Assembly (NCBI GenBank): GCA_022825235.1
Contig: JAJDYI010000050.1
Span: forward strand, 1-64,000
Direction of reading: 5' to 3'
Length of the DNA stretch: 64,000 nt
DNA from: Alphaproteobacteria bacterium
Lineage (GTDB): Bacteria; Pseudomonadota; Alphaproteobacteria; TMED109
Program-made: the position numbers and the translations under genes
Part shown: in pieces, positions 1-64,000 of the stretch
Position numbering within the stretch: the stretch's first letter is position 1
Layout of the letters: the number at the start of each line of letters is the position of its first letter
The notes under the pieces: generated by a model
Seen by the model: only the letters and a program-made list of their open reading frames with translations
Told to the model about the DNA's origin: nothing
Database searches by the model: none

Positions 1-157
1 CGCGCTGACCAGGAGCGCCGCCGGTGGAACCTGCCCGGCGGCCGGCGATGCCCCGTCACCTACCGCCGAATCGGGCCCGCCGCAACGCCGCTCGACCGTG
101 GAAGCTACCCCACGGCACGATCCAGACCCCGACAACCGTCCAAATCGCCCCCAAACA

Positions 158-407
158 CCGCCCGACGTCAGCACATCCGGAGGTGGTGAGCGAAGCGGGC
201 TAGGCCCCCGTCGGATCGTGACGATCTCCGCCACGGTCTTCTCCCGGTGCGAGATGGTCACGATCCTGTCCTCTTGCACCTGCCGGATGACCTCGGAACA
301 CCGCGCCTTCGCTTCATAAGTCGAGTGCGCGAGCGCCAATTTTGAATTGTAAACGGACCGATTGGCCTGGATGGTTCACAGCCGCCTGATGTGCTGACGT
401 CGGGCGG
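158..407. repeat. Perfect 20-bp inverted repeat pair (158-177 and 388-407)
   Basis: The sequence gatgtgctgacgtcgggcgg at 388-407 recurs as its exact reverse complement at 158-177. Both arms lie next to a related GGTGGTGAGC stretch. The 210 bases between the arms carry an antisense relic of an antitoxin gene. The pair could be two copies of a small repeat family of this genome, or the two ends of a rearranged or inverted segment. No transposase is nearby. Confidence 0.6.
214..339 (-). pseudogene. Relic of a Phd/YefM-family antitoxin, antisense
   Basis: Reading the minus strand from about 339 to 214 gives an uninterrupted stretch that includes STYEAKARCSEVIRQVQ and then TVAEIVTI. It lines up with TYSVREVRARFSEVLRQVR and PVAEIGAI of the intact antitoxin at 441-719. 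Only this N-terminal DNA-binding-type segment is recognisable. There is no ATG, only a possible TTG at 339, and the C-terminal toxin-binding part is missing. It looks like a decayed second copy in opposite orientation. Seen: the alignment of short motifs. Inferred: common origin with the neighbour. Confidence 0.55.
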
Positions 408-440
408 TGGTGAGCCATCCGGACTGGTTATGATCCCTTC

Positions 441-719
441 ATGGTGATCACGTATTCCGTGCGCGAGGTAAGGGCCCGTTTCTCCGAAGTCCTCCGCCAA
501 GTGCGCGACGGCAAGACAGTTACGGTTTCCTTCCGCGGAGAGCCCGTGGCAGAGATCGGCGCGATCAAGGAGCGGGCCAGTCCTACACTTGATGCGCGGC
601 TGGCGGAACTCGAGCGCAACGGTTGCCTGGTTCGCGCAGCTATCCCAAGAAAAAGCATGGGGCCCGTTGAACGTCGGCCCGGGGCGCTCGCGCGCTTCCT
701 CGATAAGCGGGACGGATGA
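441..719 (+). CDS. Type II toxin-antitoxin antitoxin, Phd/YefM family (orphan)
   Basis: The 92-residue protein begins MVITYSVREVRARFSEVLRQ, then KTVTVSFRGEPVAEI. This is the standard N-terminal fold of Phd/YefM and VapB-type antitoxins, which bind the operator as dimers and neutralise a co-encoded toxin through the C-terminus. The stop overlaps an ATG at 716 by the ATGA arrangement typical of antitoxin-toxin pairs, but the toxin frame is broken after seven codons. The antitoxin is therefore an orphan. It may still repress its own promoter or counteract a related toxin elsewhere. Confidence 0.85.
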   Translation: MVITYSVREVRARFSEVLRQVRDGKTVTVSFRGEPVAEIGAIKERASPTLDARLAELERNGCLVRAAIPRKSMGPVERRPGALARFLDKRDG

Positions 720-805
720 GCCTCGCCTACGTCGACTAATCCGCACTGATTGCCATCATTCTCGATGAACCCGGTCCATTCGGCTTGGCCCGGCGCCTAG
801 ATCAT
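716..805 (+). pseudogene. vapC toxin remnant (PIN domain N-terminus with in-frame stop)
   Basis: Translation from ATG 716, which overlaps the antitoxin stop, reads MSLAYVD, a TAA stop at 737-739, then SALIAIILDEPG and LARRL. This is the canonical start of a VapC PIN-domain ribonuclease, in which the D of YVD is the first catalytic acid. The stop occupies the residue after that aspartate. Similarity ends near 805, where the ribosome-binding site and signal peptide of the next gene begin. About 100 C-terminal residues with the other acidic catalytic positions are gone, so the toxin cannot be active. Confidence 0.75.
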
Positions 806-817
806 GGAGTAGGACTC

Positions 818-1846
818 GTGCCCGTTTACTTCGGAACGCTCGCCTTGGTGCTCGTGATTCTCGGTGCGGGTACCGCGGCTGGCGCCAATGGTCGCGGTAT
901 CCTGCCGCCGGTACCGACACCGACCGACCTCAAGCCGGGCAGCATCACTTGCGACGAATGCCCGTATCCGGCCCCTAGCAAGTATCTCGACATCAGCGTG
1001 TACAGCCAGGACGTGCGCATCGCCTACATGGACGTCGCGCCGACCGGCACGGCCAACGGCCACGTGGTTCTGCTGATGCACGGGAACAACTTTGGCGGCT
1101 TCTATTTCGGTGACATCATCGACGGGCTGACCGGCGCCGGATTTCGCGTCGTCGCGCCGGACCAAATCGGGTACGGCAAATCGTCGAAGCCGATCGCTCC
1201 CTACAACTTCAACACGCAGGCGCGCAACACGCAGCTCATCCTCGAGCATGAGGGGATCGACAGGGTCATGGCGGTCGGCCACTCGATGGGCGGCATGCTC
1301 GCGACGCGGTTCACCACGCAGTATCCCGACTTGGTCGAGCGGCTGGTCATCTACAACCCCATCGGCCTCTCCGACAATCGGTTCAATCGCCCGATGACGC
1401 CGGTCGATCAGATTTACGAGCGGATCCTCCAGACCGACTACCAGAGCACCCGCCGGAACCTCAGCCGGTACGTCGGGCATGCCCCGTCGGCCTGGAACGA
1501 CAAGTTCGAGCTCTACACCCGCATCCGCGCGTCGTGGACCCTCAGCTCCGAATTTCCGCGCCTCGCCATGGTGCAGGCGCTCATCAGGCAGATGCTCTAC
1601 CAGGACCCGGTCGTCTACGACTGGCCGCACATCCAGGTGCCGACGCTCGCCTTCGGGGGCGCGGAGGATCTGCTGCTCGGCCCGGCGGAGGTCTTCCAGG
1701 AGCGAATGCAGGTGTTGGCCGACAGCATCCCGAACGGCAACGGGCGCCTGTTGCTCTTTCCCGGGCTGGGTCATGTGCCGCACCTGGAGCGGCCGGACGT
1801 CATCGTGCCTGCGCTCGTCGAATACCTGCTGGAAGGCGCCGAGTAG
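818..1846 (+). CDS. Secreted alpha/beta hydrolase
   Basis: This is an alpha/beta-hydrolase-fold enzyme of about 342 residues. The nucleophile elbow GHSMGG puts the serine at about residue 156. A likely acid is the D in GGAEDLLLGP and the histidine is in GLGHVPHLERP. HGNNFGG near residue 92 fits the oxyanion-hole HG motif. A hydrophobic signal peptide ending near TAAGANG suggests export. I chose GTG 818 because GGAG lies eight bases upstream. A TTG at 785 would extend the frame into vapC remnant sequence (LARRL) and is rejected. Substrate unknown; the closest general type is an epoxide-hydrolase or lactonase-like esterase. Confidence 0.85.
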   Translation: MPVYFGTLALVLVILGAGTAAGANGRGILPPVPTPTDLKPGSITCDECPYPAPSKYLDISVYSQDVRIAYMDVAPTGTANGHVVLLMHGNNFGGFYFGDIIDGLTGAGFRVVAPDQIGYGKSSKPIAPYNFNTQARNTQLILEHEGIDRVMAVGHSMGGMLATRFTTQYPDLVERLVIYNPIGLSDNRFNRPMTPVDQIYERILQTDYQSTRRNLSRYVGHAPSAWNDKFELYTRIRASWTLSSEFPRLAMVQALIRQMLYQDPVVYDWPHIQVPTLAFGGAEDLLLGPAEVFQERMQVLADSIPNGNGRLLLFPGLGHVPHLERPDVIVPALVEYLLEGAE

Positions 1847-2053
1847 GGCCGTTCCGGACCAGACCGCTGTGGACCATTGAGTCCGGATCCACCGCGCTGG
1901 GCGAAGGCGGGGCATCTTCCGGCCGCCGCGCGCGGGTGATGCCCTTGGTCGCGAGTTGCCATGTGTGAGGGACTTGCGAGCGTTCGATTGCCCGCGCCGC
2001 CGGAACACCCTGCACGTGCGCCCCAGCGGGGATTGGGGGCCGGCCCATATCGC

Positions 2054-2758
2054 TCAGAGTTCTCCGGCGAGCAGCAGGTCGACGTCCGTCGAGGCTTCCC
2101 TGATGGCGGCGACCGGAACGGTCGCCGCGATCGAACCCTTCCGCATGATGGAGACCTGATCGCAAAGCGCGGTCGCGAATTCCAGATTTTGCTCTGCCAG
2201 CAGGATGGTCAGGTTGTCCTGCCGCTTCAGCATGATCAGCAGTTCGAGAATCTGGTCGACAAACGAGGGCTGCAATCCCTCCGTGGGCTCGTCAAGAAGC
2301 AGCGTCCTGGGACGCGTGCTGAGGCAGCAGGCAAGTGCCACCAGTTGCCGCTCGCCACCGCTCAGCGCATCGCCGGTCCGGTCGAGCAGCGGCGTCAGGG
2401 CTGGAAACCGGTCCAGGATGCCCGGCAGGCTTCCCGCGGGGCGACCCTTCGCGGCCATCGCGTACCGCAACTGGTCGCGGACGGTCATCCGCAGGAAGAC
2501 GCCCTGCCCCTGTGGCATGTAGCCGAACCCCGCCCGGGCACGCTCCTGCGGTGGTGCGTCCGTCACATCGCGCCCGTCGAGCACGACTTGCCCGGCCGTT
2601 ACGGTGAGAAACCCCATCAGGGCCCGCATCAACGTGGTCTTGCCCATGCCGTTGGATCCGAGCACCGCCGCCGCCACGCCGGTTCCGACTTCGAGATCCA
2701 CGCCGTTCAGGACGGGAATCGAGCCATACCCGCCGCGAAGTCCGGTGACCGTCAACAT
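2054..2758 (-). CDS. ABC transporter ATP-binding protein, LivF/UrtE type
   Basis: This 234-residue ATPase belongs to a branched-chain amino acid/urea-type importer. Walker A is GSNGMGKT at residues 34-41, the signature is LSGGERQL, and Walker B is LLLDEPTEGL, in the short form typical of LivF/UrtE. It is last of five genes on the minus strand, and its start overlaps the end of the preceding ATPase gene by seven bases. It would pair with that ATPase on the cytoplasmic face of the two permeases. Confidence 0.9.
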   Translation of the reverse strand: MLTVTGLRGGYGSIPVLNGVDLEVGTGVAAAVLGSNGMGKTTLMRALMGFLTVTAGQVVLDGRDVTDAPPQERARAGFGYMPQGQGVFLRMTVRDQLRYAMAAKGRPAGSLPGILDRFPALTPLLDRTGDALSGGERQLVALACCLSTRPRTLLLDEPTEGLQPSFVDQILELLIMLKRQDNLTILLAEQNLEFATALCDQVSIMRKGSIAATVPVAAIREASTDVDLLLAGEL

Positions 2759-3489
2759 GCACCGGCGTCCCGCCCGTGGCCCAGATAGACATCGCGCACC
2801 GCGCGGTCCCGCAAGACCGCATCCACGGTGCCTTCCGTGAGGATCTGTCCCTGATGGAACACCGTCACCGAGTCCGCGACCATGCGGATGAACTGGATGT
2901 CGTGCTCGACCGCGATGATCGTCCGTCCCTCGGCCAGCCTGCGCACGAGATCGGCCGTCTCGGCGACTTCACTGCGGGTCATGCCGGCCGTGGGTTCGTC
3001 GAGCAGCATCAGCCGCGGGTCTCCCGCGATCACAAGGCCGAGTTCCAGCCACTGCCGCTGGCCGTGGGGCAGTTCCCCGGCCGGCCGGGAAGCTTGCCGG
3101 GCGAGGCCGATCGTCGCGAGGACATCCTCGGTCCTGCGCCGCCGGGCGGCGCGGCTGCCGCATCGCCAGGTCGCGAGGCGGACGTTCTCGAGCACGCTCA
3201 GTCCGTCGAACAGCGCGGGAACCTGGGTTTTGATGGCAACCCCCCTGCGCGCAATGGCATGGGGTCCGTCACCGGTGATGTCGTGGCCTGCCAGCCGGAT
3301 CCGCCCGGCGGTGGGCCGGAGCTGCCCCGAGAGGCAGCGGAAGAACGTGCTCTTGCCCGCGCCGTTGGGCCCGATCAGGCAGCGCAGCTCACCGTCGCCT
3401 ACCTGGAAATCGACCTCGTGCACGGCGATCACGCCACCGAAACGCCGGGTCAGGGACGTGGTCTCCAGGAGCGGGGTGGCGCCGGTCAT
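2752..3489 (-). CDS. ABC transporter ATP-binding protein, LivG/UrtD type
   Basis: The 245-residue ATPase has Walker A GPNGAGKS, Walker B RLMLLDEPTAGM and a signature region reading LPHGQRQWLELG. The HGQ-QWLE form in place of LSGGQ is characteristic of UrtD ATPases of urea importers, which favours the Urt branch over Liv. A switch histidine is visible in IIAVEHD. The gene overlaps the upstream permease by four bases, so the operon is probably translationally coupled. Transport of urea or a short amide is an inference, because no urease or amidase gene lies nearby. Confidence 0.88.
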   Translation of the reverse strand: MTGATPLLETTSLTRRFGGVIAVHEVDFQVGDGELRCLIGPNGAGKSTFFRCLSGQLRPTAGRIRLAGHDITGDGPHAIARRGVAIKTQVPALFDGLSVLENVRLATWRCGSRAARRRRTEDVLATIGLARQASRPAGELPHGQRQWLELGLVIAGDPRLMLLDEPTAGMTRSEVAETADLVRRLAEGRTIIAVEHDIQFIRMVADSVTVFHQGQILTEGTVDAVLRDRAVRDVYLGHGRDAGAC

Positions 3490-4490
3490 CGCGGACCGCG
3501 TCCGAGACGGCGGATTCTCGCGAGCAGGTCACGGAGTCCGGGAACGAGGCCGCGGCGAGCGAAAAGCACCAGCACCACGAACCCGGCGCCCAGGACGAGG
3601 TTGGTGTCAGCCAACTTGGCTTCGCCGAGCCAGGTCATGACGGCCTGCACCAGCACGCATCCGATCACCGCTCCACTCAGGGTGCCCAATCCGCCAACCA
3701 GCACCCAGACAATGATTTGGGCGGTGAATGTCATTGAGAACACGTTGGGGCTCACGTAGGCGCCCCATGCGGCAAACAGTACGCCCGCGAGTCCGGCGAT
3801 CCCACCGCCGATCACGAAGATGGCGAGCTTCCGTGTGCGTACGTCGTACCCCAGCAGCTGGGCGCGTTCCTCGTTCTCCCGGATGGCGACGACGACCCGG
3901 CCGAAGTCGGTCGCAAGGAGCCAGCGGAGGCCGCCGTAGACAATCGCCAGCACGATGGCCGTGAGGACGTAGAGATCCCCGTAGACCACCGGCTGTGCGG
4001 GCGCGCCGGGAACATTGATCGGGGGCACGGACGGAATCCCGTTGTAGCCGCCGAGCAGCGCCGTCCCGATCCGGTACTGGCTCCCGGCGGAAGCCCCGAT
4101 CAGGTAGTAGAAGATGAGCGACGCGGCCAGCGTAATCACCGCCAGGTAGACGTCGCTGATCCGCCGCCAGAACAGGAAGTAGCCGAGAAACCCCGCCAGC
4201 AGGGCCGGTACCAGGATTCCGAGGAGGACGGGCAGCGTGCTCTCCCCAAGGTTGATCACGGCCACGGCGAAGGTGTAGCCGCCCAGGCCGAAGAACAGGG
4301 ACTGGCCGAAGCTGAGGATGCCGCCGAACCCCCACACCCAGGCGAGACTGAGCGCCAGGATCGCGAATATCAGGAACAGTGTCAGCTCAAACTGGACATA
4401 GACCTCGGTGACGGCCGGAATTACCACGATCAGGACCGCGCCTGCCACCCCGGCGGCGAGCAGGCCTGCACGGTCGCGGAGCCGGTTCAC
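3486..4490 (-). CDS. ABC transporter permease, LivM/UrtC type
   Basis: This integral membrane permease has about 334 residues. Several hydrophobic helices and the family hallmarks SLAWVWGFGGILSFGQS and VGGLGTLSGAVIG are visible. I place the start at GTG 4490, giving VNRLRDRAGLL, because upstream codons in this frame are antisense-like proline/arginine-rich sequence and because GTGA at 4490-4487 overlaps the upstream permease stop. It forms the translocation pore with the LivH/UrtB-type partner. Confidence 0.88.
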   Translation of the reverse strand: MNRLRDRAGLLAAGVAGAVLIVVIPAVTEVYVQFELTLFLIFAILALSLAWVWGFGGILSFGQSLFFGLGGYTFAVAVINLGESTLPVLLGILVPALLAGFLGYFLFWRRISDVYLAVITLAASLIFYYLIGASAGSQYRIGTALLGGYNGIPSVPPINVPGAPAQPVVYGDLYVLTAIVLAIVYGGLRWLLATDFGRVVVAIRENEERAQLLGYDVRTRKLAIFVIGGGIAGLAGVLFAAWGAYVSPNVFSMTFTAQIIVWVLVGGLGTLSGAVIGCVLVQAVMTWLGEAKLADTNLVLGAGFVVLVLFARRGLVPGLRDLLARIRRLGRGPR

Positions 4491-5353
4491 AGTGCCTTGC
4501 GGAAGTAGCGCCCGGTGATACCGGTCGGGAGCACGCGCAGCAGCACGACGGCCACCACCAGGAGCGCCACCTCGCCGACCACGGGTCGGCTCAGGAATGC
4601 TGCCGCCTGGCTGGTGAGGCCGAAGAGCGCCGCGGCGAGGGTTGTGCCGGTGAGCGCGGTCGCGCCCCCGCTGATCACGGTGATGAATGCCTTGACCACG
4701 TACGTGGCGCCGATCTCCGGGAGCACGCCGGCGAGCGGGGCCAGCACCGCCCCGGCGAGGCCGCTCAGGGCCGACCCGAGCACGAACGTGGCGCTTCGGA
4801 TGCGCACCGTGTCGGCGCCCAGTCCGGCCGCCAGCTCGCCATCCTGCATGGTGCCGCGCACCAGCAGCCCCGCACGGCTCCACCGCAGCCAGGCGAACAG
4901 GGCGAGGATCACGACGACCGTGATGCCGATGACAAAAAACGTATAGATCCCAATCGTATAGGAGCCAATTTCAATCGTTCCGAAAGGTGGTGCAACGCCC
5001 TGCTGGTGGTAGCCCAGCACCGTGGCCGCAAGGCCTACCAGGAACAGGCTCAACCCCCAGGTGGCGAGGATCGTGGCGATCACGTCGCCCTGGAGCCGCC
5101 GGATGACGAGGCGCTCCACGAGATATCCCAGCATGCCAACGGCGGCAGGCGCGATGACCAGCATGGCAAGCCAGAGGTTGACGCCAGCTCCGGCCGAGAG
5201 CACGAACGCGTAGCCGCCCACCATCAGGAACTCGCCGTGGGCAAAGTTGATGACCCGCAGCATCCCGAAGATCACCGCCAGCCCGATGCTGACCAGCGCG
5301 AGGCTGGCGATCGCGTGCATTAGGTGCAGGCCGACGACGAGGGCGAGATCCAT
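4487..5353 (-). CDS. ABC transporter permease, LivH/UrtB type
   Basis: This 288-residue membrane permease contains IGLAVIFGMLRVINFAHGEF, the diagnostic LivH/UrtB motif, and VKAFITVISGG near the C-terminus. The start is placed at ATG 5353 (MDLALVVGL), 23 bases after the substrate-binding-protein stop. A longer frame upstream would run into the previous gene. It is the second gene of the five-gene importer operon and lacks the long extracellular domain of some UrtB proteins. Confidence 0.88.
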   Translation of the reverse strand: MDLALVVGLHLMHAIASLALVSIGLAVIFGMLRVINFAHGEFLMVGGYAFVLSAGAGVNLWLAMLVIAPAAVGMLGYLVERLVIRRLQGDVIATILATWGLSLFLVGLAATVLGYHQQGVAPPFGTIEIGSYTIGIYTFFVIGITVVVILALFAWLRWSRAGLLVRGTMQDGELAAGLGADTVRIRSATFVLGSALSGLAGAVLAPLAGVLPEIGATYVVKAFITVISGGATALTGTTLAAALFGLTSQAAAFLSRPVVGEVALLVVAVVLLRVLPTGITGRYFRKAL

Positions 5354-5376
5354 GCCTGCCGCCGCCCCGCCGCGTC

Positions 5377-6600
5377 TCAGATGTCGGGCGTGTACATCGT
5401 GTTCGTGTCCGGGCGTGCCTGCAGGTCGCACTGATCCGCAGGATTGGTCGGCGGCACGTTCTGGTACCGCTCGAGAATCCGGAACTCGCCGTCCCGAGCC
5501 TCGGCGAGATGGGTGTTCATGAAGCAGTGGTGCGTCCGGGCGTCGATCGTCAGCGGGCCGCCGGGCCCGTCGACGCTGATCCCCGCCTCGAGCGCCGCGA
5601 CGACCGCTTCCCGGTCAGTCGTGCCGGCCTGCCGGACTCCCTCCGCCCACAGCATCCAGCCGTACCAGTCCTTGATCGGCACGTCGGTCAGGTAGCCGTA
5701 GTCGGTACCGTTCCGCCGGCGGAACTCGGCCAGCCACGTCTGGTTGAACGGATAGTCGAGGCTCTCGTAATACGACCCGATCACCATGATCCCGTTGACG
5801 ACTTCGGGCGGCATCCGGACGATTTCGCTGGTTCCGCCGAACGTCGTCGACATCATCGGAATCCGCTGGTTCATACCAGCCGACGCCCACTGTCCGTAGA
5901 AGGCCTCGTGGGCAGGGCCGACGAAGACGTTGAGCACGACGTCGGGTTCCACGGCCTGGATGCGGCTGATCGTGGCACCGAACTGGTTGACGTCGAGGGG
6001 GAAGAATTCTTCACCCACCACCTCGCCGCCCAGGGCAAGGGCGCCCCGGCGAATCCATTGCGCCGAGATCTGCCCGTAGTTGTAGTCGGCGGCCAGCACG
6101 TAGACCCGCTTGCCCCAGCGCTCGGCCGCCGCGCGGAGCAGCAGGTCGACGTAGATGCCGGGGGTGGCGCCGGTCGCGAAGAAGTTTCGGTCGCAGACGC
6201 CGCCCTCGTAGTTCGTGTTGTAGACGTAGAGCGTTTCCAGCCGACGCAGGATCGGGCGAATGACCTCGCGCGAGGAACTAGTCAGGCCGCCCTGCACCAC
6301 CGCCACCCGGTCCCGCAGGGCCAGCTGGTTGGCGAACTGGTTGTAGAACTGCATGTCGGACTGGGAGTCGTAGAGCTTGACGTCGAGCGGGCGGCCCAGC
6401 AGACCGCCCGACTCGTTGATCTGGTCGAGCGCGAGCTTGGCGCAGCGCCACTGGTTCTGGCCAAAGCCCTGCAGGGGCCCCGAGAGGTCGTAGATGGCGC
6501 CGACCGGGATCGGTTCGCTGGCGTGCGCGGAGCGCGTGCCGAGCCCGGGAAGGGCGGCGCTGGCGGCCAGCCCTTCGAGGAACGTGCGTCGTGTCAGCAA
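5377..6600 (-). CDS. Periplasmic substrate-binding protein of the importer (UrtA/AmiC-like), Tat-type signal
   Basis: This is a type I periplasmic binding protein of about 407 residues. It starts MLTRRTFLEG with a hydrophobic stretch to SAHA, matching a twin-arginine signal. IPVGAIYDLSGPL, LALDQINESGG and TNYEGGVCDRNFFATG are typical of the UrtA/AmiC branch that binds urea, amides or branched-chain amino acids. No ATG fits the signal peptide. TTG 6600 has GGGAG about 11 bases upstream, whereas an ATG at 6720 would add 40 atypical residues. First gene of the operon, divergent from the acyl-CoA dehydrogenase gene. Confidence 0.85.
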   Translation of the reverse strand: MLTRRTFLEGLAASAALPGLGTRSAHASEPIPVGAIYDLSGPLQGFGQNQWRCAKLALDQINESGGLLGRPLDVKLYDSQSDMQFYNQFANQLALRDRVAVVQGGLTSSSREVIRPILRRLETLYVYNTNYEGGVCDRNFFATGATPGIYVDLLLRAAAERWGKRVYVLAADYNYGQISAQWIRRGALALGGEVVGEEFFPLDVNQFGATISRIQAVEPDVVLNVFVGPAHEAFYGQWASAGMNQRIPMMSTTFGGTSEIVRMPPEVVNGIMVIGSYYESLDYPFNQTWLAEFRRRNGTDYGYLTDVPIKDWYGWMLWAEGVRQAGTTDREAVVAALEAGISVDGPGGPLTIDARTHHCFMNTHLAEARDGEFRILERYQNVPPTNPADQCDLQARPDTNTMYTPDI

Positions 6601-6860
6601 CGTGACGAAATCTCCCGTGGAAAAGGCCGGGCACAAGTCGATGTGCGGTTGCAGGGCACCCGGACGCGCGACGCCGCCGATTCGGCAGGCCGCTCGGGTC
6701 AAATGGTAACAAGGTAGCAAGTTAGAGCGTTGCGGTTAGGCCGGCAGGCCGGGCGCGCTTCGTGCAGCGGGGGACCGGGCCGCAGGTGGATGCGTGGTGC
6801 CCGCCGTTCGTTGACAGGCAGGGGGGCTGCCGTACGATCGCCGAAACGCAGGGTGACGGG

Positions 6861-8009
6861 GTGTGCGCAGTGGATGCTTTTCTCGACGAAGGCCAGAAAC
6901 TCTTCCAGGACACGGTCCGCCGGTTCGCCGAGGGACGTATGGCGCCCCTGGCGGCGGACTGGGACCGGGAGGGGACCTTTCCGGTCGACGTGCTGCGGGA
7001 GGCCGCCGACCTCGGCCTGGCCGGCCTGTACGTCCCGGCGGAGGAGGGCGGCAGCGGACTCTCGCGCCTCGATGCAGCCATCGTGTTCGAGGAACTCTCG
7101 GCCGCCTGTCCGTCGACGGCCGCGTACATCTCGATCCACAACATGGTTGCGTGGATGATCGCCACGTTCGGCGACGACGAGCAGCGCAGCCGGTTCCTCC
7201 CCGGCATGATGACGATGGAGCAGCTTTCGAGCTACTGCCTGAGTGAGCCTGGCTCGGGATCGGACGCGGCCTCGCTGTCCACCTGCGCGGTGCGCGACGG
7301 CGATCATTACGTCCTGAACGGCTCGAAAGCGTTCATCTCCGGCGGAGCGGTGTCCGACCTCTACGCCTGCATGGTGCGCACCGGCGGCGAGGGACCCCGC
7401 GGGATTTCCTGCCTGGTGGTGGAGAAGGGGGCGCCGGGCCTGTCGTTCGGTCGGCAGGAAGCCAAGCTCGGCTGGAACAGCCAGCCGACGGCGGCCGTCA
7501 TCTTCGAGGATTGCCGGGTGCCGGTCGCGAACCGGATCGGTGCCGAGGGGGAGGGTTTCCGGATCGCCATGCGCGGTCTCGACGGGGGGCGCATCAACAT
7601 CGCGTCGTGCTCGCTGGGCGCCGCGCGCCGCGCGCTCGAAGAGACCCGGGAGCACCTCCGGACACGGAAGCAGTTCGGGGAGACCCTGGCATCGTTCCAG
7701 GGGCTTCGGTTCCGGTACGCCGACATGGCGACCGAGCTGGAGGCGGCCAGGCTGCTGGTGCACGCGGCCGCCCGCGCCGTCGATTCAGGCCAGCCCGACG
7801 CCACGATCCGGTGCGCCATGGCCAAGCGGTATGCGACCGACGTCGGCTTCCACGTGTGCGACGAGGCGATCCAGCTGCACGGCGGATACGGCTACCTCAA
7901 CGACTACCCGCTCGAACGCCTGCAGCGGGACACGCGCGTGCACCGGATCCTCGAGGGAACCAACGAGATCATGCGCGTGATCGTTTCGCGCGGACTGCTC
8001 GACGACTGA
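6861..8009 (+). CDS. Isobutyryl-CoA dehydrogenase (ACAD8-like)
   Basis: This FAD-dependent acyl-CoA dehydrogenase has about 382 residues and closely follows the ACAD8 pattern: [50 protein letters not shown] and [14 protein letters not shown]. The catalytic base is the E in RILEGTNEI, the position used by all acyl-CoA dehydrogenases except the isovaleryl type. It would oxidise isobutyryl-CoA to methacrylyl-CoA in valine breakdown. GTG 6861 is the likely start, with GTG 6870 as alternative. The next gene, 27 bases downstream, encodes a later valine-pathway step, which supports the assignment. Confidence 0.88.
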
Positions 8010-8036
8010 CACCCGACCGACTGCAAGGCAGCTGAC

Positions 8037-9080
8037 GTGACAGCCGGTCTTCACTGGTTTCGCGACGGTGCGGCCGGACGCGTCATCCTGGATCGACAGG
8101 AGGCGCTGAACGCCCTCGATCTCCTAATGGTGCGGGCATTCGCCGAGGCGCTTGATTCCTTTGAGAGCGATCCGGGGGTACTGGCGGTCACCGTCGAGGG
8201 AAAGGGAGAACGTGCGTTTTGCGCCGGGGGCGACGTGATGGCCTTCTACAACGCCCAGGGTACCGACAGCACGGTCGGTGCCGATTTCTTCCGTGAGGAA
8301 TACACGCTCAACCGGCGGATCAAGCGCTATCCGAAGCCGGTCGTGGCGTTCATGGACGGGATCACGATGGGCGGCGGTGTCGGCGTGTCGCTGCATGCCT
8401 CGCACCGGGTGGTCACCGATCGCACTTTGTTCGCGATGCCGGAAACGGGGATCGGGCTGTTTCCCGACGTCGGCACCGGTCACTTCCTGAGTCGGCTGCC
8501 GGGCGGCATGGGCGCGTGGATCGCCCTGACCGGGAGTCGCCTTCGGGCGGGCGACTGCCTGGACATCGGCATTGGCACGCACGGACTGGACGCGGCGTCC
8601 TCGGTGGAGGCTGCCGTCGGGGCCGTGAGCGCCATGGAGGGCGACGACGTGGATGCAGCGCTGGCGCCGCATTTGGGCGAACCGGCGCCGGGCTCGGTCA
8701 TGGAAGCGGGCGATGCCATCACGCGCTGTTTTGCCCATCGCGACCTGGCCGACATCCTCGCGTCCCTGGACGCGGAGCGGTCGGACTGGGCTGAGCGCAC
8801 GTGGACCGAGCTTGGGCGAAAGTCGCCGACGAGCCTCCGGATCACGCTTCGCCAGCTGGAGCTGGCAGCGACGGCATCGTTCGAGGACGAGCTCCGGACC
8901 GAGTACCGCATGAGCCAGGCCTGCATCGCCGGGCACGACTTCATGGAGGGAATCCGGGCGGCGCTGGTGGACCGGGACCGGCAGCCCCGCTGGCACCCGG
9001 ACCGGATCGAGGACGTGACGGAGGACCTGGTCGCCAGGCACTTCGTCGAACCCTCGGTCGGGGACCTCAGGTTCGACTAG
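8037..9080 (+). CDS. 3-hydroxyisobutyryl-CoA hydrolase (HIBCH-like)
   Basis: This 347-residue crotonase-fold protein has ITMGGGVGVSLHASHRVVTD and MPETGIGLFPDVG, the second being diagnostic of HIBCH, where the glutamate of PETGIG is catalytic. GERAFCAGGDV forms part of the oxyanion hole. It would release 3-hydroxyisobutyrate from its CoA ester during valine degradation. It is probably cotranscribed with the isobutyryl-CoA dehydrogenase gene. The usual intermediate step, methacrylyl-CoA hydration, is not encoded next to it. Start GTG 8037. Confidence 0.9.
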   Translation: MTAGLHWFRDGAAGRVILDRQEALNALDLLMVRAFAEALDSFESDPGVLAVTVEGKGERAFCAGGDVMAFYNAQGTDSTVGADFFREEYTLNRRIKRYPKPVVAFMDGITMGGGVGVSLHASHRVVTDRTLFAMPETGIGLFPDVGTGHFLSRLPGGMGAWIALTGSRLRAGDCLDIGIGTHGLDAASSVEAAVGAVSAMEGDDVDAALAPHLGEPAPGSVMEAGDAITRCFAHRDLADILASLDAERSDWAERTWTELGRKSPTSLRITLRQLELAATASFEDELRTEYRMSQACIAGHDFMEGIRAALVDRDRQPRWHPDRIEDVTEDLVARHFVEPSVGDLRFD

Positions 9081-9119
9081 CGGGGGTGGGGCCGATCGCT
9101 CCGCCGTCCCGGAAGAGCG

Positions 9120-10115
9120 TCAAGCGTACGGCAGGAGCACCGTCGAGCCGGTGGTGCGGCGCTCCTCGATGGCACGGTGCACGTCGGCCGCCTGGCGGAG
9201 CGGATAGCGGTTGCGGACGGTGACCGTCAGCGCTCCCGACGCGATGACATCGAAGAGTTCCTGCGCCGATGCGACCAGATCTTCGCGCGCCTCGACGTAA
9301 TGCATGATGGCCGGACGGGTGACGAATAGCGAGCCGCGCGCGCCCAGCTCGATGACATCGACTGGATCCGGTGCTCCCGAGGCATGGCCGTAGCACGCCA
9401 GGACCCCGAGCGGCCGCAGGCAATCGAGCGAGCGGCTGAACGTGTCCTTCCCGATGCTGTCGTAGACCACGGGGCAGCCCTTCCCGTCGGTGACTTCCAT
9501 CACCAGGGGCACGAAATCCTCGCGCGAGTAAACCGCGACGTGGTCAGCCCCGTGAGCCCTGGCAAGTTCGGCCTTCGCATCGGTGGAAACCGTGCCGATC
9601 ACGGTCGCACCCAAATGCTTGGCCCACTGGCAGAGGATCAGGCCCATGCCGCCCGCCGCCGCGTGGATCAGAACGGGATCGCCTGCTTGGACCCGGTACG
9701 TGCGGCGCAGGAGGTACTGGGCGGTGATGCCCTTGAGCATGGTGCCGGCGGCGTCCTCATCGGAGATGCCGTGGGGCAGCCGGATCGTCCGCCTGGCGGG
9801 CATCACCCGGCGCTGGGCGTAGGCGCCGTGCGGGGGGCTGGCATAGGCGACGCGGTCCCCGACGGTGCATTCCGTCACGCCGTCGCCGACAGCCTCGACG
9901 GTACCCGCGCCCTCGATCCCTACGACGAAGGGGAGCGGTGGGACCGGCCAAGGGTGTGGCATGCCGCGCCGGTTGTAGGTGTCGATGTAGTTCACCCCGA
10001 TAGCCCCGTGCCGGATCAGGACTTCGCCCGGTCCCGGCTCACCGGCCGGCCATTCCTGCCAGCGGAACACGTCGGGCGTTCCGGTTTCGTGGATGACGGC
10101 AGCCTTGTTGCTCAT
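9120..10115 (-). CDS. NADPH:quinone oxidoreductase, zinc-independent MDR family
   Basis: The protein has 331 residues. Its start at ATG 10115 is fixed by AAGGAA a few bases upstream. GVNYIDTYNRRGMP, GIEGAGTVEAVGDGV and the nucleotide-binding AAAGGMGLILCQWAKHLGA are standard for the QOR branch of medium-chain dehydrogenases. No cysteine/histidine zinc site is evident. It would reduce quinones or enones with NADPH in the cytoplasm. The gene is convergent with the HIBCH gene, with 39 bases between the stops. Confidence 0.88.
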   Translation of the reverse strand: MSNKAAVIHETGTPDVFRWQEWPAGEPGPGEVLIRHGAIGVNYIDTYNRRGMPHPWPVPPLPFVVGIEGAGTVEAVGDGVTECTVGDRVAYASPPHGAYAQRRVMPARRTIRLPHGISDEDAAGTMLKGITAQYLLRRTYRVQAGDPVLIHAAAGGMGLILCQWAKHLGATVIGTVSTDAKAELARAHGADHVAVYSREDFVPLVMEVTDGKGCPVVYDSIGKDTFSRSLDCLRPLGVLACYGHASGAPDPVDVIELGARGSLFVTRPAIMHYVEAREDLVASAQELFDVIASGALTVTVRNRYPLRQAADVHRAIEERRTTGSTVLLPYA

Positions 10116-10380
10116 GGTTCCTTCCAGCAAGCCCTGCCGCCTGGAGCAGCGTCCCGGGCCCGCATTACCGTTGTGGCCGCGCGCCGGGAGAGGACCGCGC
10201 CGGGCCGGCCGGAACCCGCACCGGCTGCGGCCGGCCTCCGGGCGAACCGCCTCCGGACCACGGACTGGGGCGGCAGTGCACAGCTGATCCCATATTGACG
10301 ACCGTTTCGAGAGAGCGCGTCCTTCACTATGCGGCAGCCCGACGGGTGCCGGTTCCTCGGCACTGGCTTCCAGCCGCCCG

Positions 10381-11214
10381 TCAGGGTTTCGCCACCAGGG
10401 CGACGAGCCGACCCGATATCTCGCGCAGCCGCAGCCACTGCTGGAAGTAGAGGGGCAGAGAGGCCACGGATTCGGTGAACTGGAACACGTACATGACAAT
10501 GGCGAAGACCGCCCCGTATGCGACCGTGTTTTCAGCCGTCACCGCAATCGAGTAGACCAGCAGACCGATCAGGAACAGCCAAACCACGCCGAAGGTGCCG
10601 GCTTCGAGGTCGGACAGCTTGATGTTCCAGCGCATCATCTCCCGGAGGTGCCGGCCGATGCGGGCTGAATCGACGCTCTCCACGGCATCGACCTGCCGTT
10701 CGTGCTCGTCGTTGAGCTCCCGGTTGTATCGCGTGGTCATCCGTCCGGTCAGCGCGTAGACCGCCACCGTGACACCGAGCACGGCGAGGCATCCGTAGAA
10801 CACGGGGCGACTCAACGCGGACAGGATCAGGATCGGGCCCGCGAGTTCGATGATGCTCCGCACGAGGGCGGGAACGGAGTTCTCGAAGAACTCGACGGTC
10901 TCCCTGAGCATGCCGAGACGCGCGGTCTTGGTGGACGTCGTGCTCTCGGCGTGACTGCCGATCAGTTCCGCGCCCAGCCGCGCGTAAATCCGGGCGTACG
11001 CCCGGCTGTCCACGACCTGGCGGGTGATGGCGATTCCCATCGCGACGATCCCGAGGCCGGCCAATTCGAACAGTCCGTGCCGTGATCCCGCGAGCACGCC
11101 ATCGATGGCTCGGCCGATGACCAGTGGAAAGAGCACCCAGCCCACGGCCTCGAGCACGATCAGGGACAGGGTGACGGCGATACGCCCACCGAAGCGTCGC
11201 AAAAGGATGTTCAA
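10381..11214 (-). CDS. ABC transporter six-transmembrane-domain protein lacking an ATPase domain
   Basis: This membrane protein of about 277 residues resembles the transmembrane half of ABC exporters. Helices are visible in TLSLIVLEAVGWVLFPLVIG, AGPILILSALS, GVTVAVYALTG and FAIVMYVFQF. SHAESTTSTKTARL and VEFFENSVPALV correspond to exporter coupling-helix regions. No Walker A or signature sequence follows, and no ATPase gene adjoins. This matches the family of stand-alone six-TM ABC domains, whose function is unclear. TTG 11214 with GAGG upstream is my start; ATG 11286 is an alternative without an evident ribosome-binding site. Confidence 0.7.
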   Translation of the reverse strand: MNILLRRFGGRIAVTLSLIVLEAVGWVLFPLVIGRAIDGVLAGSRHGLFELAGLGIVAMGIAITRQVVDSRAYARIYARLGAELIGSHAESTTSTKTARLGMLRETVEFFENSVPALVRSIIELAGPILILSALSRPVFYGCLAVLGVTVAVYALTGRMTTRYNRELNDEHERQVDAVESVDSARIGRHLREMMRWNIKLSDLEAGTFGVVWLFLIGLLVYSIAVTAENTVAYGAVFAIVMYVFQFTESVASLPLYFQQWLRLREISGRLVALVAKP

Positions 11215-11553
11215 GGACGGGACCTCGGACCGTACAGCGGCGTCAGCGCCGAATACCCATCGGCTACCGGCCCGAGCAGCAGGCATCACGCAGCCGTGGA
11301 CCAGCGGCCTGCACACTACCGCAGGTTTTGACTGCCTGCCCCTGAGCAGGGACGGGACCGATCGGGAAGCATGGGAGTCCAGGTGCCGCGGATATCGGGG
11401 CGGGGTCAAACTGCTGCAAACACCGTCGCCGATCCCCCGCGCCCACCGTGACTGCGACAAGAGACTGTGGCCGGAGCGGCTGCGTCGGTAGAGGCCTCGG
11501 GGCAACTTGGACGATGGACGTCATGCATCCAACTGCAGTATGCTCAATACGGG
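11215..11553. other. Divergent intergenic region before higBA
   Basis: No gene is supported on either strand. The region should carry the promoter of the six-TM protein and the autoregulated promoter of higBA. A TATGCT hexamer about 25 bases upstream of the higB ATG is a possible -10 element, but no convincing -35 is seen. If the six-TM gene starts at ATG 11286, its first 72 bases would lie here. Confidence 0.4.
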
Positions 11554-11838
11554 ATGATCGTGAGCTATCGAAGCCGGGAGACGGAATCCTTCGCCGTCGG
11601 TCGCCCGGTTGCGGCTTTTCGCGCCATTGAGCACCAGGCCGAGAACTGGCTGGCGACGCTGCATGCCGTCCCCGATCTGGGTTCGTTGCGTACGCTCGCA
11701 TGCGACCGTCTGGAAGCCATGGGTGGCGAACCGGCCGGGCGTTACGCCATTCGCATCCATCCGCAATGGCACCTGTACTTCGAGTGGCCACTCGATCAGA
11801 CCGGGCCCTCCAACGTCGAGATTGGCGCCGACGCGTAG
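11554..11838 (+). CDS. higB: HigB-type toxin, RelE superfamily
   Basis: This 94-residue protein starts MIVSYRSRETESFAVG and contains LACDRLEAMGGEPAGRYAIRIHPQWHLYFEW. It is the HigB/plasmid-maintenance-killer branch of the RelE fold, made of ribosome-dependent mRNA interferases. The toxin-first order, with the HigA antitoxin 15 bases downstream, is the usual higBA layout. ATG 11554 matches the family N-terminus; an upstream in-frame extension is unlike the family. No disruptive change is visible, so the module appears intact. Confidence 0.88.
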   Translation: MIVSYRSRETESFAVGRPVAAFRAIEHQAENWLATLHAVPDLGSLRTLACDRLEAMGGEPAGRYAIRIHPQWHLYFEWPLDQTGPSNVEIGADA

Positions 11839-11853
11839 GACAGGCAGGTGCGC

Positions 11854-12171
11854 ATGTTCAAGAGACCCGTCCATCCGGGGGTGATCCTGAGGGATGCCAT
11901 CAGGGAACACCGTATTTCGCAAAGCGAGTTCGCGCGTCAGATCGACGTCCCGCCCAATCGGATCAGCCAGATCATTGCCGGCAGACGCTGTGTTACCGGT
12001 GACACTGCGCTGCGCCTGGGGCACTGGTTCGACGTTGATCCGCAGTTCTGGCTCAATTTGCAGACCCAGTACGATCTCGTCCGGGCCGATGAGGACAGGG
12101 GCGCGGCCATCAGGGCCCTGCCGACCCGGAAAGACCTCCCATCCCAACTGGTCTTGCGGGGGACGGTGTGA
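11854..12171 (+). CDS. higA: HigA antitoxin, XRE-type HTH
   Basis: This antitoxin has about 105 residues and begins MFKRPVHPGVILRDAIREHR, the conserved HigA opening. A helix-turn-helix spans about residues 22-45 (SQSEFARQIDVPPNRISQII), followed by RRCVTGDTALRLGHWF and FWLNLQTQYDL. It neutralises HigB and represses the shared promoter. ATG 11854 fits the family better than GTG 11848. The gene is convergent with glnS. Confidence 0.9.
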   Translation: MFKRPVHPGVILRDAIREHRISQSEFARQIDVPPNRISQIIAGRRCVTGDTALRLGHWFDVDPQFWLNLQTQYDLVRADEDRGAAIRALPTRKDLPSQLVLRGTV

Positions 12172-12245
12172 TGGCCTGCGCCGGATTGGGCCACGACCTG
12201 GCTCCGCCGGTGGACTGCTAGGGGGGTTCGACCCGCCCACACACT

Positions 12246-12269
12246 CCCGGCGGTGTCAGTTCCGCCGGG
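12246..12269 (-). terminator. Hairpin at the glnS 3' end, possible terminator
   Basis: CCCGGCGG and CCGCCGGG form a perfect 8-bp stem with an 8-base loop, and the glnS stop codon sits in the loop and 5' edge of the hairpin. There is no T-tract on either side, so intrinsic termination is uncertain. The position between convergent higA and glnS suits a bidirectional transcript end. Confidence 0.4.
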
Positions 12270-13941
12270 CCACCTTCGCCCAGGTATCGCGCAACGCGAC
12301 AGTGCGATTCAGCACCAGCCGGTCCGGTCCGCTGCTCCTGTCGAGGCAGAAATAGCCCTGGCGCTCGAACTGCACCGTGGTGTCGGGCGCCAGCTCGGCG
12401 ACCGTGGGCTCCACCTGGCAGTCATGGAGGACCTCGCGGGACTGGGGGTTGATGTGGTCGAAGGCGTCGCCGTCGCTCCCGGGCTCGGCTTCCAGGAAGA
12501 GGGGCCCGTACAGGCGCACGTCGGCCGGGCGGGCATGCCGGGCCGAGACCCAGTGCAGGGTGGCCTTCACCCGGCGCCCGTCCGGGGCGTTGCCCCCGCG
12601 GGTCTCCGGGTCGTAGGTGCAGCGGAGTTCGACGATGGCGCCGGTCGCGTCCCTGACCGCCTCCCGGCAGGTCACGAAGTACGCATACCGCAGCCGCACC
12701 TCGCGGCCCGGCGCGAGGCGGAAGAACTTCCGGGGCGGGTCCTCCATGAAGTCATCGCGCTCGATGAACAGTTTGCGCGTGAACGGCACGGTCCGCGTGC
12801 CGGCGCCCGCATCTTCCGGATTGTTGACGGCGTCCAGGTGCTCGACCTGGCCCGGCGGGTAGTTTTCGATCACGAGCTTCAGGGGACGCAGCACAGCCAT
12901 GCGTCGTTCCGCGGTCCGGTTCAGCACCTCGCGCGCGCAGTGCTCCAGCATCGCCATCTCGACGGTGTTGTCGCGCTTGGTCACGCCGATCCGGCGGGCG
13001 AAGTCGCGGATGGCCTCCGCCGGATAGCCCCGGCGCCGCAGGCCGCGCAAGGTCGGAAGCCGCGGATCGTCCCAGTCGTCCACGTGGCCCTCGTCCACCA
13101 ACCTGCTGAGGCGCCGTTTCGAGAGCACGGTGTGGGAAAGGTTGAGCCGCGCGAATTCGTACTGGCGCGAGCGGGTCGGGGTCGGAAGGTTGTCGAGCAG
13201 CCAGTCGTAGAGGGGCCGGTGGTCCTCGAACTCGAGGGTGCAGATCGAGTGCGTCACCCCCTCGATCGAGTCGGACTGACCGTGGGCGAAATCGTACGTC
13301 GGGTAGATGCACCACTCGGTGCCGGTACGGGGGTGGGCGGCATGCAGGATGCGGTACAGGATCGGGTCGCGAAGGTTGATGTTCCCGGAGGCCATGTCGA
13401 TTCTGGCGCGCAGCACCCGGGACCCGTCGGGAAACTCGCCCGCCCGCATGCGCCGGAACAGGTCGAGGCTCTCCGGGACGGACCGTCCGCGGAAGGGGCT
13501 GTCGGTGCCGGGGGTGGTGAGGGTGCCGCGGTGGATTCGGATGGTCTCGGCCGTCTGGTCGTCCACGTACGCCTTGCCGGACCGGATCAGGTGCTCGGCC
13601 CAGTCATAGAGCTGCTCGAAGTGGCTGGACGCGAAGTAGCGGTGCTCGCCCCAGTCGAACCCGAGCCAGCGGACGTCGGCCTCGATGGCGTCGATGTACT
13701 CCTGGGCTTCGCGGGTCGGGTTGGTGTCGTCGAAACGCAGATGGCAGCGGCCGCCGAAGTCCCGGGCAATGCCGAAGTTCAGGCAGATGGACTTGGCATG
13801 ACCGATGTGCAGGTACCCGTTGGGCTCCGGCGGAAAGCGCGTGACCACGGTCTCGGTGCTGCCGGCCTCCAGATCCCGGCGCACGATGTCGTGCACGAAG
13901 TTATGCTGGTTCCCGTCGGCGATGCTGCCGTTCTCGGTCAT
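12256..13941 (-). CDS. glnS: Glutaminyl-tRNA synthetase
   Basis: This 561-residue class I synthetase has [20 protein letters not shown] (HIGH motif at about residue 43), [30 protein letters not shown] and the KMSKS-equivalent [34 protein letters not shown] separates GlnRS from bacterial GluRS. It charges tRNA-Gln directly, so in this organism glutaminylation need not rely solely on the GatCAB amidotransferase route. The start at ATG 13941 gives the usual N-terminus before [11 protein letters not shown]. Confidence 0.95.
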
Positions 13942-14122
13942 GGCTGTGCTCTCCGGGGGCCGGCCGCCGTGCGCATTGCTCGCTGCAGCGGCCTGTCTGC
14001 CAGATTTCGGACGGATGGCCAAGCGCGCGGGCGGCCCCGGCGACGGAGGGAGTGCCGGCCCGGCCCCAGGGGTGGGGGCAATGTCGCCGGTCTTGGCGTG
14101 ACCGGGCGGTGGGGGGAAGCCG

Positions 14123-15097
14123 ATGGGGTTCCGGTTGCTGTTGTTGACGAATCTGGAGACACCGCCTTCCCTCGACATGGTGCAGGCATGGCCGAAACGC
14201 CTGCAGGCCGAGCTCCCGCAGTTGGAGGTCCATCTGGCGGAGAGCGGGGGCGATGTGCCCGACCTGATCGAGACTGCGGACGCGATCTACGGCAAGGTGG
14301 ACCCGGAGACGTTTGCCCGAGCCCGCGTCCTCCGGTGGATCCAGTCGCCGCTGGCAGGGCCTGAACCGAGCTTCTACCACCGGTCCCTGGTGGAAAGTGA
14401 CGTGGTCGTGACCAACATGCGCGGCATCTTCAGCGATCACATCGGCGCGCACATCCTCGCACTGGTGTTGGGGTTCGCGCGCGGACTTCCAACCTATGCG
14501 ATCCAGCAGTACGAGCGCCGCTGGAAGCCGCAAGCGGCGACCGTGCACCTGCCCGACGCAACGGCGCTCATCGTGGGGGTCGGTGGCATCGGCGCCGAGA
14601 CGGCGCGGCTGTGCGCAGCGTTCGGCATCACCGTCACGGGAGTCGATCCGCGGGAGACCGCCGCACCGGAAGGGGTCGTGCGGATGGCAGGCCCGGAAGC
14701 GCTGGACGACCTGCTCCCGACGGCGGATTTCGTGATCGTGACGGCGCCTGAGACGCCGGCCACCCAGGGGCTGTTCGACGCCGGCCGGTTGGCGCGCATG
14801 AAGCCCACGGCCTGCTTCATCAACATTGGCCGCGGGGCCACGGTGGACCTTGGCGCCCTCAACGAGGCGCTCCGGGCAGGCAGGCTCGCCGGCGCGGCGC
14901 TTGACGTCTTCCAGGTCGAGCCGCTGCCCGCCCGCCATCCGTTGTGGGACGCCCCGGGGATGGTGATCACGCCGCATGTCGCGGCCGCGGGTCCGCACCT
15001 CAATCAGCGTCGGACCGAAGTGTTCTTCGACAATTGCCGGCGCTTCGCCGAGGGGCGGGAACTCCGGAATGTCGTGGACAAGGCCAACTGGTTCTGA
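14123..15097 (+). CDS. D-2-hydroxyacid dehydrogenase family protein
   Basis: This 324-residue NAD(P)-dependent dehydrogenase has the Rossmann motif [17 protein letters not shown] at about residue 152. Catalytic positions include the E/D region VFQVEPLP and the histidine in [23 protein letters not shown] is the family signature. It is shorter and more divergent in the N-terminal domain than GhrA/SerA proteins, so glyoxylate, hydroxypyruvate or another 2-ketoacid could be the substrate. Divergent from glnS. Confidence 0.85.
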
Positions 15098-15411
15098 ACG
15101 TCCGCCTGGTACTTCCAGCCCGATCGTTCCCGTTTTGGCGGGGAGTGCGCTGGGCGCCTCCCGGCCCCGGAGAATGCGAGCCAAGTGGCGACCGGACTGC
15201 AACCGCTCGCACCGCTCCCGCTGGAGGGTTGCGGCCGTGAGGAAGCGGGCACGCGGTCTCGTCCCGCCGGCTGCCGCCGTGCTGGTGCTCGCCGTGGCGC
15301 CGCGGCGCGACGGGAGGCGGGATTGCCGGATCGACCGGTGGCCAGCGTCGGCGGCGCCGGACCCTGTGAATCTACGGCCCCGAGACCTGTCGCTACGGAG
15401 CGTTCACGCCG
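15098..15411. other. Intergenic region without a supported gene
   Basis: Frames here are arginine/alanine-rich and lack family motifs. A short CCCG/CGGG hairpin near 15130 may help end the dehydrogenase transcript but has no T-tract. Nothing else is recognised. Confidence 0.4.
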
Positions 15412-15798
15412 TCAATGCTCATGATCGGAGTGGTCGTGCTCAGAGTGGTCATGGAAGCCCACGACGATGAAGTCGATGTCCTCGCTGGCTCCGCCGCCTC
15501 CGGTACCGGAGATCCGCCACGACAGCACGTAGTCCCCGTCGCGAAGCTCCGGCAAGGGAATTGCGAAAACCGCTTGCGGCGGCGGGGCTCCGGAATCCAG
15601 GAGATCGATTACCTCGTCCGAATCGGTCTTCAGCTGCAACTGCTCGAGGGTGACGTCGTGCGTGAAGCGGATCTCGAAAGCGTGCGGCGCCGTATCGAGC
15701 ACGTCACCCGCTTCAATGTTGCTGAATTCCACCATGGATTGCGCGAAGGCCGGCAGGGCCACGAGCGTTGCCGTGGCAAGGACACGGACGATCGGCAT
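15412..15798 (-). CDS. CopC-domain copper-binding periplasmic protein with His-rich tail
   Basis: This 128-residue protein has a signal peptide ending around PAFAQS and a CopC-like Ig fold (EAGDVLDTAPHAFEIRFTH, VFAIPLPELRDGDYVLSWRI). CopC proteins bind Cu(I)/Cu(II) in the periplasm. The C-terminus, HDHSEHDHSDHEH, is a histidine/aspartate metal-binding tail not part of the core CopC fold. It lies about 125 bases downstream of the cusF-like gene on the same strand and is probably the last gene of the copper operon. Confidence 0.8.
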   Translation of the reverse strand: MPIVRVLATATLVALPAFAQSMVEFSNIEAGDVLDTAPHAFEIRFTHDVTLEQLQLKTDSDEVIDLLDSGAPPPQAVFAIPLPELRDGDYVLSWRISGTGGGGASEDIDFIVVGFHDHSEHDHSDHEH

Positions 15799-15923
15799 CA
15801 AGGGGCTGGCTTCCTTTCGCCGGTGTCTACAGACCCCTCTCCGTGCGGCCGGGCGCTGGCGTCGCGAGGGGCGCACGGCGGCGGGAAACGGCAGGTCCGG
15901 CTGGCCGGCGGCGTCCAGCGGGT

Positions 15924-16385
15924 TCATTGCTCCGCGCTGGAGGCCGCTTCGAGGCAGTCGCTCCCCTCGGTGCCGGTGTTGCAAATCGCGATGACTCGGT
16001 AGGAGTTGTCCCGGCCGCGCTTGATCTGGAACGCGACCGCGTCGCCCTCGGCGAGGCCCGAGAGATCGACGGCGCCGGTGACGCCGAAGCCCATCGTCAT
16101 GGCCCCCATGCCGACCTCGTCGATCGGTCCGTGATCAATGGTGAGTGAGCGTCCCTCGGCATCCACTGACTGAATGACTCCGGTTCCCTGACCCATGCCG
16201 CTGGCAGCACCTTCGGTCGTGTGACCGGCATGCTCCGCGTGGTGGTTGTCGGCCAGCAGGAACGGCGTTTCGCGGGGCGGCTCGCCGTCCCGTTCCCAGG
16301 CGGGCTGGACTCCGCCGATAGCAGCGGGAGGAATGGACCAGGTCGCGGCCATGACAAGTGCGAGCATTGCAACTGAGCGGGTCAT
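15924..16385 (-). CDS. cusF: CusF-like periplasmic copper chaperone
   Basis: This 153-residue exported protein starts at ATG 16385 and overlaps the cusA stop by ATGA. The C-terminal half holds GVIQSVDAEGRSLTIDHGPI and GAMTMGFGV, matching the CusF OB-fold with its methionine pair (MTM) that binds Cu(I). In the N-terminal extension, HHAEHAGH adds further metal ligands. A C-terminal CNTGTEGSDC pair of cysteines is unusual for CusF. It would pass Cu(I)/Ag(I) to the CusCBA pump. Confidence 0.82.
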   Translation of the reverse strand: MTRSVAMLALVMAATWSIPPAAIGGVQPAWERDGEPPRETPFLLADNHHAEHAGHTTEGAASGMGQGTGVIQSVDAEGRSLTIDHGPIDEVGMGAMTMGFGVTGAVDLSGLAEGDAVAFQIKRGRDNSYRVIAICNTGTEGSDCLEAASSAEQ

Positions 16386-19300
16386 ACGGTGTCTCCTTGG
16401 GGTTTGGCGGGAAGGGCGTCGAGGGGCTGCTGCGCTGGGGCCCGCGGACGGGCCGACAGGGATCGCTCGACCCACAGGTAGTAGATCGCGGGAATCACGA
16501 AGAGGGTCAGGATCGTGGTGGAGACCGTGCCGCCGATCATGGGCAGTGCGATCCGCCGCATCACGTCGGATCCGAGGCCGTCGGTGAGGAAAATCGGCGC
16601 CAGCCCCACCAGGACGGTGATGACCGTCATGAGCAGGGGCCGGACGCGAAGCGTCGCACCTACGCGGATGGCGAGGAACAGCTCCTCTTTCGTGGCGGGT
16701 TGGTCCGCGCGCACATGTTGATCGATGTACAGCAGCATGACGACGGCCGTCTCCACCGCGATGCCGCCGAGCGCGATGAAGCCGACCGCGACCGCCACCG
16801 AGAGGTTGTAGCCGGCCAGCCACACTGCCCAGAGACCGCCGATCAGCGCGAACGGCAGCGACAGCATGATGATGAGGATGCGGTCGAGGCGCCCGAAATG
16901 CAGCATGAGCAGCAGGAAGATCAGGGCGACGGCAGCGGGGATGGCGATGTTGAGGCGGGCGTTCGCGGCCTCCAGCTGCTCGTACTGGCCCGACCAGGCA
17001 ACGGCGTATCCGGGCGGAAGATCGACAGCATCCGCGACCGCTTGCCGCGCCTCGGTGACGTAGCCGCCGAGGTCGCGTCCCGCAATGTCCACGAACACCC
17101 ATCCGGTCAGCCGGGCGTTCTCCGAGCGGATCATCGGCGGGCCTTCCGTGAAGGTCACCGTCGCTAGCTCCCCGAGCGGGATGTGGGCGCCGGCCGGGGT
17201 GGGAACGAGGATGTCCTCGAGGTCCTCGCCGGTCTCGCGGAACGCCCGGTCGTAGCGCAGCATGATGTCGTAGCGCTCGCGCCCTTCGACGCTTTCGGCG
17301 AGCTTCATGCCGCCGAGGGCGGTCTGGATCACCGACTGAAAAACCCCCATGTCGATGTTCCGTCGGGCAAGTTCAGCGCGGTCGGGCGTGATCTCGAGGT
17401 ACTTGCCGCCGAGGACCCGGTCGGCAAACGCCGAGCGTGTGCCGGGGACGTCCGCCACGATGCCTTCGACCTCGCGGGCGATGCGCTCGATGGTCTCGAG
17501 GTCGTCGCCGGTGATCTTGATGCCCACGGGCGTGCGGACACCGGTGGACACCATGTCCATGCGGATCTTGATCGGATAGCCCCAGGAATTGACGAGACCA
17601 GGCATCTGCAGTCGCGTGTCGAGTTCGTCGATGATCCGCTCGGCCGTCATGCCCGGCCGCCACGCGGACTCGGGCTTCAGGCGGATCCAGGTCTCGATCA
17701 TGGTGAGGGGCGCCGGGTCGGTGGCGGTGTCCGCCCGGCCCGCCTTGCCGAACACGCTCTCGACCTCGGGCACTGTGGCGATCACGCGATTCGTTTGGCC
17801 CAGGATCTCCCGCATCTTGGTGGACGACACGCCGGGCAGGGTCGTCGGCATGTAAAGGAGTTCGCCCTCGTAGAGGGCCGGCATGAATTCCGAGCCGAGC
17901 CTGCTGAGCGGCACCACGATGGTGGCCGTTGCGATGAGGGCCACCACGACCGTCAGCCACCGCAGCTTGAGGGCGAGCCAGAGGAACGGCCGGTAGAGCG
18001 CAACCAGCAGGCGGTTGAGCGGGTTCCGCTGCGCGGGGGGCATCCTGCCGCGCAGCAGCACATGCATCAGCACGGGAACCAAGGTGACCGACAGGATGGC
18101 CGCGAACGCCATGGCGTAGGTCTTGGTGTAGGCGAGCGGTGAGAACAGGCGGTGGCTCTCGCCGGTAAGCGCGAAGACCGGCAGGAATGACACCGTGATG
18201 ATCAGCAGCGAGAAGAACAGCGCCGGACCGACTTCCTGGGCGGCGCGGACGGTGGCCTGGCGGCGCAGCTCCGGGTCCGGTCGCGGCCCCAGCTCTTCGA
18301 TCCTCCGGTTGAAATTCTCGACCATCACGATCGATGCATCGACCATCGCGCCGATCGCGATCGCGATCCCGCCGAGCGACATGATGTTTGCGGTCACGCC
18401 CTGGGCGGACATGATGAGGAACGCGCCGAGCACCCCGAGCGGGAGCGTGATGACGACGACAAAGGCGGCGCGCAGGTGCAGCAGGAAGATCACGATGACG
18501 AGGGCCACCGCGAGGCCTTCCTCGAGGAGCTTGCGTTTCAGGTAGTCGACCGCGCCGGCAATCAACGGCGAGCGGTCGTAGACGGTGACGATCTCCACGC
18601 CCTCGGGCAGACCGCGCTCGAGTTCGACGACCTTTGCCTTCACGCGCCGGATGACGTCGAGGGCGTTCTCGCCGTCCCGCATGATCACGATGCCGGCGAC
18701 CGTCTCGCCCTCCCCGTCCAGTTCGACGACGCCCCGACGGAGCGCCGGTCCTTCCACGACGCGGGCGATGTCGGCAAGCGTCACGGGCGTGCCGTCCTCC
18801 GCGTGGATCACGACCTGCTCCAGGTCGAAGCGATCCTCGACGTAGCCTGAGGACCGGATGACGAACTCGCTCTCGCCCTGCTCCAGCACTCGGCCACCGA
18901 CCTCGCTGGAAGCGGCCCGCACGGCCTCCACGATGCGGCGGATGGGGATGTCGTGCGCGCGGAGCTGGTTGGGGTCGATCAGCACCTGGTACTCTCGGAC
19001 GAACCCGCCGACCGAAGCCACCTCCGAGACACCCTCGACACCCGCGAGCTCGAGTTTCAGGAACCAGTCCTGGAGCGACCGTAGTTCGGCGAGGTCGGTC
19101 CGGCCGCTCCGATCCACCAGCGCGTACTGGAAGATCCACCCGACGCCGGTCGCATCCGGGCCGATCTGCGGCGTGGCTCCGGGGGGCAGCTCGGAGCCAA
19201 GCCGCGATAGGGCTTCGACCACCCGGGCGCGTCCCCAGTAGAGGTCTACGTCGTCCTCGAAGATGACGTAGACGAAACTCGTGCCGAACATCGAGGAACC

Positions 19301-19600
19301 GCGCACGTCCTTGGTCCGCGGCAGGCCGAGCAGGTTCGTCGACAGCGGGTACGTCACCAGGTCTTCGACGATCTGCGGCGATTGCCCCGGAAAGTCGGTG
19401 CGGATGATGACCTGGGTGTCCGTGAGGTCCGGAATTGCGTCTAGCGGGGTTCGCTGCATGGCCAGCCACCCGGCGGCCCCGAGCGCTGCCGCCAGCATCA
19501 GCACGATGACCGGGTTGGCGATCGACCAAGCGATTAGCTGGGCGACGGCGGAACGGGAGGGGTCGCGCCCGGTCAGGCGGTCATGGCCATCCACGGTCAT
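16382..19600 (-). CDS. cusA: Heavy-metal RND efflux pump, CusA/CzcA family
   Basis: This inner-membrane proton/metal antiporter has 1072 residues, full length for the family. Landmarks are DAIPDLTDTQVIIRTDFPGQ near the N-terminus, NIMSLGGIAIAIGAMVDAS, and GGIAVETAVVMLLYIDQH in the C-terminal transmembrane half. Neighbouring CusF, CopC and CsoR-type genes indicate Cu(I)/Ag(I) rather than Zn/Co/Cd. The gene starts five bases after the cusB stop. Confidence 0.92.
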   Translation of the reverse strand: MTVDGHDRLTGRDPSRSAVAQLIAWSIANPVIVLMLAAALGAAGWLAMQRTPLDAIPDLTDTQVIIRTDFPGQSPQIVEDLVTYPLSTNLLGLPRTKDVRGSSMFGTSFVYVIFEDDVDLYWGRARVVEALSRLGSELPPGATPQIGPDATGVGWIFQYALVDRSGRTDLAELRSLQDWFLKLELAGVEGVSEVASVGGFVREYQVLIDPNQLRAHDIPIRRIVEAVRAASSEVGGRVLEQGESEFVIRSSGYVEDRFDLEQVVIHAEDGTPVTLADIARVVEGPALRRGVVELDGEGETVAGIVIMRDGENALDVIRRVKAKVVELERGLPEGVEIVTVYDRSPLIAGAVDYLKRKLLEEGLAVALVIVIFLLHLRAAFVVVITLPLGVLGAFLIMSAQGVTANIMSLGGIAIAIGAMVDASIVMVENFNRRIEELGPRPDPELRRQATVRAAQEVGPALFFSLLIITVSFLPVFALTGESHRLFSPLAYTKTYAMAFAAILSVTLVPVLMHVLLRGRMPPAQRNPLNRLLVALYRPFLWLALKLRWLTVVVALIATATIVVPLSRLGSEFMPALYEGELLYMPTTLPGVSSTKMREILGQTNRVIATVPEVESVFGKAGRADTATDPAPLTMIETWIRLKPESAWRPGMTAERIIDELDTRLQMPGLVNSWGYPIKIRMDMVSTGVRTPVGIKITGDDLETIERIAREVEGIVADVPGTRSAFADRVLGGKYLEITPDRAELARRNIDMGVFQSVIQTALGGMKLAESVEGRERYDIMLRYDRAFRETGEDLEDILVPTPAGAHIPLGELATVTFTEGPPMIRSENARLTGWVFVDIAGRDLGGYVTEARQAVADAVDLPPGYAVAWSGQYEQLEAANARLNIAIPAAVALIFLLLMLHFGRLDRILIIMLSLPFALIGGLWAVWLAGYNLSVAVAVGFIALGGIAVETAVVMLLYIDQHVRADQPATKEELFLAIRVGATLRVRPLLMTVITVLVGLAPIFLTDGLGSDVMRRIALPMIGGTVSTTILTLFVIPAIYYLWVERSLSARPRAPAQQPLDALPAKPQGDTV

Positions 19601-19605
19601 CCCCG

Positions 19606-21396
19606 TCAGCGCATGTGTCCGGCATGCGGGTTGACGGGCGCGCGCTCAGCGCTGGCTGCGACCTCTTCCATGCCGGCCATCAGGTCGGGCCATTCGACGA
19701 CGGTCGCCGGGTTGGCGCCGTACGGATTGGCGGGGGGACCGCCCAGCTGCAGCCACAGGCGGCCGGTTTCGTCTTCCAGGTAGAGAATGAGGCCAAGCGT
19801 GTCGTAATGCGCGGGCGCGCCGTCGAGGAGCCAACGCTCCAGCGCGGCCATGAGCGACGCGAGGTCTTCGGCGAGCGCCGGACCGGCCAGCGACTCCTTG
19901 GCCGAACGCAGGGCCGCCTGCGCGTTTTCGATAATCGGCACGAGGCGGGTATTGGCGAAGTGCGCCTTCAGCGTATCGCCGATCTGCAGGGCGGGATCGA
20001 TGAAGTACGGGTCGATCCGGTAGTCGTCGATCAGCGCCTCATGGAAATACAGTGCCATGTCGACGAGATGGTCGAACTGCGCGAGCGTCGTTGCATCGAC
20101 CGGGAGTTCGGAGAGCGGCGTGTCCGGATCTGCGAGGATCGGGGGTGGCGCCTCCAGGCGGGCGAGTCCGCCCCGCAGGCTCACCTCGGAATCGAGCATG
20201 AACTGGCCGCTGATGACGACGTCTTCGCTTTCGAGAAGCCCGGCGAGGATGGCCGTCCGGCCGTTGGCCGACTGGCCGACCTTCACCGGGCGCCCCGCGA
20301 AGCGGCCGCCGCCGAGCGAGACGATGACGTGGGCGCCCCGGCCGTCGCGCAGGATCGCCTCGTTCGGGATGGACAGGCGGGTGACGTCGGCATCGAGCTC
20401 GAAGCGGATGTCGGCATAGGCCCCGGGGCGCAGGTGGCCGGCCGAATTGTCCACCAGGATGCGCACGTCGGCGGTCCGGGTGTGCGGATCGATGGTGGGA
20501 TAGATGTAGTCCACGCGACCCTCCGCCGGCGCATCGGGCGCGCTCGGGAAGCTCAAGGAGACCAACAGCCCTTCCGCGATCAGGGACAACTCGGCCTCCG
20601 GGATCGACGCGATCACCCAGACGTCCGTGTACGACTGCAGGCGCAGGATCGAGGTTCCCGGCTTCACGTAGTCGCCTTCGCGGATGTCGAGCCGGCTGAC
20701 CGTTCCCGTGGCTTCGGCGTACACCGGCACGCGCTCGACAACCTCCCGACTCTCCGTCAGGCGCTCGATGGCCGCCGGCTGCATCCCCACCGAGCGAAGC
20801 CGTTGGCGAACCGCGGCGATTCGATTCTCGTTCCCGACCTGGAGCGAGGCGAGATAGTCCTTCTGGGCCGCGATCAACTCGGGGCTGTAGACCCGGTAGA
20901 GCAGTTCGCCGGCGCGGACCGAGTCCCCCTCGGCGCGGACGCTCAAGTCCTCGATCCATCCTTCGAGCCGGGATGCGGATACGGTCTCCAGGCGTTCATC
21001 GGTGTCGACGTTGCCGAACGCGCGCACCGTCCGCATGAACGGCGCGTGTTCGACCGGAGCCGTCCGGACCCCCATGGTCTGGATCATTTCCGGTGCCACC
21101 GCGACGGTGCCGTCGTCCGGCCCGCCGCCGGCGTCGCTCTGGGCGGGCACGAGGTCCATGCCGCAGATCGGGCACGTGCCGTCCGGATCGGTCGCGATGT
21201 AATGCGGATGCATCGGGCAGGTGAACAGCGCCGGCCCGGCGGCGGCGGCGGGGGTCGCGCGGACCTCGGCCACCTGGTCGGCCCGGGTCAGGGCCAGCAC
21301 GCTGTCAGGGACGTAACCCCGGTCATAGGCGAGGTAGCCAAGCACGACCAGGGCGAGAATCAGCCCCAGTCCGACGTGGAAGAACGCCTGTTTCAC
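19606..21396 (-). CDS. cusB: RND efflux membrane-fusion protein, CusB-like, with heavy-metal-binding domain
   Basis: This 596-residue periplasmic adaptor has an N-terminal membrane anchor (FHVGLGLILALVVLGYLAY). At about residues 58-85, FTCPMHPHY through CPICGMDLVPA is the heavy-metal-binding domain often fused to CusB. RLEGWIEDLSVRAEGDSVRAG is the lipoyl-like hairpin and GRDGRGAHVIVSLGGGRF the beta-barrel region. The C-terminal about 170 residues, including RIDPYFIDPALQIGD, are an extra helical domain seen in some CusB proteins. The start overlaps the stop of the outer-membrane gene by four bases. Confidence 0.9.
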   Translation of the reverse strand: MKQAFFHVGLGLILALVVLGYLAYDRGYVPDSVLALTRADQVAEVRATPAAAAGPALFTCPMHPHYIATDPDGTCPICGMDLVPAQSDAGGGPDDGTVAVAPEMIQTMGVRTAPVEHAPFMRTVRAFGNVDTDERLETVSASRLEGWIEDLSVRAEGDSVRAGELLYRVYSPELIAAQKDYLASLQVGNENRIAAVRQRLRSVGMQPAAIERLTESREVVERVPVYAEATGTVSRLDIREGDYVKPGTSILRLQSYTDVWVIASIPEAELSLIAEGLLVSLSFPSAPDAPAEGRVDYIYPTIDPHTRTADVRILVDNSAGHLRPGAYADIRFELDADVTRLSIPNEAILRDGRGAHVIVSLGGGRFAGRPVKVGQSANGRTAILAGLLESEDVVISGQFMLDSEVSLRGGLARLEAPPPILADPDTPLSELPVDATTLAQFDHLVDMALYFHEALIDDYRIDPYFIDPALQIGDTLKAHFANTRLVPIIENAQAALRSAKESLAGPALAEDLASLMAALERWLLDGAPAHYDTLGLILYLEDETGRLWLQLGGPPANPYGANPATVVEWPDLMAGMEEVAASAERAPVNPHAGHMR

Positions 21397-22661
21397 GGCC
21401 CGACCAAGAGGGCGTTCATGCGGGCGATGGCGCGGTCTCGTCCGGCCTGCTCGTCCACGATCTGGCCCTGGAGCTGCAGTACGGCGATCTCACCGGCCAA
21501 AATGGGGGAATAGTCGCCGGTGCCGCTCTCGTAGATCGTGAGTTGAGCGGCGATCTGGTCGCGGATGGCATCGATCTTCTCTTCGAGGATCGCGATTCCG
21601 GCTTCAGTTGCTGCCCGCGTGGCTTCCAGGGCCAGGTACCGGGACGACGCCCGGCGGGCGGCGGCCACGAAACGGCTCCGCGCGGCCTCGCGATTCGCTT
21701 CAGCCTCGCGCAGGGCGGGTGCCTGCGACCGGTCGGCCCAGAAGGGGACGGTGAAGGTGGCGGTTGCGCTCACCCAATCGTCGCCCGGGTAGTCGCGCTG
21801 CTGGTACGTGAGCTGGACGCCCCAATTCGCCCTCCAAGCCGCCTCTGCCCGATCAATGGCTGTCTCGGCCACGGACACGCCGGCTCGCGCGACCCGCACG
21901 GCGTGAAACGCGTCCGCCTTGCCGGACCAGGCGTGGAGTGACACCGGCGGGGGAGGGGTGTCCACGGCCTCGCCCACGAGATCCGTCAGGCGGGCGTCAA
22001 TCCGGCCGGCCTCGGCATCGAGGTTGGCCAGGGCCCGGGCGAGGTCGCTGCGCTCGACGTCGATTTCGGCCAGCCGAAACAGTACCGGCCGCCCGGCGTT
22101 GATTTCCGTCTCGACGATCTGCGCGAGCTCATCGTACTTGGCATCCCGTGCTCCGAGCAGCGCCCGCAGCGCGGCGACGCGTTTCTGGTCGACGAGAGCG
22201 ACGACGAGGTCTGCACGGAGTTCGGCGAAGCGCTGATCGATTTCCGCGTCGTTGCGCGCGGCGCTCTGGCTGGCCTGGGCTGCCCGCGCGGCGCGGGCGT
22301 CGCGATGCGGGAACATCTGGCGGACCCCCACCGCCTTGCTGGTCGGCAGGTACCGCGAAAACGAGGGATCCAGGAGCGGGAAATTGAGAATGCCGAACGA
22401 CACGACCGGGTCGGGGAGGGCTTCGGCCGCGGTGGCCCGCTCGCGAAGGCCTGCCGACCGGTGACGCATGGCCTCCAGGGCCGGATGCTCGGCGAGGCGC
22501 GCTTCCAGTTCGTCGAAACCCTGGGCATGGACCGACGGAACACTGGGAACCGTTCCAAGCGCCAGGGAGAGGAGCGCGACGTGCCCCAGGGCGGATGCGG
22601 CACCGCGTGTCCGGCGCGGGGAGCAGCCTGCCCCCCGGGTCCCTCGGCGGGGGTCGTCCAT
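21393..22661 (-). CDS. TolC-family outer membrane channel of the copper pump (CusC-like)
   Basis: This TolC-family protein has about 422 residues. A signal peptide precedes QGFDELEARLAEHPAL. Long alpha-helical stretches such as DEQAGRDRAIARMNALL at the C-terminus fit the outer-membrane factor fold. I place the start at ATG 22661, because frames further upstream are proline/arginine-rich and run through csoR. It lacks an obvious lipobox. It is the second gene of the operon and supplies the exit duct for CusBA. Confidence 0.8.
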   Translation of the reverse strand: MDDPRRGTRGAGCSPRRTRGAASALGHVALLSLALGTVPSVPSVHAQGFDELEARLAEHPALEAMRHRSAGLRERATAAEALPDPVVSFGILNFPLLDPSFSRYLPTSKAVGVRQMFPHRDARAARAAQASQSAARNDAEIDQRFAELRADLVVALVDQKRVAALRALLGARDAKYDELAQIVETEINAGRPVLFRLAEIDVERSDLARALANLDAEAGRIDARLTDLVGEAVDTPPPPVSLHAWSGKADAFHAVRVARAGVSVAETAIDRAEAAWRANWGVQLTYQQRDYPGDDWVSATATFTVPFWADRSQAPALREAEANREAARSRFVAAARRASSRYLALEATRAATEAGIAILEEKIDAIRDQIAAQLTIYESGTGDYSPILAGEIAVLQLQGQIVDEQAGRDRAIARMNALLVGP

Positions 22662-22693
22662 CGCCGGTTGCGGCGGGTCGCCCGCCCGCCCGA

Positions 22694-22969
22694 TCACCGC
22701 CGGCGTCCGCCCAGGACCATGACCAGTTCCTCGACCTTCGAGCGGCGGTCGTCGAGGTCGTCTGATGTCAGGGCATGCTCGACACAGGTCTGGAGATGAT
22801 CGTCCATGACGATCCCTTCGAGCGCACCGAGGGCTGCCCTGGCGGCTTGGATCTGGCGCACCACGTCGATGCAGTACCGGTCGTCCTCCACCATCCGCGC
22901 AATTCCGCGTACCTGGCCTTCGACCCTGGCCAGCCGGTTTCGGGTTTCTTCCTTGGCGCTCGGTCGCAT
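22694..22969 (-). CDS. csoR: CsoR/RcnR-family metal-sensing repressor
   Basis: This 91-residue all-helical repressor contains RNRLARVEGQVRGIARMVED, YCIDVVRQIQAARAAL and DDHLQTCVEHAL. The cysteine of YC, the histidine of DDHL and the cysteine of TC match the Cys-His-Cys copper-site pattern of CsoR. It would leave DNA when Cu(I) binds. It is first in the copper operon, 32 bases ahead of the tolC-like gene, with a matching operator about 30 bases upstream of its start at ATG 22969. RcnR-type nickel sensing is less likely given the neighbours. Confidence 0.88.
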   Translation of the reverse strand: MRPSAKEETRNRLARVEGQVRGIARMVEDDRYCIDVVRQIQAARAALGALEGIVMDDHLQTCVEHALTSDDLDDRRSKVEELVMVLGGRRR

Positions 22970-23403
22970 GGCTTCGTCCTGTGGCAGGCGGCGTTGACAA
23001 TACCCTACAGGGGTAGGGGTGCTGCAGCATCTAGCGCCGCATGTACGCGAGTCAAGGTTCGGCACCTTCGGGAGAACCGGGTCCGCGAGCCCCGGGGGCG
23101 CGGTGCCGAAGGGGTCCGGCGAGCGGAATCGTTGCAGCCGTCCGGGCCCGCTGCGGAACGGGCTGCGCCGTCCAGCTGGCCAGCCGCCCGGACCCAGCGC
23201 TTTGGCCGGCGGAGGTCGGGCAGCTAGATAGAGCGGCAGCGCCTGGTCCGGTCGCCGCAGCCTGATTTGGTACAAGGACGACGGCCGGCCGTTGCGTCAG
23301 GGCTGGTCCGTGGTCTGGCACCGGGCGGGTGTTTTCCAGGCCCACGTCAAGGCAGGTGACTCGCGGGTTCCGCGACGATCACAGTTCCCGCAGGAGAGAG
23401 CTT
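22970..23403. other. Intergenic region between csoR and the SbmA-like gene
   Basis: Apart from the CsoR-type operator near 23010, no gene is supported. It separates the divergent copper operon and sbmA-like gene and should hold both promoters. Confidence 0.4.
23000..23020. promoter_or_regulatory. Candidate CsoR operator upstream of the copper operon
   Basis: TACCCTACAGGGGTA at 23001-23015 has 5-bp arms TACCC/GGGTA around TACAG and continues into a further GGGG run. This matches the pseudo-palindromic G-tract operators known for CsoR-type repressors. It sits 31 bases upstream of the csoR ATG, where bound repressor would cover the promoter. No good sigma-70 hexamers are obvious. Confidence 0.72.
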
Positions 23404-24429
23404 GTGTTCAAGTCCTTCTTCGCCAACCGGCGATGGATGCATTGGTCGTTGCTGGGCAGCGCCGCGATCCTGGTGGTCACTTGGTACAAGGTGCAGCTTG
23501 ACGTCAGGATCAACGAGTGGTTCGGGGACTTCTACGACACCCTGCAGCAGGCGCTGGCCGAACCTGGCGCAGTGGAGTTCACGGAGTTTCTCGCGAAGTG
23601 CCTGACCTTTGCCGAGATCGCCGCCATCTACATCACGGTGGCGGTCCTGCTGGAGTTCTTCGTCCGCCACTACGTGTTTCGCTGGCGGACGGCGATGAAC
23701 GACTACTACATGGCGTACTGGGACCAGGTGCGCCACATCGAGGGCGCGGCCCAGCGGGTGCAGGAAGACACGATGCGCTTTGCGCGGATCGTCGAGGGGC
23801 TGGGCGTCGCGTTCATGCGTTCGGTGATGACATTGATCGCGTTCCTGCCGCTCCTCTGGACCTTGAGCGAACACGTCACCGAACTTCCCTGGATCGGCGT
23901 CGTCCCGCATTCGCTGGTCTATCTCGCGATCGTGTCGGCCGCCGCCGGGACGGTGCTGCTGGCGATCGTCGGCATCAAGCTTCCGGGCCTTGAGTTCAAC
24001 AACCAGAAGGTCGAGGCGGCGTACCGGAAGGAACTGGTGTACGGCGAGGACCATGAGGAACGCGCCGAGCCCGAGACCATCGGGCAGCTCTTCGCCAATG
24101 TCCGGAAAAACTACTTCCGCCTCTACAAACACTACCTCTACTTCGACATCGCCAAGTGGTCGTACCTGCAGTTCGCGGTCATCGTCCCGTACATCATGAT
24201 GGGGCCCACCATCGTCGCGGGCATCATCACGCTCGGCGTGCTGCAGCAGATCCTCCGGGCATTCGACCGGGTCGAGGGTTCGTTCCAGTTCCTTGTCAAC
24301 TCCTGGTCGACGATCGTCGAGCTCATCTCGATCTACAAGCGGCTCAAGGCATTTGAATCAACGATCCGAATCGATGACCGGACCCGCCGCCCGATGACCG
24401 GGCCGGGCTTCGAAGCGGCGCGAGGGTAG
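23404..24429 (+). CDS. SbmA/BacA-family peptide transporter
   Basis: This inner-membrane protein of about 341 residues has MFKSFFANRRWMHWSLLGS at the start and several transmembrane helices. It lacks an ATPase domain. INEWFGDFYDTLQQAL, FRWRTAMNDYY, IEGAAQRVQEDTMRFA and LPGLEFNNQKVEAAYRKELV are strongly conserved in SbmA/BacA. These proton-driven importers take up microcin B17, proline-rich peptides and similar molecules, and in rhizobia BacA is needed for symbiosis. GTG 23404 is preceded by AGGAGAG and gives the family N-terminus. Confidence 0.92.
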   Translation: MFKSFFANRRWMHWSLLGSAAILVVTWYKVQLDVRINEWFGDFYDTLQQALAEPGAVEFTEFLAKCLTFAEIAAIYITVAVLLEFFVRHYVFRWRTAMNDYYMAYWDQVRHIEGAAQRVQEDTMRFARIVEGLGVAFMRSVMTLIAFLPLLWTLSEHVTELPWIGVVPHSLVYLAIVSAAAGTVLLAIVGIKLPGLEFNNQKVEAAYRKELVYGEDHEERAEPETIGQLFANVRKNYFRLYKHYLYFDIAKWSYLQFAVIVPYIMMGPTIVAGIITLGVLQQILRAFDRVEGSFQFLVNSWSTIVELISIYKRLKAFESTIRIDDRTRRPMTGPGFEAARG

Positions 24430-24543
24430 AGTGTGCGACCCATACGGGGAGCAGGTCGTCCCGGGGGACGGCCTGGTCTCGGTGGGTAGGAGCCGGAGCG
24501 CCGGGCATTTGCAATGACACCCACATGCGTTCATGTACGACTG

Positions 24544-24774
24544 ATGAACAAGACGATCCAGATCCGGAATGTCCTGGCGGCGCTCCACCAGCGGCTTCGC
24601 ATACGCGCGGCGGCCGAAGGGGTCTCGATGTCCCATTTCGTCTTGCGCGAGATCGAACGGGCCCTCGATCGTCCGAGTCGGCAGGAACTGCTTGAGGCGA
24701 TCCGTTCGCAGCCGGAAGTCGTACTCGACCCATCGCCAGCGGATCTGCTCAGGGAGGAGCGTGACCGGCATTGA
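24544..24774 (+). CDS. FitA/VapB-type ribbon-helix-helix antitoxin (orphan)
   Basis: This 76-residue protein starts MNKTIQIRNVLAALHQRLRI, then AAAEGVSMSHFVLREIERAL, the conserved ribbon-helix-helix region of FitA-type antitoxins. The stop overlaps ATG 24774 in the layout typical of fitAB/vapBC, but the downstream toxin frame is broken. It may persist as an autorepressor or neutralise a homologous toxin elsewhere. The ATG at 24544 gives the family N-terminus. Confidence 0.8.
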   Translation: MNKTIQIRNVLAALHQRLRIRAAAEGVSMSHFVLREIERALDRPSRQELLEAIRSQPEVVLDPSPADLLREERDRH

Positions 24775-24880
24775 TGGTCCTGAGAGCATCCGGCGCGGTC
24801 GCATCGTTGTAGACCGAAATCGAATCAGCCTGGATCACGTCCGCTAGCCTCGACGTGGCCGCGGCACCAGGCTGGTGAGA
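24774..24880 (+). pseudogene. Probable vapC/fitB toxin remnant
   Basis: From ATG 24774, overlapping the antitoxin stop, the frame reads MVLRASGAVASL followed by a TAG, then ESAWITSASLDVAAA before a second stop. The opening resembles the (I)VLDASAVVALL start of PIN-domain toxins, with the catalytic aspartate replaced by arginine. No later PIN motif is recognisable, and the dienelactone hydrolase gene soon follows on the other strand. Position makes the case; the residual similarity is short. Confidence 0.5.
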
Positions 24881-24896
24881 CGGCAGGCTCCCCGCC

Positions 24897-25775
24897 TTAC
24901 GCCAAGGCCGTCTCGAACAGGACCAGCAGCCGACTCCACGCCCGCTCCGCCTGCTCTTCGTGATACACGGTGGAATCCAGTGAGCACCAGCCGTGCAGGG
25001 TGCCGGCGTAGACCTCGACCTCCGCCGGGAGCCCGGCGGCCGCAAAGGCCTCCCGGAGCACCGTCTTGGCGTCGGGCTCCTTCGCGTCGTCGTTCTCGGC
25101 GATCGCGAACAGATAGTGCGCTTGCATCCTGTCGACGAGCAGATGCGGACTGTCCGGGCCATCCGTCACGAGTCTGCCGCCGTGAAATGATGCACCGGCA
25201 CCCATCCGGTCGGGGAACGTCGCCGCGGTCCGCATGGTCATGGCACCACCCATGCAGTAGCCCGTGGTTCCCATCATGCGATCGCTCGCCACTGCATCCT
25301 GGCTGTCCAGGAACCCGACGAACGCCCTGGCGTCGGTCACGGTGATCTCGGGGCTCAGGGAACGCATCAGGGGAAAGATCCTCTCGCGAGTCGCTTGGTC
25401 CCGAAACGAGGCGCCTTCCGGCATGACGGGGGCCCGCACGGCGCGGTAGTACGGATTGACGATCAGGACTGAGTATCCCGACTCCGCCAACCGCCGCCCC
25501 ATTTGCTCGAAGGCGGGCCGCAAGCCGAGCGCGTCGGGCCAGATCAGGACGCCCGGATGGGCACCGCTTGAGGGGTGTACAAAGTGACAGTCCGCGACGC
25601 CGTCGGGGGTGGAGATTTCAACATCCTTGGCGGTTACCGGAAGCGCGGCCGCCGGCCGCGGCAGGAGTGTGGCCAGTCCGGTTCCGAGCGACAGCGCCCC
25701 GAACTTGCGCCGGGTCAGGTTCCCCGACTGGCGTAGATGGTGCTCGGCGTCACGGAGCGTTCTCTCGTCGCACAT
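24897..25775 (-). CDS. Dienelactone hydrolase family protein with Tat signal
   Basis: This 292-residue alpha/beta hydrolase has a twin-arginine motif NLTRRKFGALS followed by a hydrophobic stretch to PAAALP, suggesting folded export. The nucleophile motif is GYCMGG, with cysteine as in dienelactone hydrolases. HGWC near the C-terminus supplies the histidine, and the acid is probably in AIAENDDAKEPD. Dienelactone hydrolases open cyclic lactones in aromatic degradation, but many exported relatives have unknown substrates. Confidence 0.85.
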   Translation of the reverse strand: MCDERTLRDAEHHLRQSGNLTRRKFGALSLGTGLATLLPRPAAALPVTAKDVEISTPDGVADCHFVHPSSGAHPGVLIWPDALGLRPAFEQMGRRLAESGYSVLIVNPYYRAVRAPVMPEGASFRDQATRERIFPLMRSLSPEITVTDARAFVGFLDSQDAVASDRMMGTTGYCMGGAMTMRTAATFPDRMGAGASFHGGRLVTDGPDSPHLLVDRMQAHYLFAIAENDDAKEPDAKTVLREAFAAAGLPAEVEVYAGTLHGWCSLDSTVYHEEQAERAWSRLLVLFETALA

Positions 25776-26212
25776 CGGTACCCCCGAACCCGCATCGTGT
25801 CACCGGGCAGCCTAACACCAACGCCATCCCGAACGGTGCAGCTGCTGCGGGACAGCGTTGCGCGCCGGCGGTGGAACGCAGTCAACCGCGACACCCATCC
25901 GCGGCAGCGTTCCAACGCCCGACATGCGCGCCGCCGGCGCGACGGGGTCCGCGCGCAATTGCGGTGAGCCGGTAGCGCACTGCAGAGCCTCTCCGGGCCG
26001 GCAGAGCGGGATCGCGACCGGGGCCCAAGCCGCCTGGAACATGACCGGCGGCCCTGAAGCCGTTACGGCGATCGGCTGCCGAGACGATCTCAAGGACGTG
26101 TCCGAATTCGGTCCGGAGGGCTTCGACGATGCGCTCGGCCGCTCGGCGCCGCGTTGCCTTGCGGTTGCAGAACACCCGTGCGATCGGGTGACCGCGGGCA
26201 GGCGGTTCGCGT
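25776..26212. other. Intergenic region without a supported gene
   Basis: Open frames exist on both strands but show no recognisable family. A minus-strand stretch (RRRAAERIVEALRTEFGHVLEIV) looks helix-forming and may be debris of a lost gene, but I cannot assign it. Confidence 0.35.
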
Positions 26213-26887
26213 CTAGCGGGAGCCTGTGCCTGCCACCGGTTCTCGCGGCGGTACCCATTCGCCGAACCGACGCACGAGTGCGCGGTCCACATCGGCCATG
26301 GAAGCGTCGACACCTTCTCGCCGAAGGGACGTCACGTCGGCGTCCCGAATGCCGCAGGGGACGATGGCATCGTAATGGGAGAGGTCAGGGTCCACGTTCA
26401 GCGAAACCCCGTGGAACGTCACCCCGCGCCGCACGCGAACGCCGATGGCGGCGATCTTCGCGTGCTGCCCGCCCGTGTCCTGCACCCACACGCCGATCCT
26501 CCCGGCAAGCGTCTTGCCGCGAACGCCGAAGTCCTTCAGCACCGCGATGATCCAGGATTCCAGTCCGCCGACGTAGGCGCGGACATCCCGGCCGCGGCGC
26601 CGCAGATCCAGCATCACGTAGGCGATCCGTTGGCCCGGACCGTGATAGGTGACACGCCCGCCGCGTCCCGTGGGAAAGACCGGCAGGCTCGCCTTCGGCA
26701 GGACCTCGCCCGGATCGGTGCTGGTCCCGGCCGTGTACAGGGGAGGGTGTTCCGCCAGCCACACGCATTCGTCAGCGGTTCCGGACAGAATCCCCGCCAC
26801 CTGTTCCTCCATGCTGGCGACCGCATCGGGGTAGTCGACCGCGGTTGTGGTGTGCCGCCAAGTGATGCCGTCGGAGGTGTGGAGCAT
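26213..26887 (-). CDS. lipB: Octanoyl-ACP:protein octanoyltransferase
   Basis: This 224-residue LipB contains LAEHPPLYTAGTS, GGRVTYHGPGQRIAYVMLDL, GQHAKIAAIGVRVRRGVTFHG and AIVPCGI. The lysine of AKIAAIG and the cysteine of PCGI are the two catalytic residues of the family. It moves octanoyl from acyl carrier protein to E2 and H-protein domains for lipoate synthesis; GcvH-type and branched-chain dehydrogenase systems would use this. ATG 26887 is chosen. Divergent from mgtE. Confidence 0.94.
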   Translation of the reverse strand: MLHTSDGITWRHTTTAVDYPDAVASMEEQVAGILSGTADECVWLAEHPPLYTAGTSTDPGEVLPKASLPVFPTGRGGRVTYHGPGQRIAYVMLDLRRRGRDVRAYVGGLESWIIAVLKDFGVRGKTLAGRIGVWVQDTGGQHAKIAAIGVRVRRGVTFHGVSLNVDPDLSHYDAIVPCGIRDADVTSLRREGVDASMADVDRALVRRFGEWVPPREPVAGTGSR

Positions 26888-27086
26888 GGCGTACGATTCG
26901 TAAGAGGTTGATGAGGAACAGCGTAACGGTGCTTTCGATCTATGGCGACGGGTGCGTCCCGGCAGGGGGTTGCCGGCGGTCTGCAGGGGACGCGGAGCCT
27001 TGGAACCCGATCTTCGCCACGATAGATTGTTGGCACCGATTTCAGCGCCAGATGTCCCGGCGGAATTGCCATGGTGGGAGGGATCG

Positions 27087-28454
27087 ATGCCCGAATCCCA
27101 AGCCACCGCTACCGCAGAGGAACTGCGCCTCGAGCTGATTTCGCGCCTGGCCGACGCCGGTGCTGAACCGTCGGCCTCGGATCTCGCGCACCTCCGGTCC
27201 AGCCATCCGGCGGACCTTGCGGACATCATTGAGCAGCTCCCGTCGGAAGCCCGGCTCCGGGCCGTGCATTTGCTGGGCGAGGATCTGCCGGCCGACACGC
27301 TGGCGTCAATGTCGCGCCGGGTCCTGGCCCGGGTCGCCGCCGCGATCGACCCGGCGCTGCTGGCCCGGCTTGCCGGGGAGCTCGAGACGGACGACGCGGT
27401 ATACGTTCTCGAGTGCCTCGACGAAACCCGCCGCGCCCGGCTGCTGGCGGACATGCCGGCGAGCGAAGCGGAGCTCGCGCGCCAGGCGCTGGAGTTCCAG
27501 CCGGACAGCGCCGGGCGCATCATGCAGCGCGACTACGTGGCGATTCCGTCGTACTGGACGATCGGCCAGATCATCGACCACCTCCGCGAATCGCCCGACG
27601 TGCCCGACGAGTTCTACGCGCTGTTCGTGGTCGGCGCGCGCCACACCCCGGTGGGGACCGTCCCGCTGCACCGGGCCATGCGAACCCGCCGGGACGTGCG
27701 CGTGGCCGACATCATGACCCGGGATCCGAAGGTGGTGCAGGTGAGCGCCGACCGCGAGGATGTCGCGTTCCTCTTCGGCCAGTACGAGCTCACGTCGGCG
27801 CCGGTGGTCGATGCGCAGAACCGGCTGATCGGCATGGTGACCGTCGACGATGTGGTCGACGTGATTCAGGAGGAGGCCAGCGAGGACATGATGCGCCTCG
27901 CCGGCGTGGGCGCGGAACACGACATCTACACGGCCGCGTTCCAGACGGCCCGCAACCGCTTCAACTGGCTTCTGATCAACCTGTTCACCGCGTTCCTGGC
28001 GTCGGCGGCGATTGCGGTGTTCGCCTCCACCATCGAGCAGGTCGTGGCGCTGGCCGTGCTCATGCCGATCGTCGCCTCCATGGGGGGCAACGCCGGCATG
28101 CAGACCTTGACGGTGGCCGTCCGTGCCATCGCCACGCGCGAACTGACCCCGGCCAACGCGCGGCGGGTGCTGGGGAAGGAGGTGCTGGTGGGCCTGTGCA
28201 ACGGGATTGCGTTCGCGGCACTGACCGGACTCGGGGCCGGTCTCTGGTTCTCGAGCGTGCCCATCGGCCTGGTGATCGGCGCGGCGATGATCTTCAACAT
28301 GTTGGTGGCCGGCCTGTTCGGCGCGCTCGTGCCGATGATGCTGGAGCGCGCGCGGGTCGACCCGGCCCATGGCGCCGCCGTCATCCTCACCACCGTCACC
28401 GACGTCGTGGGCTTCTTTGCCTTCCTGGGACTGGCGCAGCTCACCCTGCTGTAA
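27087..28454 (+). CDS. mgtE: Magnesium transporter MgtE
   Basis: This 455-residue protein has the MgtE N domain ([18 protein letters not shown]), two CBS domains ([28 protein letters not shown]) and a five-helix C-terminal channel with [20 protein letters not shown]. MgtE is a Mg2+ channel gated by cytoplasmic Mg2+ binding. ATG 27087 is supported by GGGAGGGATC just upstream. The next gene follows 11 bases later, so mgtE could share a transcript with the leucine-degradation genes, though the roles are unrelated. Confidence 0.92.
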
Positions 28455-28465
28455 GGACGCAACAC

Positions 28466-29647
28466 ATGGTTCAGATGCTCTCGAACGCACCCGCCAGCTT
28501 CAACTTCAACCTGGGTGAAACCGCGGACATGCTGCGGACCAGCGTGCACGGGTTCGCCGCCCGGGAGATCGCGCCGCGCGCCGCCGACATCGACGCGTCC
28601 AATGCCTTTCCGGACGACCTGTGGGAGAAGATGGGGGCGATGGGGCTGCTCGGCGTGACGGTCGAGGAGGAGTACGGCGGCTCCGGCCTCGGCTACCTCG
28701 AGCATGTCGTTGCCATGGAGGAAGTCAGCCGCGCGTCGGCGTCCGTGGGCCTCAGCTACGGCGCCCATTCCAATCTCTGCGTGAATCAGATCCGCCTCAA
28801 CGGAACGCCGGTGCAGCGGGCCCGCCACCTGCCGGGCCTCGTGGCGGGCACGCACGTGGGCGCGCTCGCCATGAGCGAGGCCGGCGCGGGCTCGGACGTC
28901 GTGGGGATGCAGACGCGGGCCGAGCGAAAGGGGGATCGCTACATCCTCAACGGGTCGAAGTCGTGGATCACGAACGGTCCCGATGCCGACGTCGTGGTCG
29001 TGTATGCACGCACCCGCCCGGGCCCGGGTGCCCGGGGGATCACGGCGTTCATCGTCGAACGCGGATTCAAGGGCTTCAGTCGGGCCCCCAAGCTCGACAA
29101 GCTCGGGATGCGCGGTTCCAACACCGGAGAATTGATCTTCGAGGACTGCGAGGTCCCCGCCGAGAACGTGCTGGGTGCCGTCGACGAAGGGGTCGCGGTC
29201 CTGATGAGCGGGCTCGACTACGAACGGATCGTGCTGGCGGGCGGCCCGCTCGGCGTGATGCAGGCGTGTTGGGACCTCGTGGTTCCCTACGTTCACGACC
29301 GCCAGCAGTTCGGGCAGCCGATCGGCACGTTCCAGCTGATGCAGGGGAAGCTCGCGGACATGTACACCGCCATGAATGCGTGCCGCAGCTACGGTTACGC
29401 GGTAGCGCAAGCCTGCGACCGGGGTGAGGCGACCCGCAAGGACGCCGCCGGGGTGATCCTGTATACGGCGGAGCGGTCCACCTGGATGGCCTCGGAGACC
29501 GTGCAGGTCCTGGGCGGCAACGGCTATACGAACGAGTATCCGGCGGGCCGGCTCCTGCGCGACGCGAAGCTTTATGAAATCGGTGCCGGCACCAGTGAGA
29601 TCCGGCGCATGCTGATCGGCCGCGAGATCTTCGAGGAATCCGCTTGA
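28466..29647 (+). CDS. ivd: Isovaleryl-CoA dehydrogenase
   Basis: This is a 393-residue acyl-CoA dehydrogenase. Two features identify it as the isovaleryl type. The glutamate in [15 protein letters not shown] is the alternative catalytic base, and the position normally holding the base reads [10 protein letters not shown], with alanine instead of glutamate. [18 protein letters not shown] and [16 protein letters not shown] also fit. It makes 3-methylcrotonyl-CoA from isovaleryl-CoA. The carboxylase genes for the next step lie downstream in the same operon. Start ATG 28466. Confidence 0.94.
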
Positions 29648-30174
29648 TGGCGCGTCGTTTCCCGTGCGTCGCGATGCTGTGGCTGGCCGGTCTGACCGTG
29701 TCCGGCATGCCCGCCGGCGCCCTCCTGCACGGGGGGATCGGGGCCATGGCACCGTCCGCCGGCACGGTGCTTGCGGAGGATCCGGAAGGCGTGTCGCCGT
29801 TTCCGATCGCGCCGCGGCCCGATGATGGGGCCGTCGCCGCCCCGCCCGGCACCGGAGGTGATCCCACCGGGATCAGCCCGTTCCCGATTCCCGGTGTCGA
29901 TGGATCGCCGGGGCCGGTGAGCCCCGGCCGGGTCCCCGGCGCGGCGGGTACGCGGGTGCCGACGGAACGGGAGGTCGGCGTGCCCCCGTTCCCCTATGAT
30001 CCCGAAGCCCGTGGCGGTGTGGCGCGCCAGTGCGTCCGCGGCTGCGCCGACGTGCGGTCGGATTGTGCTGGGGCCGGCGAACCCACCCGGAAATGCGAGG
30101 GCGAATTTGTCCTTTGTGCCCGGGACTGTGTGCTCGCGCCCGGTCCGGCCGACTTCCAGCCGCCCGGCAACTAA
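29647..30174 (+). CDS. Unknown secreted proline/glycine-rich protein with GxxPFP repeats and a Cys-rich end
   Basis: This exported protein of about 175 residues has no family I recognise. A signal peptide (PCVAMLWLAGLTVSGMPAGA) is followed by a Pro/Gly-rich section with three similar motifs, GVSPFPIAP, GISPFPIPG and GVPPFPYDP, roughly 30-60 residues apart. The C-terminal part carries six cysteines in RQCVRGCADV, DCAG, KCEG and LCARDC, suggesting disulfides or a metal site. Its ATG overlaps the stop of the isovaleryl-CoA dehydrogenase gene (TGATG), so it is translationally coupled within an otherwise cytoplasmic leucine-degradation operon. Codon use resembles its neighbours. Confidence 0.75.
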   Translation: MARRFPCVAMLWLAGLTVSGMPAGALLHGGIGAMAPSAGTVLAEDPEGVSPFPIAPRPDDGAVAAPPGTGGDPTGISPFPIPGVDGSPGPVSPGRVPGAAGTRVPTEREVGVPPFPYDPEARGGVARQCVRGCADVRSDCAGAGEPTRKCEGEFVLCARDCVLAPGPADFQPPGN

Positions 30175-30225
30175 CCTTCTCGCGGAGCGATCACCCGCAC
30201 CGAGACCGAAACGGAGATTACCGTC

Positions 30226-31413
30226 ATGATTGAAGACCCGATTGTTGTCGCCGGGATGGCGCGCACCCCCATGGGAAGCTTCCAGGGATCCCTGCAGGCC
30301 GTCACGGCCCCCGAACTGGGGAGCGTCGCGATCCAGGGAGCCCTGGAGCGGGCGAACGTGCCTGGCGAGGATGTAAGCGAGGTCTTCATGGGATGCGTTC
30401 TCGCGGCGGGTCAGCGCCAGGCGCCGGCGCGCCAGGCCGCCATCGGCGCCGGCATACCCGTCGATGCCGGCGCCACGACCGTCAACAAGATGTGCGGATC
30501 GGGCATGCGGGCGGCCATGTTCGCTCATGATGCGCTGGCGGCCGGCAGCGCGGACGTGGTGGTCGCGGGCGGCCTCGAGAGCATGTCGAACGCGCCGTAC
30601 GTGCTGCCGAAGGCCCGCGCCGGACTGCGCATGGGGAACGTGGAGCTGCAGGACCACATGTTCGTCGACGGGCTTGAGGATGCCTACGAACCCGGCAAGC
30701 TGATGGGCCACTTCGCGGAGGCGACCGCCCAGAAGTACCAGTTCACCCGCGCCGAGCAGGACGAGTTCGCGATCCGGTCGCTGACGCGGGCGCGGACCGC
30801 CAACGAGGACAGCACCTTCGAGGACGAAATGGTCCCGGTGACCGTGAAGACCCGCAAGGGCGAGACCGTCGTGGCCCGGGACGAACAGCCGTTTTCGGCC
30901 GACATCGGGAAGATTCCCTCCCTGCGCCCGGCCTTCAGCAAGGACGGGACGGTGACCGCCGCCAACTCGAGTTCGATCTCGGACGGGGCCGCGGCACTCG
31001 TGCTGATGCGGGAATCGGAAGCGGAACGCCGGGGCCTCACGCCCCTCGCCCGGATCGTCGCGCAGGCGACGCACAGCCAGGAGCCTGCTTGGTTCACAAC
31101 GGCGCCGCCGCCGGCCATCCGCAAGGTCCTGGACAAGGCCGGCTGGGAAGCCGGCGAGGTCGATCTGTACGAAGTCAACGAGGCCTTCGCCGTCGTGACC
31201 ATGGTAGCCATGCGTGAATTCCAGCTCTCCCCCGAGAAGGTGAACGTGCACGGCGGCGCCTGTGCGCTCGGTCACCCCGTCGGGGCATCCGGTGCACGCA
31301 TCATGGCCACCCTGATCGCGGCGCTCCGGAAGTACGGCCTGCGCAAGGGCGTTGCATCGCTGTGCATTGGCGGGGGCGAAGCGACCGCCATGGCGCTGGA
31401 GCTCGTCCACTAG
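30226..31413 (+). CDS. Acetyl-CoA acetyltransferase (thiolase)
   Basis: This 395-residue thiolase has the acylated cysteine in [12 protein letters not shown] at about residue 89, the histidine in NEAFAV through [17 protein letters not shown], and the second catalytic cysteine in [13 protein letters not shown]. The length and motifs fit biosynthetic-type AtoB/PhaA enzymes. In this operon it probably cleaves acetoacetyl-CoA formed from leucine into two acetyl-CoA. The polyhydroxybutyrate direction cannot be excluded, but no phaB/phaC is present. Confidence 0.92.
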
Positions 31414-31432
31414 CCGGCCGACGCCGCCAGCC

Positions 31433-33037
<1,605 letters not shown>

Positions 33038-33041
33038 GCCC

Positions 33042-33842
33042 GTGGCGGTGGAAGCATCGGGAGGGGCGGTCCACCTCGCGGTTGATGCGCGCGGCGTCGC
33101 GCGCATCGAAATCGTTCGCGAACAGGTCCGGAATGCGCTCGATGAAGTGACGATCGAGGAACTCGCGGGAGCCTTTGCCGCGCTCGCCCGCGACCAGGCC
33201 GTGCGCGTGCTGGTCGTGACCGGGCGCGGACCCGCGTTCTGCGCCGGGGCCGACCTCCGCTGGATGCGGCGGAGCGCTGGGATGAGCGTCGAGGAGAACG
33301 TCCGCGATTCGGAGCGGTTCGCGTCCATGCTGGAGGCGCTGGCGGACTTTCCACGCCCGACGGTCGCACAGGTCCAGGGGGCGGCGTACGGCGGCGGGCT
33401 GGGCCTGGTCGCGGCGGCCGACATCGCGGTGGCAGCCGCGTCAGCGCGGTTTGCCCTCTCGGAGGTCCGGCTCGGGCTCGAGCCCGCGATGATCGCCCCG
33501 TACGTCGTGGGGGCGATCGGACCGCGCGAGTTTCGCCAGCGGGCCCTGACCGGCACCCCCTTCGGCGCCGACGAGGCCCTGCGGCTCGGCCTCGTGAGCC
33601 AGGTGACGGATGATGCGGGCCTCGGTGCGACGGTCGATGCGCTCGTGACGGAACTGCTCAAGGGAGGACCGGAAGCGCAACGGCACATCAAGGAGCTGAC
33701 CACGTCGATCGCGGGGCGCGTCCGGGACGACGCCCTCCGGACGGAGCTCGCGACCCGGATCTCGATGCGCCGTGCCGGCCGGGAGGGACAGGAGGGCGCG
33801 ACGGCATTTCTGGAGCGGCGCACGCCGGACTGGACGGCCTGA
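33042..33842 (+). CDS. Enoyl-CoA hydratase family, probably methylglutaconyl-CoA hydratase
   Basis: This crotonase-fold protein of about 266 residues has GPAFCAGADLRWMRR (oxyanion hole) and VQGAAYGGGLGLVAAADIAVAA. Crotonases of leucine operons between mccB and mccA hydrate 3-methylglutaconyl-CoA to HMG-CoA (AUH/LiuC); this position and the AGADLRWM motif support that. GTG 33042 is the likely start, with GTG 33048 as alternative. The mccA gene starts six bases after its stop. Confidence 0.87.
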   Translation: MAVEASGGAVHLAVDARGVARIEIVREQVRNALDEVTIEELAGAFAALARDQAVRVLVVTGRGPAFCAGADLRWMRRSAGMSVEENVRDSERFASMLEALADFPRPTVAQVQGAAYGGGLGLVAAADIAVAAASARFALSEVRLGLEPAMIAPYVVGAIGPREFRQRALTGTPFGADEALRLGLVSQVTDDAGLGATVDALVTELLKGGPEAQRHIKELTTSIAGRVRDDALRTELATRISMRRAGREGQEGATAFLERRTPDWTA

Positions 33843-33847
33843 CGCCA

Positions 33848-35818
33848 GTGTTCGAGCGCATCCTGATAGCCAACCGCGGCGAGATCGCGGCACGGATTGC
33901 TCGTACCTGTCGCCGCCTGGGCATTGCCGCGGTCGGCGTGACGTCGTGGGCGGACCGCGGTGCGCTGCACGCGCGCGCAATGGATGCCGTCTACCCGCTG
34001 GGACCGTCCGCCTCGCATCTCAGTTACCTGGCCGCGGACCGCCTGCTCGACGTCGCGCAACGGGCGGGAGTGGACGCAGTGCATCCCGGCTACGGCTTCC
34101 TGTCCGAGAACGCCTCCTTCGCCGAGGCCTGCGGTGCGGCGGGGTTCCGGTGGATCGGGCCCGCGCCGGACGTGATCCGGTTGATGGGCGACAAGCATGC
34201 GGCGCGGGTCCGGATGAAGGATGCGGGCGTGCCGGTCCTCCCGGGATTTGCCGTGGAAGAGAGCGTCGACGTGCCCGGCCGGTGCCGGGCGCTCGGCTAC
34301 CCCGTCCTCGTCAAGGCAGTGGCCGGCGGTGGCGGCCGCGGGCTGCGGCGCGTCGACACGGAAGCCGACCTGGATGACGCCCTCCGTTCCGCGGCGCGCG
34401 AAGCGGAAGCTGCCTTTGCCGACGGCCGTCTTCTGGTCGAGAGGCTGGTGACCGGGGCCCGCCACGTCGAGGTCCAGGTGCTCGCAGACGGCCACGGCCA
34501 CACCGTCCACCTGTACGAGCGGGACTGTTCCCTGCAGCGCCGTCACCAGAAGGTGATCGAGGAGGCCCCGGCCCCGAGGCTCGACCCGGCGGTCCGGGCC
34601 GGTCTCAGCGAGGCAGCCTGCAAGGCCGCCGCCGTCATAGGCTACGAGAACGCGGGAACGGTCGAGTTCCTGCTTGGAGACGACGGCCGGTTCTACTTCA
34701 TCGAAATGAACACCCGCCTGCAGGTCGAGCATCCGGTCACGGAATGCGTGACGGGGCTGGACCTGGTCGAATGGCAGATCCGGATTGCCGCGGGTGAAGC
34801 GCTTGATTTCGCACAGTCGGACATCCCGTTGCGCGGGCACGCCGTCGAGGCACGGGTGTGTGCGGAAGACCCGCTGCATGATTTTCGTCCGCAGCCGGGC
34901 TTGGTCCCGGAGGTCCGCTGGCCTGCGGGGGAAGGCATCCGGGTCGACGCCGGCGTCGCCTCGGGCGATCGCGTACCGGCGCACTATGATTCCCTGATCG
35001 CGAAAGTGGTGGCGTTCGGGGGAGATCGCGAGCAGGCCTGCGCGCGGCTGGTGGCGGCCCTGCGTGAGACGCGCTGCGCGGGCCCGGCCACGAACCTGTC
35101 CCTTCTCATTGGCTGCCTCGAGGACCCCGACTTTCGCGCCGGCCGGATCGACACCAGCTTCATTCCGGAGCGACTGGATGCCCTCGTCGGTCAGCCAGCC
35201 GCGCCGGACGACGAGATGTTTGCGTTTGCGGCCTTGGCGGTGGTGGCCCGGACGGCAGCCCAGGCCGCGGGGGATCCGTGGCGGGCGGCCGATGACTGGC
35301 GCGGGGGAGGCCGCAGCCATCGCACGGTGCAACTCTCCTGCGACGGCAGAAGCGCGAAGGTGGGCGTCGAACCGTCCGGGGCGGGGACCTGGGCCGCCCG
35401 GATCGACGGCCGTAGCCTGCCACTGGCCGGCACACTCGGCGAAGGCGGCGTACTCCAGATCCGGGCCGGCGACATCGCGGTGTCGGTCCCTGTGCACGTC
35501 GGTAACACACGGGTCTGGCTGTTCCTGGAGACGGGTGTGCGGGTCTTCGAACGGCTGGACCGTCCGTCGAAGGGCGCGACCGGCCCCGGCGACGCCGGGG
35601 ATTTCGCCTCGCCCATGCCCGGGCGCGTGACCGACATCTCGGTCGAGCCGGGCTCCCTGGTGGCTGCCGGCGCCACGCTGCTGGTGGTTGAGGCGATGAA
35701 GATCGAGCATCGCATCGAGGCGCCGAGGGCGGGACGGGTCACGGCAGTCCGCTGCGAACTGGGCGCATGGATCAGCGAAGGCGAGCCCCTGGTTGAATTT
35801 GCGCCCGAGGCCGGGTGA
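33848..35818 (+). CDS. mccA: Methylcrotonyl-CoA carboxylase, biotin-carboxylase (alpha) subunit
   Basis: The protein has 656 residues and three parts: an N-terminal biotin carboxylase (ILIANRGEIAARI, ATP-grasp glycine loop VAGGGGRGLRRV, IEMNTRLQVEHPVTE), a BT-like linker, and a C-terminal biotinyl domain with the lysine in VEAMKIEHRI. Biotinyl sites usually read AMKM; the I in place of M is common in MCC alpha subunits. It supplies carboxybiotin to MccB. GTG 33848 is the start. It is the last gene of the leucine operon; HMG-CoA lyase, usually present, is absent here. Confidence 0.94.
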   Translation: MFERILIANRGEIAARIARTCRRLGIAAVGVTSWADRGALHARAMDAVYPLGPSASHLSYLAADRLLDVAQRAGVDAVHPGYGFLSENASFAEACGAAGFRWIGPAPDVIRLMGDKHAARVRMKDAGVPVLPGFAVEESVDVPGRCRALGYPVLVKAVAGGGGRGLRRVDTEADLDDALRSAAREAEAAFADGRLLVERLVTGARHVEVQVLADGHGHTVHLYERDCSLQRRHQKVIEEAPAPRLDPAVRAGLSEAACKAAAVIGYENAGTVEFLLGDDGRFYFIEMNTRLQVEHPVTECVTGLDLVEWQIRIAAGEALDFAQSDIPLRGHAVEARVCAEDPLHDFRPQPGLVPEVRWPAGEGIRVDAGVASGDRVPAHYDSLIAKVVAFGGDREQACARLVAALRETRCAGPATNLSLLIGCLEDPDFRAGRIDTSFIPERLDALVGQPAAPDDEMFAFAALAVVARTAAQAAGDPWRAADDWRGGGRSHRTVQLSCDGRSAKVGVEPSGAGTWAARIDGRSLPLAGTLGEGGVLQIRAGDIAVSVPVHVGNTRVWLFLETGVRVFERLDRPSKGATGPGDAGDFASPMPGRVTDISVEPGSLVAAGATLLVVEAMKIEHRIEAPRAGRVTAVRCELGAWISEGEPLVEFAPEAG

Positions 35819-35827
35819 GCAGACGGT

Positions 35828-35852
35828 GGGCGGCTCGGGGATCGTCCCGCCC
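35828..35852 (+). terminator. Weak hairpin after mccA, possible terminator
   Basis: GGGCGG at 35828 and CCGCCC at 35847 can form a 6-bp stem with a 13-base loop, 9 bases after the mccA stop. No T-tract follows. Offered only because an operon end is expected here. Confidence 0.25.
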
Positions 35853-36304
35853 TGCGAGCTGGCCCGGACCCGCGCGGTGCCCGAGGGCGGCGCCTTGGCC
35901 CGAGCGCTGGAAGCACGGGGCCCACTGGGACCGAAGATGAGACCTACCGTCGAGGGTGTCCGTATGTGATGCGGCTGCGCCAGCGGCACCAGGAGGCCGG
36001 TGGCGGGAAGCTGTCGCAAATTCGGGCGGCTTTATGGTGCGCAGCCAGCCCGAACCGAAGCTGGCTTCCGCGCGCAAGGTCGTAGGGAGATCTGGAAGCC
36101 GCGCGCCACTCAGAGGGAGTGTCGAGCGGTCGGTCCACGGCTTCCGACAGTGATGTTATCACATTTCAGACACCCGTGTCGACCGACATCGCCCTCGTCA
36201 GCACGACCAGGTCTCGGGGGGCTCGGTGACCGGACGGGCAGGCACGTGCAGATGCCCGATCCGGAAAGTTGCGGAGGGGCAATAGCGACCGAGCCCGCGG
36301 CCCC
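35853..36304. other. Convergent intergenic region between mccA and choV
   Basis: No gene is supported. GTGATGTTATCAC at 36150-36162 is a 5-bp inverted repeat around GTT in a short A+T-rich patch; it could be a regulator site or chance. Both flanking genes end here. Confidence 0.4.
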
Positions 36305-37504
36305 TCAGTCGCGGCGGCGGTTGCCAGCGGCTCCCTGGCTCATCAGTCCGCGGTAGATCTCGTCGTCGCCGATTACGCCGACGAGCCGGCCCTCTTCCAC
36401 GAGCAGGACCGGTCGGCCGGTGCAATGCCGTAGCTCGATCGCTGTGCGCATGGGCAGGTCGGGTGTCGCCGCACAGATCGTACTGGCGGTGAGGGTCGCG
36501 GAATCCATCTCGGGCGAGTAGTGCCGGATCGCCGCCGGCCCAGGCTCGATGCTGGCCTCGTCGGGTACGCCCCGGGCGTTCAGCTTCAGCCGGTTGAGGC
36601 CTGACCAGTCGAGCCGCAGCGTATCTCCGTCGCGCCGAACGTCGGTGACTGGCGTCATCAGGGAGCGGCAGCGCAGCACGTTGAGCGCGTCCATGTGGGC
36701 GATGAACTCGGCGACATAGGCGTTGGCGGGATTGAGGACGATCCCTTCGGGCTCGCCGAACTGCACGATCCGGCCCGCCTCCATGATCGCGATGTGTTGG
36801 CCGAGCTTCAGCGCCTCGTTGAGATCGTGACTGACAAACAGGATGGTCTTGTGGAGGCGCTGCTGGAGGTCGAGCAGCTCGTCCTGGAGATGCTCCCGGA
36901 TCAGCGGATCAAGCGCCGAGAATGGTTCATCCATCAGGAGGATGTCGGAATCCGTAGCGAGTGCGCGCGCGAGGCCCACGCGCTGTTGCATTCCGCCGGA
37001 CAGCTCATGCACGTACCGGTCGCCCCAGCGGCCGAGATCGACCAGGTCGAGCTGCTCCTGGACGATGGCGTTGCGCTCGGCCCGGCTGGCACCGCGCAGT
37101 TCGAGACCGAGGCTGACGTTTTCGTGGACCGTGCGCCACGGCAGCAGGGCAAACTGCTGAAACACCATGGAGATGCGCTCCATGCGCATGCGCCGCAGCG
37201 TGGCGGCATCGCAACCGGCCACATCGAGCGGCGCGTCGCCGTCGCGCACCCACACTTGGCCGCGGGTTACGCTGCAAAGACCGTTGACGGCCCGCAGCAG
37301 GGTCGATTTTCCCGATCCCGACAGGCCCATCAGTACGCAGATCTCGCCCCGCTGCACGCTGAGCGAGGCGCCCGCCACACCGACGACCGAGCCGGTGGCG
37401 TCCTGGATCTCCTGGCGGTCGGCGCCTCGATCGAGTAGCTGCAGGGCGGCGGGCACGTCGCCGCCGAACAGGATGTCGACATCCTTCAGATCGATCGCGT
37501 GAAT
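36305..37504 (-). CDS. choV: Choline ABC transporter ATP-binding protein ChoV, apparent ATT start
   Basis: This 399-residue ATPase of the ProV/OpuAA/ChoV type has Walker A GLSGSGKS, signature LSGGMQQRVGLARAL, Walker B LLMDEPFSALDP and a CBS-like C-terminal part ending VLLVEEGRLVGVIGDDEIY. Homology begins at AIDLKDVDILFGG, two codons after an in-frame TGA that is the choW stop. The only start covering this region is ATT 37504, with GGAG seven bases upstream. A GTG at 37456 would drop 16 conserved residues and has no Shine-Dalgarno sequence. A sequencing error of ATG is the alternative. Confidence 0.88.
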   Translation of the reverse strand: MHAIDLKDVDILFGGDVPAALQLLDRGADRQEIQDATGSVVGVAGASLSVQRGEICVLMGLSGSGKSTLLRAVNGLCSVTRGQVWVRDGDAPLDVAGCDAATLRRMRMERISMVFQQFALLPWRTVHENVSLGLELRGASRAERNAIVQEQLDLVDLGRWGDRYVHELSGGMQQRVGLARALATDSDILLMDEPFSALDPLIREHLQDELLDLQQRLHKTILFVSHDLNEALKLGQHIAIMEAGRIVQFGEPEGIVLNPANAYVAEFIAHMDALNVLRCRSLMTPVTDVRRDGDTLRLDWSGLNRLKLNARGVPDEASIEPGPAAIRHYSPEMDSATLTASTICAATPDLPMRTAIELRHCTGRPVLLVEEGRLVGVIGDDEIYRGLMSQGAAGNRRRD

Positions 37505-37507
37505 GGC

Positions 37508-38356
37508 TCAGCTCCGCTGGGTGCCGCCGCCGCGCGGCTTGCACATGCGATCGAGCAGGAAAGCCACGATGACGATCGCCAGCCCGGCCTCGAAGCCCTT
37601 GGCGATGTTGACTGTGTTCAGCGCCCGCAAGACCGGGACGCCGAGGCCCGGGGCGCCGACCATTGCCGCGATGACGACCATGGACAGGCTCAGCATGATG
37701 CACTGGGTCACGCCGGCCATGATGGTGGGAAGAGCGTGCGGCAACTCGACCTTCCACAGGACCTGGCGTCCGGTGGCCCCGAACGCCTCGGCAGCCTCGA
37801 CCAGCGGTCTCGGCACGCCGGAAACACCGAGATGCGTCAGCCGGATCGGCGCCGGGATGGCAAAGATGACGGTCGAGATCAGGCCCGGTACCACGCCCAG
37901 GCCGAACATGATCATGGTCGGAATCAGGTAGACGAAGGTCGGAATCGTCTGCATCAGGTCGAGCACGGGGCGGATGGCGTTGTAGAGCCACGGCCGGTGC
38001 GCCGCCGCGATCCCGACTGGCACGCCGAAGGCAATGCAGAATACGGTGGAGAAGAGAATGAGCGTCAGCGTCTGGACCGTGGTTTCCCAGTAGCCCAGGT
38101 TGATCACCAGCAGCAGCAGGAGCACCGCTGCGATCACCAGTCGCCAGGAGCGGTGCAGCCAGAACGCGAGGCCGGCCAGTGCCGCCACCATGGCGAGCGA
38201 CGGCACGGCCAGCAGCAGGCCGGCCACGCCCTCGATCAGGAACTTCAGGATCTCCGACAGATAGTCGAAGAACCAGGCCCCGTGGTCGAGCACAAAGTCC
38301 GCAAAGGACTTAATCCACTTGCCAAGGGGAATCTTCTGGTCGGTCAACCAGTTCAA
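37508..38356 (-). CDS. choW: Choline ABC transporter permease ChoW
   Basis: This 282-residue permease of the ProW/OpuAB class has several hydrophobic helices and the EAA-type loop LVEAAEAFGATGRQVLWKVELPHALPTIMAGVTQ, where the ATPase docks. GALFGVPVGIAAAHR-like and DLMQTIPTFVYLIPTMIMFG segments are typical of the choline/betaine branch. It lies between choX and choV; choV begins three bases after its stop in the same reading frame. Confidence 0.92.
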   Translation of the reverse strand: MNWLTDQKIPLGKWIKSFADFVLDHGAWFFDYLSEILKFLIEGVAGLLLAVPSLAMVAALAGLAFWLHRSWRLVIAAVLLLLLVINLGYWETTVQTLTLILFSTVFCIAFGVPVGIAAAHRPWLYNAIRPVLDLMQTIPTFVYLIPTMIMFGLGVVPGLISTVIFAIPAPIRLTHLGVSGVPRPLVEAAEAFGATGRQVLWKVELPHALPTIMAGVTQCIMLSLSMVVIAAMVGAPGLGVPVLRALNTVNIAKGFEAGLAIVIVAFLLDRMCKPRGGGTQRS

Positions 38357-38372
38357 GAACTACCCCACGGCG

Positions 38373-38412
38373 CAATCCCGCCCCGTCCCGAGCGCAGGAC
38401 GGGGCGGGATTG
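38373..38412 (-). promoter_or_regulatory. Perfect 16-bp hairpin between choX and choW
   Basis: The arms caatcccgccccgtcc and its exact complement are separated by an 8-base loop, just after the choX stop (38416) and before choW (38356). In binding-protein-dependent operons such intercistronic hairpins protect the 5' message from 3' exonucleases or partially terminate, giving binding protein in excess over membrane components. No T-tract follows, which favours mRNA stabilisation over termination. Confidence 0.8.
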
Positions 38413-38415
38413 GTT

Positions 38416-39363
38416 CTAGAGACCTAGACTGGCGTGCACGGCAGCGAGGCCGTCGTCACCGCCCATGGTCGTCACGCCGTCGAGCCAGCCCTCAAGGATG
38501 GCCGGGTTGCCTTGAAGCCACGCGGTCGCTGCCTGCTGCGGCTCCTCGCCGCCCTCGAGGATTGCGGTCATGATCTCGTTTTCCATCGCCAGCGTGAACA
38601 CCAGGTTGGTCAACAGCTTGCCGACATTCGGGCACTCTTCGGCGTAACCCTTGCGGATGTTGGTGTAGACCTCCGCGCCACCGAAGTTCGGGCCGAAGAT
38701 GTCGTCGCCGTCAGCAAGGTAGGTCATCTCGAACTTGGCGTTCATTGGATGCGGCTCCCACCCGAGGAACACGATCCACTGGTCCCTGCGGTTCGCCCGC
38801 TCGACCTGGGCAAGCATGCCTTGCTCACTGGACTCCACCACCTCGAAACCGTTCAAGCCGAAGGTGTCGTCGTCGATCATGGCCTGAATCAGCCGGTTGC
38901 CGTCATTGCCCGGCTCGATGCCGTAGATCTTGCCTTCGAGTTCAGCGCTGTACTCGGCAATGCTCGCGAAGCTGGTGATGCCGCCGTCGGCTGCCAGCTT
39001 GTTGGCCGCCAGGGTGTACTTCGCTCCGGTGAGATTCTTGGCCAGGACCTCCACCGACCCGTCGTCCCGGTACGGAGCGATGTCGGCTTCCATGGTCGGC
39101 ATCCAGTTCCCGAGGAAGACGTCAATGTCGCCGTTCTTGAGGCTGGTGTACGTGACCGGTACCGACAGCACCGTTGCAGTGGGCTCGTAGCCGAGTGCCT
39201 TGAGGACCACCGAGGTCGCCGCCGTCGTCGAGGTAATGTCGGTCCACCCGACGTCGGAGAACCGGACGGTCTTGCATGAATCGGGATCCGCCGCCCACGC
39301 GGCGGATGAAAACAGCAGGGCCGAAACCGCTCCGAGCACCGTTATGCGCAAGTATCGTGTCAT
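38416..39363 (-). CDS. choX: Choline-binding periplasmic protein ChoX
   Basis: This 315-residue protein starts MTRYLRITVLGAV with a signal peptide ending at SSAAWA. The mature part has TVRFSDVGWTDITSTTAAT, DVFLGNWMPTMEADIAPY and FLGWEPHPMNAKFEMTYL, matching ChoX; aromatic residues in these segments form the quaternary-ammonium cage in the family. ATG 39363 has GGAGGAG upstream. It is divergent from betA, consistent with choline import feeding choline dehydrogenase. Confidence 0.93.
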   Translation of the reverse strand: MTRYLRITVLGAVSALLFSSAAWAADPDSCKTVRFSDVGWTDITSTTAATSVVLKALGYEPTATVLSVPVTYTSLKNGDIDVFLGNWMPTMEADIAPYRDDGSVEVLAKNLTGAKYTLAANKLAADGGITSFASIAEYSAELEGKIYGIEPGNDGNRLIQAMIDDDTFGLNGFEVVESSEQGMLAQVERANRRDQWIVFLGWEPHPMNAKFEMTYLADGDDIFGPNFGGAEVYTNIRKGYAEECPNVGKLLTNLVFTLAMENEIMTAILEGGEEPQQAATAWLQGNPAILEGWLDGVTTMGGDDGLAAVHASLGL

Positions 39364-39477
39364 TGCCGTCTCCTCCCGATTGCTTGTCAAATTTGTGCCA
39401 TTGTCAAGGAATGGCGCCCGCTAGGGCTACTATCGAGATTATATCGCCGCAAGTGCGAAGACGGTGGAAACAAGCGG
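39364..39477. promoter_or_regulatory. Divergent choX/betA control region with TTGTCAA direct repeats
   Basis: TTGTCAA occurs at 39384-39390 and 39401-39407, a 17-base period. On the minus strand each reads TTGACAA, so the farther copy can serve as a -35 element for choX with a weak AGCAAT -10. An A+T-rich CTACTATCGAGATTATAT at 39434-39451 is a candidate betA promoter region. The repeat could also bind a regulator. No betI gene is present in the window. Confidence 0.5.
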
Positions 39478-41136
39478 ATGAGAGCCGGGAAGAACTTCGA
39501 TTATGTCGTCGTGGGCGCGGGGTCGGCGGGCTGTGTTATAGCCTATCGTTTGACAGAGGACGCCTCAGTGCGCGTATTGTTGATAGAGGCCGGCGGCGGC
39601 GATAGCAGCATCCTTCTACAGATGCCTACCGGCCTGGCCATCGCCATGCAGCATCCGCGTTACGGCTGGCACTACCGGACCGAGCCGGAGCCCCATCTGA
39701 GCGGGCGGCGCCTGCACTGTCCGCGCGGTCGGGTGCTGGGCGGCTCATCGTCGGTCAACGGCATGGCCTACGTCCGGGGCAACGCCCTCGACTACGAGGG
39801 CTGGGCAGCCGGCGGCGCGCCGGGCTGGACCTATGCCGAGGTGTTGCCGTACTTCCGCAAGGCCGAGAACTTCAGTGCCGGCGGGGACGACTACCGGGGC
39901 GATTCGGGCCCGCTCCACACCTCGCGCGGGAGCATGGCCAACCCGCTCTACCGTGCATTCATCGACGCGGGCGAGCAGGCCGGCTACGCACGCACTGCTG
40001 ATATGAACGGTTACCGGCAGGAAGGCTTCGGGCCGATGGACATGACGGTCCACCGCGGGCGGCGGTGGAGCACCGCGAACGCCTATCTGCGACCGGCGGC
40101 CGGACGGGCCAACCTGATGGTTGCCACCGGGGCGCTCGCAACCCGGCTGCTGCTCGAGGGCCGGCGGGTCCGGGGCCTCGAATACCGGCGGGGCGGGGCG
40201 CTTCGAACCGTCGAGGCGACGCGCGAGGTGATCGTGAGCGGCGGACCGATCAACTCGCCGCAGCTGCTGATGCTTTCGGGTATCGGCCCGGCCGAGCATC
40301 TGCGCGAATTCCGGATCGAGATCGTCCACGACCTGCCGGGCGTGGGCGAAAACCTCCAGGATCATCTCGAGCTCTACATCCAGCAGGCCTGTACCCGGCC
40401 GATCACGCTCCATGCCGCGATGGGGCTGTTTCCCAAGGTGCTGATCGGCATGCGGTGGGTCGCGTGCAAGACCGGGCTCGGTGCCACCAACCATTTCGAA
40501 GCCGGCGGCTTCATCCGCTCGAAGGCCGGCGTCCGCTGGCCCGACATCCAGTATCACTTCCTCCCGCTGGCGGCCTCCTACGACATGCAAGAGCAGGTCC
40601 GCCGCCACGGCTACCAGGCCCATGCCGGCCCGATGCGCTCGAAATCGCGCGGCTCGGTCCGCCTGGCCTCGGCCGATCCGTCCGAGCCGCCGCGGATCCG
40701 CTTCAACTACATGAGCCGTCCCGACGACTGGGCGGACATGCGCGCCTGCGTCCGGCTCACCCGGGAGATCTTCGCCCAACCCGCCTTCGATCCCTATCGC
40801 GGCGAGGAACTGGCGCCCGGGGCGGCCGTAGAGAGTGATGCGGACATCGATGCCTTCGTGCGCGAGACGGTTCAGAGCGCCTACCACCCCTGCGGCACGT
40901 GCAAGATGGGAACGGATCCGCTGGCGGTGGTCGACCCCGAAGGCCGGGTGTACGGCGTCGAAGGACTGCGCGTTGTCGACAGCTCGATCATGCCGACCAT
41001 TACCACCGGTAATCTCAATGCGCCGACCATCATGATCGCCGAAAAGGTCGCCGACATGATCCGCGGCCGCGAGCCGTTGCCAGCGTCCTTGGCCCCGGCT
41101 TACGACGCGCCCGGATGGGAAACCACACAGCGCTGA
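39478..41136 (+). CDS. betA: Choline dehydrogenase (GMC oxidoreductase family)
   Basis: This 552-residue flavoprotein has the FAD-binding YVVVGAGSAGCVIAYRL, PRGRVLGGSSSVNGMAYVRG and GGPINSPQLLMLSGIGP (GMC signatures 1 and 2), and the catalytic histidine in SAYHPCGTCKMG with the asparagine in TTGNLNAPTIM. It oxidises choline to betaine aldehyde at the membrane, passing electrons to the respiratory chain. The divergent choXWV operon supports choline over other alcohols. The second-step enzyme betB is not in the window. Confidence 0.9.
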   Translation: MRAGKNFDYVVVGAGSAGCVIAYRLTEDASVRVLLIEAGGGDSSILLQMPTGLAIAMQHPRYGWHYRTEPEPHLSGRRLHCPRGRVLGGSSSVNGMAYVRGNALDYEGWAAGGAPGWTYAEVLPYFRKAENFSAGGDDYRGDSGPLHTSRGSMANPLYRAFIDAGEQAGYARTADMNGYRQEGFGPMDMTVHRGRRWSTANAYLRPAAGRANLMVATGALATRLLLEGRRVRGLEYRRGGALRTVEATREVIVSGGPINSPQLLMLSGIGPAEHLREFRIEIVHDLPGVGENLQDHLELYIQQACTRPITLHAAMGLFPKVLIGMRWVACKTGLGATNHFEAGGFIRSKAGVRWPDIQYHFLPLAASYDMQEQVRRHGYQAHAGPMRSKSRGSVRLASADPSEPPRIRFNYMSRPDDWADMRACVRLTREIFAQPAFDPYRGEELAPGAAVESDADIDAFVRETVQSAYHPCGTCKMGTDPLAVVDPEGRVYGVEGLRVVDSSIMPTITTGNLNAPTIMIAEKVADMIRGREPLPASLAPAYDAPGWETTQR

Positions 41137-41325
41137 GCCAGAGACGCTCGGGAGGGGGCTTTTCCGGTCAGCGTTGCGAAGAGGCGCCCCTGGGGTTCGA
41201 CGGATTCGCTGACGGCTGCAGGCTCTTCCGCGCTTCGTCCTCCGCCGTCCGAACCGGCACCCCGTCGCTCGTTCCGGACACGTCCTTATCGTGTCATCAA
41301 CCCACGCTGTCTCCAACGACGGAAT

Positions 41326-41838
41326 CTACTGCCGGACTTCACTGGACTCGCGCCTCTTGATTTCCGCCTTTGCCTCCGTGGCGAATTCCTCGATGAACTT
41401 CCGTTGGTTGAAGAACAGGATGCGCATCACCTTTGGCGCAACCCCAAGCACGGTTGTCTCCTCTGTGAAAACGCCAGTGGTACCACCCCGCTGCTCCCTG
41501 AATTCGGCAACAAATCGTCCCTCGAATTTGCCATCTGCACCCGTCTGCAAGACAAGTCTGCTCGACGGGGTCCTCTCCAAAATTCGGAAGCGAACGACTA
41601 TGCCCGACGATTTCAGTGTTTCGGTCCAGGCCGTCTTGTCATCCGTCACCTCTACCTGGTCGATATCTGACCTCCAATTCGGTTGACTTTCGAAATCCGT
41701 ATACACCCGCCAAACCGCCTGAACGGGCGCGTCAAAATGGATTTCAACGGTGGTACTGGTGGTGGCAGGCACCAAGAGCACGACGGCGATGGCAAGCCCT
41801 GCCATAACAATCACTACTGCAACGAAGACCAGGCTCAT
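41326..41838 (-). CDS. Membrane-anchored SRPBCC (polyketide cyclase/START-like) protein
   Basis: This 170-residue protein has an N-terminal membrane anchor (VVIVMAGLAIAVVLLVPA) followed by a START-like/SRPBCC fold beginning TTVEIHFDAPVQAVWRVYTDFESQPNWRSDI, the usual opening of the superfamily. These proteins bind hydrophobic ligands in a helix-grip pocket; no specific ligand can be given. The gene is visibly more A+T-rich than its surroundings, suggesting acquisition from another genome. Confidence 0.8.
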   Translation of the reverse strand: MSLVFVAVVIVMAGLAIAVVLLVPATTSTTVEIHFDAPVQAVWRVYTDFESQPNWRSDIDQVEVTDDKTAWTETLKSSGIVVRFRILERTPSSRLVLQTGADGKFEGRFVAEFREQRGGTTGVFTEETTVLGVAPKVMRILFFNQRKFIEEFATEAKAEIKRRESSEVRQ

Positions 41839-42166
41839 TAGTCCGCCTCGAATGTGAACCCAACCTGTTCCGGCACACTGGTGCCTGCACGGCAGGCGGC
41901 CGGTGTCACAGCATGGTTTGATGTCACCCGTTCATCCCCCCAGGCACCGCCGTCGATACCCTGCCTCATTCTGTGGGGATTTACGCCCCCACCGCCACGG
42001 AAGAGTCGGGGCCGGCGGGGCCCGTACCGACGCGGGAGTCGGTTGGGATGGGCGCTGGTGTTGGTCGAAGTGCGTCTAGCCTTGCAGACCAGCCTGCAAC
42101 CGGTCCTTGACAGCGGCTGCAGGCGTCCTGTGGCCGACGAACGCGCCGGCTTCTGGCGGCCGCGAG
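41839..42166. other. Intergenic region without a supported gene
   Basis: Frames on both strands lack family motifs. It separates the SRPBCC gene from the 3' end of soxG. No convincing terminator was found. Confidence 0.4.
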
Positions 42167-42718
42167 TCACAGTGTCTGCACGTATTCCAGCGCCGCGTCG
42201 TGAAGCCAGCGCAGCGCGTAGTGAGAGAAACTCCGGGCCACGGTAACCTCGTACAGAAGCTCTGTTCCGGGCCGATGCAGCAGCACCGGTGCCTTCGCAA
42301 GCAGGCTGCGGGCGCAGCGGCCGGCCGGGAAGCGGTCCGGGTCGACGTCCAGTGTCATGCCTTTGGCCAGCACATCGACCGACCGCGGCCCTGAGAGGGA
42401 CAACGTGACGAGGCCGTCGCCCACGGCTACCACCGAGGCGTGGAGCCCGGACAGGGCGTCCTCAAGCGCCGCGGCAAATGCGGTTTCCGCCGCAGGCGCG
42501 ACTTCGGCCAGCCACTCGTCAGGGCCCAGCCAGAGGATGACGCCCCGGCCGGCCGATCGGCTGGTGTTGGCCGCCGGCGGCGGCTCCGTCCCGATGGTGC
42601 TGGCAACCCCCGCCCGGAAGGCGGGATCCGCGCAATTGCCACGCAGGTTGATGCGGCCGCGAGGCGGGCACCGGGCCAGCGTGACGGCAGGCACGCCGCG
42701 GACGGTGGGGTCAGCCAC
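42167..42718 (-). CDS. soxG: Sarcosine oxidase gamma subunit
   Basis: This 183-residue protein has INLRGNCADPAFRAGVA, RGVILWLGPDEWLAEV, VVAVGDGLVTLSLSGPRSVDVLAKG and FSHYALRWLHDAALEY, the expected SoxG pattern. It is last in soxBDAG and overlaps the soxA end by eight bases, starting with GTG. In the heterotetramer it packs against the folate-binding half of the alpha subunit. Confidence 0.9.
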   Translation of the reverse strand: MADPTVRGVPAVTLARCPPRGRINLRGNCADPAFRAGVASTIGTEPPPAANTSRSAGRGVILWLGPDEWLAEVAPAAETAFAAALEDALSGLHASVVAVGDGLVTLSLSGPRSVDVLAKGMTLDVDPDRFPAGRCARSLLAKAPVLLHRPGTELLYEVTVARSFSHYALRWLHDAALEYVQTL

Positions 42719-45671
42719 GGAGGCGCGCCCCGTCGGGATCGTAGAAGCGCGGGTCGCATATTTCCGCGCGGGCCGTGCGGCCGTCCAGCGGCACGTGCAC
42801 CGTGGTGGTTTCCCGGTCGCGGCCGCCCTTCACCAGCGCCAGCGCGACCGAGCGGCGCAGGACTCCGCTCCAGTAGCTGGAGGTGACATGACCGACCATG
42901 GTTTCCGGCGGGCCGTACGGCGCCGTCGGCAGGATCTGCGCCCCTTCGGGCAGCACCAGGTCAGGATCCTCCGTTCGGAGCCCGACCAGGCGCTTGCGCA
43001 TCGGATCCAGCATCGCGCTCCGCGCCAGCGACCGGCGGCCGATGTAGTCCTTCCTCTTTTTCAGGATCCACTGCATCCCGAGATCGATTGGCGTCACGGT
43101 CCCGTCCGTCTCCTGGCCGACCATCAGGTAGCCTTTTTCGGCACGGAGGACGTGCATGGCCTCGGTTCCGAACGGCGTGATCCCGTGATCCTCACCCTGC
43201 CGGGAGAGCGCCGCCCAGAGGTTCAGTCCATGGGCTGCGGGCACGCTGATCTCGTAGGCGAGCTCGCCCGAATAGCTGATCCGGAACACCCGTGCCGGGA
43301 AGCCCGCAACATGACCGCTGCGCCAGGACATGAAGGGGAACGCCCCGGTAGTGACGTCGATGTCGCTGGTAAGCCCGCTCAGGACTGCGCGGGCCTTCGG
43401 GCCGGCCAGTGCCACTGTGGCGAACTGCTCGGTGACTGACGTGAGATAGACGTCGAGATCAGGCCATTCCGTTTGCAGCCACTCCTCCAGCCAGGCCAGC
43501 ACGCGGGACGCGTTGCCGGTGGTGGTGGTCATCAGGAATTGGTTCGTGGCGAGCCGGGCGGTGACTCCGTCATCGAGGACCATGCCGTCTTCGCCCAGCA
43601 TCAGGCCGTACCGGCAGCGGCCCACCTCCAGGTCATCCCACGCATTGGTGTAGACCCGGTTCAGGAACGCCACGGCGCCGCGCCCGCTGACCACGATCTT
43701 GCCGAGCGTGGTCGCGTCCATGAGGCCGACTGCGTTGCGTACGGCGAGACACTCGCGTACGACCGCGTCGCGTTTGGTCTCGCCGGCCAGCGGGTAGTAG
43801 AAGGGCCGCTTCCACTGACCGACATCCTCGAACACGGCGCCGGCTTTCACGTGCCAGGCGTGCATCGGCGTCTCGCGGACGGGGTCCGCCAGGGGGCCGA
43901 CGTCGCGGCCCGCGATCGCGCCGAACGTGACGGGGTCGTAGGGCGGCCGGAACGTGGTCGTCCCGACCGCAGGGAGCGGCGCGCCAAGCGATCCGGCGAG
44001 AACGGCAATGCCGGGCACGTTGCCGGTCTTGCCCTGTTCGGTGCCCATGCCGAGGGTGGTATAGCGCTTCAGGTGCTCGACCGACTGGTAGCCTTCGGCG
44101 ACAGCCAGCGCGATGTCGGCCGTGGTTACGTCGTTCTGGAAATCCACGAACCGCCTGAATTCGCCAGACCGGTTTCGGGCGGGAATCGGCCAGTGGGAGC
44201 CGGCTTCGGCCACCGCCGCTGATGCTGCGGCAGGCAGGTCACCTGAGCCCGCATCCTGGCCCTGCAGGATGCAGGAAGCCGTGTCGGCAGCTCCGTTGAC
44301 CGCGCCGGCGCACTGCACCCGCTGGCGCGCACGATCCGGCAGGAAGGCGCCGAGCGCGTCGTCGTAACGCAGTCTTCCGCCGGATTGCGAAAACAGGTGC
44401 ACGGCCGGGCTCCAGCCGCCCGACATCAGCACCAGATCGCATTGCAATGCGCGCACCGGCCCCTTGAGGAAGCCGTCGGAGCCGATTCCTGCGACATGCG
44501 CCGACCGCACGCGGCGGCGGCCACCGGTGTCGACGACGGCGTGACCGTAAAGGATGTTGAGGCCCGCCGCAGCGGCCTGCGCGGCCGGGCGCGCTGGATC
44601 CGTCCGGAGATCGGCGATCGCGGCGATCTCGACGCCGTTCCGATGAAGGTCCAGCGCCGCGTCGTACGCACTGTCGTCGTTGGTGCACACCACGGCGCGC
44701 CGACCGGGAAGAGCGGCGAAGGCGTTGACGTACGCTCGCGCGGCTGCCGCGAGCATGACCCCCGGACGGTCGTTGTTGGCAAATGTCAACGGCCGCTCCA
44801 GGGCACCGGTCGCCAGCACGACGCGTGCAGCGCGAATGCGCCACAGTCGCTGGCGGGGGAGGTGGGCAGGAGCGTCGGGACCCAGGTGGTCCGTCACACG
44901 CTCGACGGCAACCAGGAAATTGTGATCGAAATACCCGGTGACCGTGGTCCGCGTGAGCACGCGCACGTTCGGCATTGATCGAAGCTCGCTGAGCGTGTCG
45001 CCGACCCAGTCCGCCCCGGGCTCGCCCTTCGTGTCCGCCACGTTCAGGAGCATGCCGCCAGGGCGCGGCTGCTCGTCAGCCAGAATGACCCTGACGCCGC
45101 TGCGGCCCGCCGCCCGCGCGGCGGCCAGCCCGGCTGGCCCGGCGCCGACGACGAGGACTTCGCAATGCGCATTCACCCGGTCGTACCGGTCAGGGTCCGG
45201 ACCCTCGGGCGCACGACCCATGCCCGCCATCCGGCGGATCAGCTTCTCGTAGACATGCCAGCCCCCCCGTGGCCACATGAAGGTCTTGTAGTAGAACCCC
45301 GCCGGAACCATGCGGTGGGCGGTATCGATAAGCGCACTGGCATCGAACGACACGCCCGGCCAGCAGTTCACGCTGGTCGCGACCAGGCCGTCATAGAGTT
45401 CGACCCGGGTGGCCTTGAGGTTGGGGGTGCTCCGGTTCCCGGTTTCCAGCTGCACCAGCGCGTTCGGCTCCTCCGTGCCCGCCGTCAGGATTCCGCGCGG
45501 GCGGTGGTACTTGAAGCTGCGCCCGACCAGGTGCACGCCGTTGGCGAGCAGGGCGGAGGCCAGCGTGTCGCCCGCAAACCCCGTCAGCCGTCGACCGTTG
45601 AACGAAAAGGTCAGCGGTCGCTCCCGGTCGACGATGCCGCCCTCGGCCAGCCGGTACGGTTGCGTGGTCAC
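42711..45671 (-). CDS. soxA: Sarcosine oxidase alpha subunit
   Basis: This 986-residue subunit has an N-terminal ferredoxin-like segment (LTFSFNGRRLTGFAGDTLASALL), an NAD-binding domain with VVGAGPAGLAAARAAGRSG at about residue 166, and a C-terminal GcvT-like half with NRVYTNAWDDLEVGRCRYGLM and RISYSGELAYEISVPA for tetrahydrofolate. The complex oxidises sarcosine to glycine, H2O2 and 5,10-methylene-THF. Start GTG 45671 overlaps the soxD stop in GTGA. Confidence 0.94.
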   Translation of the reverse strand: MTTQPYRLAEGGIVDRERPLTFSFNGRRLTGFAGDTLASALLANGVHLVGRSFKYHRPRGILTAGTEEPNALVQLETGNRSTPNLKATRVELYDGLVATSVNCWPGVSFDASALIDTAHRMVPAGFYYKTFMWPRGGWHVYEKLIRRMAGMGRAPEGPDPDRYDRVNAHCEVLVVGAGPAGLAAARAAGRSGVRVILADEQPRPGGMLLNVADTKGEPGADWVGDTLSELRSMPNVRVLTRTTVTGYFDHNFLVAVERVTDHLGPDAPAHLPRQRLWRIRAARVVLATGALERPLTFANNDRPGVMLAAAARAYVNAFAALPGRRAVVCTNDDSAYDAALDLHRNGVEIAAIADLRTDPARPAAQAAAAGLNILYGHAVVDTGGRRRVRSAHVAGIGSDGFLKGPVRALQCDLVLMSGGWSPAVHLFSQSGGRLRYDDALGAFLPDRARQRVQCAGAVNGAADTASCILQGQDAGSGDLPAAASAAVAEAGSHWPIPARNRSGEFRRFVDFQNDVTTADIALAVAEGYQSVEHLKRYTTLGMGTEQGKTGNVPGIAVLAGSLGAPLPAVGTTTFRPPYDPVTFGAIAGRDVGPLADPVRETPMHAWHVKAGAVFEDVGQWKRPFYYPLAGETKRDAVVRECLAVRNAVGLMDATTLGKIVVSGRGAVAFLNRVYTNAWDDLEVGRCRYGLMLGEDGMVLDDGVTARLATNQFLMTTTTGNASRVLAWLEEWLQTEWPDLDVYLTSVTEQFATVALAGPKARAVLSGLTSDIDVTTGAFPFMSWRSGHVAGFPARVFRISYSGELAYEISVPAAHGLNLWAALSRQGEDHGITPFGTEAMHVLRAEKGYLMVGQETDGTVTPIDLGMQWILKKRKDYIGRRSLARSAMLDPMRKRLVGLRTEDPDLVLPEGAQILPTAPYGPPETMVGHVTSSYWSGVLRRSVALALVKGGRDRETTTVHVPLDGRTARAEICDPRFYDPDGARLRG

Positions 45672-45961
45672 GACGGGTCCCCATCGCGGTCGTCGGGCGG
45701 TGCCTCGCCCATGCGATAGACCGAGAGGACGTCGTGCGTAACGGTATGCCGCTCCACGTTGAACCAGCGGCCGCAGCCGTGGGTGTGGCACCAGCGCTCG
45801 CGGTGCCGGCCCTTCGGATTGGCGCGCATGAACAGGTAGTCGGCCCATTCCGGGTCGCTGAGCGCGTCGGGGTCGGGCGGTCGCTGGATATGCGCTTCCC
45901 CCCCGCAGGTGAATTCGCTCTCGTCGCGCTGGCCGCACCACGGGCAGGCAATCAGCAGCAT
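45668..45961 (-). CDS. soxD: Sarcosine oxidase delta subunit
   Basis: This 97-residue protein is a small zinc-binding subunit. CPWCGQRDESEFTCGGEAH and RERWCHTHGCGRWFNVERHT hold the cysteine/histidine ligands. NPKGRHRERWCHTHGCGRWF is the SoxD hallmark. It starts seven bases after soxB and overlaps soxA by four. Confidence 0.93.
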   Translation of the reverse strand: MLLIACPWCGQRDESEFTCGGEAHIQRPPDPDALSDPEWADYLFMRANPKGRHRERWCHTHGCGRWFNVERHTVTHDVLSVYRMGEAPPDDRDGDPS

Positions 45962-45968
45962 CGGGCCC

Positions 45969-47219
45969 TCAATGCGCGACTGCGGCGGCGCCGTGCTCGT
46001 CGATCAGCGCGCCGGTGCTGAAGCGCTCCAGCGTAAAGGGAGCGTTCAGCGCGTGCGGGCGGTCCTGCGCGATGGTGTGGGCAAACGCCCAACCCGAACC
46101 CGGCGTTGCCTTGAAACCGCCCGTGCCCCAGCCGCAGTTGATGTAGAGACCCTCGACGGGAGTCTTGCCGACGATGGGACTCGCATCCGGGCAGACGTCG
46201 ACAATGCCGCCCCACTGGCGCAGCATCCGGAGCCGCGAGAAACTGGGGAACAACTCCAGCAGCGCCCCCATCTGGCTCTCGATGATCTGGAAGCTGCCGC
46301 GTTGCGCATACGAGTTGTAGCCGTCGATGCCGGCGCCGATGACGAGCTCGCCCTTGTCGGACTGGCTGAGATAGACGTGCACGGCGTTCGACATCACGAC
46401 GCAGTCGAGAACCGGCTTGATCGGCTCCGATACCATGGCCTGCAGCGGGTGACTCTCGATGGGAAGCCGGAGGCCCGCCATGGCGGCAAGGAGGCTCGAA
46501 TGCCCCGCCGCGACGAGGCCTACCTGCTTCGCCGCGATGGCGCCCCGCGACGTCTGGAGGCCGCGCACGCGACCATTCGCCACATCGATCCCGGTCACCT
46601 CGCAGTTCTGGACGATGTCCACACCGCGGGCGTCGGCCGCACGGGCAAATCCCCATGCAACGGCGTCGTGGCGCGCTACGCCGCCACGCCGCTGGATGGA
46701 TGCGCCGAGAATGGGATAACGCACCTGCGGTGAGATATTGATGACGGGGATTTCCGCCTTCACGGCCTGCCGGTCCAGGATCTCCGAATCGATGCCGTTC
46801 AGGCGGATGGCCCGCACCCGCCGGGACATCTCCTTGAGTTCATGTTCGTTGTGGACGAGGTTCAGGACGCCGCGCTGGCTCAGCATGATGTTGAAGTTCA
46901 GTTCCTGGCTGAGGCCTTCATAGAGCTGCAGGGCCTTCTCGTAGAGGTGCGCGCTCTCGTCCCAGAGGTAATTGGAGCGGATGACCGTGGTGTTGCGCCC
47001 GGTGTTGCCGCCGCCCAGCCAGCCTTTCTCCAGGACCGCTATGTTGCTGACGCCGTGTTCCTTGGCCAGGTAGTAGGCGGTCGCCAGCCCGTGGCCGCCG
47101 CCGCCCACGATCACCACGTCATAGGCTGGACGCGGGTCGGGGCTGCGCCAGGCCCGTTGCCAGTTCGGGCGATGGGCAAGCGCATTGCGGGCGAGGCTGA
47201 AGATCGAGTAGCGGGTCAT
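45969..47219 (-). CDS. soxB: Sarcosine oxidase beta subunit
   Basis: The 416-residue flavoprotein of the DAO superfamily starts [14 protein letters not shown]. The FAD motif is [22 protein letters not shown], and [24 protein letters not shown] is the SoxB signature next to the sarcosine site. The histidine that carries covalent FMN in the family lies at the alpha-beta interface. [17 protein letters not shown] closes the FAD pocket. First gene of the sox set, 165 bases downstream of the DmdA/GcvT-like gene on the same strand. Confidence 0.94.
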
Positions 47220-47383
47220 CGCCCCCGTCTCCGTGGAAACCCGTGCGGCTTCAGCCGCCGAGCGGGGCAGCGCCCGACAGCGTCACGGACCGCGATCCCC
47301 GTCGGCCGCCAATGCTGCCGGCAAGCTCGTCGGGCCCGCCGCACCGTGGCCGAACTGCCGGACCCGTGGCCGGGCGCCCGGGA

Positions 47384-48688
47384 TCAATAGGCCGCATCGC
47401 GTCCTTCCGCCTTCGCGATCTCCCGGGCATTCGGATTGACCGAGGGGCGGAACGGCATGTCCACGACCGAACCGTCAACGGGTTCCCCGGGTGCCGCGGC
47501 GTATTCATCCGGCAGCCAGACCTTGACCGGGGTTCCGAGCGCCGACATGGCGCAGGGGACGTAGGCCATTGCGATGTTGGATCCGAGCTCCGGCGAATAC
47601 CAGGGCGACGTGACGTAGCCCACCGGCTTGCCGGCGTCGGCGGCCGAAATCAGCCAGAAATCGGGTGCGTACTCCTCGATGGGCCGGCCGCCGAGCACCA
47701 GTCCCACCAGTGTCAGCTTGTACGGCGGCGCGCCTGCCTCCACGAGGGCGCGGACTTCTTCCAGACGTGCCTTGCCGATGTAGTCGGCCACCTTGGTGCG
47801 GGGCACCTGGTAGCCGAGATTGCACTGGAACGGCAGGGTCTCGGCATCCAGGTCCTGGCCCCACGACAGGATGCCGGCGGCGATCCGGCGCTGATGGCCC
47901 GGCGCGATGACCTTGAGGTGATGCGACTTCCCGGCCTCCTGGATCGCTCCCCAGAGTTTCTCGGCATGCAGCGTGGCGTCGCGCAGATAGAACTCGTAGC
48001 CCTTCTCGCCGCTGAACCCGGTTTGGGATACCACGACATCGCACCCGGCGACCCGGGCCTCCATGAGACCGTACGACGGCAATTCGCGGACCTCGTCGCC
48101 GACCAGATCGGACATCAGGTCGGCTGACTTCGGTCCCTGGATCTGCAACGGGCAGACATCGATCTCATCGATCTCGACGTTGGCCTTCATGCCGACGTTC
48201 ACGCCCTGCAACCAGAACATGATGTCGGAGTCCGACAGGCTGAACCAGAATTCGTCCTCCGCAAGCCGCAGCAGGACCGGGTCGTTGAGAATGCCTCCCT
48301 TCTCGTTGCACAGGATCACGTATTTCCCGTTCATCGGCTGAATCCGGGTGGCGTCGCGCGTGATCACGTAGTTGACGAAGGCTTCGGCATCGGGCCCCGC
48401 GACGCGGATCTGGCGCTCCACTGCAACGTTCCAGAGGGTCACGTGATTGACCAGCGCGTCGTGCTCCGCTGCGGCGCCGCCGTCTTCCGGCCGAACATAG
48501 CCGCGCGGGTGGTAGATCCGGTTGTAGACCGTAGCTCGCCAGCAGCCTGCCTGGTGTGAGAGATGCCAGTAGGGGGACTTCCGCACCCGCGTCGAAATCA
48601 GCAGTTCCACGGGCGTCGGGCCGGACTGCCGGAGATTGATCGGTACCTTGCGGTCGGACTGATCGACCGAGTCCTGATAGTTCACCAT
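47384..48688 (-). CDS. GcvT/DmdA-like aminomethyl/methyl transferase (folate-dependent)
   Basis: This 434-residue GcvT-superfamily protein contains TLWNVAVERQIRVAGPDAEAF, GGILNDPVLLRLAEDEFWFSLSDSD and PLQIQGPKSADLM, then SQTGFSGEKGYEFYL. The wording is closer to dimethylsulfoniopropionate demethylase DmdA than to the glycine-cleavage T protein. It lacks GcvP/GcvH neighbours. Lying just upstream of soxBDAG, it could move a methyl group from DMSP, glycine betaine or a related onium compound to THF. Start ATG 48688 (MVNYQDSV). The exact substrate is not decidable from motifs seen here. Confidence 0.82.
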   Translation of the reverse strand: MVNYQDSVDQSDRKVPINLRQSGPTPVELLISTRVRKSPYWHLSHQAGCWRATVYNRIYHPRGYVRPEDGGAAAEHDALVNHVTLWNVAVERQIRVAGPDAEAFVNYVITRDATRIQPMNGKYVILCNEKGGILNDPVLLRLAEDEFWFSLSDSDIMFWLQGVNVGMKANVEIDEIDVCPLQIQGPKSADLMSDLVGDEVRELPSYGLMEARVAGCDVVVSQTGFSGEKGYEFYLRDATLHAEKLWGAIQEAGKSHHLKVIAPGHQRRIAAGILSWGQDLDAETLPFQCNLGYQVPRTKVADYIGKARLEEVRALVEAGAPPYKLTLVGLVLGGRPIEEYAPDFWLISAADAGKPVGYVTSPWYSPELGSNIAMAYVPCAMSALGTPVKVWLPDEYAAAPGEPVDGSVVDMPFRPSVNPNAREIAKAEGRDAAY

Positions 48689-49717
48689 GATCGGAGCCCT
48701 TTCCGGCGACGTACGGCGGCGCCGTAGCCCCTGCGAGGCCGCGGGACGGAGGCGCCCGAAGCAGGGGCCCTGAACGCCAGCGGCCCAGGCGGCGCATGCC
48801 GCGTTTGGGGACTTATACCGAAAAGTTTGCGGCTCAAACCGCCGGCTTTCGATCCATGTCGCGGGTGGCCGGGAGCTGCCTGCAAACGCCCCCTGCGGTG
48901 CAACCGCGCCAGGCCCTGACACCGGATGCAGCCGGCTGCGCGCAAGTACGCATGATCCGCATGGCCCCAGACCGCGCCTTCGAAACCCGGCTGACTGCGG
49001 CGCGCGGCCGCATGCGTCTGGCCGCCCGCGCCACAGGTCCGACCAGTACGGGTCGGGGCTTGATGTCGAGGTCGAGGTGACGTTGCTACGCCGGATGGCC
49101 GCATCGAGGATGGAGAGGGCCGCCCGCACCGGCACGATTTCCGGGGGCGTTGGCGGCGCGACCTGGATGGGCATCGCCGAGGCGTCGATACCGGCGACTA
49201 CACGCGGCTGCAGTGGACTGCGACGGTGAGCATCACGGACTTGTCGCAGCCGCGCGCGGCCGTTGCCATCGCCGTGCCCGGCCATGAGATCGATGCGCCG
49301 GGATGAGCCGACATGCGGCTCAGCGCGGGGCGTCTTCGACACCACGGACTACAACGGCGCGTTTGGGGCCAAGCGGGAGCCGTGAACGCAGGGCGCAGGC
49401 GGCGCCATCGTCGCTCCGCTCCGACGCGTGAGCGCACACGCACTATGTACCAACGCCCTGCGATCAGGCCTGCAGCGAGGGGAGTGACTACGGCGCAATC
49501 GCAAAGGACGACGTGCCGACATCAGCCTGATCACGTCGCTTGGCTCCAGGGGGTCGCTGCCGGGATGGCTACGTTGGTGACACTCGGCGCTTTGTGCCAA
49601 GCCTCACATTCTGCGCCTCACATGCTGCCAAGAGTCCCCTGTGGTCAATCGATTGAGCGCGGAGGAAGCTGACGCCGGTTGCCGGCGCGAGCGGTCCGCT
49701 GGTAGCTCGCCGGTGCG
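48689..49717. other. 1-kb stretch without a supported gene
   Basis: Open frames here are alanine/arginine/proline-rich and match nothing I recognise. An A+T-containing patch upstream of the GcvT-like gene (TATAAG on the minus strand near 48818) may be its promoter. I found no riboswitch consensus (glycine, SAM or THF). It borders the accessory patch and may hold decayed mobile DNA. Confidence 0.4.
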
Positions 49718-50941
49718 TCACGGAGCTCCCCTGGGCCTTTGCCTCGTCAGCCGCTGCGGTACGTGCCTGATCAGTTGCGGCATTTGCCGCTTCATGAAAG
49801 CGTCGAACATGGGCACCGTGAACGCCGTCTCCCCGTGGCGCTGGCTCCACACCATCCCTTTGTTGATGAGGCGTTGGCGCACCGCAGCGACGGACGCGGT
49901 TCGGACCCCAAGCGTCTCGGCGATGCGACCGGTGGCGCTCGGACCGGGACCCAGCTCGGCCATGGCCCGCAGGTATTTCTGCTCCAGCGGCGTCAAGCGG
50001 TCGAAACGGACCCGGAAGAAATTGTTGTCCAGGTGCGAAACCACCTCTTGGTGCGACCCGAGCACCATGCTGCGAGTGACCGGACTCGAAGGCGCCGCGT
50101 TCCAGACCTGATATCCCCATTCCTGGATGAAGTACGGAAAGTTCTGCGTGGCAGCCAGGATCTCGTCCACCGCGTCGTCATCGAAGGACACGCCCTCGGC
50201 CAAGGCCGGCTTCATCAGGGCCAGCCGCGCGTCGGTGCGTTCCAACGGACCCACCTCCGGATAATCGAACAGCCGCTCCGCATAAGATTTCGCCTTGCCG
50301 GCCAGCGCGGCAACTTGGGGCAATCCGGCCCCGACGAACAGGAGCGGGAGATTCTGCTGCGCAATTTCGTGGCATGCCACGATGACCGCGGCCAGTTCGG
50401 AGGACGAGAGGTACTGGACTTCGTCGATAAACAGTCCGACGGCAGTGTGTTGATCCGCCGCCGCTTCTGCCATCGCGACCAGGAGTCGCGGCAAATCCTG
50501 CTCCAGATTGCCAGTGTCGCCTTCGCCGGGCGCGAGATCCACGCTGAGCTCGAGGTCGCCGACGGTCACACTGAATGCCTTCGCGAAATTCACCAGCACG
50601 CTGGCGGCCCGGCGCAGGCGCCACCCCGCTGCCTGACGAAGATCGAGGGCGTAGACCATGCGGCGCAACTCGGGCGTCAGCAGCTCCGGAAGAGAACTGC
50701 CTTCGGGCGCCTCGATCCTCACCGTACGAAATCCCTTGTCGTCCGCCAGGGCACGGAGTCGATTCAGCAGGACCGTCTTGCCGACTCCCCGTAGCCCGAG
50801 CAAAATCAATCCTTTGGCAGGCCGGCTGTCCAGTATCCGGTCCATGTCGATGGCGGCTTCCTCAAGGAGCCGGTCCCGGCCGGCCAGCTCTGGCGGCTGC
50901 AGACCGGCCCCGGGGACGAACGGGTTGTGTCGACGATCCAT
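49718..50941 (-). CDS. AAA ATPase of unknown role (NPFxPG..LAGR type)
   Basis: This 407-residue AAA protein begins MDRRHNPFVPGAGLQPPELAGRD-like, a conserved opening of a widespread uncharacterised ATPase family. Walker A is GLRGVGKT at 49-56, and Walker B is AVGLFIDEVQ. A C-terminal winged-helix-like stretch (LTPLEQKYLRAMAELG through ASVAAVRQRLINKGM) fits the ORC/Cdc6-like architecture with a DNA-binding tail. It stands alone on its strand in the accessory patch. Regulator, DNA maintenance or defence roles are all possible. Confidence 0.75.
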   Translation of the reverse strand: MDRRHNPFVPGAGLQPPELAGRDRLLEEAAIDMDRILDSRPAKGLILLGLRGVGKTVLLNRLRALADDKGFRTVRIEAPEGSSLPELLTPELRRMVYALDLRQAAGWRLRRAASVLVNFAKAFSVTVGDLELSVDLAPGEGDTGNLEQDLPRLLVAMAEAAADQHTAVGLFIDEVQYLSSSELAAVIVACHEIAQQNLPLLFVGAGLPQVAALAGKAKSYAERLFDYPEVGPLERTDARLALMKPALAEGVSFDDDAVDEILAATQNFPYFIQEWGYQVWNAAPSSPVTRSMVLGSHQEVVSHLDNNFFRVRFDRLTPLEQKYLRAMAELGPGPSATGRIAETLGVRTASVAAVRQRLINKGMVWSQRHGETAFTVPMFDAFMKRQMPQLIRHVPQRLTRQRPRGAP

Positions 50942-51010
50942 GACCTAAAATTAGCAAAATAGTACGATGTTAACCAGTTTATCGTTAATAGTGTAAAGTC
51001 TGTTAGCCTT
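50942..51010 (-). promoter_or_regulatory. A+T-rich promoter region of the AAA ATPase gene
   Basis: This is the most A+T-rich stretch I noticed in the window. On the minus strand TACTAT (about 28 bases before the ATG) can serve as -10 with TTAACG 18 bases upstream as -35. TTAAC at 50970-50974 and GTTAA at 50984-50988 form an inverted repeat that overlaps it and could be an operator. Confidence 0.55.
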
Positions 51011-51123
51011 GAGCTGACTTCCTCCAATGGCGCGGTGCAGGAGGTCGGAGTTCCGAAATGGCCTGCCGAACTTCGGCTTCCCAAACGTCCTGCACGGCCT
51101 CCGCTGCGGCTACATCTGGCCGG

Positions 51124-51300
51124 AACCCCTACCAGGTCGCGCTTCATTTCTGCATGGAGCCGCTGCACACCATGCTGAGCGAGGAGAAGCAGCATGGCAG
51201 GACGGTCCATGTCATCTTCGAGAGCCGCGGCAGGAGGGAGGACCGGGAACTCGAACTGGAGTTTCGTCGGATCGCTGCCAACGACGCCAGAAGGGCTGCC
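51124..51300 (+). pseudogene. DUF3800 fragment
   Basis: Frame 51124-51300 reads NPYQVALHFCMEPLHTMLSE, then TVHVIFESRGRREDRELELEFRR, the C-terminal part of DUF3800 proteins, in which ESRG-REDREL is typical. The N-terminal DESG-type active-site region is absent. The fragment ends at a junction with the 3' end of the oppositely oriented DUF433 gene near 51290-51300. DUF3800 proteins are RNase-H-like and often found with mobile or defence genes. Confidence 0.6.
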
Positions 51301-51865
51301 GGCGCGGACGGCCCCGGCGCGGATAGGCCCGGGCATAGAAGGCGGCAAGCTCGATCTGCGCTTCCGAAAGCTGCGGGAATGCCGTCCGGGTCGACCCGAT
51401 GCTGTCCCCGTTGGCCATCATGTCCGCAATGTCGTGGGCCGGAATGCGGGTTCCGGCGATGCGCGGGGTTCCGGACAGCACGGCGTCGTCGCACGAGACC
51501 GCCTCGCGCGCCTTCGCGAGCAGGGAGAGACCCTGGCGCACGTCGCCCTTCATCGACCGCACATCGACCGATACCTGGCGTGGGCGCGCCGTCATCGCAT
51601 CCGGGTGGTCAAGCACGAAGCGAACGAGCCGCCGGCGCCCCTCCAAGGTGAGGATTTTCGTCGTCTCGTGGGCGAGCTTCAGGCCCACCAGGCCGTTGCG
51701 GCGGACGGCGCGGGCATGATTGCCGCCGCGCGCGGCATCGTCGAGCAGGCCCGCGTCGATGATGCGGTGCACTTGCTTGAGAGGCACCCCGGTGACGCAG
51801 GCCGCCTCGTTCGTCGAATGCTGAATGGTCAGCAGGGCCGGCATGGACTTGAAGGGGGAGCTCAT
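51212..51865 (-). CDS. DUF433 protein with N-terminal HTH-like region (antitoxin-type)
   Basis: This protein has about 217 residues. The C-terminal DUF433 domain reads DDAVLSGTPRIAGTRIPAHD, then QLSEAQIELAAFYARAYPRRG. A region near the start (TNEAACVTGVPLKQVHRIIDAG) resembles a MerR/HTH helix pair. DUF433 proteins are often antitoxins for DUF5615 PIN-like toxins, but none is adjacent. The final residues after RGRPRRQP read out over an antisense DUF3800 fragment, so the native C-terminus was probably replaced at this junction. Start ATG 51865 is a guess; ATG 51844 is possible. Divergent from vapB by 61 bases. Confidence 0.65.
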   Translation of the reverse strand: MSSPFKSMPALLTIQHSTNEAACVTGVPLKQVHRIIDAGLLDDAARGGNHARAVRRNGLVGLKLAHETTKILTLEGRRRLVRFVLDHPDAMTARPRQVSVDVRSMKGDVRQGLSLLAKAREAVSCDDAVLSGTPRIAGTRIPAHDIADMMANGDSIGSTRTAFPQLSEAQIELAAFYARAYPRRGRPRRQPFWRRWQRSDETPVRVPGPPSCRGSRR

Positions 51866-51926
51866 TGGGCACGCCGTCGGCATCGCGGTAGCGGTGCCTG
51901 CAATTCCTGAGTACATTGCCTGCATC

Positions 51927-52175
51927 ATGGGCATGCAATACACGATCCGTTCCGTCCCCGAGCCGCTCGACCGCGCCGTGCGGGATCGCGCGGGTCGCGA
52001 GGGCAAGAGCATCAACGCCGTCGTCGTCGAAGCGCTGGCGCGCGGGCTGGACCAGCAGTCCGCCCCCTCGCATCACACGGATCTCGATCATCTGATCGGC
52101 ACCTGGCAGGAAGACCCGGCGTTCGATCAGGCGGTTGCGGAATTCGAGCGCATCGACGCCGACGCTTGGAAATGA
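51927..52175 (+). CDS. vapB: VapB-like ribbon-helix-helix antitoxin
   Basis: This 82-residue antitoxin starts MGMQYTIRSVPEPLDRAVRD (or MQYTIRS at ATG 51933). N-terminal RHH residues continue into GKSINAVVVEALARGL, and the acidic tail DLDHLIGTWQEDPAFDQAVA, ending ERIDADAWK, is the usual toxin-blocking region. The stop overlaps the toxin ATG by ATGA. It neutralises the downstream PIN toxin and probably represses the operon. Confidence 0.85.
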   Translation: MGMQYTIRSVPEPLDRAVRDRAGREGKSINAVVVEALARGLDQQSAPSHHTDLDHLIGTWQEDPAFDQAVAEFERIDADAWK

Positions 52176-52555
52176 ATGTCGCGCTCGACACCAACGCGTA
52201 CAGTGACTTCATGCGTGGCGACGCAAGCCGGGTCGCCGTCGTTCGCTCCGCGCGGTCCATCCGCTTGCCGTTGATCGTTTTGGCAGAGCTTCGCGCCGGC
52301 TTCGCGGCCGGCAATCGGGAGTCCTCCAACGCGGCCAACCTGCAGCGATTCCTGGCGAGTTCAAGGGTGTCGGTACTGCTGCCGGACGAGCAGACCGCGC
52401 ACCACTACGCGCAACTGCACCTTCAGCTACGCGGCCAGGGCACCGCCATACCGACCAACGATCTCTGGATCGCCGCCCTGGTGGTGCAGCACGGCCTGAT
52501 ACTGTGCACCTCCGACCGCCATTTCCGGCGCCTTTCGCAGGTCGTGACGTGTTGA
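52172..52555 (+). CDS. vapC: VapC toxin, PIN-domain ribonuclease (intact)
   Basis: This 127-residue PIN protein keeps all four acidic positions: D6 in ALDTNAYSDF, E39 in VLAELRAGF, D97 in PTNDLWIAAL and D115 in TSDRHF. VapC toxins cut tRNA or rRNA using Mg2+/Mn2+. ATG 52172 overlaps the antitoxin stop. This is the only vapC in the window without a disruptive change, contrasting with remnants at about 716 and 24774. Confidence 0.92.
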   Translation: MNVALDTNAYSDFMRGDASRVAVVRSARSIRLPLIVLAELRAGFAAGNRESSNAANLQRFLASSRVSVLLPDEQTAHHYAQLHLQLRGQGTAIPTNDLWIAALVVQHGLILCTSDRHFRRLSQVVTC

Positions 52556-53232
52556 ACCGTGATCGCAGGACTGGCGCCTGAGCGGTCAGTGTCGTCGGCA
52601 CGCAGCGTCTGCTTTGCCGGGCACGGGTGGTCGCGTCGGGTGAGAACTGGCGGCAACGTTGGCAAGGATCGGCGTTCAAGCCGTGATCCGCACCTTCATT
52701 CCCAATGCCCGTGTGGTGCGCGGGCAGGCCCTCTGTCGTGCGGCGGGTATCGGCCTTGGCGTCGGCGCTGGCTGACGGCGTGGCGTCCGCGACCTCGTAG
52801 GGACGCGTTCCACCGACCGCCTTCGGCGCCTCCGTCTCCCCCATCATCACGTTCCTCGTGACGGCCGTTGTGCATGCCGAGTCAGAACACAGCTACGACC
52901 CGCCCGCATAACCCGGAGCCCAACCCGCCGGGCCTGCCCGGTTCGGTCGGACAAAATGGAGCACCTGTCCAGCAACGTGGGTTCCGTTGAAGCCCCGCAC
53001 GCGGATCATCGTGCGCCGCGCGGGTGCAATCCGTACGGGAGTTGGCGCGGTTCGCACGCCACGGCTCCGGGCCGTGTACCGGCCCGCGATGGCGCTGCGA
53101 TGGGTGCTTCTCGCCTCGACCGCGCGGCGTGAGTTTTGCATTCTTGTGGACGTTCATCTGGGGCTCGCTTCTCGGTTCGCTGACAGGAGTTCGTCACCCA
53201 TCAGCTTCCGAGATCAGTCCCGGATGGACAAC
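52556..53232. other. Stretch without a supported gene
   Basis: 677 bases with open frames on both strands but no motif, repeat or ribosome-binding site that I can defend. Part of the low-coding-density accessory patch. Confidence 0.4.
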
Positions 53233-53415
53233 CTATTGAGAGATCACAGCTAGCCGTTGCTCGAGCTGGACGATTTCCGCGCGCAGGTGGGTTGTGGTGA
53301 CCAGGTCGGCGTCCGAGCGGGCCACGGTGCCGACGATCGCCTCGGCCTGCTCGGTATTGATTCCGGAGGCGGTGAGCCGCTTGACGGCAGCGTGGGTGTC
53401 TAGGGTCGCGGCCAT
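53233..53415 (-). CDS. Short DUF1640-like protein
   Basis: This 60-residue peptide starts MAATLDTHAAVKRLTASGIN, then TEQAEAIVGTVA and THLRAEIVQLEQRLAVI. The order of an amphipathic start, QAEAIV and a coiled coil fits DUF1640 proteins, which normally run 80-120 residues and end in a membrane helix. That helix is missing, so this may be a truncated copy. Short length limits confidence that it is expressed. Confidence 0.45.
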   Translation of the reverse strand: MAATLDTHAAVKRLTASGINTEQAEAIVGTVARSDADLVTTTHLRAEIVQLEQRLAVISQ

Positions 53416-53748
53416 GGCCTGACAGTACTCCGTCGGCGACTGGCGTGGTGCGACATTCGCTCCAGCTCGTCAAGCAACAGGAACCGCTCCCTGGGCCCGG
53501 TTCGGTGTCAGCGCAGGTTGCGGCACGGTTTCGAGCCCTGAGGCCGGACGTCCCACAGCTCGGCTTGGGCCATCAGCTCGGCAGGGTTGTACCGGGCCGA
53601 TCAGGGCTCGCGCACGGCGCCATTGGCGCGCGTAGGTGCGCAGGGGCGTGCCCGCGCTGCCGGCGATACCGCCCGGGCGGTTCGGGGATGGTTGCGCCGC
53701 GACTTCTGTGCGAAGGTATTTCGGGACGCGGGCAGGGCGGGGGAGACC
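53416..53748. other. Region upstream of the DMGDH-like gene
   Basis: Coding frames run upstream of GTG 53749 but lack similarity to the family. The segment probably holds the promoter for the DMGDH-like gene. Nothing else is recognised. Confidence 0.4.
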
Positions 53749-56184
53749 GTGAAGACATCGGCAAGGGTGGTGGTGATCGGCGGCGGGGTGGTCGGCGTCT
53801 CGACGCTGTATCACCTCGCCCGCAAGGGCTGGTCGGATGTGGTGCTGTGCGAACGCACGGAGCTGACCGCCGGTTCGACATGGCATGCCGCCGGGCTCCT
53901 CCCGCTGTTCAACATGAGCTACAGCGTCGGTCAGCTCCATAAGTACTCGGTCGATCTCTACAAGACCCTGCCCGGCGAGACCGGCCAGGACGTGAGCTTT
54001 CACGTCACCGGCAACCTGCGGCTCGCGACCAACGAGGAGCGGATGGACGAGTACCGCAAGTACTGCGGTACCGCCAATACGATCGGTGTCCCATTCAAGA
54101 TCATCGCGCCGGTCGACGTCGCCGAGCTCTGGCCGCTGTGCAACACGGAGGGCCTGGTCGGCGCGCTCTACCATCCGGATGACGGGCACATCGCGCCGGC
54201 GGACGTCACCCAGGCGCTGGCGATCGGTGCCCGCAAGCTTGGCGCCGAGATCTACCAGAACACCCCGGTCACTGCGCTCGAGCGGAGCACCAGCGGCGAA
54301 TGGCGGGTCCGGACCGCCGGGGGTGACATCGCCTGCGAGCACGTCGTCTGCGCGACCGGGAACTACAGCTGGCATACGAGCCGGATGCTGGGGATCTACA
54401 TTCCGGCGATCCCGGTCGAGCACCAGTACATCGTCACCGATGAAGTGCCGGAACTCGTGGAGCGGCACGCGCAAGGGCTGCCGGAAATGGCGGTGCTGCG
54501 CGAATCGGACGCGTCCTACTACCTGCGCGAGGAGCGCCGGGGGTACATCTTGGGCCCCTACGAGAAGGGAGCCCCGGCGAGGTTCTGGGACGGCGTGCCG
54601 GCGAGTTTCGAGCGCGACCTGTTTCCGGGCGACCTCGATCGCCTCATGCCGCACGTGGAGGCGGCGATCAACCGGGTGCCGAGCTTCGAGCGCGCCGGCA
54701 TCAAGGACATCGTCAACGGTCCGATTGCGTACACGCCGGACGGGAGCCCGCTGGTCGGGCCGGCATGGGACCTACGAAATATCTGGCTGAACGAGGGCCA
54801 CAGCTTCGGCATCACGGCGGCGGGCGGCGCCGGCTGGCAACTGGCCGAATGGATCGTCGAAGGCGAGCCGTCGATCGACATGATGGACGTCGATCCGCGC
54901 CGCTTTGGCGCCTATGCCAACAAGCCGTACGTCAGGGCCAAGAACGAGGAAGCCTACGAACACGTCTTCATCATCCACTACCCGGACGAGGAGCGGCCCG
55001 CGGCGCGTCCGGCCAAGACCAGCCCGATCCACGACCTGCTCGACGGCATGGGGGCGGTCTGGGGCCAGCGCTACGGCTGGGAACGGCCGAACTGGTTCGC
55101 GCCGGCCGACGTCGAGCGTGCGGACGTCTGGAGCTTCCGGCGCGCCAACTACTTCCCGCACGTCGCCAGGGAACATCGCAACGTCCGCGAGAACGTCGGG
55201 ATCATCGACATCACCAGCTTCTCGAAGTTCCGGGTGTCGGGGCGGGGCGCCGAGGGGTGGCTCGACCGCCTGGTCTGCCGCCGGTTGCCGCGTGCGGCCG
55301 GACGCATTCACCTCGCGCATGCGCTCACGCCCCGAGGCGGCGTGCGCTCCGAATTCACGATCATGCGCGACGCCGACGACAGCTTCTACCTGGTCAGTTC
55401 CGGTGCGGCCGAGCGGTTCGACGGGGACTACCTGGCGCGGAACCTGCCCACCGACGGCAGCGTCGGGCTCGAAAACCTCACGACGTCGCACGCCACGCTG
55501 GTTGTGGCCGGCCCCAACGCGCGGGCGGTCCTGTCGAAGATCACGGATGCCGATCTCGGCAACGACGCCTTCCCGTGGCTGACCGGCCAGCACACCCACG
55601 TGGGGCTCGCGCCGGTGCGTCTGATGCGCATCAATTTCGTCGGCGAGCTGGGCTGGGAAATCCACCACCCGGTCGAATACCAGCGGCACATCTTCCTGGA
55701 GCTGCTGCGCGCGGGATCGGCATTCGAGATCGGGCAGTGCGGCATGCGCGCGATGGATTCGCTACGGATCGAAAAGTCCTACCGGATGTGGGCGCAGGAT
55801 CTCACGCGCGAGTACACGATCCTGGAAGCCGGGCTCGGCCGGTTCGCTGCCCTCGGCAAGGGCGACTTCATTGGCCGCGAGGCGCTGATCCGCCAGCAGG
55901 CCGACGGCCTCCCGCGCCATTTCGTCACCATCGAGGTCCACGACGTCGATGATGCCGATCCCATCGGCAACGAGCCGCTGTGGCAGGGAAGCCGCATGAT
56001 CGGGCGCGCGACCGCCGGCGCCTACGGCCACTTCACGGGCAAGTGCCTCGCGCTGGGCTACGTGGAGAGCGGACATGAAGCCGTCGGCACGGAGATTGAG
56101 ATCGAAATCCTGGGCCGGCGGTACCCTGCGCTCGTCGTGCCCGAATCCCCGCACGATCCCGGCAACGAGCGTCTGCGGTCGTGA
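53749..56184 (+). CDS. FAD-dependent dimethylglycine dehydrogenase-like enzyme (DAO + GcvT fusion)
   Basis: The protein has 811 residues and two halves. An N-terminal DAO-fold FAD domain contains VVVIGGGVVGVSTLYHLARKG, and AGSTWHAAGLLPLF with the histidine that carries covalent FAD in DMGDH. A C-terminal GcvT-like tetrahydrofolate domain has VGIIDITSFSKF, RINFVGELGWEIHHPVEY and GMRAMDSLRIEKSYRMW. The size and order match DMGDH and related sarcosine dehydrogenases. It would demethylate dimethylglycine to sarcosine, the substrate of nearby soxBDAG. GTG 53749 has GGGGGAG upstream. Confidence 0.88.
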   Translation: MKTSARVVVIGGGVVGVSTLYHLARKGWSDVVLCERTELTAGSTWHAAGLLPLFNMSYSVGQLHKYSVDLYKTLPGETGQDVSFHVTGNLRLATNEERMDEYRKYCGTANTIGVPFKIIAPVDVAELWPLCNTEGLVGALYHPDDGHIAPADVTQALAIGARKLGAEIYQNTPVTALERSTSGEWRVRTAGGDIACEHVVCATGNYSWHTSRMLGIYIPAIPVEHQYIVTDEVPELVERHAQGLPEMAVLRESDASYYLREERRGYILGPYEKGAPARFWDGVPASFERDLFPGDLDRLMPHVEAAINRVPSFERAGIKDIVNGPIAYTPDGSPLVGPAWDLRNIWLNEGHSFGITAAGGAGWQLAEWIVEGEPSIDMMDVDPRRFGAYANKPYVRAKNEEAYEHVFIIHYPDEERPAARPAKTSPIHDLLDGMGAVWGQRYGWERPNWFAPADVERADVWSFRRANYFPHVAREHRNVRENVGIIDITSFSKFRVSGRGAEGWLDRLVCRRLPRAAGRIHLAHALTPRGGVRSEFTIMRDADDSFYLVSSGAAERFDGDYLARNLPTDGSVGLENLTTSHATLVVAGPNARAVLSKITDADLGNDAFPWLTGQHTHVGLAPVRLMRINFVGELGWEIHHPVEYQRHIFLELLRAGSAFEIGQCGMRAMDSLRIEKSYRMWAQDLTREYTILEAGLGRFAALGKGDFIGREALIRQQADGLPRHFVTIEVHDVDDADPIGNEPLWQGSRMIGRATAGAYGHFTGKCLALGYVESGHEAVGTEIEIEILGRRYPALVVPESPHDPGNERLRS

Positions 56185-56331
56185 CCGGAGGGCGCGTAGG
56201 CAGCCGGCGCGCCCGGTGCGGCAGGGGCCGGGGAGCCCGTTCGGCCTCGCGCGGCTGGCGGTCCGTGGGCGGATAGGCGCCGGGAGCGGGGACCGGTATC
56301 GGCCTTCGCTCCATGCGGCCCCGGTCGTCGG

Positions 56332-59271
56332 CTACCGCAGAACGATGCTCACGGCCATGAACGCGTACCGGCCGAGTGCGTCGTACAGGTCGGGAAAGGT
56401 ATTGCCGTTACCGAAGTTGGACGGTCCCGCGGCGGCGCCGGCGATCGGTGGCGGCCTGTCGAAGAGGTTGTTGATGCCGGCGCGCAGGCTGGCGCTGTCG
56501 CTGTAGTCCCACCTGGCCGAGACGTCGAAGTAGTGCCGGGCGCCGAGATCGATCGCGGTTGCATTCAGATCATCAACGGCGCTGATGTATCGCCAAGTGA
56601 GGCTGGGACGCACCCGCCAGGGCGTGAGCCAGGTCAGGCGGAAGCGGTTCCGGACGTCCGGGACCGGGGAACCGCACGTGGCGCCCCAATGTCCGGCGCA
56701 GTCCACGGTCGGGGCCCCGAGCAGCTCCTGCCGATCCCACGTGGAGGTGAGGGACAGGACGTCGCTGAAACTCAGCCGGCCCCAGTCGCCGATGTCGAGG
56801 TCGTAGCGTGCGGTGAGGTCGTATCCCTGCACCGTCTCGACGGCCAGGTTGTCCAGCAGGGACACGATGTGCCCGCTCCGTTCGATGTCGGATCCCAGCC
56901 ACAGGTCGCCGCCCTGCCCGCGCTTCACCTTGGCACATTGTGAGGTATTGCCATCAAGGCACTGATTAAGAATGAACTCCGGCTTTACCGTGCTGATGCC
57001 CTTGCGAATCTCGATCGCGTAGTAATCCAGGCTGAGTGTCAGGCCGTCGATGCCGGGCGGGGTCCACACCAGGCCGTAGGCATACGTATCCGACTCCTCG
57101 GGCGTCAGGTCTTCGTTGCCACCCTGCAGGAAGTAGTACTGGTTGGCTGGCGAGTGCTCGATGCTCCCGAACTGGACAGGCGTGACGCCGCTGCGGGCGC
57201 ACTCCTCGAGCGTGCGGCCGGCGGCGGTCTTGCCGTCCGTGACAGGCCCCCCGCACGGGTCGGCGGTCATCTCGAACAGGTTGAAGCCCTGCGGAAGGAA
57301 TCGTTCCCGGACGTTTGGACCCCGGATCGCCCGCTGGACGCTTGCCCGCAAGCGGACGCCGGCATTTACCGCCCAGTTGGCGCGCACGCCGAAGGTGTCG
57401 GTCTGCTGGCCGTAGTCGTAGTCGGAGTATCGGTAGGCCCCGTCCAGCACCAGCTCGTCAGCGTAGGGGGCGTCCTGCACCAGGGGGACGCCCGCCTCGA
57501 AGAAAACCTCCGAGACCTTGATGTCGCCGCCGACGGGGTTGCTGGCGCCGCCCTGGCCCGCGCCGTCGCCGCTGCGGTAGGCGTCGTCAGGATCGTACCG
57601 CAGGTGCTCGCTCCGGTACTCGGCGCCGATGACCACGTCCGGACCCGAGACCGCGAACGGCGAGCGGACCCCGTATCCGCCGAGATTCGTGGTGAGATGG
57701 CCGGACACGATCGTCTGACCGGTGGATCCCCGGGCGGACAGGGGCAGCGACAGGTAGTCGAGCATCGGTTGCGTCACCGCGCCCTCCCGGAAGATGTTCC
57801 AGGGGACGCAGCCGGGATCTGAGCCGTCCAGAGCGGAACGGCACACGATGTCGCCGGTTGCGGGATCCCGGACTGCATCGAGAGCGCGCCTGATTCGTGT
57901 GATCGAGAGATCGTTCAGGTACCTGTTCTTCATTTCGACCTCGGCGCGCTGGTAGTGCAGGTCGTACTGCCAGCGCTCGGAGAGGTCGCCCCGCACTCCG
58001 AACACGCCCCGGTAGGAAGTGTGGCGAAGGTCGTTCTGCCGAGCGCCGCCCTCGACGTTGCGGCGGCCGATGAACACTGTCTGCTCGTCGTCTGCCGTCA
58101 GCCCGTACCGGCCGCACAGCGCGTCGAACTGCTGAGCCGACATGAACGGGTTGCCGCAGCCCAGGGAATCGGTCACGAAAAAGGCCCCGGACGGCGCGAT
58201 CTGGGCCAGCGAGCGGTCGTCCATGAACATGAGCTCGGTGTAGGCCTCGGCGCGGTCACGGAGGTCGTAGGTGGCGAGCAGGCCGGCCGTCCAGCGCTCG
58301 TCCGGACGCTGGAAGTAGTTGGGCGGACCGTAGTTGTAGGTAGCACCCTCCCTGGGCACGAACCGGTCGCCCGCCACCTTGTAGTCGAAACCGTCCAGGC
58401 CGCGCGCCTTCAGCAGGCCGAAGTCCGAAAAGGTGCCCAGGGGCTGGGTTGCCGAACCGGAACACTTGGTGAGGTCGCTGTCCAGAGCGCACGAGCTGTA
58501 GTCCCGGTCTCCCTGCAGGACCGCCTCGATGTCGCGGTACGTCGCGTACACGGTGAGGTTGCCGCGGCCGTGGCCGAAGCCGGTCCCCGCGACCAGCGAG
58601 GCATCCGAGATGTCGCCGTCCCGGACCGATCCGTCGGCCGTCCGGTAGCCGGCCTCCCGCACGATCCGCTGCCAGCGCTCGTCGTTGTTGCCGTGCTGAT
58701 ACTGGCTCAGCTGGTACTGCAGCTTCACGCCCTCGAAATCGTCCAGCAGCCGAAAGTTCACGACGCCGGCGACGGCGTCCGATCCGTAGGTGGCCGAGGC
58801 GCCGCCGGTCAGCACGTCGACGGTCTCGATCAGCGCGCCCGGGATCTGGTTGACGTCGGCGCCGACACCCCCCTGGAGCGGTGACCCGGCCGGGAGGCGG
58901 CGGCCGTTCACCAAGACCAGCGTGCGCGCGGCTCCCAGGCGGCGAAGATTGAGCGTCGCCGTGCCGGTCGCACTGTTCGACTGGCCGGCACCCTGGCCCA
59001 TGAACACCTGCGGGAGATCGCGCAGCAGGTCCTCCACCCGGACAGTACCCCGGGATGACAGGTCCTCGGCTTCGGCCCGCACCAACGGGCTGGAACTGGT
59101 CAGGTCCGGCCTTCGGATCCGCGTCCCTGTCACGATCAGTTGCTCGAGCTGCTGCAGCTCCGGGTCCGTCGGAGGGTTCTCGTGGTCCGCCGCCAGGGAG
59201 ACTCGCGGGTCAGTCAGAAGGAGAAACGCAGCAAGCGCCCATCCGCCGGTTCGCAGGAAATTACGTGGCAT
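56332..59271 (-). CDS. TonB-dependent outer membrane receptor
   Basis: This 979-residue receptor has a signal peptide (GGWALAAFLLLTDPRVSLA), a plug domain with LIVTGTRIRRPDLTSSSPL, LNLRRLGAARTLVLVNGRRL and ETVDVLTGGASATYGSDAV, and a beta-barrel reaching RYAFMAVSIVLR. The last residue is arginine rather than the usual aromatic of outer-membrane barrels. The plug type resembles receptors for carbohydrates or peptides in Proteobacteria more than siderophore receptors. ATG 59271 has GGGGGGA upstream. Convergent with the DMGDH-like gene, with no dedicated exbBD or transporter adjacent. Confidence 0.9.
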   Translation of the reverse strand: MPRNFLRTGGWALAAFLLLTDPRVSLAADHENPPTDPELQQLEQLIVTGTRIRRPDLTSSSPLVRAEAEDLSSRGTVRVEDLLRDLPQVFMGQGAGQSNSATGTATLNLRRLGAARTLVLVNGRRLPAGSPLQGGVGADVNQIPGALIETVDVLTGGASATYGSDAVAGVVNFRLLDDFEGVKLQYQLSQYQHGNNDERWQRIVREAGYRTADGSVRDGDISDASLVAGTGFGHGRGNLTVYATYRDIEAVLQGDRDYSSCALDSDLTKCSGSATQPLGTFSDFGLLKARGLDGFDYKVAGDRFVPREGATYNYGPPNYFQRPDERWTAGLLATYDLRDRAEAYTELMFMDDRSLAQIAPSGAFFVTDSLGCGNPFMSAQQFDALCGRYGLTADDEQTVFIGRRNVEGGARQNDLRHTSYRGVFGVRGDLSERWQYDLHYQRAEVEMKNRYLNDLSITRIRRALDAVRDPATGDIVCRSALDGSDPGCVPWNIFREGAVTQPMLDYLSLPLSARGSTGQTIVSGHLTTNLGGYGVRSPFAVSGPDVVIGAEYRSEHLRYDPDDAYRSGDGAGQGGASNPVGGDIKVSEVFFEAGVPLVQDAPYADELVLDGAYRYSDYDYGQQTDTFGVRANWAVNAGVRLRASVQRAIRGPNVRERFLPQGFNLFEMTADPCGGPVTDGKTAAGRTLEECARSGVTPVQFGSIEHSPANQYYFLQGGNEDLTPEESDTYAYGLVWTPPGIDGLTLSLDYYAIEIRKGISTVKPEFILNQCLDGNTSQCAKVKRGQGGDLWLGSDIERSGHIVSLLDNLAVETVQGYDLTARYDLDIGDWGRLSFSDVLSLTSTWDRQELLGAPTVDCAGHWGATCGSPVPDVRNRFRLTWLTPWRVRPSLTWRYISAVDDLNATAIDLGARHYFDVSARWDYSDSASLRAGINNLFDRPPPIAGAAAGPSNFGNGNTFPDLYDALGRYAFMAVSIVLR

Positions 59272-59768
59272 CGTGTCCCCCCTGACGGTTCGACGCCCCG
59301 GGCCGCGTACCCCGGTCAGGCATCGGCCGCGCTCCGGACCTCCGGCGGGCGGGGCGGGAAGGCCGCAGGATCGGAGGCCGCCGAGTGGGAGAGCGGCTGC
59401 CTGAGGACGCCCGTCGATCAAGCTGTTCCGGCCGCGTGTCCGGATCCGCCGCCGTCGCAACCATCGGCGACGCGTGGGGACCGGTGCCCAGGCCGGCGCT
59501 TCTCGATGCATGACGCGAGGATCGTACACCAGCCCGGTGCTTGCACGCAGGCGCCGGCCAACGCCCGATACGTTGGTGCCATACTCGCCAACCCGATGCG
59601 CCTGGCTCACCGTGACCTCGGCAGCGTGACCATGACGTTCTTTGCTTCCCATTCGAAGGCGGATGGTGCCGTCATTCGGTCGGGACCGATTGCCCTTACG
59701 CCTGGGCCCGGGTCGCATCTGGCCCGTGGGCAGATTGCGGCTGCGGGCCGTCCTGCGAGTGTGCCAGG
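59272..59768. other. Intergenic region between the TonB receptor and the DUF1489 gene
   Basis: No gene is supported across these 497 bases. They separate divergent genes, so both promoters should lie here. No palindrome or riboswitch was found. Confidence 0.4.
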
Positions 59769-60206
59769 ATGAACGATCGGGCGTCGCTGCACCTCGTCAA
59801 GATTGCCCAGGGGATCGAGTCACCGGCGGCGCTTCGCCGGGCCCAGCAGCGCCGGTTGGCTGCAGCGGCCAACGGACAGGGGCGCTTGACCCACTTCACC
59901 CGGAACCGCCCCACTCGCGCCGACGAGCTGCTCACGGGCGGCTCCATCTACTGGGTCATCCGGGGGTATATCTCAGTTCGACAACGCTTGCTGGACATCG
60001 CCGCTGCCACCAACGCCAGAGGGATTCAGGGTGTGGAGCTCGTGTTCCACCCCGATCTCGTCGCAACCGAACCCCGCCGGCATCGGGCCTTCCAGGGCTG
60101 GCGGTATCTCGACGCGGGCCAGGCCCCGCCGGACCGGGCCACCGTCGTTGATCCGAACCTGCCCGATTCACTGGCGTACGAGCTGTATCGCCTGGGATTG
60201 CTGTAA
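59769..60206 (+). CDS. DUF1489 family protein
   Basis: This 145-residue protein has LVKIAQGIESPAALRRAQ, RADELLTGGSIYWVIRGYI and FQGWRYLDAGQAPPD, which match DUF1489, a family largely restricted to Alphaproteobacteria and without known function. The full domain is present. Start ATG 59769. Useful mainly as a taxonomic marker. Confidence 0.88.
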   Translation: MNDRASLHLVKIAQGIESPAALRRAQQRRLAAAANGQGRLTHFTRNRPTRADELLTGGSIYWVIRGYISVRQRLLDIAAATNARGIQGVELVFHPDLVATEPRRHRAFQGWRYLDAGQAPPDRATVVDPNLPDSLAYELYRLGLL

Positions 60207-60301
60207 GGTCATACGCCCGTCCGGGCAGTGCCCAGAGAAAATCCATTTCTTCCCAACTGCGCGCTACGATTTCGCTTAGAAACCCACTTGGAGTCCCCCT
60301 C

Positions 60302-60817
60302 ATGCAAAAGTTTGCCGCCCTCCTGATTGCCGGAGTCTTCGCCGCCGGCATGGCCCCGGCCATGTCGGCCGCGCACGTCGAGATGCGCCCGATGCTGACG
60401 CTCGGCATGGCCAAGGCCATGGCCGACGCCTGTGAGGCATTCCGCGAGACCCAGGAGAACTTCCGTTCGGTCAACATCGCAATCGTCGATCGCGGCGCTG
60501 ACCTGGTGCTGTTCCGCCGCCAGAACGACTCGTTTCTCGGCAGTTTCGAGATTGCCCTGCGGAAGGCCCAGTCGGCTGCCCGTCTTCCAATCCCGACGCG
60601 CACGCTGGGCGAGATCGTGCACGGGAAGGACGGCAAACCGGGCCGGGCGCCCGCGCTCGGCGAGTTTCACCACGTGACCGCGCTGACCGGCGGATTGCCG
60701 ATTCGGATGGCGGACGGGGCGCTGGTCGGCGCCATCGGCGTGAGCGGCGCGACGGGTGATCAGGACGAGCAGTGTGCCCAGGCGGCGATCGACGCCGTCG
60801 CCGACATGCTGCAGTAG
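60302..60817 (+). CDS. Secreted DUF336 / GlcG-HbpS-like protein
   Basis: The 171-residue protein has a signal peptide (FAALLIAGVFAAGMAPAMSAA) and a GlcG/HbpS fold: VNIAIVDRGADLVLFRRQ, SFEIALRKAQSAARL and GALVGAIGVSGATGDQDEQCA. Family members include the haem-binding HbpS and proteins linked to glycolate or diol metabolism. The export signal supports an extracytoplasmic ligand-binding role. It is followed after nine bases by the amidohydrolase gene, so the two are probably cotranscribed. Confidence 0.87.
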   Translation: MQKFAALLIAGVFAAGMAPAMSAAHVEMRPMLTLGMAKAMADACEAFRETQENFRSVNIAIVDRGADLVLFRRQNDSFLGSFEIALRKAQSAARLPIPTRTLGEIVHGKDGKPGRAPALGEFHHVTALTGGLPIRMADGALVGAIGVSGATGDQDEQCAQAAIDAVADMLQ

Positions 60818-60826
60818 GAGGAGACC

Positions 60827-62509
60827 GTGCACGACCTTGCCATCCGCAACGCACTGATTGTCGACGGCACCGGTAAACCGCGGTTCCATGGGGATCTGGC
60901 GGTCGCGAACGGCCAGGTCGTGGCTCGGGGCGACGATGTCGGCGCCGCTCGCGAGACGATTGATGCTGAGGGGCTGGCACTCGCTCCCGGGATCGTGGAC
61001 ACGCACACCCATTTCGACGCGCAGTTGACGTGGGACCCCGGCGCCTCGCCGTCACCGTCGCTTGGTGTCACCACGGTCGTGATCGGGAACTGCGGGTTCA
61101 CGATCGCCCCCTGCCGCGAGTCGGATCGAGACTTGACGCTCCGCAACCTGACCCATGTCGAGGGCATGTCGTTGTCGGCGCTTCGGAATGGGGTGCGCTG
61201 GGAGTTCGAGAGCTTCCCCGAGTACCTGGATCAGCTGGAACGGCATGGTCTGGTCCCCAACGTTGCGTCGTATGTCGGACATTCATCGGTTCGCACGTAT
61301 GTGATGGGCCCGGCAGCGACCGAGCGCGAGGCCACCGGCGACGAGATCAAGCGGATGGCGGAAGTCGTGCGTGAAGCCGTCACCGCCGGCGCAATCGGAT
61401 TTTCGACGACCACTTTCGAAGGACACAACGGGGAACACGGTGTCCCGATGCCGTCGCGCTTTGCGTCGGATGGAGAATTCCGGGCTCTTGTAAGCGCCAT
61501 GGGGGAGACCGGCCGGGGGATTTTCATGCTGACCACCGGTGGCGTGTTCAAGCTCGATGCTCTCGAAGAAATCGCAGCGGAATCACGGCGCCCTGTCCTC
61601 GTCGCTGCCTTCCTGGACAACCCGAATCGTCCGCACGTGATCCGGAAGGGGCTCGCGCGGCTCGAGGCGGCGGCCGAGCGCGGCAACGAGATGTGGGGGC
61701 AGGTGTCCTGCCGGCCGCTGAGCATGGAGTTCACGATGGCGAGCCCCTACCTGTTTGAGGCGCTGCGCTCCTGGAAACCGGCGATGCAGGCGAGAGACGC
61801 GGACAGTCTCCGATCTGTCTACGCGTCGGGGGACTTCCGCGCAGCGGTGCGGGAGGAACTGGCGGTACCCGCCAATGTTCGGCTCTTCACCGGGGAATGG
61901 GACAAGATCATCGTGCGGGAAGTGCCCCCAGGGGGAGATACGGCGCTCGAGGAACGGTCCTTGCGTGATCTTGCGTCGGACGCGGGGCAGGAGCCGCTTG
62001 ACTGGCTTCTGGATCATGCGGCGGGCGCAGGCTTCGATACGGTGTTCGTGGCCCACCTGCTGAATTCGGACGAGGAAGCGGTGGGCGAGGGGCTGACACA
62101 CGCGCGAAGTCTGATCAGCCTGTCCGATGCGGGCGCGCATCTCACTTTCTTCTGTGATGCCGGATTCGGATTGCACTTGCTGGGGCACTGGGTCCGCGAT
62201 CGCGGGCTGTGTTCGCTGGAGGAGGGTGTCCACCGCCTGACCGGTCGCCCCGCCGACATCATGCGCATCCCCGGCCGCGGCCGGCTCGTGCCGGGACAGG
62301 CGGCGGACATGATGCTGTTTGACCCGGAACGCGTGGGCGTGGGCTCGTCGCGACGGGTCCACGATCTGCCGTCGGGGGCACCGCGGCTGGTGGCGACGGC
62401 AGAGGGGCTGCACGGCGTCTGGGTCAACGGTGTCAGGGTCATCGCCGCGGAAGGGACGCCCGTGCCGGAGGCAAGCCCAGGACGGCTGGTTCGCTCGTTT
62501 CACGCCTGA
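60827..62509 (+). CDS. Amidohydrolase, N-acyl-D-amino-acid deacylase family
   Basis: This 560-residue enzyme has LAIRNALIVDGTGKP, GIVDTHTHFDAQLTWDP (metal-binding HxH), VIGNCGFTIAP and the C-terminal LSDAGAHLTFFCDAGF with a metal-ligand aspartate. These features place it in amidohydrolase family 3, with D-aminoacylases and dihydropyrimidinase-like enzymes. The precise substrate is unknown. GTG 60827 is the start. Confidence 0.87.
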   Translation: MHDLAIRNALIVDGTGKPRFHGDLAVANGQVVARGDDVGAARETIDAEGLALAPGIVDTHTHFDAQLTWDPGASPSPSLGVTTVVIGNCGFTIAPCRESDRDLTLRNLTHVEGMSLSALRNGVRWEFESFPEYLDQLERHGLVPNVASYVGHSSVRTYVMGPAATEREATGDEIKRMAEVVREAVTAGAIGFSTTTFEGHNGEHGVPMPSRFASDGEFRALVSAMGETGRGIFMLTTGGVFKLDALEEIAAESRRPVLVAAFLDNPNRPHVIRKGLARLEAAAERGNEMWGQVSCRPLSMEFTMASPYLFEALRSWKPAMQARDADSLRSVYASGDFRAAVREELAVPANVRLFTGEWDKIIVREVPPGGDTALEERSLRDLASDAGQEPLDWLLDHAAGAGFDTVFVAHLLNSDEEAVGEGLTHARSLISLSDAGAHLTFFCDAGFGLHLLGHWVRDRGLCSLEEGVHRLTGRPADIMRIPGRGRLVPGQAADMMLFDPERVGVGSSRRVHDLPSGAPRLVATAEGLHGVWVNGVRVIAAEGTPVPEASPGRLVRSFHA

Positions 62510-62729
62510 ACGGGCGCCAGTGCTCGAAGCAGCCGGCCTGCCGTTCCCCTTGCTGACCTTGGGGGACGGTCTTGGGCCCGGTTCGGCGTCGGCGAGCACT
62601 GGCCAGCGATGATCTCGCCGGGTGACGGGCCCGGCCAGGCACCCGCGTCGCCGATACCGACGGCAGCGACCGTAGCGGCGGGGAGCGCAACTGGTACGAT
62701 CCGGCGGGCCGGACGGCGGGAGGAGTGCG

Positions 62730-63641
62730 ATGCGAAGCGATCTCGGAGAATGGCGGGAGCCCGCCGCACTGATCGAAACCGGTGCGCTCGAAGCCGCGCT
62801 CGCGGACCCCGATCTTCGCATCGTGGACTGCACCACCTGGCTGTTGCCGGCCGAGCCGGGCGACGATGCGCCCTACCGGGTGGTACCGGGGACCGCCGAG
62901 TATGCGGCGGGACACATCCCGGGAGCGGTGTTTCTCGACATCCAGGACGCGATATCGGATGCGGGCACCCGCCTGCGCTTCATGGCGCCTTCCGCCGAGC
63001 AGTTCGCGGCTGCGATGGGACAGCTGGGAATCACGAACGATTCCCGGGTGGTGCTGTACTCCAATGGCAGCATCATGTGGGCGACCCGCGTGTGGTGGAT
63101 GTTGCGGGCGTACGGATTCGACGGGGCGGCCGTGCTGGACGGCGGTTTCGGGAAGTGGCAGGCGGAAGGCCGTCCGGTGTCGACCGAGGCCGACAGCTAT
63201 CCGCCGGCCCGTTTCACTGCCCGCCCGCGCGACGGTTTCTTCGTCGACCGGGACCACGTGCTCGACCGGCTCGATGACGACGCGTCCACCATGGTGAATG
63301 CGCTCGCCCCGGAGTTTTTCCTGGGATCAGGGCCGAGCCGCTACGGACGTCCGGGCCGGATTCCGGGCAGCGTCAGTGTCCCCGCGGCGAGCCTGCTGAA
63401 TTCGTCTGACGGGACCTTCGTGTCACTGGACGAGGCCCGGCGCGCACACGAAGCCGCCGGCGTGACGTCCGAGCGCCACGTCGTCGCGTACTGCGGGGGC
63501 GGCATCTCCGCCACCGTCGGGCTCTTCCTGCTCCACCAGCTCGGGTACCCGGACCTCACCCTCTACGACGCATCAATGGGAGAGTGGGCCCGGGATCCGG
63601 AGCTTCCGATCGAGACTGGGCCACCGGCGGGCGACGACTGA
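62730..63641 (+). CDS. Sulfurtransferase (3-mercaptopyruvate/thiosulfate type), two rhodanese domains
   Basis: This 303-residue protein has an inactive N-terminal rhodanese domain (AAGHIPGAVFLDIQDAISD) and an active C-terminal one with the cysteine at residue 255 in YCGGGISATVG. The CGGGIS loop is neither the CRKGVT of rhodanese nor the CGSGVT of mercaptopyruvate sulfurtransferase, so donor preference is open. GRPGRIPGSVSVPAASLL precedes the active domain. ATG 62730 starts the protein. It probably moves sulfane sulfur in the cytoplasm. Confidence 0.88.
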   Translation: MRSDLGEWREPAALIETGALEAALADPDLRIVDCTTWLLPAEPGDDAPYRVVPGTAEYAAGHIPGAVFLDIQDAISDAGTRLRFMAPSAEQFAAAMGQLGITNDSRVVLYSNGSIMWATRVWWMLRAYGFDGAAVLDGGFGKWQAEGRPVSTEADSYPPARFTARPRDGFFVDRDHVLDRLDDDASTMVNALAPEFFLGSGPSRYGRPGRIPGSVSVPAASLLNSSDGTFVSLDEARRAHEAAGVTSERHVVAYCGGGISATVGLFLLHQLGYPDLTLYDASMGEWARDPELPIETGPPAGDD

Positions 63642-63733
63642 ACTCCGGGCAGGGGAGGGGCGCCTGCAGGTTGGCCGGGCCGGAACGCGTCCACTATGGT
63701 GTCCGGCAACCGTCAAACCATCGGGGAGCGTAG

Positions 63734-64000
63734 ATGGGCCTGGAATTCAGGAAGCTGCACCCGACGTTCGTTGCCGAGGCGAGTCGGATCGATCTCCGGA
63801 AAGTCGTGGACGAAAGTGCGTTCGAGCAGATCCGGGAAGCCATGGACCGCTTCGCGGTGCTCGTGTTCCGTGACCAGGGGTTCTCGGGCGAGGAACAGCT
63901 AGCCTTCGCGACACGGCTTGACGGCGAACTCCACCGCAAGACCGGGATCAGCGTGCTCCAGAAGAGCCGTTTCGGGGATGAGGCGCTCACGGACGTGTCG
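63734..64000 (+). CDS. TauD/TfdA-family dioxygenase, 5' part (cut by window end)
   Basis: The first 89 residues, starting MGLEFRKLHPTFVAEASRID and containing MDRFAVLVFRDQGFSGEEQLAFATRL, match the N-terminus of Fe(II)/2-oxoglutarate-dependent TauD/TfdA dioxygenases. The AVLVFRDQ segment is typical. The metal-binding HxD...H motif would lie beyond the window edge. ATG 63734 has GGGGAG about eight bases upstream. Substrate class is open. Confidence 0.8.
   Translation, partial: MGLEFRKLHPTFVAEASRIDLRKVVDESAFEQIREAMDRFAVLVFRDQGFSGEEQLAFATRLDGELHRKTGISVLQKSRFGDEALTDVS

Follow-up and report, generated by a model that had tools for sequence, protein, structure and literature searches.

Degraded genomic islets that carry toxin-antitoxin modules alongside insertion sequence (IS) and integrase remnants are a known general kind of locus. 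The patch described here, located in a window of 64,000 nucleotides (the whole stretch of DNA analysed), resembles such islets in being strain specific, mosaic and situated between conserved genes, and in combining toxin-antitoxin genes with broken mobility genes, but it is very small and has no recognised att repeats. The closest described counterparts of its ATPase are the archaeal ATPases PABY2304 (PDB 2qen; fold Z 23.5, rmsd 4.6, 324 residues) and SSO1545 (PDB 2fna; Z 22.8, rmsd 4.2, 324 residues), both of which we take to be STAND-type proteins (MNS), with Orc1/Cdc6 named beside them as close fold kin. In contrast to these archaeal proteins, with which it shares 14% identity, the ATPase belongs to a bacterial family, members of which also occur on plasmids and in what looks like an integron array, and has no further domain beyond approximately residue 390.

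Two further components recall described toxin-antitoxin systems. The ribbon-helix-helix (RHH)-like antitoxin and PIN toxin, encoded by an overlapping gene pair, resemble type II modules of the VapBC (FitAB-like) kind, although the antitoxin falls below its Pfam cut-off and the pair is known here from sequence. The antitoxin-like DUF433 gene resembles that of the PIN-DUF433 (COG2442) systems, e.g., Synechocystis vapBC10 (PMC3834315), but differs in being without a toxin partner and in having its last codons replaced. Solo antitoxins are reported in large numbers by Makarova et al. (PMC2701414).

Position and borders of the insert

The divergently transcribed dmdA-like and DMGDH-like genes are adjacent in all six same-genus genomes compared, where their start codons are separated by 370 to 579 bp, as opposed to 5,060 bp in the window, in which the insert occupies the short spacer between them. 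None of the six carries the patch. The earlier note had claimed an accessory insertion among methylamine-related genes that parts the dmdA-like from the DMGDH-like gene, and the empty site bears this out; the same arrangement throughout relatives, by which the patch would be ancestral, was not encountered. Alignment to the nearest relative compared, G006, as the note had suggested, placed the borders: G006 is collinear with the window (approximately 92 to 93% identity) up to position 49057 and resumes at 53635, delimiting a strain-specific insert of 4,577 bp (approximately 49058 to 53634, accurate to a few tens of bases), at whose place G006 holds 96 bp of other sequence. As positions 48689 to 49057 are common to both genomes, the foreign part begins at approximately 49058 and not at 48689, where the note had set the left border. 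The flanking genes were probably not disrupted, since the upstream sequence common to the relatives has been kept.

The proposed search for direct repeats pairing the insert borders returned none of at least 14 bp, and this, together with the other sequence at the site in G006, renders the entry event unreadable. A 15-bp repeat pair (87%) at 49400 and 53615 was rejected, as its left copy falls approximately 340 bp within the insert and the pair has the look of a chance match. Base composition does not set the patch apart (GC content of 0.60 to 0.70 in 500-base windows, versus 0.63 to 0.72 in the flanks). No tRNA gene is present in the window, an Rfam search yielded no match, and a promoter and terminator scan gave a count not above that of shuffled sequences.

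Mosaic composition of the patch

All genes listed in the earlier note, i.e., those for an AAA ATPase, a DUF433 protein, a DUF3800 relic, VapBC and a short DUF1640-like open reading frame (ORF), are present (Table 1). Its three gene-lacking stretches (approximately 48689 to 49717, 50942 to 51211 and 52556 to 53232) are indeed sparse, yet not empty, as they contain truncated IS481, second-transposase, tyrosine integrase, DUF3800, antidote and lipoprotein-like pieces. The assigned pieces make up 81% of the patch, with 848 of the 4,577 bp lacking an assignment; the comparisons made offered no explanation for positions 52795 to 53108.

Table 1. Features of the patch (window coordinates; C, contig; "own" denotes the source genome)
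Feature	Position	Strand	Evidence
Lipoprotein-like gene, C-terminal relic	49127..49401	+	84% and 89% to two neighbouring pieces, own C9:5158-5512
Repeated piece, nature unexplained	49393..49588	.	77% to own C29:59795-59990; 70% to G006:C41:19610-19800
AAA+/STAND-like ATPase, intact-looking, 407 aa	49718..50941	-	PF13191 3.4e-13
DUF3800 gene, internal fragment	51120..51286	+	92% DNA identity to own C52:59814-59980
DUF433 antitoxin-like gene, toxin missing	51212..51844	-	PF04255 49.5 bits (cut-off 23.6)
vapB, FitA-like ribbon-helix-helix antitoxin	51927..52175	+	PF22513 4e-5
vapC, PIN-domain toxin	52172..52555	+	PF01850 5.6e-15, 56.4 bits (cut-off 23.6)
Addiction-module antidote gene, C-terminal fragment	52605..52721	-	79% to G006:C14:50212-50327
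DDE-transposase gene region fragment	52713..52794	-	88% to own C81:10246-10327
IS481-family element end and first transposase codons	53109..53256	-	95% to own C55:37553-37700
Truncated CCDC90/DUF1640-like ORF, 60 aa	53233..53415	-	PF07798 1e-5; runs into IS481 end
Internal tyrosine integrase fragment, with stop	53403..53600	-	DNA and protein matches to fuller copies

The make-up of the patch is mosaic, with abrupt junctions at 51286 and approximately 52715. Its pieces match at least nine other places in the source genome, a draft of 87 contigs, at 73 to 95% identity (40 of 170 candidates scored), while two 5.2-kb flank controls match at least four and five places at 65 to 83% (40 of 223 and 40 of 205 candidates scored, respectively). 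Further matches were found in sister genomes, the best DNA matches in own or sister genomes being 74 to 95% identical.

None of the integrase, DUF3800, lipoprotein-like and antidote fragments by itself gives a Pfam match below an E value of 0.2, and their identities thus rest on fuller copies elsewhere. Among these, the own C9 match is part of the frame that encodes a lipoprotein-like protein, itself without a Pfam match and perhaps TbpB-like; the DUF3800 fragment shares 49 of 56 amino acids with an intact 244-aa DUF3800 protein elsewhere in the genome; and the antidote match in G006 overlaps the 3′ end of a PF21716 (dnstrm_HI1420) gene. The CCDC90/DUF1640-like ORF scores 25.9 bits, below the PF07798 cut-off of 33.5, and positions 53283 to 53417 are 74% identical to G006:C66, where the one frame scanned gave no Pfam match.

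Contrary to the statement that no integrase remains, an integrase remnant is present, although its only form is the internal, stop-containing fragment. Positions 53458 to 53581 are 80% identical to integrase-like frames in G001:C33 (by Pfam) and G005:C55 (frame seen), and positions 53463 to 53575 are 73% identical to own C52:10751-10863, within an intact 405-aa integrase (PF00589, 4.8e-18); protein-level identities are 16 of 22 and 15 of 32. Another 73% match, at own C12, was discarded as an integrase, as it falls outside the complete integrase frame there. At own C55 the IS481 end is followed by a full 294-aa transposase gene (PF13011, 2.6e-13; rve_3), while the own C81 match lies approximately 270 bp downstream of a frame with PF01609 (DDE_Tnp_1, 3.9e-7). 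These three remnants uphold the mobile origin that the note had suspected; a working integrative element finds no such backing, given that no intact integrase was found.

The DUF433 gene, whose 3′ end has been replaced at approximately 51286, is 92% and 91% identical over positions 51285 to 51818 to G005:C18 and G006:C52, respectively (dN/dS of 0.34 and 0.45). The full pair, in which a DUF5615 gene follows DUF433, was seen in G006:C52 only; G005:C18 was rejected as a further example, as only a short frame similar to the beginning of DUF5615 is present there, with no DUF5615 match. No DUF5615 toxin gene is present on the contig of the patch, all five own-genome matches being on other contigs, and our literature search found no report of DUF433 paired with DUF5615.

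The vapB and vapC genes overlap by 4 bp. The FitA-like RHH match of VapB (23.9 bits) is below the cut-off of 27. Counterparts of the pair in G002:C3 and G001:C35 show 81% and 78% identity, the two genes being conserved together in both sister genomes, with dN/dS values of 0.22 and 0.11 for vapB and 0.14 and 0.11 for vapC. Judged from its sequence, the module looks intact and constrained.

Origin of the patch

The patch very probably represents a strain-specific, decayed genomic islet in the dmdA-like/DMGDH-like spacer. Foreign DNA would have entered this spacer, most simply after the split from G006 (the order of splits being taken from protein identities and not from a species tree), with its arrival presumably driven by an integrase or IS; illegitimate recombination and deletion may then have cut most of the genes down. 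An ancestral arrangement lost in the relatives is very improbable: loss is always possible, but nothing direct favours it, six genomes, the nearest among them, would each have had to lose the patch and retain a short spacer, and the patch pieces match scattered places. The draft status of the assembly and the repeats within the patch could point to a chimera; however, both flanks lie on one contig and continue in the G006 order, and exact identity with the eight own-genome loci compared runs to 40 bp at most, a length below that of the k-mers normally used in assembly, which argues against misassembly and leaves this explanation with just as slim a chance.

Probably only VapBC and the solo ATPase, whose role is unassigned, would act today. 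VapBC is predicted to consist of a PIN-RNase toxin and the antitoxin that restrains it, and could make its own loss costly. Compatible with the decayed islet, and not exclusive of it, is a tentative view, rated somewhat short of even, that vapBC or the ATPase is adaptive cargo kept by selection while the rest is passenger debris. The intact appearance and constraint of both (dN/dS of 0.07 to 0.22) amid decayed neighbours are consistent with this view, whereas the antitoxin misses its Pfam cut-off and the constraint, measured against homologues elsewhere, does not have to stem from selection acting at this site.

The solo ATPase and the question of a hidden defence system

In an alignment of 65 ATPase sequences, 41 columns are invariant, among them D173-E174 and the P-loop G49-T56 except for position 53, which is conserved at 90% or more. 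The gene displays dN/dS values of 0.07 to 0.12 against three relatives (at dS values above 1), and the predicted fold has a pLDDT of 89.7. Motifs and fold match show a P-loop AAA+ core with a winged helix behind it, an arrangement expected of the STAND type. The lid motif of STAND-type proteins is of the GxP type; the family consensus is TxGYPYF and the window protein reads TQNFPYF. Among predicted structures of viral proteins, a fold search matched mainly clamp-loader-type and other AAA+ folds.

A multi-gene anti-phage defence system centred on this ATPase, for which the earlier note had considered the patch the best candidate place, would fit the intact-looking P-loop protein, its STAND-like fold and its mobile-element surroundings with toxin-antitoxin genes. 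Against it, the PADLOC-DB of 2023 returned only weak matches to the ATPase (mad8, 2.2e-5; PDC-S01, 0.061) and nothing to six other patch proteins at E values up to 1, and most other patch parts are fragments. Among 562 neighbouring ORFs in 80 loci (simple longest-ORF calls within 3 kb), no family occurs in more than four loci. Defence families show no clear excess near the ATPase, on a weak control in which proteins with any match were not counted: in a scan that took in 140 of the 186 ORFs close to the gene (<1.2 kb) and 140 of the 161 distant ones (>3 kb), 118 and 105 families, respectively, were matched by at least one protein, and among the matches listed the most frequent were PDC-S01 near (3 of 140) and mad3 and mad8 far (4 of 140). 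Such a system is, therefore, highly unlikely, and of the note's suggestion the mobile remnants stand while the multi-gene defence does not. The patch itself is ordinary, an example of how leftover pieces of mobile elements can make up a stretch poor in genes.

The wider point concerns the ATPase only, which is widespread and conserved, and for whose family the libraries searched hold no assigned function; our literature search found no report linking an orphan ATPase with an integron cassette and defence. Homologues at approximately 50% identity are spread over many phyla, and the gene is found on 118 of 72,556 plasmid records as well as on viral contigs. It is conceivable, if unlikely, that this one gene is a mobile function sufficient in itself, encoding a minimal STAND/Orc-like sensor ATPase that passes alone from phylum to phylum by way of plasmids, prophages and integron cassettes and that is maybe a one-gene factor, so far undescribed, for defence or against mobile elements. 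Within a Vibrio repeat array it appears as an apparent single-gene cassette, a form which makes the ATPase easy to test.

Insertion between the dmdA-like and DMGDH-like genes

Homologs of the dmdA-like protein were identified in 34 of the 61 genomes searched, the closest (window's genome aside) being those of six same-genus genomes (86 to 97% identical), in all six of which the DMGDH-like gene adjoins the dmdA-like gene in the same divergent arrangement. The product is named "DmdA-like" only, because its score against the NCBIfam DMSP demethylase model (249.8 bits) lies below the cutoff of 410. The proposal of the earlier note that the intervening patch had been inserted was borne out, with 5,060 bp separating the two starts in the window versus 370 to 579 bp in the six relatives (see table, where spacers are distances between start words minus six bases).

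Coordinates of features in the window and spacer lengths between the dmdA-like and DMGDH-like start codons
Feature	Genome	Position (strand)	Length
Spacer	Window		5,060 bp
Spacer	G006		579 bp
Spacer	G003		370 bp
Spacer	G004		456 bp
Spacer	G005		452 bp
Spacer	G001		456 bp
Spacer	G002		458 bp
dmdA-like gene	Window	47387-48688	
Insert	Window	49058-53634	4,577 bp
ATPase gene	Window	49718-50941 (-)	407 aa
DUF433 gene	Window	51212-51844 (-)	
vapB	Window	51927-52175 (+)	
vapC	Window	52172-52555 (+)	

G006, the nearest relative (DmdA-like protein 97% identical), is collinear with the window on both sides of the insert, to position 49057 on the left and from 53635 on the right; between these two blocks it has 96 bp of other sequence. 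In the other five relatives, alignment to the window ends at 48787 (four genomes) or 48807 (one), and thus, of the seven genomes, only those of the window and G006 can be aligned with each other over positions 48808 to 49057. As these five differ across this approximately 250-bp stretch, we infer that the spacer had already changed before the insert arrived. The simplest reading of these alignments would be a single gain after the split from G006, and the islet is probably recent. A search for border direct repeats, as the earlier note had advised, revealed none of 14 bp or longer joining the two insert ends.

Mosaic composition of the insert

The patch is a real, ordinary islet of mobile-element debris. 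All previously listed open reading frames were found, and profile searches supported the AAA_16 ATPase, DUF433, and PIN families. The vapBC assignment held for the PIN family, the antitoxin being FitA-like with a score under the family cutoff; the DUF1640-like frame is present, its CCDC90/DUF1640-like match likewise falling under the cutoff. In the DUF3800 relic, 49 of 56 residues are identical to those of an intact DUF3800 protein encoded elsewhere in this genome. The assertion that no integrase remains proved incorrect, as the patch harbors part of a tyrosine-integrase gene; the same genome encodes an intact 405-aa integrase (PF00589, 4.8e-18) on contig C52. The patch also retains one end of an IS481 element that carries the opening codons of the transposase gene; the full 294-aa transposase is encoded on contig C55 of this genome.

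When compared with its own genome, the region 48600 to 53800 matched nine other places at 73 to 95% identity (40 of 170 candidates scored); two 5.2-kb flank controls matched four and five places at 65 to 83% (40 of 223 and 40 of 205 scored). Both sides of the ATPase gene were searched against seven same-genus genomes, its own included. An abrupt junction at 51286, where the DUF3800 fragment meets the DUF433 gene, matches C52 of the same genome on one side and contig C18 of G005 on the other; at approximately 52715, a similar switch separates a piece of an antidote gene from a piece of a transposase region. The pieces, intact genes included, account for 3,729 of the 4,577 bp. The data show the insert's absence from the relatives, its mosaic structure, the mobile-element remnants, and the constraint on its surviving genes, whereas its entry route and the sequence of events are inferred. 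The piece at 49393 to 49588 recurs on C29 of the same genome and on C41 of G006; in the latter it is once more adjacent to sequence matching the lipoprotein-like relic.

dN/dS of vapBC and the DUF433 gene

Low dN/dS ratios were obtained for vapC (0.14 and 0.11) and vapB (0.22 and 0.11), which, judging by sequence, appear to form a working pair beside the solo ATPase gene within the islet; any present function is presumptive. The DUF433 gene gave 0.34 and 0.45 and has lost its last codons. No match to a DUF5615 toxin partner was found on the window's contig; a DUF433-DUF5615 pair is retained on C52 of G006. Solo antitoxins and DUF433-PIN pairs are already known (PMC2701414 and PMC3834315, respectively). 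DUF433 domains are common in the window's genome, with 12 matches versus 10 in G006 and 1 to 6 in the other five same-genus genomes.

The solo ATPase

The ATPase, modeled with a pLDDT of 89.7 and a pTM of 0.87, is predicted to comprise an AAA+ core and a C-terminal winged-helix-like part. The best solved folds are the archaeal ATPases 2qen (Z 23.5, rmsd 4.6) and 2fna (Z 22.8, rmsd 4.2), over 324 residues, followed by Orc2 (1w5t, Z 19.9) and plant NLR cores; Foldseek alone places archaeal Cdc6/Orc1 first. Such likeness to 2qen, 2fna, and Orc does not settle function; PADLOC returned weak matches only, and a one-gene defense role is possible. Against three relatives (73 to 78% protein identity), dN/dS was 0.07, 0.12, and 0.12, rough values given synonymous distances above 1.

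In the first search, 8 of 61 genomes, counting the window's own, carried near full-length relatives. G001 and G005 belong to these eight and have the gene at other locations (51% identical); G002 has a short piece. In an even phylum sample, 9 of 299 genomes (E ≤ 1e-40, own included) had one match each. Among 72,556 plasmid records, 118 gave a match; in 107 the match covered 80% or more of the protein, and all were below 60% identity. Matches were also found in 1 of 50,697 phage records and at 38 viral-contig loci (25 to 52% identity, 16 at 45% or more). The genome collection holds at least 586 relatives among the 593 pattern-matched stretches listed; the titles of the best 80 (73 at 49 to 55% identity) span many phyla, these being mostly metagenome bins whose taxon names may be wrong. 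No neighboring family recurred beyond 4 of the 80 loci, and the ATPase is a solo gene. In Vibrio sp. HDW18 (positions 4768 to 6395 of locus L097, record NZ_CP049914.1), a homolog stands by itself, flanked on each side by a 136-bp repeat that is present in seven copies within 11 kb and looks like a Vibrio integron attC (VCR).
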